From: Acidimicrobiia bacterium
GTDB taxonomy: Bacteria; Actinomycetota; Acidimicrobiia; IMCC26256; JADLDD01
Direction: 5' to 3'
Assembly: GCA_020846855.1 (NCBI GenBank)
Contig: JADLDD010000024.1
Span: 1-47,684, forward strand
Length of the DNA stretch: 47,684 nt
Of the stretch, positions 1 through 47,684 are shown piece by piece. Below the pieces are notes generated by a model, which worked only from the letters and a program-made list of their open reading frames with translations, made no database searches and was not told the DNA's origin. The translations under genes were made by a program, and so were the position numbers. Position 1 is the stretch's first letter. Every line of letters starts with the position of its first letter.

Positions 1-739
<739 letters not shown>

Positions 740-748
740 GCTGGCCGG

Positions 749-1264
749 GTGGAACCTTCCGCCCGAACCGGTGACGCCCGAGCCGCCACCGTCGCGACGG
801 CGCCGGGTCCGGTCTCGCCGGCCGACCGCGACGCCGTCGAGCGCCTCCTCGGGCGGGCCCCCATGGCCGACTTCGAGGTCGTGGTGCGCGACGCCGCCGG
901 CGCGCCGCGCGTGATCCGCAACGCCCCGTTCCTCCACGACGGCACGCCGATGCCCACCCGCTACTGGCTCGTCGACCCCGAGCTGGGCCGGGAGGTCTCC
1001 CGCCTCGAGGCCGCCGGCGGGGTGCGCGACGCGGAGCGGGCCGTCGACCCGGCGGAGTTGACGCGGGCCCACGCCGCCTACGCCGCCGAGCGCGACGCCG
1101 CCGTCCCCGACGGGCACGCGGGGCCCCGGCCCCACGGTGGCGTGGGTGGCACGCGCACCGGGGTGAAGTGCCTCCACTGCCACCTGGCCTGGTTCCTCGC
1201 CGGCGGCGACGACCCCGTGGGCGCCTGGGTGGTGGAGCGTCTCGAGGCCGGGGGCGCGCCGTGA
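749..1264 (+). CDS. DUF501 domain-containing protein
   Basis: PMADFEVVVRDAAGAPRVIRNAPFLHDGTPMPTRYWLVDPELGREVSRLEAAGGV and C-terminal GVKCLHCHLAWFLAGGDDPVG; conserved eno-DUF501-ppx order. Confidence 0.9.
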   Translation: MEPSARTGDARAATVATAPGPVSPADRDAVERLLGRAPMADFEVVVRDAAGAPRVIRNAPFLHDGTPMPTRYWLVDPELGREVSRLEAAGGVRDAERAVDPAELTRAHAAYAAERDAAVPDGHAGPRPHGGVGGTRTGVKCLHCHLAWFLAGGDDPVGAWVVERLEAGGAP

Positions 1265-2208
1265 CGGGCCGGGTGGCGGCGGTCGACGCCGGCACCAACT
1301 CCACCCGCCTCCTCGTCGCCGAGGCGCCGGCCGGTCCGGGTCCGGGCCCGCTGACGACGCTGGACCGGCGGATGGTGATCACCCGCCTGGGCGAGGGGGT
1401 GGGGCGCCGGGGCCGGTTCGACGCCGCCGCCGTCGGCCGGACCCTCGACGTGCTTGCCGAGTACCGGAAGGTCATCGACGACCTCGGGGTCGAGCGGGTC
1501 CGGGGGGCGGCCACCAGCGCGGCCCGCGACGCCGCCGACCGCGACGACTTCCTCGGCCCCGCGGCCGAGATCCTCGGTGCCCCGCTCGACCTGCTCACCG
1601 GCGAGGAGGAGGCCGCGCTCTCCTTCGCCGGGGCCACGGCCGAGCTCGCGGTCGGCGGGCCCGCGGCGCTGCCGCGCCCCTACCTGGTCGCCGACATCGG
1701 CGGAGGCTCCACCGAGATCGCCGTCGGTACCGACCGCCCGTCGGGGCTGGTGTCGGTCGACGTCGGATGCGTGCGGATCACCGAGGCCTTCCTGCACTCC
1801 GACCCGCCGTCGGCCGAGGAGCTCTCGGAGGCCGTGATCCACGTGCGGGACCACCTCGCCGACGTGGCGCGCGAGGTCCCCGAGGTCCGCTCCGCCCGGA
1901 CGCTCATCGGCCTGGCGGGCACCGTGAGCACCGTCGCCGCGGTGGAGCAGGGACTGGCCCGCTACGACCGCGACCGCATCCACCACTTCCGCCTCACGCG
2001 GGTCGCGGCCGAGGACGTGTTCCGGACCCTGGCCACCGAGGCGGCCGCCGAGCGGCGTCACAACCCGGGCCTGGAACCGGGCCGCGTCGACGTGATCGTG
2101 GGTGGCGCGGTGGTGCTGGTCACGTTGATGCGGACGTTCGGCTTCGACGAGATGCTCGTCTCCGAGGCCGACATCCTCGACGGCCTCGCCCGCTCGGCCA
2201 TCGCCTGA
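1261..2208 (+). CDS. Ppx/GppA phosphatase family (exopolyphosphatase)
   Basis: GTG start overlapping the DUF501 stop (GTGA); VAAVDAGTNSTRLLVAE, VADIGGGSTEIAVG, GLAGTVSTVAAV motifs. Confidence 0.93.
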   Translation: MTGRVAAVDAGTNSTRLLVAEAPAGPGPGPLTTLDRRMVITRLGEGVGRRGRFDAAAVGRTLDVLAEYRKVIDDLGVERVRGAATSAARDAADRDDFLGPAAEILGAPLDLLTGEEEAALSFAGATAELAVGGPAALPRPYLVADIGGGSTEIAVGTDRPSGLVSVDVGCVRITEAFLHSDPPSAEELSEAVIHVRDHLADVAREVPEVRSARTLIGLAGTVSTVAAVEQGLARYDRDRIHHFRLTRVAAEDVFRTLATEAAAERRHNPGLEPGRVDVIVGGAVVLVTLMRTFGFDEMLVSEADILDGLARSAIA

Positions 2209-2267
2209 GCCCGGGCCGGGGGTCGGATCGCGCCCGGGCGCCGTCGGGTGTCGGTACGCTCCGGCCC

Positions 2268-3362
2268 ATGCCCATCCCCGACCGTCTGCTGCTGGGGCCC
2301 GGGCCGTCGAACCCCTACCCCGAGGTCGCCGAGGCGCTGGCCCGGCCGCTCCTCGGCCACCTCGACCCGGAGTTCCTGGCCCTCCTCGACCGGACCTGCG
2401 ACCGCCTCCGGACCGTGTTCCGCACCCGCAACCCTCTCACCCTGCCGGTGAGCGGTACGGGCTCGGCCGGGATGGAGGCCTGCTTCGTGAACCTCGTGGA
2501 GCGCGGCGACACCGTCATCGTGGGGGTGAACGGCGTCTTCGGGGAGCGCATGTGCGAGGTGGCGCGCCGCGGCGGCGCCGAGGTGGTGCGGGTGGAGGTG
2601 CCGTGGGGCCGGGCCCTCGATCCCCAGCGCCTCCTCGACGCCCGCCGCGACCATCCGTCGGCACGGCTCGTCGCGGTGGTGCACGCCGAGACGTCGACCG
2701 GCGTCGAGAACGAGATCGCCCCGCTCGCCCTGCTCCAGGAGACGGACACGCTGCTCCTCGTCGACACCGTCACGTCGCTGGGCGGCATCCCGGTCGAGGT
2801 CGACGCCTGGGGGATCGACGCCTGCTACTCGGGCAGCCAGAAGTGCCTCGGGGTACCACCCGGCCTCGCGCCCGTGACCTTCTCCGAGCGGGCCGTCGAG
2901 CGGATCCGCACCCGCCCCGACCCGCCGCAGTCGTGGTACCTCGACCTGGGCCTCATCGGCGCCTACGTCGGGGCCGAGCGGCTTTACCACCACACGGCTC
3001 CCACCGCCATGGTCGCCGCCCTCGACGCCGGGCTCGGTGCCCTGCTCTCCGAGGGCCTCGACGCGGCCTGGGCCCGCCACCGCGAGGTCGGCGCGATTCT
3101 CCAGGCCGCCCTGACCGGGCTCGGCTTCACCCTCCTCGCCGAGGAGGGCTGCCGCCTGCCGCAGCTCACCGCGGCGGGCCTGCCCGCGGGGGCCGACGAC
3201 CGGGCCTGGCGCGGCGCGCTGCTCGACCGGTACGGGATCGAGGTGGGGGGTGGACTGGGTGAGCTCGCGGGCCGGGCCTGGCGGATCGGGCTCATGGGAC
3301 ACTCGGCGCGGCCCCGTTCCGTGGCCGCGCTGGTGGGCGCCCTGCGGGAGATCACGGCCTGA
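2268..3362 (+). CDS. Class V aminotransferase (alanine-glyoxylate / serine-pyruvate aminotransferase-like)
   Basis: LLLGPGPSNPYPEVAEAL, VSGTGSAGMEACFVNLVERGD, SGSQKCLGVPPGLAPVTFSERA (PLP lysine). Confidence 0.92.
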   Translation: MPIPDRLLLGPGPSNPYPEVAEALARPLLGHLDPEFLALLDRTCDRLRTVFRTRNPLTLPVSGTGSAGMEACFVNLVERGDTVIVGVNGVFGERMCEVARRGGAEVVRVEVPWGRALDPQRLLDARRDHPSARLVAVVHAETSTGVENEIAPLALLQETDTLLLVDTVTSLGGIPVEVDAWGIDACYSGSQKCLGVPPGLAPVTFSERAVERIRTRPDPPQSWYLDLGLIGAYVGAERLYHHTAPTAMVAALDAGLGALLSEGLDAAWARHREVGAILQAALTGLGFTLLAEEGCRLPQLTAAGLPAGADDRAWRGALLDRYGIEVGGGLGELAGRAWRIGLMGHSARPRSVAALVGALREITA

Positions 3363-3456
3363 CCGACGGCTCCGGCCCGGCTCACCCGGGCGGGTCCCGG
3401 TCGTCGTCGCGTGCGCCGGCCGCGGTGCCGGCGGGGCGCCCGCGGGGGAGGAGCGG

Positions 3457-4149
<693 letters not shown>

Positions 4150-4231
4150 GGCGGAACCCTACTCAGGTCTAACCTTCGATCGTGCCCTCCGCTCCGGGCT
4201 CCCCGCCCCGTCCTCCGGACCTCCGGGCCCG

Positions 4232-4861
4232 GTGAGCATCGCCGAACCCCGCTTGATCGGGCCGCGCGTCTCGTTGCGCCCGCTGCAGGTGTCCGACCAC
4301 CCGGGCTGGTCCGCCGTCCGCCGGCGCGGGCGCGACTGGCTGGAGCCGTGGGAGCCCCTCCCCGACCCGGGGACCGCCGACCCGGCCGTCGACGTCGACG
4401 CCTTCCGCAGCCGGTGCGGGGCCTGGGACCGTCAACGGCACTTCGACACCGCGTACGGCTTCGGGATGTTCCTCGGCGACGAGTTCGTCGGCGAGGTCAG
4501 CCTGGCCAGCGTCCTTCGCGGCCCCTACCAGTCGGCGTCGATCGGCTACTGGATCGACGAGGGCCACGCGGGGCGGGGCCTGGTGCCGGAGGGCGTCGTG
4601 CTCGTCCTGCGCTACGGCTTCGAGGAGCTCTACCTGCACCGCATCGAGGCCGCCATCGTGCCCCGCAACGCCCGCAGCCGTCGGGTGGCGGAGAAGCTCG
4701 GGCTGCGCGACGAGGGCACCGCGACCCGGCTCCTCCAGATCCGCGGCGAGTGGGAGGACCACGTCCGCTACGCGATCACGGCCGAGGAGTGGCAGGCCCG
4801 CAAGGCCGAGCTCGAGGGGCGCTTCCTGCACCCCCAGCCCGTCCCGCCGGCGTCGCGCTAG
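4232..4861 (+). CDS. GNAT family N-acetyltransferase (RimJ/RimL-like)
   Basis: IGPRVSLRPLQVSDHPGWSAVRRRGRDWLEPWEP, SIGYWIDEGHAGRGLVPEGVVLVLRYGFEELYLHRIEAAIVPRNARSRRVAEKLGLRDEG. Confidence 0.92.
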   Translation: MSIAEPRLIGPRVSLRPLQVSDHPGWSAVRRRGRDWLEPWEPLPDPGTADPAVDVDAFRSRCGAWDRQRHFDTAYGFGMFLGDEFVGEVSLASVLRGPYQSASIGYWIDEGHAGRGLVPEGVVLVLRYGFEELYLHRIEAAIVPRNARSRRVAEKLGLRDEGTATRLLQIRGEWEDHVRYAITAEEWQARKAELEGRFLHPQPVPPASR

Positions 4862-4888
4862 GCCCGCGGGGCCGGCGCGCCGGGAGGC

Positions 4889-5965
4889 TCACCCCGCCCG
4901 TTCGGGTTCCCCTTCGCTCGGCTCCGTCGCGGCGGGCCGCACCGACGGCGAGTGGCGGAAGAACGTCTCCACGTCGCGCTCGTAGCGGTAGGCCGGGTGC
5001 CGCTCGCCGACCGTGCGCTCGAGCCGCAGTCCTTCGGCGAAGGCCGTCACCGCGCCCACGCTGCTGTAGCGGTACCGAAATCCGGCCCGCTTGTAGCGGC
5101 TGTTGTCGACGCCCCGCCCGTAGCGCAGCAGGGCCAGCGTCTCCGGCGGGAGGTCGATCACCCGCAGCGCGCGCAGCCCTTCGGCCGCCACCGACGTGAG
5201 GACGGGCGGCAGCGGGATGCTGCGCTTGCCGACGATCGACCGCACCTCACTCCACGGCAGGGTGCCGTCGCCGCCCACGTTGAAGATGCCGGGGATCTCG
5301 TGGCGGGTGGCGAAGAGCAGCGCCCCGATCACGTCGTCCTCGTGCACGAACTGCATCGGCGGGTCGAAGCCGAGGACCTCCGGCACGAACGGCAGGCGCA
5401 GGGCCCGCGAGAAGACCGTTCCGAGGTCGCCGCCGAGGACGTTGGAGAACCGCAGCTTGGTCACCACCACGTGCGGGTTGTCGAGCGCGAAGTCGCGGAC
5501 CAGGCCGGCCGTCTCGAGGAGCGAGCGCTCGACGCGCGTACGGGGGCCGCGGACCCGCCCCATCGACTCGCGGAAGAAGTACGGGTCCTGGTAGGTGGCG
5601 CCGTACGCCAGTGTGGAGCTCTTCACCACCAGCTTGCGCACCATGCTGTCGGGGGCGCCCGCCGCGGCCAGCAGGTTCATCGTGCCGATCACGTTGATCT
5701 CGTGCAGGGTGCGGCCGGTCTGGCGGGTGGAGTCGACGATCAGGTGGGTGTGGAGGATCGTGTCGATGCCCGCCGCGCTGACGATCCGGTTGAGGATCGA
5801 GTACGACGAGTCGGTCCGCACGAACTCGGTGCGCTCCATCGGCAGGCGCGGCTCGGTGGTGTCGACGCCGATCACGACGTCGACGTCGTCGAGCGCCTCC
5901 ACCTGCTGGGCCAGGCGGCTGCCCCAGAACGTTCCCAGGCCGGTGATGAGAACCCGCATCCCCAC
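4889..5965 (-). CDS. NAD-dependent epimerase/dehydratase (extended SDR)
   Basis: MRVLITGLGTFWGSRLAQQ (Rossmann), INVIGTMNLLAAA, IFNVGGDGTLPW. Confidence 0.88.
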   Translation of the reverse strand: MGMRVLITGLGTFWGSRLAQQVEALDDVDVVIGVDTTEPRLPMERTEFVRTDSSYSILNRIVSAAGIDTILHTHLIVDSTRQTGRTLHEINVIGTMNLLAAAGAPDSMVRKLVVKSSTLAYGATYQDPYFFRESMGRVRGPRTRVERSLLETAGLVRDFALDNPHVVVTKLRFSNVLGGDLGTVFSRALRLPFVPEVLGFDPPMQFVHEDDVIGALLFATRHEIPGIFNVGGDGTLPWSEVRSIVGKRSIPLPPVLTSVAAEGLRALRVIDLPPETLALLRYGRGVDNSRYKRAGFRYRYSSVGAVTAFAEGLRLERTVGERHPAYRYERDVETFFRHSPSVRPAATEPSEGEPERAG

Positions 5966-5971
5966 GGCCGC

Positions 5972-7048
5972 TCAACCTCTCCACACGCTGTGCCGGTGGC
6001 GGAGCATGTCGTAGAGGGCGTCCTGGATCAGGTTCCGGATGTCGTCGGCGGCGTCCATCACCCGGCTGCGTGAGTAGCGCTCCTGGTCGGGGGGGACGTC
6101 GAAGTGGACGGGCGGCAGCACCCGCAGGCGGAACTTGGCGGGGAAGTACGCCACGAGGCCGAGGACGGGTCCGAACACCAGTTGGTTGGCGGTGACCGGG
6201 AAGTACGGGAGCCCGAGCGTGCGCGCGATCGCCGGGCTCTTCCAGACGATCGGCATCGACTCCTCCGCGCCCACCACCGCGATGGGGACCACGGGCACGC
6301 CCGAGCGCATCGCGATCTGCACGAAGCCCCCCCGGCCGAAGCGCCGGAGGCGGTACCGGTCGCGGTATAGCTTGCCCGGCCCCTTGGCGCCCTCGGGGAA
6401 CACCAGCGCGAGCTGCCGGTCGTCGTGCAGCAGCCGGTAGGCGTTGTCGGGGTGGGCGGGCACCCCACCCGAGCGCGACCACAGGGTGCCCATCACCGGC
6501 AGGGCCCGGAAGAGGTACTCGGCCAGGCCGTACACGGGGCGGCCCAACTCCTTCTCGATCCCGTGCATGATCACCGGGGCGTCCGACGGGATGGCGGCTG
6601 CGTGGTTGGCCACCAGCAGAGCCCCACCCTCGGTGGGGACGTTCTCGAGCCCCTCCCACTCGGCCCGGAACCAGTGGCGGTAGATCGGGTCGTAGAGCGT
6701 GCGCGCCAGGCCGCGGAGCTTCTCGCTGCGCCCCCACGCGTCGACGTCGGAGACGCGGAGCTCGTCCATGGGCGGCCGGTCGGCGCCGTCGGAGGTGAAG
6801 GGCCGGACCGGCACCAGCGACGATCCGTACACCGTTCCGCGGGTCGGCTCGTCGGGCTCGTCGAGGGGAGCGGCGCCGGGGTCCGCCACCGGTTCCACGT
6901 CGTCGACGGGGCCGGCGTCGTCGAGGCGGGTCCCGGCCGGCGCGGTGGGTCCCGACGGCTCGGGTGATGGTGCGTGGACCCGCCGGGGCCGGGCGAGGTC
7001 GGCCGCCGTGACCGCACCTTCGTCGGGGCCGCGGCCGGTCTCGTCCAT
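5972..7048 (-). CDS. Lysophospholipid / 1-acylglycerol-3-phosphate acyltransferase family protein
   Basis: GALLVANHAAAIPSDAPVI (NHxxxxxD), FPEGAKGPGKLYRDRYRLRRFGRGGFVQIAMRSGVPVVPIAVVGAEE; start placed at MDETGRGPDEG. Confidence 0.88.
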   Translation of the reverse strand: MDETGRGPDEGAVTAADLARPRRVHAPSPEPSGPTAPAGTRLDDAGPVDDVEPVADPGAAPLDEPDEPTRGTVYGSSLVPVRPFTSDGADRPPMDELRVSDVDAWGRSEKLRGLARTLYDPIYRHWFRAEWEGLENVPTEGGALLVANHAAAIPSDAPVIMHGIEKELGRPVYGLAEYLFRALPVMGTLWSRSGGVPAHPDNAYRLLHDDRQLALVFPEGAKGPGKLYRDRYRLRRFGRGGFVQIAMRSGVPVVPIAVVGAEESMPIVWKSPAIARTLGLPYFPVTANQLVFGPVLGLVAYFPAKFRLRVLPPVHFDVPPDQERYSRSRVMDAADDIRNLIQDALYDMLRHRHSVWRG

Positions 7049-7166
7049 GTCACGAGCAAACCCCAGCAAGCGCCGGTGCGCAACTCGGGCGCGTGAGGGC
7101 AGCCGGCACGAGCCGGACCGGGCACGTCCATCATGGATGTCACACCCGTCTGGCATCCTCGCCGGT

Positions 7167-7604
7167 ATGGGAGCGAGCGCGACGGCCACCTTCGCCGAGA
7201 CGGCCCGGGTGCTCGCCGCGGTGGCCCGTAGGGGCGGGCTCGAGGTGCCGGCCTTCCGCAGCCCGCCCCGGCTCACGGGCGCGCGGCGGACGCTGCGGCG
7301 CCACCCGCAGGGGGCGGTCGTCTCGGTGGTGCTGCGCGGGCGCCCGTTCGAAGACGTCGCGGCCGACATGGTCGACGGGGTGATCGCCGCCAACCGGCTG
7401 TCGGGCGCGGCCGCGGCCCGCTGGCGCCCGGTGTTGACGGCTGCCGTGGGCGAGGCGGCCGCGCCACCGGGCGCCCGGCGGGATCCACCGTGCCCGCCGG
7501 CCGCCTCCGCAGGTGCTCCGCCCGTTGCAGGGGCCGGTACGCTCCCGGCGCGGGTCCTCCCCGCCGCGGCCCGGGTGGCGGAACGGCAGACGCAGGCGGC
7601 TTAA
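7167..7604 (+). CDS. Hypothetical small protein; 3' end runs into tRNA-Leu
   Basis: MGASATATFAETARVLAAVARRGGLEVPAFRSPPRLTGARRTLRRHPQGAVVSVVLRGRPFEDVAADMVDGVIAANRL; CATCCT 7 nt before ATG; C-terminal part low complexity. Confidence 0.5.
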   Translation: MGASATATFAETARVLAAVARRGGLEVPAFRSPPRLTGARRTLRRHPQGAVVSVVLRGRPFEDVAADMVDGVIAANRLSGAAAARWRPVLTAAVGEAAAPPGARRDPPCPPAASAGAPPVAGAGTLPARVLPAAARVAERQTQAA

Positions 7605-7651
7605 ACCCGCCGGCCCTTCGGGGCGTGAGGGTTCGACCCCCTCCCCGGGCA
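7569..7651 (+). tRNA. tRNA-Leu (anticodon TAA)
   Basis: Acceptor GCCCGGG/CCCGGGC, anticodon stem GGCGG-CTTAAAC-CCGCC, long variable arm, T-arm with GTTCGACCC; CCA not encoded. Confidence 0.96.
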
Positions 7652-7670
7652 CCGTCGGTAGCTCCGAAGG

Positions 7671-7695
7671 CCCCCGCCCGCTCCCCGGGCGGGGG
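7671..7695. terminator. Strong GC hairpin between tRNA-Leu and convergent citrate synthase
   Basis: CCCCCGCCCG-ctccc-CGGGCGGGGG perfect 10-bp stem. Confidence 0.6.
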
Positions 7696-7707
7696 GGAGG
7701 GACGGCT

Positions 7708-9273
7708 CTAGCCGTCGCGGCCGGGCTCGGGGACGGGCTCGGGCGGCGGCGGGCCCACGTAGCGGGCACTGGGGCGGATGAGGCGGTTGTCGGCCGCCTG
7801 CTCGAGCACGTGGGCGCACCACCCGATCACCCGGCTCGACGCGAACGTCGGCGTGAACATCTCGCGCGGCACGCCGCACTCGTCCATCACGATCCCGGCG
7901 TAGAACTCCACGTTCGTGTAGAGGCGCCGGCCCGGCTTCAGCTCGGCCAGCACGTCGACGGCGGTCTTCTCGATGTGGCGCCCCAGCTCGACCTTGTCGC
8001 CACCGAGGCGCTCCGCGACCGACCGGAGCATCACCGAGCGCGGGTCGTCGGTCTTGTAGACGCGGTGGCCGAACCCCATGATCCGGTCGCCGCGCTCGAC
8101 CGCCTTCCGCAGCCACGCCTCGGCGCGGTCCGCGGTGCCGATCTCGTCGAGCATGTCGAGCGCCCGGCTCGGCGCCCCGCCGTGCAGCGGACCGGAGAGC
8201 GCCCCGATGGCCGCCGCCACGGCCGAACCGAGGTCGGCGCCCGTGGAGGTGACCACCCGGGCGGTGAACGTGGAGGCGTTGAACCCGTGGTCGATGGTGG
8301 AGATGAGGTACTGCTCCACCGCCCGGGCGTGGTCCGGGCCCGGAACCTCGCCGGTCAGCATCCACAGGTAGTTGGCGGCGTACCCGAGCGACGGGTCGGG
8401 CGCCACCGGCTCGAGCCCGCGCTGCAACCGGTAGGTGGAGGTGAGCAGGGTCGGGACCACGGCGCAGACCCTGACCGCCTGGCTCCGCAGCTCGGCGGCG
8501 TCGACGTCGAGCGACGGTCGGAAGCCCTCCGCCGCCGCCAGCAACGACACCGTCGTGCGCAGGAGATCGAGCGGCGCGGCACCGGGTGCCAGGCCGGCGA
8601 TCTCGGGCAGCACCGACGCCAACCCCGCGGGGACGTCGCGGGCGGCGGCGACCTCGGCCGCGAACGCGTCGCGCTCGGTCGCCGACGGGAGCCGGCCCTG
8701 GAGGAGCAGGTACCAGACGTCTTCGAGGCTCCGCTTCTCGGCCAGCTCGACCGCGTCGTACTGCCGGTAGTGGTAGAAGCCCTCGAGCCCCCGTACGTCG
8801 CCGATCGCCGTCTCGGCGACCTCCACGCCCTCCAGGCCCCGGGGCACCTCGTGGGCCAGCGACGCCGCGGGCTGGATCCGCGCCAGCTTCAGCAGGTCGC
8901 GCATGGAGACGATCCCGACGAGCTCCTCCCCGTCGACCACGGGGATGTGGCGGAACCCGTGCTCGGACAGGCGGGCGAAGGCGCCGGAGACCGCCTCGCC
9001 GGGGCCCACGGTCACCGGCTCGGGGGTCATCCACGCCTCCACGGAGTCGGTGGGTGACGCGCCCGCGGCGGTGGAGCGGACCAGGTCGCGCTCGGTGAGG
9101 ATGCCGACGGCCCGGTCGCCGACCGGGCCGTCGACCACGACCACCGACCCGACGCGGCTCTCCTTCATGAGCCCGGCCGCCTCGGTGACGGTGGCGTCGC
9201 GCCGGGCCGTGACGACCGGCCGGCTCATGATCCCGGCGACGGCCGGTGCGTGGGTCGCATCGCTCGAAGGCAC
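7708..9273 (-). CDS. Citrate synthase with N-terminal CBS domain pair
   Basis: MSRPVVTARRDATVTEAAGLMKESRVGSVVVVDG...GFRHIPVVDGEELVGIVSMRDLLK (CBS) then VWYLLLQGRLPSATERDAF...LISTIDHGFNASTFTARVVTSTGADLGSAVAAAIGALSGPLHGGAPSRALDML...GFGHRVYKTDDPR (citrate synthase). Start moved to GTG 9273 because AGGAGGT lies just upstream of it. Confidence 0.94.
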   Translation of the reverse strand: MPSSDATHAPAVAGIMSRPVVTARRDATVTEAAGLMKESRVGSVVVVDGPVGDRAVGILTERDLVRSTAAGASPTDSVEAWMTPEPVTVGPGEAVSGAFARLSEHGFRHIPVVDGEELVGIVSMRDLLKLARIQPAASLAHEVPRGLEGVEVAETAIGDVRGLEGFYHYRQYDAVELAEKRSLEDVWYLLLQGRLPSATERDAFAAEVAAARDVPAGLASVLPEIAGLAPGAAPLDLLRTTVSLLAAAEGFRPSLDVDAAELRSQAVRVCAVVPTLLTSTYRLQRGLEPVAPDPSLGYAANYLWMLTGEVPGPDHARAVEQYLISTIDHGFNASTFTARVVTSTGADLGSAVAAAIGALSGPLHGGAPSRALDMLDEIGTADRAEAWLRKAVERGDRIMGFGHRVYKTDDPRSVMLRSVAERLGGDKVELGRHIEKTAVDVLAELKPGRRLYTNVEFYAGIVMDECGVPREMFTPTFASSRVIGWCAHVLEQAADNRLIRPSARYVGPPPPEPVPEPGRDG

Positions 9274-9287
9274 CGGGACCACCTCCT

Positions 9288-9327
9288 GTCGGGTGTCGGG
9301 TCGGGTGTCGGGTCGGGTGTCGGGTCG
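9288..9327. repeat. 12-bp tandem repeat (GTCGGGTGTCGG, three units plus partial)
   Basis: gtcgggtgtcgg gtcgggtgtcgg gtcgggtgtcgg gtcgg read directly. Confidence 0.95.
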
Positions 9328-9417
9328 GACGCCGCCGGTTGGCGGGTCGACAGGCCGTCGGATCGGGCGGGTCCGGGGGTCGCCGGGCGCCGGCCCGCGA
9401 CCTCGGGCGCGCCGATC

Positions 9418-10200
9418 CTAGGCGGGGGTCCCGTGGCGCCCGGCCCCGCCCGCGAACCGCTGCGCGCCCTCCAGGGTCTCGCCGGAGCGGATCGTCTCGA
9501 GGCCGAGCTCGTACTCGCGTCGCAGCGCCGCGTCCAGGGGCAGGGCCCACTGCTCGTACGACGACCGCCGGTCGCTGCGCAGGCACCCCGGCGGCAGCGC
9601 GGCGAGCTCCCGGGCCAGCTCCACGGCCGCGTCGAGGGCGCCGCCCGGCTCCACCAGGCGGTTGGCCAGCCCCATCGTCCGCGCTTCGTCGCCCGACACC
9701 CCCCGGCCGGTGAGGATGAGGTCGAGGGCGTGGCTGTGGCCGATCAGCCGGGGAAGGCGGACGGTCCCACCGTCGATCAGCGGGACGCCCCACCGGCGGC
9801 AGAACACCCCGAACACGGCGTCGCGGGCCGCGACCCGCAGGTCGCACCACAACGCCAGCTCCAGACCCCCGGCGACCGCGTGGCCCTCGACCGCCGCGAC
9901 GACCGGCTTGTCGAGGAGCAGGCGGCTCGGGCCCATGGGGCCGTCGCCGTCGGGGTCGACGCGGTTGCCCCGCTCCGTGCCCACGGCCTTGAGGTCCGCC
10001 CCGGCGCAGAACGTGCCGCCGGCGCCGGTCAGGACCGCCACCGAGGCGTCGGGGTCGGCGTCGAAGGCGCGGAAGGCCTCGGCGAGGGCCGCCGCGGTCG
10101 GGCCGTCGACGGCGTTGCGGGCCTCGGGCCGGTCGATGGTCACGATCCGCACGGGACCGTCGGAGGCGACGCGGACCGTGGGCGGGGTAGGAGGGCTCAC
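9418..10200 (-). CDS. Enoyl-CoA hydratase/isomerase family protein
   Basis: VRIVTIDRPEARNAVDGPTAAALAEAF, GGTFCAGADLKAVG, KPVVAAVEGHAVAGGLELALWCDLRVAARDAVFGVFCRRWGVPLIDGGTVRLPRLIG. Confidence 0.95.
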   Translation of the reverse strand: MSPPTPPTVRVASDGPVRIVTIDRPEARNAVDGPTAAALAEAFRAFDADPDASVAVLTGAGGTFCAGADLKAVGTERGNRVDPDGDGPMGPSRLLLDKPVVAAVEGHAVAGGLELALWCDLRVAARDAVFGVFCRRWGVPLIDGGTVRLPRLIGHSHALDLILTGRGVSGDEARTMGLANRLVEPGGALDAAVELARELAALPPGCLRSDRRSSYEQWALPLDAALRREYELGLETIRSGETLEGAQRFAGGAGRHGTPA

Positions 10201-10892
10201 AAGACGGGTAGGCCCAGGGCCAGGCCGAGCACGGCGGCCAGCTCGGCGAGCGCGGCGGAGGGGTCGGCGACCTTGATGGTGGTCATCCCCATGGCCCGGG
10301 CGGGCTTGAGGTTGGCGCCCAGGTCGTCGAGGAAGACGGCCTCGGCCGGTTCCACCCCGGCCCGCTCGCAGACCAGCGTGTAGATGCGGGGGTCGGGCTT
10401 GCGCAGCCCCTCCACGGCGGATTCCACCACCACGTCGAAGAGGCCGTCGAGGGCGTCGGACACCGCCGACCGCGACGGGCCGCCCGCCGACCCGTACGGC
10501 TCCGCGGGTCCGGCGTGGGGGGCGTCGGGGGCGTCGACGGCCCAGTTGTTGGTGAGCGCGGCGGTGGTGAGGCCGTGGTCCCGGATTCGGCGGACGGCCG
10601 TCACCATGGCCGGCCGGGGCTCCATGCCGGCCGCCACCGTCGCCATCAGCTCCTTGGCGTCGATCTCGGCCCCGGCCGCCGCGCACTCCGCCTCGAAGCG
10701 CTCCGCGAACGCCCCGAGATCGAGCTCGCCGCGCTCGAGGCGCGACCAGGCGCCGGTGTCGGGGTCGGCGAGCACCACCCGGCTGAGGAAGCGCTCCGGG
10801 AGGCCCCGGCGGGCCTCGTAGGCGCGGAAGGCGTCGAGGGGCGAGGGGAACACGACCCCGCCCAGGTCGAAGATCACGGCCCGGTAGCTCAC
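10197..10892 (-). CDS. HAD-IA family hydrolase
   Basis: YRAVIFDLGGVVFPSPLDAF, ALTNNWA, GLRKPDPRIYTLVCERAGVEPAEAVFLDDLGANLKPARAMGMTTIKV. Confidence 0.93.
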   Translation of the reverse strand: MSYRAVIFDLGGVVFPSPLDAFRAYEARRGLPERFLSRVVLADPDTGAWSRLERGELDLGAFAERFEAECAAAGAEIDAKELMATVAAGMEPRPAMVTAVRRIRDHGLTTAALTNNWAVDAPDAPHAGPAEPYGSAGGPSRSAVSDALDGLFDVVVESAVEGLRKPDPRIYTLVCERAGVEPAEAVFLDDLGANLKPARAMGMTTIKVADPSAALAELAAVLGLALGLPVL

Positions 10893-11021
10893 GGACCCCT
10901 CACGCTACCTGGGAGCGGCGCCGGGGTCCCCGGCGACGGCCGCGTCGTGGCGCGAACCGATGGAGCGGCGGTCCGGGCCCCGGCGCTCATCGGCGGTGAC
11001 GTCCGGTCCGGTGGTCGTGGG

Positions 11022-12683
11022 TCACGGGTCGATCAGGACACCGGGGTTGAGGATCCCGGCCGGGTCGAGCTCGCGCTTGGCGGCGCGCAGCGCGTCGGCG
11101 AACAGGTCGGGGCGCTGCCGGTCGTACCAGCGGCGGTGGTCCCGCCCCACCGCGTGGTGGTGGGTGATGGTGGCGCCGTGCGCCATCAGGGTGTCGGAGG
11201 CGGCGGCCTTGACGGCGTCCCACTGGGCGAGGCGGGCCGCCGGCTCCCGGGCCCCGGCGGCGATCACGGTGAAGTAGGGCGCGGGCCCGTCGGGGTAGAC
11301 GTGGGTGAAGCGGCAGGTGACGATCCCGGGCCCGGCCCCCACGTCCTTCAGCGCGTCGGTGACCGCCGTCGTGACCGCGGCGTGCAACCTCTCGAAGCGG
11401 TCCCAGGTGACGGCCGTCTCGAACGTCTCGCTGATCAGGCCCATCCCGATCAGCGCGTCACGCATGTACGGCGCCCGGAGGAACGCATTCCGCCACGCGC
11501 CTGCTGCGCCCTCGTGGTGGGCGTGGTCCGCGCCCTCGGCCGGGGCGTCGCCGGGCTCCGACGACGTGCGGATGCCGCCGTCGCCGACGGTGCCCCCGTG
11601 GTCCCGGGCGCACTCCACTGCCCTGCGGATCCAGGGGTCGAGCGGGTGGTCGGCCGACTCGAAGGCGAGGAGGAGCAGGTGGGCCGATCCGTCCGACGTC
11701 CCGGTGATCAACGCCTCGGTGGCGTCGAGCAGGCGGCAGTTCGACGGGTGGAGCCCGGCCTGGGCGACGGCCCGTGCCGCGGCCGCGCCCGCCTCGAAGG
11801 TCGCGAAGCGCGCCACGGCCGACGCCCGGTGGCGGGGCCGGTCCTGGACCCGCATCCACGCCTCGGTGATGACCCCGAGGATGCCCTCCGAGCCGAGGAA
11901 CAGCCGGTCGGGCGACGGCCCGGCCCCGCTCCCGGGCAGCCGCCGCGTCTCCACCGTGCCGCGCGGCGTGACCACCGTCATCGACTCCACGAAGTCGTCG
12001 ATGTGGGTGTGCAGGGTCGCGTAGTGCCCCCCCGACCGGGTCGCGAGCCAACCGCCGAGCGTCGAGAACTCGAAGCTCTGCGGGAAGTGCCGCATCGTCA
12101 CGCCGTGCGGCCGCAACTGGCCTTCGAGGGCCGGTCCGTAGACGCCGCCCTCGATCCTCGCGGCCCGGGAGGAGGCGTCGACCTCGAGCACCCGGTCCAG
12201 GCGGCGGAGGTCGATGCTCACCGCGCCCGGACCGTCGCCGCAGGCGCCCGCCTCGACCCCCCCGACCACCGACGACCCGCCGCCGTAGGGGACGGCGGCG
12301 ATCCCCTCGGCTCCGCACCAGTCGAGCAGCGCCGCCACGTCGGCCGCGTCGCGGGGCAGGGCGACGAGGTCCGGAGGACGCCGGAAGTCGCGGGCCAGGC
12401 CGCGCAGCACGTCGCGGAAGCTCTTGCCGTAGGTGTGGCCCGCACGCTCGTACGGTTCGTCGGTGCAGATCGGTCGGAGCGACGCCGGCGGCCGGACCCG
12501 CGGGTCGGGCAGGTCGAGCTCGTCGACGGTGGGGGGCGGGACCGGTTCGACGTCGCCGACGCCGAGCCCGGAGGACACCAGGGCCGCCAGCGCGTCCTGC
12601 TCGGCCGGATCGAGGCCGGCGCCCTCGAGCCCCCAGCCCCAGAAGCTCCGCCGCCCACCCGTCGCCGCGCCCATCGATCCCAT
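11022..12683 (-). CDS. FAD-binding oxidase (alkyldihydroxyacetonephosphate synthase / D-lactate dehydrogenase-like)
   Basis: FRRPPDLVALPRDAADVAALLDWCGAEGIAAVPYGGGSSVVGGVE, LGSEGILGVITEAWMRVQDRP, C-terminal HHHAVGRDHRRWYDRQRPDLFADALRAAKRELDPAGILNPGVLI. Confidence 0.93.
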   Translation of the reverse strand: MGSMGAATGGRRSFWGWGLEGAGLDPAEQDALAALVSSGLGVGDVEPVPPPTVDELDLPDPRVRPPASLRPICTDEPYERAGHTYGKSFRDVLRGLARDFRRPPDLVALPRDAADVAALLDWCGAEGIAAVPYGGGSSVVGGVEAGACGDGPGAVSIDLRRLDRVLEVDASSRAARIEGGVYGPALEGQLRPHGVTMRHFPQSFEFSTLGGWLATRSGGHYATLHTHIDDFVESMTVVTPRGTVETRRLPGSGAGPSPDRLFLGSEGILGVITEAWMRVQDRPRHRASAVARFATFEAGAAAARAVAQAGLHPSNCRLLDATEALITGTSDGSAHLLLLAFESADHPLDPWIRRAVECARDHGGTVGDGGIRTSSEPGDAPAEGADHAHHEGAAGAWRNAFLRAPYMRDALIGMGLISETFETAVTWDRFERLHAAVTTAVTDALKDVGAGPGIVTCRFTHVYPDGPAPYFTVIAAGAREPAARLAQWDAVKAAASDTLMAHGATITHHHAVGRDHRRWYDRQRPDLFADALRAAKRELDPAGILNPGVLIDP

Positions 12684-12713
12684 CGCGTGAGCAGGCTACG
12701 CACCCCGCCCCCG

Positions 12714-12761
12714 AGCATGTTGCGATCGACCGCGGTAGAGGTGGGTGGATTGCAACATGCT
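12714..12761. repeat. 48-bp palindromic intergenic element, copy A1
   Basis: AGCATGTTGC-GATCGACCGCGGTAGAGGTGGGTGGATT-GCAACATGCT. Confidence 0.93.
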
Positions 12762-12785
12762 GGAGGCGTAGGCAAGGGCGGCGCG

Positions 12786-12833
12786 AGCATGTTGCGATCG
12801 ACCACGGTAGAGGTGGGTGGACTGCAACATGCT
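12786..12833. repeat. 48-bp palindromic intergenic element, copy A2
   Basis: AGCATGTTGC-GATCGACCACGGTAGAGGTGGGTGGACT-GCAACATGCT; 72 bp from A1 start to A2 start. Confidence 0.93.
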
Positions 12834-12842
12834 GGGGGGGAG

Positions 12843-13673
12843 ATGGCGGAGAAATCGGGTGACGGGGCGCTCGTGGAGGCGCTCGCGGCGGTGTGGGACT
12901 CGATCTCCGAGCTGGGCGACGGGCTGGCCGCCGACGACTGGGTCCGGCCCACCGAGTGCCCGGGGTGGACGGTCCAGGACAACCTCGCCCACATCATCGG
13001 CATCGAGTCGGTGCTGCTCGGGCGCCCGGCACCCGACCACGACCTGCCGCCCGGCCTGACCCACGTGAGGAACGACCTGGGCCGCACCAACGAGATCTGG
13101 GTCGACGCCCGGCGATCGCGCACCGGCCGGGAGGTGCTGGCCGAGTTCCGGGCCGTGGCCGAGGCCCGCCTGGCGGTGCTCCGCGACCCCGCCCACGACT
13201 TCGGGGCCGAGTCGTGGACCCCGGTCGGCCCCGGGACCGTGCGCGACCTGCTCCCGTTCCGGATCTTCGACTCGTGGTGCCACGAGCAGGACATGCGCCG
13301 GGCGCTGGGCCGGCCCGGCGACTTCGACGAGACCAGCGCCGCGGCCCGCGACGCCGTCGACCGGGTGGCGGGCGCCATGCCCCGGGCCGTGGGGCGGGGC
13401 GTCCGCCCGCCCGACGGCACCACGGTCGCCTTCGACGTCACCGGGCCGCTGGGCCGCCGCATCGGCCTGGACATGGTCGACGGGCGGGCCCACCCCGTCG
13501 AGCCGCCGCCGGCGGAGCCCGCCGTGGTGCTCACCCTGTCGACGGAGACGTTCGTGCGCCTGGGGACCGGGCGGGGCGAGCCCGGCGCGATCCTTGCCGC
13601 CGGCGACGTGGGGATAGAGGGCGACGCGGCCCTCGGCCGGAGGATCGTCGAGGCGATGAACTTCCTGTTCTGA
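12843..13673 (+). CDS. Maleylpyruvate isomerase / mycothiol-dependent (DinB-like) family protein
   Basis: LADDWVRPTECPGWTVQDNLAHIIGIESVLLGRP, FDSWCHEQDMRRALGRPGDFD. Confidence 0.88.
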   Translation: MAEKSGDGALVEALAAVWDSISELGDGLAADDWVRPTECPGWTVQDNLAHIIGIESVLLGRPAPDHDLPPGLTHVRNDLGRTNEIWVDARRSRTGREVLAEFRAVAEARLAVLRDPAHDFGAESWTPVGPGTVRDLLPFRIFDSWCHEQDMRRALGRPGDFDETSAAARDAVDRVAGAMPRAVGRGVRPPDGTTVAFDVTGPLGRRIGLDMVDGRAHPVEPPPAEPAVVLTLSTETFVRLGTGRGEPGAILAAGDVGIEGDAALGRRIVEAMNFLF

Positions 13674-13744
13674 GCGCGTCGAGCAAGCCGGCCACGCGCC
13701 GCCCGGCCCGCGGCCCGTGGCCCCGGGGCCGTCCCGGCGTCGGC

Positions 13745-14785
13745 TCAGAGGGCGAGCTCGGCCATGAGCTCCATGGCCTCGGGCTGGCCGGCCCCGAGGA
13801 TCAATGTGCCCACGCCCGACTCCCGCCAGGGCTCGAAGCGCTCGGCGATGCGCTCACGCGGGCCGACGAGCGTCACCTCGTCGACCAGCTCGTCGGGGAC
13901 CGCGGCGGTGGCCTCGGCCTTCTTGCCGTCGAGGTATAGGTCCTGGATCTCGGCGGCCGCGGCCTCGAAGCCGTACCGGCAGGCGAGGTCGTTGTAGAAG
14001 TTGCGGCCCCGGGCGCCCATCCCGCCCACGTACAGGGCGAGCATCGGCTTGACGGCGTCGCGCAGGGCGGCCACGTCGTCGCCCACGAGGACCGGCACCG
14101 TGGCGGCCACGTCGAAGTGCGACCGGTCCTTGCCGTCGCCGGCCCGGGCCAGGCCGGCCTCGATCGCCGGGCCGAACACCGCGGGCGCCCGGTGCGGTGA
14201 GTAGAAGATCGGTAGCCAGCCATCCGCGATCTCGGCCGTCAGCTCCACGTTCTTCGGGCCGATGGAGGCGAGGTAGACGGGCAGGTCGGTGCGCCGGGGG
14301 TGCACGATGATCTTTAGCGCCTTGCCCAGGCCGGTGGCGTCCGCGCCGCGGTAGGGGATGTCGTAGTGGGCCCCGTGGTGTTCGAGCGGGCCCTCGCGCC
14401 GCAGGACGGCGCGCACGATCTCGACGTACTCGCGGCTCTTCGCCAGCGGCTTGCCGTAGGGCTGGCCGTGCCACCCCTCCACCACCTGTGGCCCCGACAG
14501 GCCGAGCCCGAGCAGGAACCGGCCCTCGCTCATGAGGTCGAGGGTCGCGGCCGTCATGGCGGTCATCGCCGGGGTGCGAGCGGGCATCTGCATGATCGCC
14601 GAGCCCACGTTCAGCTTCTCGGTACGGGCCAGGAGCCAGGCGACCGGGCTGACGGCGTCGGTGCCGTAGGCCTCGGCCACCCAGGCCGAGTGGAACCCGA
14701 GTCGTTCGGCGTGCTGGGCCAGTTCGATGGCCTGGGGCAGCCCCCGTCCCCAGTCCTGGTACCCGAGGTTGATCCCGAGACGCAC
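13745..14785 (-). CDS. LLM class F420-dependent oxidoreductase
   Basis: [104 protein letters not shown]. Confidence 0.94.
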
Positions 14786-14926
14786 GGCGCACCCTTCTTC
14801 CGGCAGGCTTGGCAGGGGCACCAGGCTGCCACCTGGCGGCGGAGTGGTCGAGACGACCGGGAACACCCGGTGTCGGGCCGGGCGTTGGAGCCCAAGACAC
14901 CGGACGCGCATCCGAGGAGATCTGCG

Positions 14927-15928
14927 ATGAAGCTGGTGACCAACGTCGTGCGGGGAGGTTCCGCCGACCGGCTGCTCGTGCTCGCCCACGGGTTCGGCGC
15001 CGACGAGCGTGACCTGGGCGGCCTGTTGCCCTACCTCGATCCCGACGGCCGCTTCGTGACCGTGATGCCCCGGGCACCCGAGTCGGCGCCCGGCACCCCG
15101 GGCTTCTCGTGGTTCGACCTCACCGACCCCACCGCCGCCCGGGAGGGGTTCGCCGCCGCGGTGGCGGCCCTCGACGAGGTCGTCGACGACGCGTGCGCGG
15201 AGCACGGCCTGGCCCGCGCCGAGGCCCTCCTCGGGGGGTTCTCCCAGGGTGCCGGGGTGGCGTTGGCCCTCGGCCTGGGCGCCGTCGAGGGGCGTCGCCC
15301 GCTCGGCGTCGTGGCCCTGAGCCCGTTCCTCCCCGGTCCCGACGTTCTGCCGTCGGGCGACGGCCTCGCCACCGACGTGCCGGTGATCATCCAGCACGGC
15401 ACCCACGACCCTCTGGTGCCCGCCAAGCGCAGCCGCGACCTGGCCCGGGCCCTGGCCGCGGCCGGAGTACCGGTCGTGTTCGGCGAGTACCCGATGGAGC
15501 ATCAGGTGGCCCTGGAGAGCATCGAGGCGGCCCGCAAGTGGGCCGACGCCGTGATCGGCGGCGAGAAGCCCTCGGAGCCGGTGCCCGACGACCCGCCCGA
15601 GGGGCCGGTGAAGGCCGTCACCACCGCCGACTTCGAGGACGAGGTCCTGCGCAGCGACGTGCCGGTGATCGTCGACTTCTGGGCCCCGTGGTGCGGGCCG
15701 TGCCGGCAGGTGTCCCCGATCGTGGAGCAGATCGCCGTCATGCGCCAGGGCAGCTACAAGGTCGTGAAGGTGAACATCGACGAGGAGCCGGCCCTGGCCC
15801 AGAAGTACGAGGTGCAGAGCATCCCCATGATCGGCCTGTTCCGCAACGGCCGCTTCGAGCGGTCCTCGCTCGGAGCGAAGCCCCGGGCCCAGATCGAGGC
15901 CGAGCTGGGGATGCTCGTCATCCCGTAG
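14927..15928 (+). CDS. Serine esterase (alpha/beta hydrolase, phospholipase/carboxylesterase type) fused to C-terminal thioredoxin domain
   Basis: [40 protein letters not shown] (GFSQG nucleophile), [12 protein letters not shown], then [24 protein letters not shown] and [15 protein letters not shown]; single uninterrupted frame. Confidence 0.93.
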
Positions 15929-16026
15929 CCCGTTGCCCGGCGCTCGTCGCCCGCGCGCCCCGCGCGCGGCGCCCGGTGTTCCCTCCGTCGGCCGGATCCG
16001 ACCCGGGGGTCCGGGCCGGGGTGGTC

Positions 16027-17088
16027 TCAGACCACGGAGACGGTCCCCGCCGGACCCTCCACCACCCGGCCCACGACGGCGGCCGCGGGCGTCGAGCGGG
16101 CGCGCAGCTCCGCGGTGAGGCGGTCCGCACCCGCGCTCTCGACGGCGATCAGCAGCCCGCCCGACGTCTGGGCGTCGGCGAGGAGCAGCTGCGCCTCCCG
16201 GGCCAGGGGGCCCCACTCCACCCGTCCGGCGGCGTCGGCGTGGTTGCGCTCCGTTCCCCCCGCGACGAGGCCCGCCGCCGCGAGCTCCAGCACCCCGTCC
16301 AGCCTCGGCACCGCGTCGGCGTCGATCCGGGCGGCGACGCCCGTGGCCGTGAGCATCTCCCGGAGGTGGCCGACGAGCCCGAACCCGGTGACGTCGGTGA
16401 CGGCGTGGACCGCGGCGCCGAGCGCGAGCGCGGCGTCGCGGGCCCCGTCGTTGAGCGTGGTCATGACCTCCACCGCCTCGGCCAGCATCCGGTCCGGTGC
16501 TGCCCCGCGCTTGAGGGCGGTGGTCACCAGCCCGACGCCGAGCGGCTTGGTCAGGACGAGCGCGTCGCCGGGTCGGGCCCCGGAGTTGCGCAGCACGCGG
16601 GACGGGTCGACGGTGCCGGCCACGGCCATCCCGTACTTGGGCTCCGGGTCGTCGATCGAGTGGCCTCCGGCCACGATGCACCCGGCCCGGCGGGCGACCT
16701 CCGCCGCGCCGTCGAGGACGGCGGCGAGCAGCGACAGGTCGAGGCCGTCCCGGGGCCAGGCCACCAGGTTCAACGCCAGGAGGGGCCGCCCTCCCATCGC
16801 GTACACGTCGGAGAGGGCGTTGGCGGCGGCGATGCGCCCCCAGTCGGCGGGGTCGTCGACGATCGGCGTGAAGAAGTCGGTGGTGAGCACCACCGCCTCG
16901 GTCTCGGTGAGGGCGTAGACGGCTGCGTCGTCGCCGGTCTCGAGGCCCACGAGGAGCCGCGGGTCGTCGACGTCACCGAGGCCGGTGGTGAGGGCGAGCA
17001 GAGACCTCAGGTCGGCGGCCGGGAGCTTGCACGCGCAGCCGGCTCCGTGCGAGAACGCGGTGAGCCGGACCGGCCCGGTTGCGGTCAT
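16027..17088 (-). CDS. selD: Selenide, water dikinase (selenophosphate synthetase)
   Basis: [111 protein letters not shown]. Confidence 0.97.
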
Positions 17089-17163
17089 CGACTCCGATGC
17101 TAGGACCGGGGTCCCGGGTCGGGGCCCCGGGACCGCCCGGGATCAGGCGCTCAGATCAGGCGC

Positions 17164-18276
17164 TCAGCCCGGGCGGACCGAGTACATGTAGCCGCTGCGG
17201 AACACGGGCTGCACCCGGATGAAGTCGCCGGTCTGCGTGGCCGAGACCGTGACGCCGCCGCCCACGTAGATGCCGATGTGGCCGCCCCCGTGGTACACGG
17301 AGAGGTCGCCGGGCTGCAGCGCGTTGTCGGGCACCCGCGGGAACATCGCCGCCTGCGCCAGCGATCCGTGGGGCATCCCCACCCCGGCCTGGGCCCACGC
17401 CATCATCGTGAGGCCCGAGCAGTCGTAGCAGCTCGGGCCGGAGCCGCCGTAGCAGTAGGGCTTGCCGATCTGGGCCCGGGCGTAGGCGACCGCGGCCCCC
17501 GCGCCCCCGGAGGCCGAGGGCACCGGCCCGCTCACGACGAGTCCGCCCCCGCCCGACGAAGCGTTGGAGGACGCGGCCTGCGTCGCGGCGGCGATGCGGC
17601 GGGCCGCCGCGGCGGCCTCGCGGGCCTCGGCGGCGGCCCGGGCCTGCTGCTGCTCGCGGACCAGCCCGGCCAGCTCGCCCTGGGTGCGCGCCAGGAGACG
17701 GCGCTGCTCGGCGTTGGCCCGCTCGATCTCGTCGCGGCTGGCGGCGATGGCGTCGCGCTCGGCCTTCGCCTCCTCGCGGGCGTCCTCGTACTGCTTCTTC
17801 TGCCGGTCGAGGTCGCGCCGTAGCCGCTGGAGCTGGCCCAGCAGGTCGTCGTCGCGCTCGGCGGTGGTGTCGGCGTACTTGGACTTCGCCGCCATCTGGG
17901 TCATGTCGCCGGCGTCGACGGCATCGAGGGGGTTGCGGGTGCCGTTGCCCTTGTAGATCTCGACGGCTCGAGCCGCCACCCGCGAGCGGATCGCCTCCAT
18001 CTCGGCGCGGGCCTTGGCGAGGTCGGCCTCGGCCCGGTCGATGCTCTTCTCGGCCTCCTCGAGGCGGAGGCGAGCCCCGTTGAACTTCTCGTCGAGCGCG
18101 CTGATCCTCATGCCGTTCTGCTCGATCTGTCCGAGCAGGCGGGAGGCCTCGGCCCGCTTGTCGTCGATCGGGCTGCCCGCGGCCGGGGCGACCCGGCCGA
18201 CCATCGGCGTCGCCAGGACGGCGGCGACGGCGAGACTCGAGATCGCCAAGCCGATTCGGTGCGCCCGGAGGTTCAT
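17164..18276 (-). CDS. Secreted NlpC/P60 peptidoglycan endopeptidase with N-terminal coiled coil (RipA-like)
   Basis: Signal peptide; long coiled coil; AVAYARAQIGKPYCYGGSGPSCYDCSGLTMMAWAQAGVGMPHGSLAQAAMFPRVPDNALQPGDLSVYHGGGHIGIYVGGG. Confidence 0.95.
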   Translation of the reverse strand: MNLRAHRIGLAISSLAVAAVLATPMVGRVAPAAGSPIDDKRAEASRLLGQIEQNGMRISALDEKFNGARLRLEEAEKSIDRAEADLAKARAEMEAIRSRVAARAVEIYKGNGTRNPLDAVDAGDMTQMAAKSKYADTTAERDDDLLGQLQRLRRDLDRQKKQYEDAREEAKAERDAIAASRDEIERANAEQRRLLARTQGELAGLVREQQQARAAAEAREAAAAARRIAAATQAASSNASSGGGGLVVSGPVPSASGGAGAAVAYARAQIGKPYCYGGSGPSCYDCSGLTMMAWAQAGVGMPHGSLAQAAMFPRVPDNALQPGDLSVYHGGGHIGIYVGGGVTVSATQTGDFIRVQPVFRSGYMYSVRPG

Positions 18277-18555
18277 ACGGAACTCCCTCTGGCGGTCTCC
18301 CGCCGTTGTCGGTTTCGTGCTGAACGGGTTCGGGTTCGAACAGCAGCCACTCTGGTCACATCAGCGCGCAATTGCAACAGGAGCTCGTGATGATGGGACC
18401 CCGAGACGTTAGGCGCCGGCCGTTGCTCCGTGCCAGCCATGGTCGCGTGCCTATAGATGACAGGGGTGGATTCCCAGATCGTGGCCCGACCAAACCAGCG
18501 GCATCCGGCGCCCGGCCTGGAGCGGGTGCCGGGATGCGGCCGAGGCCGCGGCCCC

Positions 18556-19035
18556 TCAGGCGGGCCAGCCGCCGGTGGGGCGGGGGGTTCCCGGCCCACC
18601 GAGCGGCGGGACCGACCACTTCATGGCCGCCGCCACGCCGTCGACGACGCGCTGCCACTCGTCGGGGTTCCAGCCCTCGGCCGAGTCGACGAGCGTGGTG
18701 TCCTGGCGGAGGTGGACGATGGCCGGTAGGCGTTCCAACCCCAGCGACTTGACGAGGGCCCGGTCGGGATCGACGAGGACCAGGTAGCGGTCGTCGGCGT
18801 CGCCGATCACCCGCCGGCTGATCGCGGGATCGGCCGTCACGCAGAGGACGACGCGGCAGTCGGCGTCACCGATGACCGACGAGATCTGGTCGGCGACCGT
18901 GATCCACCCCGCGCCCTCGGGGCGGTCGGGGAGCACCACGGCGACGAGGTGGAACATGGTCGTCCAGTCGTCGAGGGCGCGCGTGGCGCCCTTGAGGCTG
19001 GTGACCGGAAGCGAAGGGTCGGGGTTCTGGGCCAC
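18556..19035 (-). CDS. Conserved hypothetical protein, thioredoxin/peroxiredoxin-like fold suggested
   Basis: MFHLVAVVLPDRPEGAGWITVADQISSVIGDADCRVVLCVTADPAISRRVIGDADDRYLVLVDPDRALVKSLGLERLPAIVHLRQDTTLVDSAEGWNPDEWQRVVDGVAAAMKWSVPPL; cis-Pro-like LPAIVHL. Confidence 0.6.
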   Translation of the reverse strand: MAQNPDPSLPVTSLKGATRALDDWTTMFHLVAVVLPDRPEGAGWITVADQISSVIGDADCRVVLCVTADPAISRRVIGDADDRYLVLVDPDRALVKSLGLERLPAIVHLRQDTTLVDSAEGWNPDEWQRVVDGVAAAMKWSVPPLGGPGTPRPTGGWPA

Positions 19036-19146
19036 GGTTCCTCCCGCGCGGGTACGGGCGAAAGGTAGCGCAGGGTCACGGCGCGACCCGGTGCCGGGCG
19101 CTTCGCCCCCGGCCGTGGGCTCCGGTGCCGCAGTAGCCTCCGGCGC

Positions 19147-19608
19147 ATGAGCCGCCGTGACCAGATCCGGATGACCGACGCCGAGGTGCAGGCCTACCTG
19201 GAGTCGGGCCGTGACCTCCAGGTGGCGTCGATCGGAGCCGACGGCGCTCCCCACCTCGTCACCATGTGGTACGTCGTCCGCGACGGTGCGCTCACGTTCT
19301 GGACCTACGCCAAGTCGCAGAAGGTGGTGAACCTGCGCCGCGATCCGAGGATCTCGGTCCTCGTCAGCTCGGGCGCCACCTACGAGGAGCTCCGCGGCGT
19401 CTCGATCCAGGGCACGGCCGAGATCGTCGACGATCCCGAGGCGGTCCTCGACTGCGGGCTCGCGATCTACGAGCGCTACTGGGGCCCGGTCACCTCCGAC
19501 CTCGAGCGCGACGGCGTGCGGGCCATGGGCGCGAAGCGTGTGGTGATCGTGGTCCGGCCCGAGACCGTGGTGAGCTGGGACCACGGCAAGCTCGCCGGCG
19601 CCTACTAG
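19147..19608 (+). CDS. PPOX class F420-dependent oxidoreductase (pyridoxamine 5'-phosphate oxidase-like)
   Basis: VQAYLESGRDLQVASIGADGAPHLVTMWYVVRDGALTFWTYAKSQKVVNLRRDPRISVLVSSGATYEELRGVSIQGTAEIVDD. Confidence 0.92.
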   Translation: MSRRDQIRMTDAEVQAYLESGRDLQVASIGADGAPHLVTMWYVVRDGALTFWTYAKSQKVVNLRRDPRISVLVSSGATYEELRGVSIQGTAEIVDDPEAVLDCGLAIYERYWGPVTSDLERDGVRAMGAKRVVIVVRPETVVSWDHGKLAGAY

Positions 19609-19782
19609 CCCGGCCGGGTCGCCCCGGTCCGGTCCCGGTGAGCCCCCGACATCGGCGCCACCCGGCGGGCCGGCATGTCGGTGGACCGCCTCCCTGCCCC
19701 CCGGCCGGCCGACTCTCCGTCGGACCCGGTTCCCCCACCCGTGATCCGCACCCCCAGATCGTCGAGGCAGGCTAGGTCGTAG

Positions 19783-19788
19783 TACGAT
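19783..19788 (+). promoter_or_regulatory. -10-like TACGAT 7 nt upstream of GTG 19796 (leaderless promoter)
   Basis: TACGAT-ATACCGC-GTG. Confidence 0.6.
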
Positions 19789-19795
19789 ATACCGC

Positions 19796-21361
19796 GTGGA
19801 GCCCCCCCGACGCGACCCCGGAGCGCCGCCGCGCGAGGGCGCGTTGAGGCAGTTCTTCGACAGCGCGGTCCTCGGCATCCCGCCGGCGATGATCCTCATG
19901 GCCTTCGCGGTGGGGATCATCGGCGGCCTGGTGGGGGCCGGCTACCTGTGGGCCCTCCACTTCCTCCAGAACTGGCTCTGGCCGACCAACTGGGAGGGAG
20001 CGATCGGCTTCGCGGTCCTCGGTGGTGCCGGCCTGTTCGTGACCGTCGTGACCCGGGTGTTCGGCCGGTTCGGCGACGTCGAGCTGCTGGTCGACAACAT
20101 CCACGTGTCGGGCGGGGCCCCGAGCGTCCGGGCGCTCCGGTCCCTCATCCCCACGTCGCTGGTCTGCATCGCCGCCGGAGGCGGGGCCGGGCCCGAGGCC
20201 CCGCTCGTCACCACCACCGGGACGCTGGCCGGCTGGTTCGCCCGCAAGCGGCACCTCGCGGTCGTCGACACCCGCAGCCTCACGATCGCCGGCATGGCGG
20301 CCGGTTTCACCGTCCTGTTCGGAGCTCCGCTCGGCTCCGCGCTGTTCTCGCTCGAGCTCCTGCACCGCCGGGGACTCCAGTACTACGAGGCCCTGATCCC
20401 GTCGATCATCGGCGCGCTCAGCGGTTACGCGATCTACGTCGTGGTCACGGCGGGCACCGGGCTCGCGCCCGTGTGGAACCTCGACATCCCGGCGCGGCTC
20501 CATGCCGCCGACCTCGGTTGGGCGGTCGCGGCCGGCATCGTGGGCGCGATCGTGGCCGTGGTCTTCACCTACCTGAACCTCTTGCTCAGGCGTGTGTTCC
20601 GGCGCCTGCACCGGGAGGTGCGCCCGCTGGCGGGCGGGCTGATCCTGGCCGGCCTCGGGCTCTGGTCCGGCTACGCCCTCACCTTCGGCGAGGCTCAGAC
20701 GACCGAGGTGATCGGGCTCACGAAGGTCACGGCCGGCGCGCTGGCCGTCGCGGCCGTCGCCAAGCTGCTCGGGACGTCGGTCACGATCTCTTCGGGATGG
20801 CCCGGCGGCTTCATCATCCCGCTGTTCTTCATGGGGGAGAACCTCGGGCGGGCGTCGCACCTGCTGTTCCCGTCGGTCACCGAGGCCGTCATGGTCGCCG
20901 CCCTCATGGCCGCGATCAACTGCGGCGTGACCAAGACGCCCCTCGGCTCGACCCTCGTGGTGACCGAGATGGCCGGTTTCCGGCTTCTTCCCACCACGAT
21001 GATCGCCTCGCTCGTGGCCTTCCTGCTCACGAGCCACGTGGGCCTGATCGAGAGTCAGCGGGAGCGCCAGAGCACCCTCGACGAGAACGGCGGTGGACCC
21101 CACGGGTTGCTGGGCGACGCCACGCCGGCGACCCGGCCGGCCGACACGGCGCCGGCCGTGCACGGCGCGGAGAACGCCAACGGCTCCGAGCCGTCGGCCT
21201 CCACGGGACCGCCCGACGGCTCCGGCCCGCCGGCCGAGCGCCGGGTGGCCGACACACCCGGAGCGGGACCGACCACCGGCTTGAGCGGCACCGGCGGGGC
21301 CGGCGGGACCGGCGGGACCGTGGGACCGCCGAGGAACCTCACCCCGGCCGATCCCGACTGA
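19796..21361 (+). CDS. ClC family chloride channel/antiporter
   Basis: AAGGGAGPEAPLVTTTGTLAGW, ITISSGWPGGFIIPLFFMGENLGR, INCGVTKTPLGSTLVVTEMAGF. Confidence 0.95.
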   Translation: MEPPRRDPGAPPREGALRQFFDSAVLGIPPAMILMAFAVGIIGGLVGAGYLWALHFLQNWLWPTNWEGAIGFAVLGGAGLFVTVVTRVFGRFGDVELLVDNIHVSGGAPSVRALRSLIPTSLVCIAAGGGAGPEAPLVTTTGTLAGWFARKRHLAVVDTRSLTIAGMAAGFTVLFGAPLGSALFSLELLHRRGLQYYEALIPSIIGALSGYAIYVVVTAGTGLAPVWNLDIPARLHAADLGWAVAAGIVGAIVAVVFTYLNLLLRRVFRRLHREVRPLAGGLILAGLGLWSGYALTFGEAQTTEVIGLTKVTAGALAVAAVAKLLGTSVTISSGWPGGFIIPLFFMGENLGRASHLLFPSVTEAVMVAALMAAINCGVTKTPLGSTLVVTEMAGFRLLPTTMIASLVAFLLTSHVGLIESQRERQSTLDENGGGPHGLLGDATPATRPADTAPAVHGAENANGSEPSASTGPPDGSGPPAERRVADTPGAGPTTGLSGTGGAGGTGGTVGPPRNLTPADPD

Positions 21362-21442
21362 GCGGGCCGACCTGAGCGGGCCGACCTGAGCGGGCCGACC
21401 GGCGGGCGCCGACCTGAGCGGGCCGGCCGGCGGGCGCCGGGT
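21359..21442. repeat. Imperfect 14-bp tandem repeat (TGAGCGGGCCGACC), about 6 units
   Basis: TGAGCGGGCCGACC x3, GGCGGGCGCCGACC, TGAGCGGGCCGGCC, GGCGGGCGCCGGGT. Confidence 0.9.
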
Positions 21443-22284
21443 CAGGCGAGGCCCAGGGCCCGGAGCATCGACGTGGGGATGCCGTCGTCGCCCCCCGCGA
21501 GCATGGCCGCCTTCTCGACGTTGATGGCGTCGCGGTCGCGCTCGATCCAGGCGTCCCACGGGCCGGGCCCGAGCCGCGCCGGGTCGCCGTCGGCGTCCAC
21601 GCAGGCCCGCAGGTAGTCCTGGAGCCGGCGCACGTCGAGTTCCCCGCCCACCGGGCCGTGACCGGGGACGACGATCGACCCGAGGTCGGCCACGGCGTCG
21701 AGCACGTCGGCCCAGGCCGCGGGGTCGCCCTGGAACGCGAGGGGGGTCACCCCGAAGAAGCACAGGTCGCCCGCGAAGACCACGTCGGCGTCGTCGACGA
21801 CGACCACCAGGTCGCCCGGCGTGTGCCCCAGCGCGGGGAGCACCTCCACCCTGGGGGTCAGCTGCGCGTTGTCGGCCACCTCGTGGCTCACCGGCCGGGT
21901 CCCGATCTCGGCCAGGTCGTCGAACTCCTCGGCGAAGGCCGGCATGAAGGCCTTGTACGCGTCGATCGGCATCGGCTGGTCGAGCATCTCGCTGGTGAAG
22001 GGGCTGCCGTAGATCGCGGCGTTGCGAAAGGCGCGCGTCCCGCCGACGTGGTCGACGTGGGCGTGGGTGAGCACCACCCGGCGGACGGGGGAATCCAGCG
22101 CGTCGACGGCCGCGGCCAGAGGCTCCCACTGCGACCGGACCATCAGCGTGTCGACGAGCGTCAGCCCGTCGTCGTCGACGATCACCCCCGCGTTGCTGAT
22201 CCCCGACCCGCCGCCCGGCTGTAGCCATGCGAAGACGCCGGGCGCGATCTCCTCGAGCCGGGCGCTCGTGGGGTCTCCGGCCAT
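21442..22284 (-). CDS. MBL fold metallo-hydrolase
   Basis: LTHAHVDHVGGTRAF (HxHxDH), LGHTPGDLVVVVDDADVVFAGDLCFFG, VPGHGPVGG. Confidence 0.95.
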   Translation of the reverse strand: MAGDPTSARLEEIAPGVFAWLQPGGGSGISNAGVIVDDDGLTLVDTLMVRSQWEPLAAAVDALDSPVRRVVLTHAHVDHVGGTRAFRNAAIYGSPFTSEMLDQPMPIDAYKAFMPAFAEEFDDLAEIGTRPVSHEVADNAQLTPRVEVLPALGHTPGDLVVVVDDADVVFAGDLCFFGVTPLAFQGDPAAWADVLDAVADLGSIVVPGHGPVGGELDVRRLQDYLRACVDADGDPARLGPGPWDAWIERDRDAINVEKAAMLAGGDDGIPTSMLRALGLA

Positions 22285-22398
22285 GATCCGACGCTACTCC
22301 CGTCGGGTCGGGGCGGGCGACGGTCCGCCCGGCCGGCCCGGCGGAGGGGAGCGGCGCCCGGTTGGGGTCCGCGCGTGCGCCCCTCTAGCCTGCGGACC

Positions 22399-23346
22399 AT
22401 GTCCGAACGCACCAAGAACCTGCCCCGCCGCTCCTGCCACGCCACGCCCGGTTCGAGCGAGAAGATGCTCGGGAAGGCCCCCGGCCTCGGTGCCGACCAG
22501 GTGTTCCTCGACCTCGAGGACTCCGTCTCCCCGCTCGAGAAGGAGAGCGCCCGGGAGAAGGTCGTCCGCGCGATCAACGAGCAGGACTGGGGCGACACCG
22601 TCCTGTGCGTGCGGGTCAACGCCTGGGACACCCGGTGGACCTACCGCGACGTGATCCACGTGGTCGAGAACGCCTCCGAGCGCCTCGACGAGATCATGCT
22701 GCCCAAGGTCGAGTCGGCGGCCCAGATCCAGGCCCTCGACATGCTCCTGACCCAGATCGAGCAGGCCAACGGGCACACCCGGCGGGTGGGGATCGAGGCC
22801 CAGATCGAGACGGCCCGGGGCCTCATCAACGTGGAGGAGATCTGCGCGGCCTCCGACCGCCTCGAGACGATCATCTTCGGCCCCGCCGACTTCGCCGCGT
22901 CGACGGAGATGCCGGTGCTCACCGGGGGGGTGTCGATCCCCGAGTACCCGGGCGACCACTTCCACTACGTGTTCTCGAAGATCCTCATGGCCGGCCGGGC
23001 CAACGGGCTCCAGGTGATCGACGGGCCGTTCCTCAAGATCCGCGAGCTCGACGCCCTGCGCGAGTACGCGATGCGGACCCGGATCCTCGGCTACGACGGC
23101 AAGTGGTCGTTGCACCCCGACCAGGTCACCGTCATCAACGAGGTCTACACGCCCACCCAGGAGCAGTTCGACCGCGCCTTCGACATCCTCGAGGCCTACG
23201 AGAAGGCGACCCCCGAGGGCGAGCGTCGGGGAGCCGTGATGTTCGGCGACGAGATGATCGACGAGGCCAGCCGCAAGATGGCCCTGAAGTTCGTGACCCG
23301 CGGCGAGCGGGCCGGGATGGCCCGCAGCGCCGGGAGCGGCGACTGA
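22399..23346 (+). CDS. CoA ester lyase, HpcH/HpaI aldolase family (L-malyl-CoA / beta-methylmalyl-CoA lyase-like)
   Basis: ADQVFLDLEDSVSPLEKESAREKVVRAINEQDWGDTVLCVRVNAWDTRWTYRDVIHVVENASERLDEIMLPKVESAAQI, IIFGPADFAAS, GKWSLHPDQVTVINEVYTP. Confidence 0.93.
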   Translation: MSERTKNLPRRSCHATPGSSEKMLGKAPGLGADQVFLDLEDSVSPLEKESAREKVVRAINEQDWGDTVLCVRVNAWDTRWTYRDVIHVVENASERLDEIMLPKVESAAQIQALDMLLTQIEQANGHTRRVGIEAQIETARGLINVEEICAASDRLETIIFGPADFAASTEMPVLTGGVSIPEYPGDHFHYVFSKILMAGRANGLQVIDGPFLKIRELDALREYAMRTRILGYDGKWSLHPDQVTVINEVYTPTQEQFDRAFDILEAYEKATPEGERRGAVMFGDEMIDEASRKMALKFVTRGERAGMARSAGSGD

Positions 23347-23412
23347 CCCACCCGGTAGCCCCGCCGGGCGGCGCGGCGGCGACTCCTCGGCGGCGACTCC
23401 CGGCGGGGCGCC

Positions 23413-24141
23413 TCAGCCGGCGCGGCGGACGAGCACGATCGGGGTCAGCTCGTCGTTCTGGCCCATCGGGTTGTCGAGGAGCACCTCGCGCGCCGTCGCG
23501 GCGTCGACGGGCACGCCGCGGCTGGCGCCCAGCACCTCGACGTTGATGTTGTTGGCGTCGACGATGGCCACCGGGATGCCGGTGGCGTCCTCGAGGGCCT
23601 GGGCGTCGCGGGGCGGATCCGCGGGGCCGATCATGGCGAACTCGTCGAACGGCTTGATGGTCGACGGGTTGAACCCGTCGATCTCGGAGATGCGGTGGCC
23701 GGCGAAGCGCCAGAAGTCGCCGGAGCGACGCAGAACGAACTTGGAGAAGGCCCCCACGATCCCCGCCAGGAGCATGCGGAACCAGCCGGCCTGCATGATC
23801 GCGACCTGCATCTTGGCCGGGTCGGAGAACGCGACGTCGTCGGGGTACTTCCTCGTGCCCTTCACGAGCAGCCGGGCGAGGAGGCCGGGTCGCACGGTGG
23901 AGCGGTGGATCACCCGGCCCTGGGAGATGGTCACGAACTTCTCGCTCACCGCCGCCCAGTCGCCCGGGCGGGCCACCGGCGCCACGTAGCGCTCGAACAC
24001 CGGCTCGAGCGGCTCCTTCACGTGGATCAGGTGGGTGCGCACCGGCCGTCGTTCGTAGGTGGCCCCCCCGACCGTGACCGGCGGCGACGGCCTCGGCTCG
24101 CGGGCGGCGCGCGGCCCCGTGGGGGTGGTCGCCGCGCTCAC
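23413..24141 (-). CDS. Coenzyme F420-0:L-glutamate ligase-like (CofE-type) protein
   Basis: ARPGDWAAVSEKFVTISQGRVIHRSTVRPG, TGIPVAIVDANNINVEVLGASRG; GTG start overlaps asnB stop by 4 nt. Confidence 0.62.
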   Translation of the reverse strand: MSAATTPTGPRAAREPRPSPPVTVGGATYERRPVRTHLIHVKEPLEPVFERYVAPVARPGDWAAVSEKFVTISQGRVIHRSTVRPGLLARLLVKGTRKYPDDVAFSDPAKMQVAIMQAGWFRMLLAGIVGAFSKFVLRRSGDFWRFAGHRISEIDGFNPSTIKPFDEFAMIGPADPPRDAQALEDATGIPVAIVDANNINVEVLGASRGVPVDAATAREVLLDNPMGQNDELTPIVLVRRAG

Positions 24142-25985
24142 GGGGCCAACCGGGCCGGGTCGACGTAGCGCTGCATCCACAGCTCGGTCACGAGGATCCT
24201 CCAGAACGTGAGCCACTCGCCCGGCCCCCCGCCGGCCCAGCGGTCGAACTCGGTGGCGACGCGGTCGGCCTCGAAGAGGCCCCGGCCGCGGAACTCGGGC
24301 GAGCGGAAGACCTCGGCGATGCTCTTGGCCCGGGCCCGGGCCCAGAGCGTCTCGGGGTTGGTGAAGCCGATCTTCGACCGCCGCAGGCGGTTCTTCTCGG
24401 GCATGCGGCCGCGCATGGCCGAGCGGTACACGAAGCGGTTCCAGCCCCGCTTGATCTTCTGGTCGATCGGCAGGGCGAAGATGTGCTCGACGAGCTCGTG
24501 GTCGAGGAACGGCACCCGGGCCTCGATGGAGAACGCCATCGAGTTCTTGTCCTCGTAGCGCAGCAGGTTCGGGGTCGACGTCTCCAGCACGTCGGCGGCG
24601 AGGCGCTCGTTGAGGTTGCGGCTCGGCCGGTAGTCGAGGGCCGCGTGCTTGGTGTGGCCGCCGGTCAGCAGGTCGCGCACCGGCACCGGCTTCTCCCGCC
24701 ACGGCAGGCGGGCCCTGATCTGCTCCGTCCCGTAGCGCCGGTAGAGGTCGAAGCCGCCGACCAGCTCCCGCATCGCCGCGCCCCACCGGCGCTGGTCGAT
24801 GGCGGAGGTCAGGTACGAACGGAAGTACGGGATGTACCCGGCGAGGAGCTCGTCGCCGCCGTTGCCCGAGAGCATCACCTTCACGTGCTCGCCCGCCAGG
24901 CGGTACACGCAGTAGTAGGCGTACGGCGCCGAGGCGATGGTCGGCTCCTCCTGGAACCAGACCCACTCCATGATCTCGTCCCAGAACTCGTCGACCTGCG
25001 GATAGGCGTAGTGCGGCTCGGCACCCGTCCACCGCTCCACCTCGTGGATGAACTCGCTCTCGTCGATCGTCTCGCCCGGGTAGAGGGCCGAGAAGGTGTG
25101 GAGCCGGCCGCCGGTGTGCAGGTCGGTGCCCTGGCGGGCGAGGGCGGCCATGGTGCACACCACCCCGGAGGAGTCGAGGCCCCCGGACAGCGGCACGCCG
25201 ACCGGCACGTCGGAGATGAGGTGGCGGTCGACGACCCGGTCGAAGAGGGCGGCGAACTCCTCGGCGTAGTCGGCGTCGGGACGGCTGGAGGAGAACTCGG
25301 GGTTGACCGCCGGCTCCCAGTAGCGGCGGGTCGCGACGACCTCGCCGCGCCCGTCGGCGCCGGCCCGGACGGTCATCGTGTGGCCGGGCAGGAGCCTCTT
25401 GACGCCGTCGAAGAACGTGTCCTCGGTGTTGTCGTGGACCCGGAAGAGCAGGAAGCGGGCCACGGCGCCCTCGTCGGGACGGCGCGGCACGGCCGGATCC
25501 TGGAAGATCGCCTTGAGCTCGGACGCGAACGCGAAGCGGCCGCCGGCCGTCGTCCAGTAGAGGGGCTTGATCCCGAGGCGGTCGCGGGCGAGGAACAGCT
25601 CCCGGCTCCGGGCGTCCCAGACGGCGAATGCGAACATGCCGGTGAGGTGGTGCACCACGTCTGTGCCCCACTCCTCGTAGCCCCGCAGGATCACCTCGGT
25701 GTCGGAGTGGTCGGTGGAGAAGCGGCGGCCCTTGGCCTCGAGCTCCCGGCGCAGCGAAGGGGCGTTGTAGATCTCGCCGTTGAAGACGAGGGCGAGCGAG
25801 CCGCCGCCGCCGTAGACGGGCTGGTCCCCGCCCTCGGGGTCGACGATCGCCAGGCGGCGCATCCCGATGGAGGCGTGCTCGCCGACCTCGGCCCCCCACC
25901 CGTCGGGCCCCCGGTGCACGATCGAGTCGAGCATCCGTTCGAGGAGGGCCCGATCGGAGCCGATGAACCCGGCGATCCCGCACAT
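24138..25985 (-). CDS. asnB: Asparagine synthase (glutamine-hydrolysing)
   Basis: MCGIAGFIGSDRALLERMLDSIVHRGPDGWG (class II amidotransferase Cys), LVFNGEIYNAPSLRRELEAKGRRFSTDHSDTEVILRGYEEWG, VPLSGGLDSSGVVCTMA, LSGNGGDELLAGY. Confidence 0.96.
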   Translation of the reverse strand: MCGIAGFIGSDRALLERMLDSIVHRGPDGWGAEVGEHASIGMRRLAIVDPEGGDQPVYGGGGSLALVFNGEIYNAPSLRRELEAKGRRFSTDHSDTEVILRGYEEWGTDVVHHLTGMFAFAVWDARSRELFLARDRLGIKPLYWTTAGGRFAFASELKAIFQDPAVPRRPDEGAVARFLLFRVHDNTEDTFFDGVKRLLPGHTMTVRAGADGRGEVVATRRYWEPAVNPEFSSSRPDADYAEEFAALFDRVVDRHLISDVPVGVPLSGGLDSSGVVCTMAALARQGTDLHTGGRLHTFSALYPGETIDESEFIHEVERWTGAEPHYAYPQVDEFWDEIMEWVWFQEEPTIASAPYAYYCVYRLAGEHVKVMLSGNGGDELLAGYIPYFRSYLTSAIDQRRWGAAMRELVGGFDLYRRYGTEQIRARLPWREKPVPVRDLLTGGHTKHAALDYRPSRNLNERLAADVLETSTPNLLRYEDKNSMAFSIEARVPFLDHELVEHIFALPIDQKIKRGWNRFVYRSAMRGRMPEKNRLRRSKIGFTNPETLWARARAKSIAEVFRSPEFRGRGLFEADRVATEFDRWAGGGPGEWLTFWRILVTELWMQRYVDPARLAP

Positions 25986-26145
25986 GACCGCCCCAGCCTA
26001 GGGGTCGCGCTCCTCCACCCCCCGGCCGGGGCCCGCGGCCACCGGGGCCGTTCCCCACGTCACGGCGGGCCGGGTGCTCCGGCGGTGTGGTAGATCACTC
26101 GGGTTCCGAAATCGTGGTTCCCCCGAGTGCCGGGAGGCCGGATCG

Positions 26146-27732
26146 ATGCCCCGAGCGGTGAGCGAGCAGACTCCCGACCTGCCCATGACGATCCCGGCCG
26201 TGCTGGACCGCGCGGCCGCGCTCTTCGGCGACCGCGAGGGGCTGGTGGAGCCGGAGCGCCGCCTCACGTTCGCCGACCTGGCGGCCGAGGTCGACGTCGC
26301 GGCCCGGGCGCTCGTCGCCTCCGGGGTGGAGCGGGGCGACCGGGTCGCGGTCTGGGGGCCGAACATCGGCGAGTGGGTGGTCGCGGCGCTGGCCGTCCAC
26401 CGGGTCGGAGGGGTGCTGGTCACCCTCAACACCCGGTTCAAGGGCGCCGAGGCGGGCCACGTGCTGCGGACGGCCGGGGCGTCGCTGCTGTTCACCGTCA
26501 CCGACTTCCTCGGCACCGACTACGTGGAGCTCCTCGACGGCGTCGACGGCCTGTCGCTGCGGGAGACGATCGCCTTGCGCGGCCCGGTAGGCGGTGGCGC
26601 CACCGCCTGGGCCGAGTTCCTCGCCCGGGCGTCGTCTACCGACCCGGCCGCGACCGCGGCCCGGGCCGCGGCGGTGGTGCCCGCCGACCCCTGCGACATC
26701 CTCTTCACCAGCGGCACCACCGGCGCGCCCAAGGGCGCGGTGCTGGCCCACGGCGCGAGCGTCCGGGCCTACGACGCCTGGTCGAGCGTGGTGGGGCTGC
26801 GACCCGGCGACCGGTACCTCGTGGTGAACCCGTTCTTCCACTCGTTCGGGCTCAAGGCCGGGATCCTCGCCTCCCTCGTGAAGGGGGCCACGATCGTCCC
26901 CCAGCTCACGTTCGACGTGCCCGAGGTGATGCGGCGCATCCCCGAGGAGCGGATCACGATGCTGCCCGGACCGCCGACCATCTACCAGACGATCCTCAAC
27001 GCCCCCGATCTCGCCGAGCACGACCTGTCGTCGCTGCGCCTGGCGGTCACGGGGGCGGCGGCGATACCCGTCGAGCTGATCCGCCGGATGCGCGACGAGC
27101 TCGGCTTCGAGACGGTCGTCACCGGCTACGGCCTCACCGAGGCGACCGGCATCGCCACCATGTGCCGCCACACCGACGACGCCGAGACCATCGCCACCAC
27201 GTCGGGACGGGCGATCCCCGGCGTCGAGGTGGTGGTGGCCGACGAGTCGGGCTCGCCGCGTCCGGCCGGGGAGCCGGGCGAGGTCCTGGTGCGGGGCTAC
27301 AACGTGATGCTCGGCTACCACGGCGATGCCGAGGCCACCGAGAAGGCGATCGACGCCGACGGCTGGCTGCACACCGGCGACATCGGCGTGCTCGACGCCG
27401 CCGGCAACCTCCGCATCACCGATCGGCTGAAGGACATGTTCATCGTCGGCGGGTTCAACGCGTATCCGGCCGAGATCGAGAACGCGATCTCGGCGCACCC
27501 GGCCGTGGCCCAGGTGGCGGTGGTGGGGGTTCCAGACGAGCGGATGGGCGAGGTGGGGATGGCGTTCGTGATCCCCCGCACCGGGGCGGAGGTCGACCCC
27601 GACGAGCTGATCTCGTGGTGCCGCGAGCGGATGGCCAATTACAAGGTGCCCCGCCGGGTCGAGGTGGTGGAGTCGCTGCCCACCAACGCCGGCGGCAAGG
27701 TCCTCAAGTACGAGCTCCGCGCCCGCGCCTGA
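26146..27732 (+). CDS. Fatty acyl-CoA ligase (FadD3-like AMP-binding)
   Basis: ILFTSGTTGAPKGAVLAH, VTGYGLTEATGIATMCR, GWLHTGDIGVLDAAGNLRITDRLKDMFIVGGFNAYPAEIE, TNAGGKVLKYELR. Confidence 0.96.
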   Translation: MPRAVSEQTPDLPMTIPAVLDRAAALFGDREGLVEPERRLTFADLAAEVDVAARALVASGVERGDRVAVWGPNIGEWVVAALAVHRVGGVLVTLNTRFKGAEAGHVLRTAGASLLFTVTDFLGTDYVELLDGVDGLSLRETIALRGPVGGGATAWAEFLARASSTDPAATAARAAAVVPADPCDILFTSGTTGAPKGAVLAHGASVRAYDAWSSVVGLRPGDRYLVVNPFFHSFGLKAGILASLVKGATIVPQLTFDVPEVMRRIPEERITMLPGPPTIYQTILNAPDLAEHDLSSLRLAVTGAAAIPVELIRRMRDELGFETVVTGYGLTEATGIATMCRHTDDAETIATTSGRAIPGVEVVVADESGSPRPAGEPGEVLVRGYNVMLGYHGDAEATEKAIDADGWLHTGDIGVLDAAGNLRITDRLKDMFIVGGFNAYPAEIENAISAHPAVAQVAVVGVPDERMGEVGMAFVIPRTGAEVDPDELISWCRERMANYKVPRRVEVVESLPTNAGGKVLKYELRARA

Positions 27733-27756
27733 CCCCTAGGAGGGGGAGCCCCGCCG

Positions 27757-27804
27757 AGCATGTTGCACTCGACCCCCCTCCGGGGGTGTCGAACGCAACA
27801 TGCT
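27757..27804. repeat. 48-bp palindromic intergenic element, copy B
   Basis: AGCATGTTGC-AC-TCGAC-CCCCCTCCGGGGGT-GTCGA-AC-GCAACATGCT. Confidence 0.95.
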
Positions 27805-27832
27805 GCGGGAGGGGTGGGGGCGTCGCGAGGGC

Positions 27833-30397
27833 CTAGGGCCGTCGGTGCCTCCGGTAGGCGAACTCGATCACCTGCTGGAAGGTGGGACGGTTGGTGGTGC
27901 GCATCGTGTCCGGTATGAGGCCGGGGAGGAACCCGGTGCGCGACGCCGTCTTCGTCCAGGCCGCCGGGTCGGGGCCCTGCGCCGCCGCCAGCTCCTGGGC
28001 CACCCGCTCCACCTCGGCCCACAGCGACGCCCGGCACGCATCGAGCGAACCGTTGCCGCAGTAGCGGAGGTTGAAGCGGCCCCGCACCCTCTCCCGGAGG
28101 AGGGTGCGCAGGTCCTTGTCGACGTACGAGTAGCCCGACGGGCTGTTCAGGCCCCGGATGCCGTTCAGGTCGGGGATCAACGCGCCGAACACCGGCTGCA
28201 TCACGGCCGTGGCCAGGCCGGTCCACAGCCCGTCCATGATCACCGGGCCGGCGTCGTCGTAGTCGCCGTCGAGGTCGGCGTCGAGGCGCGGCGCGTCCCG
28301 CTCCACCCAGTCGTCGAGCACGTCGACCACCCGGCCGGCCAGCGGGCTCGGCGGGGGACCCGTGCGGAGCAGGCGGCTGACCACGGGCCAGACCGGCGCC
28401 CGGACGTCCTCGGTGGCGGCCCGGTTCATGATCCCGACGGTGTCCGCCAGCGTGGGTCGCCACGGCCACCGGTCGAACAGCTCGACCCGGTGCACCGAGC
28501 CGTAGGGCGAGTCGTCGCCGTGCATGTAGCCGGGCGCGGCGCGGTTGTTCCAGTTCAGCAGCAGGCGGCCGGGCCCACGGACGCCGTGAGGGTGCTCGTC
28601 GCGGCGCAGGAAGCCCCTCCACTCGTAGGCGCCGGTGCCGAGGGTCGGCAGGCGCCGGTCGAGGTGCCGGGCCCGGCGCGGCAGGAGTCCGGACGCGAAG
28701 TACGCCGTCTCGGTGCGGGAGGCGTAGGCCCAGTTGAACGTGAAGCCGAACTGGTTCGCGACCTCGAAGAACCGGCGGGAGGTGGTCGCCTTGCCCTCCG
28801 TCATGTCCTTGAGCGCGGCGAGGTTGAGCGCCTCGCGTGCGAAGGTCGAGCGCTGCCGGGTCAGGGCGTACGGTCGCCCGCCGACGGTGGCGGTGCCGAT
28901 CAGCGGTCCGTGCACCGAGCGGGGGTAGCTGATCGGGGTTCCGTTCAGGGTGCCGGCGTCGAACTCCTCGAACGGGCGGCAGGTCCCGTCGAACACGTAG
29001 TGCGTGGATGCACGCGTCGGTGCGGTGCCGTCGGGGTTGCAGAGCTCCTCGGCGAAGACGTCGCGGATGTCGCCTCCCTCCGAGGTGAGGCTCCACGCGT
29101 AGTCGCGGGTGCGGCCGATGAGGATGTACATCGAGGCGGCGGGGATGGCGATGCCCTGAGCCTCGATGCCGGGCCCGCTGAGGTGCACCTGCTGGACGAT
29201 CTCGGGGTAGAAGTACCCGAGCTGCGGGCCCATGACGGCCAGCGTGTTGCCGGTGGCCGAGCGCCCCGGGTTGACGACCAGGAAGTTCGACGCCTCCCGG
29301 CGGGGCACCGGGCCGGCCGCCGGGTAGGCGCCGTCGTCCGCCGCCGCGCCCCCGGGTGCCGCCCCGGCGTCGGGGGCGGGGACCGTCGTGCGGCGATCGG
29401 CCGTCGCCGCGGACTTGGAGGGGGAGGAGGCCGCGGCCAGGGGGTCGAACGACTGCACGGAGCCCGGGTCGACGACCACGGACCCCGTGACCCGCCCGCC
29501 GGTGAGCGGCGGGTACCGGAAGTGGCGGTCGATAGTGGTCGGGGCCTCGGGGTCGTCGAGGAGCATGACGTCTTCCCATGCGTCGCGTCCCCGCACCGGA
29601 CCGAGTTGCTGCTGGAGCTTGGCCAGGAGGTCGGCGTTCGACGCCTCGGCGCCGCCACCGGCACCGAAGATCGACCCGATGAACGCCGTCACCGCGATGA
29701 TGTCGTTGACGGTCGCGGGCGGCTGGTCGATGCCGTGGGCGGCCCAGTAGGCGTTGATCCCGTCGGCGGTGGCCTGGGCGTCGGCGACGATCTCGCGGCC
29801 CTTCTCCCCGTAGGTCCCGATCAGCAGGTCGACCTGATCCGAGACGAGCTTCTCGGTCGCCGCGCTGGGCACGAACGACTGGCCGCTGATCACCAGGCCG
29901 AACGCGTCGATCCCGGGGATGTCGGCCACCGCGGCCCGGGCCGGCCCCCGGCCGAGCTGGAGGAGCAACCCCCGGTCACGGGCGGTGACCCATCCGGCTC
30001 CGAAGGCGAGGTCGGCGCGGGTATCTCCGTGGATGTGGGGGACCCCGAACTCGTCGTAGACGATCGTCGTGCCGGGGCGACCCGTCGGCTCCACCCGGGT
30101 CGCGCCCACGGGGCGGAAGTCCTCGGGGATGAAGTACGAGTCGATGTCGCGGTCGGTGACGCCGTCGCGCAGGGGCGTGAGGGCGTCGTAGAGGGGCAGC
30201 TGATCACGCGACTGGGGTGTGGTGGGCAGGCCCCCGTAGTTCCCGGGAGGAAGGATGTACCGGGCCCGATCCTCGGTGCCGTGACCCGGGGCCCCGGGCG
30301 GTGCCGGTCGACCCGACGCGGGAGTGGCCGCCAGCGACGCCGACAGCATCGCGACCGACGCGAGGACCACCAGCGTGCGACGGGATCGGACGGCCAT
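27833..30397 (-). CDS. Secreted penicillin acylase family protein (Ntn-hydrolase)
   Basis: Signal peptide; VYDEFGVPHIHGDTRADLAFGAGWVTARDRGLLLQLGRG; EASNFLVVNPGRSATGNTLAVMGPQLGYFYPEIVQQVHLSGPGIEAQGIAIPAASMYILIGRTRDYAWSLTSEGGDIRDVFAEEL. Confidence 0.95.
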   Translation of the reverse strand: MAVRSRRTLVVLASVAMLSASLAATPASGRPAPPGAPGHGTEDRARYILPPGNYGGLPTTPQSRDQLPLYDALTPLRDGVTDRDIDSYFIPEDFRPVGATRVEPTGRPGTTIVYDEFGVPHIHGDTRADLAFGAGWVTARDRGLLLQLGRGPARAAVADIPGIDAFGLVISGQSFVPSAATEKLVSDQVDLLIGTYGEKGREIVADAQATADGINAYWAAHGIDQPPATVNDIIAVTAFIGSIFGAGGGAEASNADLLAKLQQQLGPVRGRDAWEDVMLLDDPEAPTTIDRHFRYPPLTGGRVTGSVVVDPGSVQSFDPLAAASSPSKSAATADRRTTVPAPDAGAAPGGAAADDGAYPAAGPVPRREASNFLVVNPGRSATGNTLAVMGPQLGYFYPEIVQQVHLSGPGIEAQGIAIPAASMYILIGRTRDYAWSLTSEGGDIRDVFAEELCNPDGTAPTRASTHYVFDGTCRPFEEFDAGTLNGTPISYPRSVHGPLIGTATVGGRPYALTRQRSTFAREALNLAALKDMTEGKATTSRRFFEVANQFGFTFNWAYASRTETAYFASGLLPRRARHLDRRLPTLGTGAYEWRGFLRRDEHPHGVRGPGRLLLNWNNRAAPGYMHGDDSPYGSVHRVELFDRWPWRPTLADTVGIMNRAATEDVRAPVWPVVSRLLRTGPPPSPLAGRVVDVLDDWVERDAPRLDADLDGDYDDAGPVIMDGLWTGLATAVMQPVFGALIPDLNGIRGLNSPSGYSYVDKDLRTLLRERVRGRFNLRYCGNGSLDACRASLWAEVERVAQELAAAQGPDPAAWTKTASRTGFLPGLIPDTMRTTNRPTFQQVIEFAYRRHRRP

Positions 30398-30575
30398 GTG
30401 CTCCCCCTGAGGCTCGACGTCACCGTGACCGCCCCGCGCCGCCTCCCGGGCGCCGGCTCACAGGGCGTCGTGCTGGTCACCGACGCTAGCGGGGGATCGT
30501 GGGGCGGACCAAGGGCGCGGATGCCGCGTACCGGCGGTGCGGCCGTCCGCCCCGGGCGTGGCGACCGGGTGCGCC

Positions 30576-32198
30576 CTACCCCAGGGCGGCCTCGGTGAGG
30601 CGGCGGGCGATCACGCGGAGGCAGAGCGTCTCGTCGGCGCCCTCGAAGATCGAGAGCACCCGGGCGTCGACGAAGAACCGCGACACCGGGAACTCCTCGG
30701 CGTAGCCCATCCCGCCGTGGATCTGCATCGCCTCGCGGGTCACCCACTCGGCGGCCCGGCAGATGTAGGCCTTCACCATCGACGCCTCGAGCGCGCCGTG
30801 GCCCGCCGCCATGCGCCGCGCCACCTCGTAGGAGAACTGGCGGCCGGCCTGGATCAGCGCGGCCATCCGCACCAGCTTCGCCCGGGTGAGCTGGTAGTCG
30901 AAGACGGCCTTGCCGAACACCTGGCGCTCCTGGGCGTAGGAGAGCCCGGCCTCGAACGCGGCCTGCATGAGCCCCAGCGCCCGGGCCGCGGTCTGGAGGC
31001 GGCCGTTCTCGAAGCCCTCCATCTGGAGGTAGAAGCCCTTGCCGAGGCCGGCCTCGCCGCCGACGAGGTTGTCGGCCGGGACGAACCAGTCGGAGAACGC
31101 CACCTCGTAGGAGTGCATCCCGCGGTAGCCGAGGGTGTCGATGGCCCGGCCCTCCACGGAGCCGCCGCCGTCCTGGGTGAAATGGAACTCGTGCCCCGGG
31201 GCGGGGTCCTTCTCGACCAGGAACAGCGACAGGCCTCGGTGGCCGGCACTGCGGTCGGGGTCGGTGCGGGCCAGCACGAGCAGCACGTCGGCGCGGCCCG
31301 CGAAGGTGGCCCACGTCTTCACGCCGTTGAGGCGCCAGCCGCCCTCGGCCGGTGTGGCCGTGACCTTGACCCCGGCCACGTCGGAGCCGTAGTCGGGCTC
31401 GGTGACCATCACGCAGGCCATCACCTCGCCTGACGCGATGCGGGGCAGCCAGCGCTGCTTCTGCTCCTCGGTGCCGCCCTTGACCAGCGCCCGGGTGACG
31501 ATCTCGGGCCGGGTGATCAGCGCACCGCCGGCGCCGAGCGAACCCCACGTGAGCTCCTCGGTGGCCACGACCATGCCCAGGTAGTCGGACTCCCCGCCGG
31601 TGGCGAAGCCGCCGTACTCCTCGGGCACCGACAGGCCGAAGCCCCCGATCTCGGCCAGGCCCGAGATGATGTCGTCGGGGATGTCGGTGTTGGCCCGGTG
31701 GATGTGCTCGGCGACGGGCCGGATCCGGTCCTCGGCGAAGCGGTGGAAGGTGTCGCGGACCATGTCGAACTCGTCGTCGAGGTGGTCGGGCCCGGCGCCG
31801 TTCCGGTCGAGCCCGTCGGCGAGTCGCTCCAGCAGCTCGGGCGAGCGGTACCGGGCCACGAGCCCCGCGGTGGCCTCCAGCGCGCCGGGCTCCACACCCC
31901 ACTCGGCCTCCCGGCCCGCCAGGCGGCCCGCGAGGTCGGCGACGGCGTCGGCGACGAACACGCAGGCCAGGTCGGCTTCGAGGTCGCCGTGGCGGGCGTA
32001 CTCCACCATCACCCGGCCCGCCTCCACGGCGCTGGCCGCGTGGGCCAGGTCGTAGGCCACCACCTGGTGGCGGTCGAGGAGCTCGACGGAGATGCGGCCG
32101 TCGCGCTCGGATGCGGCGGCGAGGTGCCGGGAAGCGGCGTCGACCACGCGTCCCGCGGCGTCGAGGGCGGCGGTGGCCGCGTCGATCCGTTCAGTCAT
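30576..32198 (-). CDS. Acyl-CoA dehydrogenase family protein
   Basis: DIISGLAEIGGFGLSVPEEYGGF, ACVMVTEPDYGSDVAGVKVTATPAEGGWRLNGVKTWATFAGRADVLLVLARTD, MQIHGGMGYAEEFPVSRFFVDARVLSIFEGADETLCLRVIARRL. Confidence 0.95.
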   Translation of the reverse strand: MTERIDAATAALDAAGRVVDAASRHLAAASERDGRISVELLDRHQVVAYDLAHAASAVEAGRVMVEYARHGDLEADLACVFVADAVADLAGRLAGREAEWGVEPGALEATAGLVARYRSPELLERLADGLDRNGAGPDHLDDEFDMVRDTFHRFAEDRIRPVAEHIHRANTDIPDDIISGLAEIGGFGLSVPEEYGGFATGGESDYLGMVVATEELTWGSLGAGGALITRPEIVTRALVKGGTEEQKQRWLPRIASGEVMACVMVTEPDYGSDVAGVKVTATPAEGGWRLNGVKTWATFAGRADVLLVLARTDPDRSAGHRGLSLFLVEKDPAPGHEFHFTQDGGGSVEGRAIDTLGYRGMHSYEVAFSDWFVPADNLVGGEAGLGKGFYLQMEGFENGRLQTAARALGLMQAAFEAGLSYAQERQVFGKAVFDYQLTRAKLVRMAALIQAGRQFSYEVARRMAAGHGALEASMVKAYICRAAEWVTREAMQIHGGMGYAEEFPVSRFFVDARVLSIFEGADETLCLRVIARRLTEAALG

Positions 32199-32331
32199 GG
32201 ACGCCGAGGTTACCGAGCAGTAGGGGGGCCTTCCGATCCGTGGCGTCCGTCGGCCGGCCGGTCGGGGCCGCCGCGGTCGGTGAGTGCCGGCGACGGCCCG
32301 AACGCCGGCCCGGCGCGCTCTCGGGTGGGCG

Positions 32332-33513
32332 TCAGCCCGCCGGCGGCGCGGTGGTCGGGACCGTGGTGGCGGAGGTGTTCGGCGGCGGGGAGGTGGGGGG
32401 CGTCAGGTCCGGCGGCTCCGGCTCCGTCGGAAGCTGCTCGGTGGGCTTCTCCGACGGTGCCGTGGTCGTCGTCGTCGACGTGGCGGTGGGGTCGCCCGAC
32501 GAACCCGACCCGTCGCCCGACCACTGGCCGTCGGTCACGCGGCGGCCGGTGCCGGGGATCCGGGTCGACCCCTCCACCTCGGTGATCGGCTGGCGATGCC
32601 CGGGCACGGTCTGGGCGTGGATGTTCCAGCGGGCGTCGAGCAGTTGGTAGACGGCCTCGGCGAGGCGGTCGCCGCCCGCCGGGGTGAGGTGGATGCCGTC
32701 GCCGGCGCGGACCCTCTCGGTGTCGCCGGTCGAATTGGGAAGTGAGGCTGCGTAGTCGCCCTGCTCGTCGGAGAAGAGGCGGTACCCGTCGACGTAGGTG
32801 ACCTCCGGGTGGCGTTCCACCACGGTGCGGGCGACGTCGTTGATCTCGCGGACGTCGGAGGAGAGGTCGTCGTCGCGCATCACGGGCGCGCCCACCCAGT
32901 ACACGTCGCGCCCGGAGCCGATCAGGACGCCGAGCATCTCCTCGACCCGGGCGGCGTAGGCGGACCTCCATGCCGGCTCGCCGTCGGGGCCGACGGGCCG
33001 GTCGGCGACCACGGGGAAGTCGTTGGTGCCGACGATGAAGACCACGGCCTCGGGGTCGTAGGTCTGCATCTGCTCGGCCCCGTGGCGGGGCCAGTCGTAG
33101 AAGCTCGGGCTGCTGAGCCCGCTCGACACACGGGAGCTGTACACCGGCTTCACGACACCCGTCGCGGCGGTCATCACGCCCAGCGACGGGCCCAGCGACC
33201 CGGCGAGGGAGTCGCCGCCGATCCAGAGCCGGAGCGGGGCGTCGGCGCTCAACGGGCGGACGTTGGCCGGCGGCGGGCCGGGATCGACGTCGAGGCCGCC
33301 CGGGGCGCGCAGGGCGTTGGCCTCGGACATCAGCCGGGGTTCACCCCCGCGTGGGAACCGGATCGTGTCGGTCGCCACGAGGGCGGCCCCGGTGAGCACG
33401 GCGAGAGCCACGACCGTGGCGGTGGCGCGTCCGGCGCGCCTGAACCGCCGCCGCCGCCGGCTGGCGATGCGGCGCGAGGTGGCTTCGGGGCGGGAGTGAG
33501 GCGGTCGACTCAT
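32332..33513 (-). CDS. SGNH/GDSL-type hydrolase (DUF459 family), single TM, Thr/Pro-rich C-terminus
   Basis: LRLWIGGDSLAGSLGPSLGVMTA, VVFIVGTNDFPVV, DGIHLTPAGGDRLAEAVYQLL. Confidence 0.9.
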   Translation of the reverse strand: MSRPPHSRPEATSRRIASRRRRRFRRAGRATATVVALAVLTGAALVATDTIRFPRGGEPRLMSEANALRAPGGLDVDPGPPPANVRPLSADAPLRLWIGGDSLAGSLGPSLGVMTAATGVVKPVYSSRVSSGLSSPSFYDWPRHGAEQMQTYDPEAVVFIVGTNDFPVVADRPVGPDGEPAWRSAYAARVEEMLGVLIGSGRDVYWVGAPVMRDDDLSSDVREINDVARTVVERHPEVTYVDGYRLFSDEQGDYAASLPNSTGDTERVRAGDGIHLTPAGGDRLAEAVYQLLDARWNIHAQTVPGHRQPITEVEGSTRIPGTGRRVTDGQWSGDGSGSSGDPTATSTTTTTAPSEKPTEQLPTEPEPPDLTPPTSPPPNTSATTVPTTAPPAG

Positions 33514-33723
33514 GCGTTGGTGGTCGGGCGTGACCGTGGCGCGCCGTGCCGGAAGGCAGGCTGGGGAACGGCCGGGCGCCCGGGCGGGCGCCGACCACCC
33601 CCGAGGCGGCCCGGGAAGCGCCTCGAAATCCTACCGGCCGAAGTCGGGTTGCCGTGGTCAGGGCGGTGCCCACGGGGCCGCCCGGGGGAAGCCGGCCCGT
33701 GGGCCGGCGGGCGGGGATCGTCG

Positions 33724-33729
33724 TATCGT
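33724..33729 (+). promoter_or_regulatory. -10-like TATCGT 7 nt upstream of ATG 33737
   Basis: TATCGT-CGGTTCG-ATG. Confidence 0.55.
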
Positions 33730-33736
33730 CGGTTCG

Positions 33737-34894
33737 ATGGACGTCGACGACGAGACCCGATCGGAGTTGACCGCCGCCGTGCGGCGGTTCGTGGAGCGGG
33801 AGGTGCTACCGGTCGCCTCCGAGCTCGAGCACGCCGACGCCTACCCCGGCGCGCTCGTCGAGCAGATGAAGGCCATGGGCCTCTTCGGCATCACCGTGCC
33901 GGTCGAGCACGGCGGCCTCGGCCTCGACCTGCTCGCCTACGTGGGCGTCATCGAGGAGCTAGCCGCGGGTTGGATGAGCCTCACCGGCATCGTCAACACC
34001 CACACCATCGCGGTCGGGCTCCTCGCCGCGCACGGGACGGAGGCCCAACGGGCCGAGTGGCTACCACGGCTCGCCACCGGCGAGGTCCGGGGCTGCCTGT
34101 CGCTGTCGGAGCCCGACGCCGGCAGCGACACGCGGGCCCTCACGTGCCGGGCCGAGCGCGACGGCGACGAGTACGTGATCACGGGCACCAAGACCTGGGT
34201 CACCAACGGGGAGCGCGCCGGCCTCGTGGCCCTCGCGGCGCGTACGCCCGAAGGGATCAGCTGCTTCATGGTGGCCAAGGATCCGGGCCCGTCGTCGGGT
34301 GGCATCACGGTGAGCCGCAACATCGGCAAGCTCGGCTACAAGGGGCTGGAGACCGTGGAGATGCGCTACGAGGCGCACCGGGTCCCGTCGACGGCCGTCC
34401 TCGGCGGAGAGGCGGGCCTCGGCCGGGGGCTGCCGTTCATCCTCGGGGCCCTCGAGGTCGGGCGGATCAACATCGCCGCCCGGGCGGTGGGCGTGGCTCG
34501 CGCCGCCTTCGAGGCCGCCATCCGCTACGCCCAGCAGCGCGAGACCTTCGGGAAGCCCATCGCCCGGCACCAGGCCATCCAGCAGAAGCTCGCCGACATG
34601 GGTACGAAGCTCGAGGCGGCCCGGCTGCTCACCCGCCACGCCGCCGAGCTACGCCAGCGCGGCGAGCGGGCCGACGTGGAGGCCGGCATGGCGAAGCTCT
34701 TCGCGAGCGAGACGGCCTTCGAGTTGGCCACCGAGTCGATGCGCATCCACGGCGGCGTCGGCTACACCACCGACCTGCCGATCGAGCGCTACTACCGCGA
34801 CGCCCCGCTCATGCTCATCGGCGAGGGCACCAACGAGATCCAGCGCATGGTCATCGCCCGCGGCCTGCTGCGCCGCCACGCGCTCGACGGCTGA
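33737..34894 (+). CDS. Acyl-CoA dehydrogenase
   Basis: MGLFGITVPVEHGGLGLDLLAYVGVIEELAAGWMSL, CLSLSEPDAGSDTRALTCRAERDGDEYVITGTKTWVTNGERAGLVALAART, MRIHGGVGYTTDLPIERYYRDAPLMLIGEGTNEIQRMVIARGLL. Confidence 0.97.
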   Translation: MDVDDETRSELTAAVRRFVEREVLPVASELEHADAYPGALVEQMKAMGLFGITVPVEHGGLGLDLLAYVGVIEELAAGWMSLTGIVNTHTIAVGLLAAHGTEAQRAEWLPRLATGEVRGCLSLSEPDAGSDTRALTCRAERDGDEYVITGTKTWVTNGERAGLVALAARTPEGISCFMVAKDPGPSSGGITVSRNIGKLGYKGLETVEMRYEAHRVPSTAVLGGEAGLGRGLPFILGALEVGRINIAARAVGVARAAFEAAIRYAQQRETFGKPIARHQAIQQKLADMGTKLEAARLLTRHAAELRQRGERADVEAGMAKLFASETAFELATESMRIHGGVGYTTDLPIERYYRDAPLMLIGEGTNEIQRMVIARGLLRRHALDG

Positions 34895-34920
34895 AGCCCC
34901 ACGCTGGAGCGGGGGCGGGC

Positions 34921-34968
34921 ACCGCGTCGGGCACCGCGTCGGGCACCGCGTCGGGCACCGCGTCGGGC
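34921..34968. repeat. 12-bp tandem repeat (ACCGCGTCGGGC x4)
   Basis: Four identical consecutive units. Confidence 0.97.
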
Positions 34969-35008
34969 ACCGGCTCCGCCCGGAGGGATCGGCCCGGTGC
35001 CGGCGTTC

Positions 35009-35014
35009 TACGCT
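35009..35014 (+). promoter_or_regulatory. -10-like TACGCT 7 nt upstream of ATG 35022
   Basis: TACGCT-GCCGGGC-ATG. Confidence 0.55.
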
Positions 35015-35021
35015 GCCGGGC

Positions 35022-35534
35022 ATGACGGTTCACGAGCGGCCCTTCGGGCGCTACTACGAGGACTTCGAGCCCGGCGACGTGTACCGGCACTGGCCCGGCA
35101 AGACGATCACCGAGTACGACGACCACCTGTTCTGCATGATCACGATGAACCACCATCCGCTGCACACCAACGCGTGGTACGCGGAGACCGAGACCCAGTT
35201 CGGCAAGAACGTGGTCGTCGGCAACCTCGTGTACTCGCTGGTGCTGGGCATGAGCGTCCCCGACGTGAGTGGCGCCGCCATCGCCAACCTCGAGATCGAG
35301 ACCCTCCAGCACAAGCGGCCGACCTTCCACGGCGACACGATCTACGCCGAGACGCGGGTGCTCGAGAAGAAGGAGTCGTCGAGCAAGCCCGACCGGGGGA
35401 TCGTCTCGGTCGAGACGTTCGGCTACAACCAGCGCGGCGAGGAGGTCTGCTACTTCCGCCGCAAGGTGATGGTGCCGAAGCGGGAGGCGGCCAAGCCCCG
35501 CCAGCGGCCCTACACGACCGAGGGCGGCGAGTAG
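35022..35534 (+). CDS. MaoC family dehydratase (mesaconyl-CoA hydratase-like)
   Basis: GRYYEDFEPGDVYRHWPGKTITEYDDHLFCMITMNHHPLHTNAWYAETETQFGKNVVVGNLVYSLVLGMSVPDVSGAAIANLEIETLQHKRPTFHGDTIYAETRVLEKKES. Confidence 0.93.
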   Translation: MTVHERPFGRYYEDFEPGDVYRHWPGKTITEYDDHLFCMITMNHHPLHTNAWYAETETQFGKNVVVGNLVYSLVLGMSVPDVSGAAIANLEIETLQHKRPTFHGDTIYAETRVLEKKESSSKPDRGIVSVETFGYNQRGEEVCYFRRKVMVPKREAAKPRQRPYTTEGGE

Positions 35535-35568
35535 CGCCGCCCCCGCGGCGGGTGGTCCGGCGGCTCGC

Positions 35569-36051
35569 ATGAAGCCGGTCGAGGACCCCGTCGAGGACCC
35601 CGTCGAGGACCCCGTCGAGGACCCCGTCGAGGGCTGCCTGTTTTGCGAGATCGTGACGGGCGCCCGCCCCGCCCACCACGTGATCGACCACGGGCCGGTG
35701 CGCGCGTTCCTGGACCACCGTCCGATCTTCCCGGGGCACACCCTCGTCGTCCCGGCCGTGCACGTCGGGCACCTCAACGTCCTGCCGGTCGAGTTGGTCG
35801 AGCCGTTCTGGTCGACGGTCCAGCGCGTCTCCCGGGCCCTGATGGCGCCCGGCGGTCTCGGAGCCCAGGGGACGTTCACGGCCACCAACACGGTGGTGAG
35901 CCAGAGCGTGCCGCACCTGCACGCCCACGTCGTCCCCCGCCGCCGCAAGGACGGCCTCCGGGGGTTCTTCTGGCCCCGCGGCCGTTACGGATCCGAGGCC
36001 GAGGCCGCCGAGGTGGCCGCGAGGATCCGTTCCGCCCTGTCGTCGCCCTGA
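35569..36051 (+). CDS. HIT family protein with (VEDP)n N-terminal tail
   Basis: GCLFCEIVTGARPAHHVIDHGPVRAFLDHRPIFPGHTLVVPAVHVGHL; VPHLHAHVVPRRRKDG (HxHxHxx). Confidence 0.95.
   Translation: MKPVEDPVEDPVEDPVEDPVEGCLFCEIVTGARPAHHVIDHGPVRAFLDHRPIFPGHTLVVPAVHVGHLNVLPVELVEPFWSTVQRVSRALMAPGGLGAQGTFTATNTVVSQSVPHLHAHVVPRRRKDGLRGFFWPRGRYGSEAEAAEVAARIRSALSSP
35578..35625 (+). repeat. 12-bp in-frame tandem repeat (GTCGAGGACCCC x4) encoding VEDP
   Basis: Four identical units then partial GTCGAGG. Confidence 0.97.
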
Positions 36052-36064
36052 CGCCGCTGATCCC

Positions 36065-36112
36065 AGCATGTTGCGATCCACCCCATCATGGGTGGGTCGA
36101 TCGCAACATGTT
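36065..36112. repeat. 48-bp palindromic intergenic element, copy C1
   Basis: AGCATGTTGC-GATCCACCCCATCATGGGTGGGTCGATC-GCAACATGTT. Confidence 0.94.
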
Positions 36113-36126
36113 CGGGAAGGCCCCCG

Positions 36127-36174
36127 AGCGTGTTGCGATCCACCCCATCATGGGTGGGTCGATCGCAACATGTT
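36127..36174. repeat. 48-bp palindromic intergenic element, copy C2
   Basis: AGCGTGTTGC-GATCCACCCCATCATGGGTGGGTCGATC-GCAACATGTT; 62 bp from C1 start to C2 start. Confidence 0.94.
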
Positions 36175-36244
36175 CGGGAAGGGCGGGGCGCGGACGTGAT
36201 TGGATGACGGCGTCCGGAGGCCCCGATCAGATGCGGAGGCCTCG

Positions 36245-37099
36245 ATGAGAGGAGGGTCCGTGGGACGGCTCGACGGCAAGGTGGCGGTGATCACCGGTGG
36301 TGCGTCCGGGATCGGGCTCGAGACGGCCCGGCGCTTCGTGGCCGAGGGCGCCCGGGTCGTGCTCGGCGACCTCGACCCGGACCGCGCCGCGGAGGCCGCG
36401 GGGGGGATCGGCGACGGCACCTCGATCGTCGCCGAGGCCGTCGACGTGCGCGAAGAAGCCGACGTCGCGCGCCTCGTGGCGCGCGCCGTCGAGGTCTTCG
36501 GCGGCCTGCACCTGGCCGTCAACAGCGCGGGGCTCGGCACCTGGTCGCCGATCCACCAGCACCCGCTCGAGGAGTGGAACCACGTCGTCGACGTGTGCCT
36601 GACGGGCGTGTTCCTGTCGGTGAAGCACGAAGCCGCGGCGATGGTCGCGGCCGGCGACGGCGGGGTGATCATCAACCTGGCGTCGATCAACGCCAAGGTG
36701 CCCTCCGACGGCATGGTCGCCTACTGCAGCGCCAAGGCGGGGGTCGAGATGCTCACCCGGGTCGCGGCCATGGAGCTCGGTCCGCACGGCGTGCGCGTCG
36801 TCGCCCTCGGTCCCGGCTTCGTGGACACGCCCCTGACCGCGTTCGCCTCGCTGGGCGGGATCCGCGACGCGTTCGTCGCCAGCGTCCCGATGGGCCGCAT
36901 CGGACGCCCCGGCGACATCGCCGACGCCGCGCTGTTCCTGGCCTCCGACGAGGCGAGCTGGATCAGCGGCGAGACGCTCTACGTCGACGGCGCGGAGTCC
37001 ACCAAGGGGTACCCGGTCATCGGCGACCACCTCGCCGCGCTGGGCGACGAGCTCGCGGCCCTGGCGGGCGAAGCCCCCGAGGGCGAGAGCGCGGGCTGA
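36245..37099 (+). CDS. SDR family oxidoreductase
   Basis: GKVAVITGGASGIGLETARRFVAEGARVVLGDLD, NSAGLG, IINLASINAKVPSDGMVAYCSAKAGVEMLTR; GTG 36260 preceded by AGGAGG is an alternative start. Confidence 0.95.
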   Translation: MRGGSVGRLDGKVAVITGGASGIGLETARRFVAEGARVVLGDLDPDRAAEAAGGIGDGTSIVAEAVDVREEADVARLVARAVEVFGGLHLAVNSAGLGTWSPIHQHPLEEWNHVVDVCLTGVFLSVKHEAAAMVAAGDGGVIINLASINAKVPSDGMVAYCSAKAGVEMLTRVAAMELGPHGVRVVALGPGFVDTPLTAFASLGGIRDAFVASVPMGRIGRPGDIADAALFLASDEASWISGETLYVDGAESTKGYPVIGDHLAALGDELAALAGEAPEGESAG

Positions 37100-37164
37100 G
37101 TCCGGGCGGCGGGCCGGGGTCGGGTGCGCGCGGCCCGGTGGGCGCGCGGATCCCGCGGTCGAGC

Positions 37165-38052
37165 TCAGCCCGTCAGGAACTCGACCACCCGCGGGTTCAC
37201 CGCGTCGGGCCGTTCGAGGTGCAGGAAGTGCCCGGCGCCCTCCACGATCCCGACCTCGAGACCGCCCGGGTGCAGCGGCGCCAGCTCGGCCTCCACGACC
37301 ATGTCGACCCCCATGCAGCCGTCGTCGGCCCCGTGCAGGTACAGCGTGGGTGCCATGACCGGGGCCAGGCCCGCCCCCTGCACCCCGGCCAGCGCCGGGT
37401 CGCCCGGAAGCGTGCCGAGCATGAAGCGGTAGTAGGCGACGGCGGCGCCGAAGCCGGCGGGCGCCGGGGCGGCGAGCGTGTCCTTCAGCGCCCGCATGAA
37501 GGTTGGGTCGGGGGTGAACCCCGGGGACCAGTCGCGCCAGAGCTTGTCGACCACCGCGAAGTCGTCGGCGGGTACGACCACGTCGGCGAGCGGCGACTGG
37601 AAGAAGAAGATGTACCAGGACCGCTGGAGCTGGTCGGGCGACGACAGGAACCGGCTCATCAGCGACGCCGGGTGGGGGACGGCCATGGTCACCAGGCGGC
37701 GGAAGCGGTCGGGCCGGTGCCCCGCGGCGGTGTAGGCGGCGATCGCGCCCCAGTCGTGGCCGACCAGGACGGCGTCACCGCCGGGTGCGAGGGCGTCGGT
37801 GAGGGCGAGGGCGTCGAGCGCGAGGGAGGCCGCCTCGTAGTTGCCGTCGGGGGCGGCTCCGCTCGGCGCGTACCCGCGCAGCCAGGGGGCCACGGCCCGG
37901 AACCCGGCCGCACCGAGGTCGCCGAGGAGGCCCTCCCAGGTGGGGGCGTGGTCGGGGAACCCGTGCAGGCACAGGGCGAGGGGGCCGTCGGGCGGGCCCG
38001 CCTCCAGGTAGGCGACCCGGATGCCGTGGGCCTCGACGAAGCGCGTCTCCAT
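37165..38052 (-). CDS. Alpha/beta fold hydrolase (epoxide hydrolase-like)
   Basis: HGIRVAYLEAGPPDGPLALCLHGFPDHAPTWEGLLGDL, AVLVGHDWGAIAAYTAAGHRPDRFRRLVTMAVPHP. Confidence 0.94.
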   Translation of the reverse strand: METRFVEAHGIRVAYLEAGPPDGPLALCLHGFPDHAPTWEGLLGDLGAAGFRAVAPWLRGYAPSGAAPDGNYEAASLALDALALTDALAPGGDAVLVGHDWGAIAAYTAAGHRPDRFRRLVTMAVPHPASLMSRFLSSPDQLQRSWYIFFFQSPLADVVVPADDFAVVDKLWRDWSPGFTPDPTFMRALKDTLAAPAPAGFGAAVAYYRFMLGTLPGDPALAGVQGAGLAPVMAPTLYLHGADDGCMGVDMVVEAELAPLHPGGLEVGIVEGAGHFLHLERPDAVNPRVVEFLTG

Positions 38053-38108
38053 GACCGGCGAGGCTACGCGCCCGCCGGCGGGCGGTTCCCACGCTCCGGG
38101 ATGGTCGG

Positions 38109-38114
38109 TATCCT
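38109..38114 (+). promoter_or_regulatory. -10-like TATCCT 7 nt upstream of ATG 38122
   Basis: TATCCT-TTGATGT-ATG. Confidence 0.55.
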
Positions 38115-38121
38115 TTGATGT

Positions 38122-39132
38122 ATGGGGGGTTCGAACGGTACGGCCGGTGCGCCTCGGCGTACGTCTCGGCCGCCATCTCCGGGTGACGTCGGCGGAGGCG
38201 CCGACCGGCTCGGCGGGCCCGGCGGCGTGAGGGTCGAGTTCTTCGGGGTCCGGGGCTCCACGCCGTGCGACGGGCCGGCGGTCAGCCGCTACGGCGGCAA
38301 CACCTCGTGCGTGGTCGTCGAGGCCCCCGGCGAGGCGCCCCTGATCCTCGACCTGGGTACGGGCTTGAGGGGCTTCGGCTGCCGCCTCGAGGCGCAGGGG
38401 CGGGCCGGCGGCTTCGAAGGCGCGGCGCTGCTGACCCACCTCCACTGGGACCACATCCAGGGCCTCCCGTTCTTCGGCCCGGTCTCGACCGGTGGCGGGG
38501 CGCTCGACGTATACGGACCCCGGTTTCACGACGCCACCCTCTCCGAGGCCTTCGCGGGCGTGATGTGCCCGCCGTACTTCCCGGTCCGCCCCGGCGAACT
38601 CGCCGGCGCCGTTCGCTTCCACGACGTGGGCTCCGACAGCTTCGCCGTCGGCGGCTACGGGATCCGGTCGGGGTGGGTTCCCCACACCGGGCCGACGCTC
38701 GGTTTCCGCATCGAGGTGGCCGGCGTGAGCGTGGTCTACGTCCCCGACCACGGGTCGGCGTTCGGCCGGGGCGGCGAGGGCACGGTCCCGCAAGCCGTGA
38801 TCGACCTCTGCGCCGGCGCCGACCTGCTCATCCACGACGCCCAGTACACGCACGAGGAGCAGGAGGCCAAGGCCCGGTTCGGGCACTGCACCGTGGAGTA
38901 CGCGGTCGAGGTGGCCCGCCGTTCCGGGGTGCGTGGCCTCGCCCTCTTCCACCACGACCCGGCGCACTCCGACGCGCTCGTCGACGCGCTGGCCGCGCTC
39001 GCCTCCGACCGGGCCGAGCACGCCGGCGGCTTCGAGGTCGTCGCCGCCCACGAGGGCCTGGTCCTCGGGGTGTCGGCCCGATCCGGCGCGGTCCCGTCGG
39101 TGCCGGCCGCCGCGGGGGCGACGAGCCGTTGA
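38122..39132 (+). CDS. MBL fold metallo-hydrolase
   Basis: VEFFGVRGSTPCDGPAVSRYGGNTSCVVVEAPGEAPLILDLGTGLRGFG, LLTHLHWDHIQGLPFFGP, LLIHDAQYTHEE; start favoured by leaderless -10. Confidence 0.94.
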   Translation: MGGSNGTAGAPRRTSRPPSPGDVGGGADRLGGPGGVRVEFFGVRGSTPCDGPAVSRYGGNTSCVVVEAPGEAPLILDLGTGLRGFGCRLEAQGRAGGFEGAALLTHLHWDHIQGLPFFGPVSTGGGALDVYGPRFHDATLSEAFAGVMCPPYFPVRPGELAGAVRFHDVGSDSFAVGGYGIRSGWVPHTGPTLGFRIEVAGVSVVYVPDHGSAFGRGGEGTVPQAVIDLCAGADLLIHDAQYTHEEQEAKARFGHCTVEYAVEVARRSGVRGLALFHHDPAHSDALVDALAALASDRAEHAGGFEVVAAHEGLVLGVSARSGAVPSVPAAAGATSR

Positions 39133-39641
39133 GCTCAGGCCTCCCGATCACCGGCGCCGAACTGCTCCAGCCCGACGGAGCGGCCTTCCGCGAGGTGCTG
39201 GGCCGGTTCGCCACCGGGGTGACCATCGTGACGGCCGTCGCCGGCGACGAACCCGTGGGGATGGCCGTCAACTCGTTCACGTCGGTCTCGCTCGACCCGC
39301 CCCTGGTCCTGTTCTGCGCGGCGCGCACCTCCACCACCTGGCCGCGCATCCGCTCGGCCCGACGCTTCGCCGTCAACATCCTCGGCGACCACCAGGAGGA
39401 CGTGTCGCGCCTGTTCGCCACCAAGGGTGCTGACCGGTTCGGCTCGGTGGCCTGGCACGTGGGGGTGAGCGGCGCGCCCTTGCTCGACGACGTCCTGGCC
39501 TTCGTCGACTGCACGATCGAGGCCGAGCACGACGCCGGCGACCACGTGATCGTGGTGGGGCGGGTCCTCGACCTGGGCATCGGTGCGGAGTGCGGCCCGC
39601 TCCTGTTCCACGGCGGCGGCTACGGCCGCCTCCTGGGCTGA
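39129..39641 (+). CDS. Flavin reductase family protein
   Basis: FREVLGRFATGVTIVTAVAGDEPVGMAVNSFTSVSLDPPLVLFCAARTSTTWPRIRSARRFAVNILGDHQEDVSRLFA; TTG start overlapping upstream stop (TTGA). Confidence 0.94.
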   Translation: MSSGLPITGAELLQPDGAAFREVLGRFATGVTIVTAVAGDEPVGMAVNSFTSVSLDPPLVLFCAARTSTTWPRIRSARRFAVNILGDHQEDVSRLFATKGADRFGSVAWHVGVSGAPLLDDVLAFVDCTIEAEHDAGDHVIVVGRVLDLGIGAECGPLLFHGGGYGRLLG

Positions 39642-39698
39642 CGCGGCGCCGGTCGACGGTCGCGGGCCGGCGGGATCCGAGGGGCGCAAGGCGACGGC

Positions 39699-40178
39699 GT
39701 GGCGGCGGGCTTCGACTTCACGGCCGGGTCCGAGGCGGCGCGGGTGGCGATCGGCTGCGTCCTCGTCGCGTCGGGAGTGCTGAAGCTGGGCCGTACCGAT
39801 CCCGCCGACGTCGCGGCGCTCGGCGTGCCGGCGCCGGCGGCGACGGTGGCGGCCGCGGCGCTGCCCGTGGTCGAGGTGGTGCTCGCCGGCTGCGTGCTCC
39901 TGGTCGGCGGGCCGTGGCCGGCCGCGCTGGCGGCGGTGCTGTTCGCGCTCTTCACGGCGGTGGTCCTGCGGGCGGCGGTGCGGGGCGCGGCGGTCCCGTG
40001 CCGGTGCTTCGGGTCGCTGTCGTCGAGGCCGGTCTCGTGGCTCACCGTCGTCCGGAACGTGTTCTTCCTCGCCCTGGCCGTGGTCGCGCTGGTGGGGGGC
40101 GGAACCGGGGCCCCGCCGTCGTGGCCCGTGCTGGGCGTTCTCCGGGGCGTGTCGCTCGCCTTGATCCTGGCCGCCTGA
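39699..40178 (+). CDS. MauE/DoxX-like redox-associated membrane protein
   Basis: Four predicted TM segments; VASGVLKL, VPCRCFGSLSSRPVSWLTVVRNVFFLALA. Confidence 0.82.
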   Translation: MAAGFDFTAGSEAARVAIGCVLVASGVLKLGRTDPADVAALGVPAPAATVAAAALPVVEVVLAGCVLLVGGPWPAALAAVLFALFTAVVLRAAVRGAAVPCRCFGSLSSRPVSWLTVVRNVFFLALAVVALVGGGTGAPPSWPVLGVLRGVSLALILAA

Positions 40179-40197
40179 GGCGGTCAGGCTCTGCGCC

Positions 40198-40743
40198 ATG
40201 GCCGAGCTCGAGCGTTCTTCCGTGATCGACGGCGTAGTGGTGGTCACCCCCCGCGTCTTCGCCGACGACCGGGGGATGTTCGTCGAGACCTTCCGCCAGG
40301 AGTGGGTTCCCGGCGCCCCGCCGATGGTCCAGGCCAACCGGGCCGACCGCCAGCAGGGGTGCCTCGTGGGGCTGCACTTCCACCGTCACCAGGCCGACTA
40401 CTGGTACGTGCCCTTCGGCCGGGCGCTGGTGGCCCTGCACGACCTGCGGGAGGGCGGTCCCACCGACGGCGCGTCGGTGACCCTCGAGATCGGTCCTCAC
40501 GACCATCGCGGCGTGTACATCCCGCCCGGGGTGGCGCACGGCTTCTACGCGTTGACCGACCTGACCATCACGTACCTCGTCGACAACTACTACGACCCCG
40601 ACGACGAGCTCGGCGTGGCGTGGGACGACCCGGCGCTCGGGATCGACTGGCCCGACCGGTCACCGATCCTGTCGGAGCGCGACCGCACCAACCCGCTGCG
40701 GGCCGACATCCCGGCCGAGCTCCGTCCCCGCCACCACGGCTGA
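40198..40743 (+). CDS. dTDP-4-dehydrorhamnose 3,5-epimerase family protein
   Basis: IDGVVVVTPRVFADDRGMFVETFRQEWVPGAPPMVQANRADRQQGCLVGLHFHRHQADYWYVPFGRALVALHDLREG, YIPPGVAHGFYAL. Confidence 0.92.
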   Translation: MAELERSSVIDGVVVVTPRVFADDRGMFVETFRQEWVPGAPPMVQANRADRQQGCLVGLHFHRHQADYWYVPFGRALVALHDLREGGPTDGASVTLEIGPHDHRGVYIPPGVAHGFYALTDLTITYLVDNYYDPDDELGVAWDDPALGIDWPDRSPILSERDRTNPLRADIPAELRPRHHG

Positions 40744-40813
40744 CGGGCTCGGGAGCCCCGGCGCGCGCTCGTACCCGCCGTGCGCCGTACCCCCGGCCGG
40801 CCGAACCGGCCGT

Positions 40814-41284
40814 TCACCCGCCGCCGCGCGGGTGCTCGACCCGGCGCCGGACCCGTACCGCGAGGTTGATGCCCGTGGTGGCCTGAAGGGCGCAGTGCGC
40901 CGCCACCACGAGGGCGAGCAGCCAGGCGAGGAACGCCAGGTCGAGGAGCCCGATCCCGGTGGCCAGGACCAGGACCACGGCCAGCGCCCCGTAGGCGAAG
41001 CGTGTGGGTCCGGGGTCCTCGAGCGTGGTGGGCGGTCCGGTGCGGGCGGCCACGACCGTACTCCAGAGGCGCTGGAAGGGCGCGACCCGGGGTTCGACCG
41101 CCCCGAGGGCCAGCACCACGGCCCAGGCCGGGATCACGTACCAGAAGTGGAAGACGAAGCCCCCGAACAGCACCACCGCCGCCACCGCTTCGTCGAAGCG
41201 CAGCATCCGGGCGTCGACGGGTGGAGGCGTCGGCGACGACGGGGGAGGGGACGCGGGGGGAGGCTGCGCGGGGGGACCGGCCAC
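40814..41284 (-). CDS. Membrane protein, DUF4395-like
   Basis: MLRFDEAVAAVVLFGGFVFHFWYVIPAWAVVLALGAVEPRVAPFQRLW...PGPTRFAYGALAVVLVLATGIGLLDLAFLAWLLALVVAAHCALQATTGINLAV; GTG preceded by TACTCT-N7. Confidence 0.6.
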   Translation of the reverse strand: MAGPPAQPPPASPPPSSPTPPPVDARMLRFDEAVAAVVLFGGFVFHFWYVIPAWAVVLALGAVEPRVAPFQRLWSTVVAARTGPPTTLEDPGPTRFAYGALAVVLVLATGIGLLDLAFLAWLLALVVAAHCALQATTGINLAVRVRRRVEHPRGGG

Positions 41285-41412
41285 GGCGCCGAGAGTACCG
41301 GCGGGTACCCTGGGGCCGCGGCAAGAGCAGCGGCGTCCACGCCCGGACCCCGGCCCCGGGGTGGGCGGGCCGGAGCGCCCCGGCGCCTTGCACGCGGCGA
41401 CGCGGGGGACAC

Positions 41413-43269
41413 GTGACCAACGACCCGACGGTCAACGACAAGGAGTCGCGGCGCGCCGGCTGGCGGCTCATGTGGAGCGCGACCCGCCCCGAGACCGGGT
41501 GGCTCGTCACCGGTGTGGTCGCGGGCCTGGTGTGGACCGGGGCCAAGCTCGTCGTCCCCCTCCTCGCGGCCCGGGCCGTCGACGACGGGATCCGGCGGGG
41601 TGAGAGCGGGACGGTCGTGCGCCTGGTGGTGGCCATGCTGGTCGTAGGGCTCGTCCAGGCCGTGGGCACGGGCCTGCGCCGCTACGCGGCCTTCCACATC
41701 GCCCTGCGGGCCGAGACCGACCTCCGCCAGCGGCTCTTCACCCGGCTCCAGAGCCTCCACTTCTCGTTCCACGACCAGTCGCAGACGGGCCAGCTCATGG
41801 CCCGGGCCAACACCGACATCCAGCAGATCAACACGGCGCTGGTGCTGATCCCGCTCACGGTGGCGAGCTTCATCACGCTGGCCGGTGTGGCGGTGATCAT
41901 GGTCCTGAAGAGCCCGTTGCTCGCGCTCCTGGCCCTCGGCACCCTGCCCTTCCTGAGCCTCGCCGCGACCCGCTTCAGCCGGAGGCTGGCGCCCGTGAAC
42001 CTGGCCCTCCAGGAGGAGCTGGCCGACGTGTCGGAGGTCGCCGAGGAGACCGTCGCGGGCGTCCGGGTGGTGAAGGGCTTCGGGGCCGAGGCCCGCCAGG
42101 TGCGGCGCCTGACAGCCGAGGCCGACGCCGTCCTCGACCGGGCCCTCGACGCGGCGCGGCTGCGGGCCCGCTTCCTCCCCCTTGTCGACTTCCTTCCCAC
42201 GCTGGCGATGGTCGCGATCCTCTGGTACGGCGGGCACCTGGTGCTCGACGGGCGCCTGGAGGTCGGCGACATCCTCGCCTTCAACCTCTACGTGCTCATG
42301 CTGATCTGGCCCCTGCGGATGGCCGGGATGCTGGTCGCGCAGGCGTCGCGGGCGTCGGCGTCGGGCGGCCGGATCCACGAGGTCCTCGCCACCGAGCCCC
42401 GCATCGCCGATCGCGCCGGCGCGGCGGCGCTGCCGCCCGGCCGGGGGACGCTGGCCTTCGAGGGCGTCCGGTTCGGCTACGGCCCCGGCCCGGCCGTGCT
42501 CAACGGTCTCGACCTGCGGATCCGCGGCGGGGAGGCGGTCGCCCTGGTCGGGGCGACGGGCTGCGGCAAGACCACCGTCGCCCGGCTCGTCCCCCGCTTC
42601 TACGACGTCGAGGGCGGGCGGGTGACGCTCGACGGCGTCGACGTGCGCGACCTGCGCCTCTCGGAGCTGCGCCGGGCGGTCGGGATCGTCTTCGAGGACA
42701 CGTTCCTGTTCTCGGGGACCGTGCGCGAGAACATCGCCTTCGCCGACCCCGACGCACCGGTAGACGACGTGCGCCGGGCCGCGCGCCTCGCCGGCGCGGC
42801 CGAGTTCGTGGAGGCTCTCCCCGACGGCTACGGCACGATGATCGGCGAGCACGGCTACTCGTTCTCGGGCGGTCAGCGCCAGCGCATCGCGATCGCGCGT
42901 GCGGTGCTCGCCGACCCGCGGGTCCTGATCCTCGACGACGCGACGTCGGCCGTCGACCCCACCAAGGAGCACGAGATCCGCTCCGCGCTCCGTGAGGTGA
43001 TGGCCGGGCGGACCACGCTGATCATCGCCCACCGTCCCGCGACCGTGGCCCTGGCCGACCGGGTGGTCCTCATCGACGGGGGCCGGGTGGCCGCCGAGGG
43101 CACGCACGAGGAGCTCCTCGTGACCTCGCCCCGCTACCGCGCCGTGCTGGCCGCGGCGGAGCTCGAGGCTTTGCTGCGCACCGCCGGCGACGACGCCGGC
43201 GAGGTGGACGGCGGCGAGGACGCCGGCGGTGTCACGGCCGCCCGCAGCGGCGAAGGGGGCCCGGGTTGA
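41413..43269 (+). CDS. ABC exporter half-transporter (permease-ATPase), degenerate-site subunit
   Basis: [14 protein letters not shown] (Walker A), [29 protein letters not shown] (Asp in place of catalytic Glu). Confidence 0.95.
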
Positions 43270-45101
43270 CCCCCGCCGCCGCCGACGAGCGCCTCAGCCG
43301 GGCCGACGCCTCCCCCGTGGTGCGGCGCCTGGCGTCGATGCTGCGCGACCGGCGGGGCGAGCTGGCCCTGGCCACGGCCGTCGTGGTGGGCCAGACGCTG
43401 TGCCTGCTCGCCGGCCCGTGGCTGGTGAAGCGGGGCGTCGACGCCGGCCTGATCGGCGACGACCCCCGGGCGCTGAACGTCGCCGCCGTCCTCTACCTCG
43501 TGTCCGCGGTCCTCGGCCTGCTGTTCGGCCGCTGGGCCATCTGGCTGGTCAACCGCGTGGGGGAGAGGTTCCTGCGCGACCTGCGGGTGCGGGCGTTCCG
43601 GCACGTCCTCGACCTCGGCATGGACTTCTACGAGCGCGAGCCGACCGGCCGCCTGGTGTCGCGCCTCACCTCCGACGTCGACATCATGGAGCAGCTCGTC
43701 TCCCAGGGTCTCGTGATGTTCGTCCAGAACGCCCTGCTCCTCGTCGGCGCGGTGGTGGCGGTGTTCGCCATGAGCTGGCCGCTGGCCCTGTGCACCCTCG
43801 TGATCGTGCCGCCGGTGGTGTGGGTGACCCGCTGGTTCCAGCGGGCGTCGGGTCGGGCCTACGTGGCCGTGCGGGAGCGCATCGGCGAGACCCTGACCAC
43901 CCTCCAGGAGGGCCTGGAGGGGGTCCGGGTGGTGCAGGCCTTCAACCGCCAGGGTGGCTTCATCTCCAAGTTCCGCCGCACGAACGAGGCCCAGTACGAG
44001 GCCAACCTGGAGGCGGTCCGGATCTCGGTCCGCTACTTCCCGGTCATCGAGCTGGCCGGCGTGGTCGGGATCGCCGTGATCGTGGGCATGGGGGCGTACT
44101 TCGTGGACCGGGGCACGATCACGGTCGGGGTGGTGCTCGCGTTCGTCCTGTACCTCAACAACCTCTTCGAGCCGATCCAGCAGCTCGGCCAGCTCTACAA
44201 CACGGTGCAGCAGTCCGGCGCCGGCCTCCACAAGATCCTGGTGCTGCTCGACACCCCCTGCTCGGTTCCGGAGCGTCCCGACGGCGTGGAGCTTCCCCGC
44301 CGGGGCGACCTCGAGGTGAGCGGCGTGTCGTTCGGCTACGGCGACGGGGTCACGCCCGACACCGACGGCGTGGTCCACCCCGCCGGCCCCGACGTGCTCA
44401 GCGGCGTCGACCTCACCGTCGCCGCCGGGGAGCGCCTGGCCCTGGTCGGACCGACGGGCGCGGGGAAGTCGACGCTGGCCAAGCTCCTGGTGCGCTTCTA
44501 CGACCCCCGGCGGGGCCGGGTGAGCTTCGGGGGCGTCGACCTGCGTGACGCCCGCACGTCGAGCCTGCGCGACCGCATCGTGGTCGTGCCCCAGGAGGGC
44601 TTCCTCTTCGCCGGGACCATCCGCGACAACATCGCTCTCGGCCGGCCCGACGCCGACGCCGCCGCGGTGGAGGCCGCCGTCGACCGGCTGGGCCTGGCCG
44701 GCCTGTTCGAGGGCTTCCCCGCCGGTCTCGACACCGAGGTGCGCGAGCGCGGCTCGCGCCTCTCGGCGGGCGAGAAGCAGCTCGTGTCGCTGGCGCGCGC
44801 CGCGCTGGCCGATCCGGCCGTGCTCGTGCTCGACGAGGCGACCTCGAACCTCGACCCCGGGACCGAGCAGCGGCTCGAGGAGGCGCTCGACCACCTGACC
44901 GAGGGTCGGACCGTGGTGGTGGTGGCCCACCGCCTCACCACGGCCGCCCGCTGCGACCGCATCGCGGTCGTCGACGGAGGCCGTCTCGCGGAGTTGGGCT
45001 CACACGCCGATCTGGTGGCCCGGGGCGGTCACTACGCGCGTCTCTGGCGGGCGTGGGACTCGACGGCGCCCACCGGAGGCACGGCCGCGGACCTCCCCTG
45101 A
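43266..45101 (+). CDS. ABC exporter half-transporter (permease-ATPase), partner subunit
   Basis: GPTGAGKSTLAKLLVRFYDP, SRLSAGEKQLVSLARAALADPAVLVLDEATSNLD; TTG start overlapping upstream TGA. Confidence 0.95.
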   Translation: MTPAAADERLSRADASPVVRRLASMLRDRRGELALATAVVVGQTLCLLAGPWLVKRGVDAGLIGDDPRALNVAAVLYLVSAVLGLLFGRWAIWLVNRVGERFLRDLRVRAFRHVLDLGMDFYEREPTGRLVSRLTSDVDIMEQLVSQGLVMFVQNALLLVGAVVAVFAMSWPLALCTLVIVPPVVWVTRWFQRASGRAYVAVRERIGETLTTLQEGLEGVRVVQAFNRQGGFISKFRRTNEAQYEANLEAVRISVRYFPVIELAGVVGIAVIVGMGAYFVDRGTITVGVVLAFVLYLNNLFEPIQQLGQLYNTVQQSGAGLHKILVLLDTPCSVPERPDGVELPRRGDLEVSGVSFGYGDGVTPDTDGVVHPAGPDVLSGVDLTVAAGERLALVGPTGAGKSTLAKLLVRFYDPRRGRVSFGGVDLRDARTSSLRDRIVVVPQEGFLFAGTIRDNIALGRPDADAAAVEAAVDRLGLAGLFEGFPAGLDTEVRERGSRLSAGEKQLVSLARAALADPAVLVLDEATSNLDPGTEQRLEEALDHLTEGRTVVVVAHRLTTAARCDRIAVVDGGRLAELGSHADLVARGGHYARLWRAWDSTAPTGGTAADLP

Positions 45102-45110
45102 GGACAAAGC

Positions 45111-45145
45111 GAGCCGCCCGCGCCCCGGGACGGCGCGGGCGGCTC
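45111..45145. terminator. Bidirectional terminator-like hairpin between convergent genes
   Basis: GAGCCGCCCGCGCC-ccgggac-GGCGCGGGCGGCTC, perfect 14-bp stem. Confidence 0.75.
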
Positions 45146-45224
45146 GTGATCCACCGACGGAGGCCGGAGGATCGATCGTGGGCCGGGTCCGCCCATCCCG
45201 ACCGCCGGTCTCTTGGCGGTCCTG

Positions 45225-47321
45225 CTACCCGAGCCGGTCGTCGGTCCGGTCGTCGTCCTGGCGGCGGCGCCGCCGGCGCAGCCCCATCAGCGACGCGCCG
45301 GCGGCGGCGAGGCCGAGGCCGGCGGAGGCCTGGTCGAGGAGCGCCGAGCCGGTGAAGGCCAGCACGCCGGCCTGCTCGGAAGCACCGCCTGCCGGGGCGC
45401 TGGCCCCGGGCCCGCCGACGACCCCGGGGAGGACCTCGATCGGGTTGCCGCCGGGTGGCGTCACGGGCGGGTTCACCGGCGGGTCGACGGGCGGGGTGAC
45501 GGGCGGCGGGTCGCAGGCGTCGTCGTGGTCCGCCTGGCAGACCCGCACGAAGGAGTGGTTGCCGACGACGAACGCGTCGCCGGTGCGGATCACCGCGTTG
45601 CCGGCGATGTGCGACACGTCGACGGACTCGCCGGTGGCGTCGGCGACGGCGACGGCGTCGGGGTCGGCGGTGACGACCGACACCGAGATGTTGTCGCCGG
45701 TGTTGGCGAAGCTGATCCCGATGTTGAGGACCGCGCTCACCTGGCGGACGCTGACCGACGCGTTGCCGGGCATGCCCTCGTCGACCCCGGCCAGCGTCTC
45801 GGCGGCGCTGATGTCGCCGTTCACGGAGAGGAGCGCGCCGCCGAGGTCGATGGCCTCCTGGACGGCGGCGAGGTCGGTGCCGGTGAACGACGGGTCGGTG
45901 AACAGGGCGATGAGGCGCTGGAGTGCCGACTCGGCCGCCTCGACCTGGGCCCGCACGCCGGGGTCGATGTTGGCCAGCGTGAGCGACGAGCCGGCGGCGT
46001 TGAGGCCCGTGTTCGCGACGCCGAGGCCGAAGTTGCCGACCATGGCCTGCTGGTCGGCGGAGGCCACCCCGCCGGAGACCGCGCCCTGCACCTGCTGGAG
46101 GATCCCCGTGGTGGAGTCGTTGCCGACGGCGAGGGCGGTTCCGGCCTGGATGGCGGCCGTGCCGGCGGAACCGCCGGAGAAGGCGCCCTCACCGGCGGCC
46201 GAGGGGGAGATGCCGAACTCGTCGAGGAGCGACTCGATCACCCACTGGATGAGCTGGGCCTGCTCGGGGGAGATGCCCGATGCCCAGGCGGCGTTGAGGC
46301 CGGAGTTGGCGAGAGCGATGCCCACGTTGACGATCACGGCCCGCTGGGCGACGCTGAGGACGCCGCCGTTGCTCGCCACGGCCATGGTGATCTGGACGAT
46401 GCCGGAGTCGGCACGGTTGCCGATGGCGCCGGCGGCGCCGGTGCCGATGTCGGCCTGGGCGCTGCCCGACGTGCTCCCGACCACCGCGGTGGCCTGGGCG
46501 TCGGGGGAACCCTCGGTGTAGAGGGTGCCGACCGCGAGGTTGGTGCCGGTGTCGCCGAAGCCGATGCCGATGTTCAGGACGGTCACGACCTGGCCGGTGG
46601 ACGCGCCGCCGGTGATCTGGGCGGCCTGGATGACCTCGGTCACGGCCTGGTTCCCGGTCACGTTCGCGTTGCCGGAGCCGATCGCCGCGCTGCCGCCGGT
46701 GCCGGCCACGCCGGGCCACGCCGACGCGGCGTTGATGCCGGAGTTGGCGCCGGCCAGGCCGATGTTGATCACCAGCCCGACCTGGAGGACCTCGATCTGG
46801 CCGCCGGAGCTGGCCGTGACCTGGACCTGCTGGTCGATGCTGGACGTCGACTGGTCGCCGGCAGCCACGGCAGGGCCGCTGCCGACGCCGCTGATGGCGT
46901 TCCAGCTCGCGCCCTCGGTCCCGGTGCCGCCGGGGTTGCCGGTCCCGTTGCCGATGGCGACGTTCGACCCGGTCGTGGAGACCGCGGCGCCGCTCGTGGT
47001 CACCTGGGCCTGCTGGTTGGTGGTCTGGGTGGGCCAGGCGACGTCCTCGACGGTGCCGCTCGGCGGGGGAGCAGCGGCGGGGGGCGAGTCGGCCGGGGTG
47101 GGGTCGGCGGCGTCGGTGCCGACGACGGCGTTCGTCTCCGGCGCCGCGGGCGGGGCGGGAACGGGCCAGGCGGCGGCCGGCGGGGGGCTCGACTGCTGCG
47201 AAGGCGCCGCGTCGGGCGGGGCGTCGGCGGCGTGGGCCCGGCCGGCGAGGACGACCATCGCCACGAGGAGCGCGCCGGTCACGATGAACAACTGGAAGGT
47301 GTATCGAAGCCCTCGGTACAC
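45225..47321 (-). CDS. Large secreted repeat protein with C-terminal LAFTG motif, TM and Arg-rich tail (predicted surface protein)
   Basis: Signal peptide MYRGLRYTFQLFIVTGALLVAMVVLAGRAHAAD; five VxNIGIxxANSGxNAA modules; Pro-rich stalk; EQAGVLAFTGSALLDQASAGLGLAAAGASLMGLRRRRRR. Confidence 0.9.
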   Translation of the reverse strand: MYRGLRYTFQLFIVTGALLVAMVVLAGRAHAADAPPDAAPSQQSSPPPAAAWPVPAPPAAPETNAVVGTDAADPTPADSPPAAAPPPSGTVEDVAWPTQTTNQQAQVTTSGAAVSTTGSNVAIGNGTGNPGGTGTEGASWNAISGVGSGPAVAAGDQSTSSIDQQVQVTASSGGQIEVLQVGLVINIGLAGANSGINAASAWPGVAGTGGSAAIGSGNANVTGNQAVTEVIQAAQITGGASTGQVVTVLNIGIGFGDTGTNLAVGTLYTEGSPDAQATAVVGSTSGSAQADIGTGAAGAIGNRADSGIVQITMAVASNGGVLSVAQRAVIVNVGIALANSGLNAAWASGISPEQAQLIQWVIESLLDEFGISPSAAGEGAFSGGSAGTAAIQAGTALAVGNDSTTGILQQVQGAVSGGVASADQQAMVGNFGLGVANTGLNAAGSSLTLANIDPGVRAQVEAAESALQRLIALFTDPSFTGTDLAAVQEAIDLGGALLSVNGDISAAETLAGVDEGMPGNASVSVRQVSAVLNIGISFANTGDNISVSVVTADPDAVAVADATGESVDVSHIAGNAVIRTGDAFVVGNHSFVRVCQADHDDACDPPPVTPPVDPPVNPPVTPPGGNPIEVLPGVVGGPGASAPAGGASEQAGVLAFTGSALLDQASAGLGLAAAGASLMGLRRRRRRQDDDRTDDRLG

Positions 47322-47395
47322 GACTGACCCCTTACGTCGTTTCCCGGAACGTCCCGGGGGTGTCTGGTCCGGGGCCGTCCCCGGGTGGCCGAAGG

Positions 47396-47447
47396 GGTGA
47401 CGGGGGGAGGGAAGCCGTCACCGGATCCCTCCCCCCCTCGTGTCACC
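47396..47447 (-). promoter_or_regulatory. Structured intergenic region with competing hairpins (terminator or attenuator)
   Basis: GGTGAC..GTCACC enclosing GGGGGGAGGGA/TCCCTCCCCCC; alternative GGTGACGG/CCGTCACC. Confidence 0.6.
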
Positions 47448-47463
47448 TCTTCGTACGTGTGAC

Positions 47464-47684
47464 TCAGCCGTTGATCGAGCTGCCGCTCGAGTTGCTGCCC
47501 GCGCTGGCGGAGCCGCTGTTGGACTGCGTCACGGTGGTGCTGCTGCTGTTGCTGGCACTCGCGTTGCCCGTCACGACGGACGCGCTGCTCGTGCCGGTGT
47601 TGGACGACGACGCCGAGTTGGAGGCGTTGCCGCCGACGTTGCCGGCCGTGATGCCGCTCGAGCACTCGACGTTCCCGCCGGAGA
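47464..47684 (-). CDS. C-terminal fragment of Asn/Ser/Gly-rich secreted repeat protein (5' truncated by window edge)
   Basis: Frame open from window end, translation SGGNVECSSGITAGNVGGNASNSASSSNTGTSSASVVTGNASASNSSSTTVTQSNSGSASAGSNSSGSSING*; not in supplied ORF track. Confidence 0.78.
   Translation of the reverse strand, partial: SGGNVECSSGITAGNVGGNASNSASSSNTGTSSASVVTGNASASNSSSTTVTQSNSGSASAGSNSSGSSING

Follow-up and report, generated by a model that had tools for sequence, protein, structure and literature searches.

The window analysed here is a 47,684-nucleotide stretch of an Acidimicrobiia contig, and we found at its right-hand end a large gene for a repeat-built surface protein, the end of a small gene directly upstream on the same strand, and a GC-rich hairpin between the two. 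The large gene occupies positions 45225-47321 and encodes 698 amino acids from a GTG start at 47321. This open reading frame, proposed in a preliminary description of the DNA, proved to be real, with the correction that it lies on the minus strand, as do all features of the gene pair given below.

The protein begins with a predicted signal peptide (residues 1-31, 47229..47321), read from the sequence as ...VVLAGRAHA before the cleavage site and ADAPP after it, in a layout that homologues share. A Pro-rich linker and an N-terminal half module (residues 99-122, 46956..47027, 10.6 bits to the module HMM) are followed by four full modules of about 54 amino acids: module 1 (residues 146-199, 46725..46886, 59.1 bits, E=2.5e-17), module 2 (residues 214-263, 46533..46682, 42.0 bits), module 3 (residues 292-345, 46287..46448, 56.7 bits) and module 4 (residues 391-443, 45993..46151, 58.3 bits). 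A fifth module is degenerate (residues 500-545, 45687..45824, with an HMM match of 21.9 bits at 518-545). A C-terminal half module (residues 578-598, 45528..45590, 6.8 bits) ends in the first Cys of a CQ...C pair, which is formed by Cys 595 and Cys 603 and is conserved in the homologue alignment. The chain closes with a Pro-rich stalk of PPV[TDN]PP repeats (45438..45509) and a cell-wall sorting signal (45228..45362) made up of LAFTG at residues 654-658, a hydrophobic stretch and an Arg-rich tail, with L[AP]xTG in the corresponding position of relatives. The VCQ...C pair, the stalk and the LAFTG-TM-RRRRRR tail named in the preliminary description are thus all present, and are mostly kept in homologues.

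By reading, the protein has the signal peptide, LAxTG motif, hydrophobic stretch and basic tail of a sortase-anchored surface protein. One sortase was detected in the genome, which is 83% complete, and its score with the class E model NF033747 was 198.9 bits (cut-off 160). Class E sortases recognise LAXTG and anchor the long chaplins in Streptomyces (PMC5148588). Since this enzyme of the LAxTG class is encoded elsewhere in the genome, the lack of a sortase gene in the window, which had been pointed out before, is no problem. As a co-occurring gene the sortase is uninformative, because 57 of the 58 genomes of the order have one.

The module has the consensus IxTGxAxAxGNxSxTxIxQ, a variable Gly-containing turn, and then QxAxVxNxGxAxANSGxNxA. 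Six columns are invariant in 28 copies (Gly4, Gly10, Gln19, Gly42, Gly49 and Asn51), Gln34 and Asn40 are nearly so, and conservation alternates along the module. Both halves of the motif occur far more often than in composition shuffles: the GN/GD...Q half was found six times (shuffle mean 0.12, maximum 2) and the VxNxGxxxANSGxN half five times (shuffle maximum 0), which bears out the modular repeats. The regular Gln/Asn/Gly spacing noticed earlier holds within the module, where Asn and Gln stand at fixed places, but not along the core, whose autocorrelation does not exceed that of shuffles. There is no fixed spacing because linkers of 14-75 amino acids separate the modules.

An HMM search of the module, as had been suggested, recognised the large protein at 187 bits (E=3.3e-57) when the protein's own repeats were left out of the profile, and at 111 bits (E=1e-33) when the profile was built from one distant relative alone. 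No other frame among the 388 in the window reached E=1 with the module HMM. For the large protein, its best relative and the partners, nothing scored above cut-off in Pfam, NCBIfam, PHROGs or the PDB sequences, in line with the first impression of an unrecognised module. We found no description of the module family in the open-access literature (subscription journals lie outside this coverage). These results support the view of a surface protein that is built from repeats of an unrecognised module and anchored by a sortase.

Four further genomes of this order (G007, G018, G024 and G040) carry homologues of the large protein, full-length or partial and 39-45% identical, and the large gene is therefore maintained. 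The contig has 74% GC and long open frames on all strands, as would be expected if the frame were a spurious, low-complexity product of GC content. That reading is already refuted by the homologues, which match at the protein level across the whole length; the leave-out HMM score and the conserved signal and anchor speak against it as well. The genomes with homologues are Acidimicrobiia or Actinomycetes MAGs in public records, and the frequency is low, at 8/296 genomes of the class and 8/397 genomes of the phylum sample.

Further relatives vary in length and anchor. The relative in an Acidimicrobiales MAG (L042) is more regular; its 13 modules sit within units 90-107 residues long, its anchor is LPRTG, and profile comparison links it to the large protein with a probability of 99.4% (E=3e-21). 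This 1427-aa protein, encoded at L042 5719-9999, represents the family most clearly and would serve well as a template for structural studies; a plasmid search with it gave no match. G144 encodes a relative of 2390 residues with 22 modules and LAHTG, G259 one of 1309 residues with 11 modules and LPYTG, and G224 one of 496 residues with five full or partial modules and LARTG. The genome of the 22-module protein also holds a second long frame with several module matches (G144:C5:145291-156648, 4228 codons open).

Directly upstream of the large gene, the window retains the 3' end of a small Asn/Ser/Gly-rich gene (47464..47684, 72 codons and the stop), which runs off the contig. Neither this partner gene nor the hairpin that follows it had been noticed in the preliminary description. 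Its product matches a partner profile built from G040, G018 and G007, without the window fragment, at E=1.4e-11. In these three genomes a complete small gene of about 290-330 amino acids, with no anchor, lies upstream of the large one, and its product, judged by its N-terminus, is predicted to be secreted. The partner is present in four of the 58 genomes of the order, all four of which have the large gene; the profile found no match in the 54 others. Only one of those 54 (G024) has the large gene, which there is cut at the contig start, so that its upstream side is out of view.

The arrangement of a small gene before a large one was seen at four loci in the order, the window included, and at five in another actinobacterial order (family f72). 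In these five genomes a 265-279 aa secreted protein precedes the large protein, and the three f72 large proteins read to the end have a C-terminal membrane segment in place of LPxTG. The module is present in the three f72 small proteins scored (E near 1e-10), and is weak or undetected in two of three f72 large proteins. Within the order of the window, the G018 partner matched the module HMM at E 8e-4, its best match scoring twice the best shuffle, while the G040 and G007 partners did not score above shuffles and comparison of the partner and module profiles gave P 0.004-0.02. The layout of an anchored long and a secreted short protein is thus present, and homology between partner and large protein is weakly supported in the window's own order. 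Among the other relatives, the small module protein of G259 is encoded where a contig ends and the large one where a contig begins, so that the two genes may be adjacent. L042, G144 and G224 showed no adjacent small gene in the sequence covered. A further small secreted module protein of 169 amino acids follows the large gene in G373 (L092 3796-4302, minus strand), which suggests a three-gene cluster there. An unsystematic reading of the genes next to the pair revealed none dedicated to export or to a chaperone function.

A GC-rich hairpin lies between the partner stop and the large gene (47395..47447), with a minimum free energy of -51.1 kcal/mol compared with -39.4 for shuffles (z=-3.2). In 9/9 pairs across two orders (the window, L038, L039, L040, L071, L072, L090, L091 and L092), the stop codon of the small gene is followed by a strong hairpin rich in GC. 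The stem is perfect and 11-13 bp long in seven of the nine, equalled by at most 0.3% of dinucleotide shuffles; in the window it is interrupted, and in G007 the hairpin is longer, lies farther downstream and falls outside the 90-nt stretch tested against shuffles. Stems of at least 11 bp followed 7 of 127 control gene ends, five of these seven being ends of genes of the repeat family. Hairpin sequences vary between pairs with the stem kept, and no U-run follows. The natural reading is a partial terminator or message stabiliser that gives more of the small than of the large protein. Alternatively, termination there could be complete and the large gene transcribed from its own promoter.

AlphaFold, run with five sequences, modelled the large protein at a mean pLDDT of 54.3 and a pTM of 0.62. 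Each full module was predicted as a pair of long strands, about 11-20 residues each, connected by a short turn; helices appeared in linkers only, and two variable inserts were predicted to be helical. Foldseek of the model against the PDB and viral models gave no significant match. The top-ranked PDB entry, the FapC amyloid (9nqd), had E 0.7 and TM near 0.1, a non-significant result to which we give no weight. Three modules of the 13-module relative were modelled at pLDDT 38, which is unusable. The beta-solenoid- or amyloid-like nature first proposed for the module is plausible from alternating conservation and predicted strands, but the weak model and the lack of a significant fold match leave it unproven.

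The preliminary description had also likened the spacing to that of functional amyloids of the curlin, chaplin and rodlin types. Membership of the curlin family fails by sequence: the curlin model PF07012 had no match in the window's own genome or in G007, G018, G024 and G040, no curlin match exceeded cut-off across 61 relatives, and the curlin signature (X6QX10Q / NX5QxG) is not enriched in the large protein. No Pfam family matched at E<=1, so there is no chaplin domain either. Since neither curlin nor chaplin models match, we file the large protein among sortase-anchored repeat surface proteins, and it may work like the curlin and chaplin systems.

Chaplins are among the closest known systems, being likewise actinobacterial, with LAxTG-anchored large members (ChpA-C) and secreted small ones (ChpD-H) in Streptomyces, and sharing the class E sortase, GN motifs, a Cys pair and a beta-rich character (PMC13251363, PMC5148588). 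However, the module here is 54 amino acids long with a Gln/Asn pattern, and the partners are hydrophilic rather than hydrophobic. Curli (CsgA/CsgB) likewise combine a major and a minor subunit and are built of imperfect repeats in which inward residues alternate, ending in Gln and Asn (PMC10192328). In contrast to curli, the Asn-to-Gln kernel here spans 9 residues instead of 7, the module 54 instead of 23, and the protein has a sortase anchor. CsgG-type export is an outer-membrane system. The Fap system, with two related subunits (FapC/FapB), has few imperfect repeats, conserved Asn, Gln and Gly, and long variable linkers, and in this respect FapC is instructive by analogy (PMC12392863). Pseudomonas Fap is encoded by a six-gene fapABCDEF operon, whereas a gene pair is found here, and neither Pfam nor a profile search of PDB chain sequences gave a match. 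Generic LPxTG/LAxTG repeat adhesins have the same order of signal peptide, repeat region, Pro-rich stalk and sorting signal, but the present module is absent from Pfam and NCBIfam and is accompanied by a recurrent small partner gene with a hairpin.

As the best-supported account of the gene pair, we propose that the large protein serves as a base, fixed to the wall, on which the secreted partner would polymerise, in analogy to long/short chaplins or CsgB/CsgA; we give this reading a probability of about 0.4. The repeats, anchor signal, sortase, gene pair, hairpin and their conservation are observed, and strand stacking, partner binding, polymerisation and stoichiometry are inferred. The large protein would be secreted and fixed to the cell wall through LAFTG by the genome's class E sortase. 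Beta-arches or short solenoid layers are the probable fold of its modules, every one of which would contribute one N-x-S-x-T-x-I-x-Q strand and one Q-x-A-x-V-x-N-x-G strand, with Asn and Gln lined up. The small anchorless repeat protein would be the more abundant subunit, stacking against the free edge that the anchored protein presents, as short chaplins do with long ones, or CsgA with CsgB, to form a surface fibre or coat. By holding back transcription or stabilising the upstream message, the hairpin would yield more partner than anchor. The recurrent repeat family, alternating conservation, the repeated pairs of 15-20-residue strands in the AlphaFold model, the co-occurring partner, hairpins and class E sortase support this account. 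Against it we count the low AlphaFold confidence, the non-significant Foldseek matches and the weak similarity of partner and module, as well as the three relatives without an adjacent small gene, the weak or undetected module in two of three f72 large proteins, and the failure to recognise an export or chaperone gene beside the pair.

The main rival, almost as likely, is a wall-anchored beta-repeat adhesin or spacer. Here a stable, monomeric beta-solenoid rod made of the modules would keep the protein clear of the wall, the partner would be a secreted matrix protein in its own right, and neither would polymerise. The order of signal, stalk and anchor is that of ordinary sortase-anchored adhesins, relatives of up to 2390 residues and 22 modules would fit a long rod, and the core holds variable inserts, two of them predicted helical. 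On the other hand, Pfam found no ligand-binding tip domain, and such a rod would leave aside the tight co-occurrence with a secreted protein that has the same module in some genomes.

Less probable is a chaplin-like hydrophobic coat protein whose nearly charge-free core would make the surface water-repellent after class E sortase anchoring, as proposed for CwpA and CwpB. The core has a hydropathy of +0.31, no Lys and 7 basic residues in 505, and in Actinoplanes and Streptomyces the class E sortases have hydrophobic coat proteins as their substrates (PMC13251363, PMC5148588). However, family members such as L042 (-0.21) and G259 (-0.17) are hydrophilic, as the partners clearly are at about -0.45. 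We consider very improbable an ice-binding or mineral-binding surface array whose flat beta face would bear Thr/Ser/Asn in regular rows: ice-binding proteins do appear among the non-significant fold matches, but with E>3 and TM near 0.05, continuous TxT rows are absent, and the conserved residues alternate like core positions instead of forming surface rows.

More broadly, and with more doubt than for the anchored base itself, the pair could belong to a functional-amyloid-type system of Actinomycetota that is undescribed and distinct from chaplins and curli. A nucleator anchored to wall or membrane and a secreted subunit that polymerises would have a common 54-aa Gln/Asn module, in a ratio set by the intercistronic hairpin. 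Most of what is known about surface fibres in Gram-positive actinobacteria comes from the chaplins and rodlins of Streptomyces. If the proposal holds, this would be a second, unrelated family of anchor plus subunit, in lineages that are mostly uncultured, and the design would have arisen more than once. It would also offer a defined repeat with Asn/Gln positions open to direct tests of cross-beta stacking. Public genomes contain such gene pairs in full length, which allows in vitro work without culturing the organism.

Convergent with the repeat gene, the window holds two adjacent ABC-type exporter genes (41400-45101, plus strand), and a 15-bp perfect hairpin follows the second of them.
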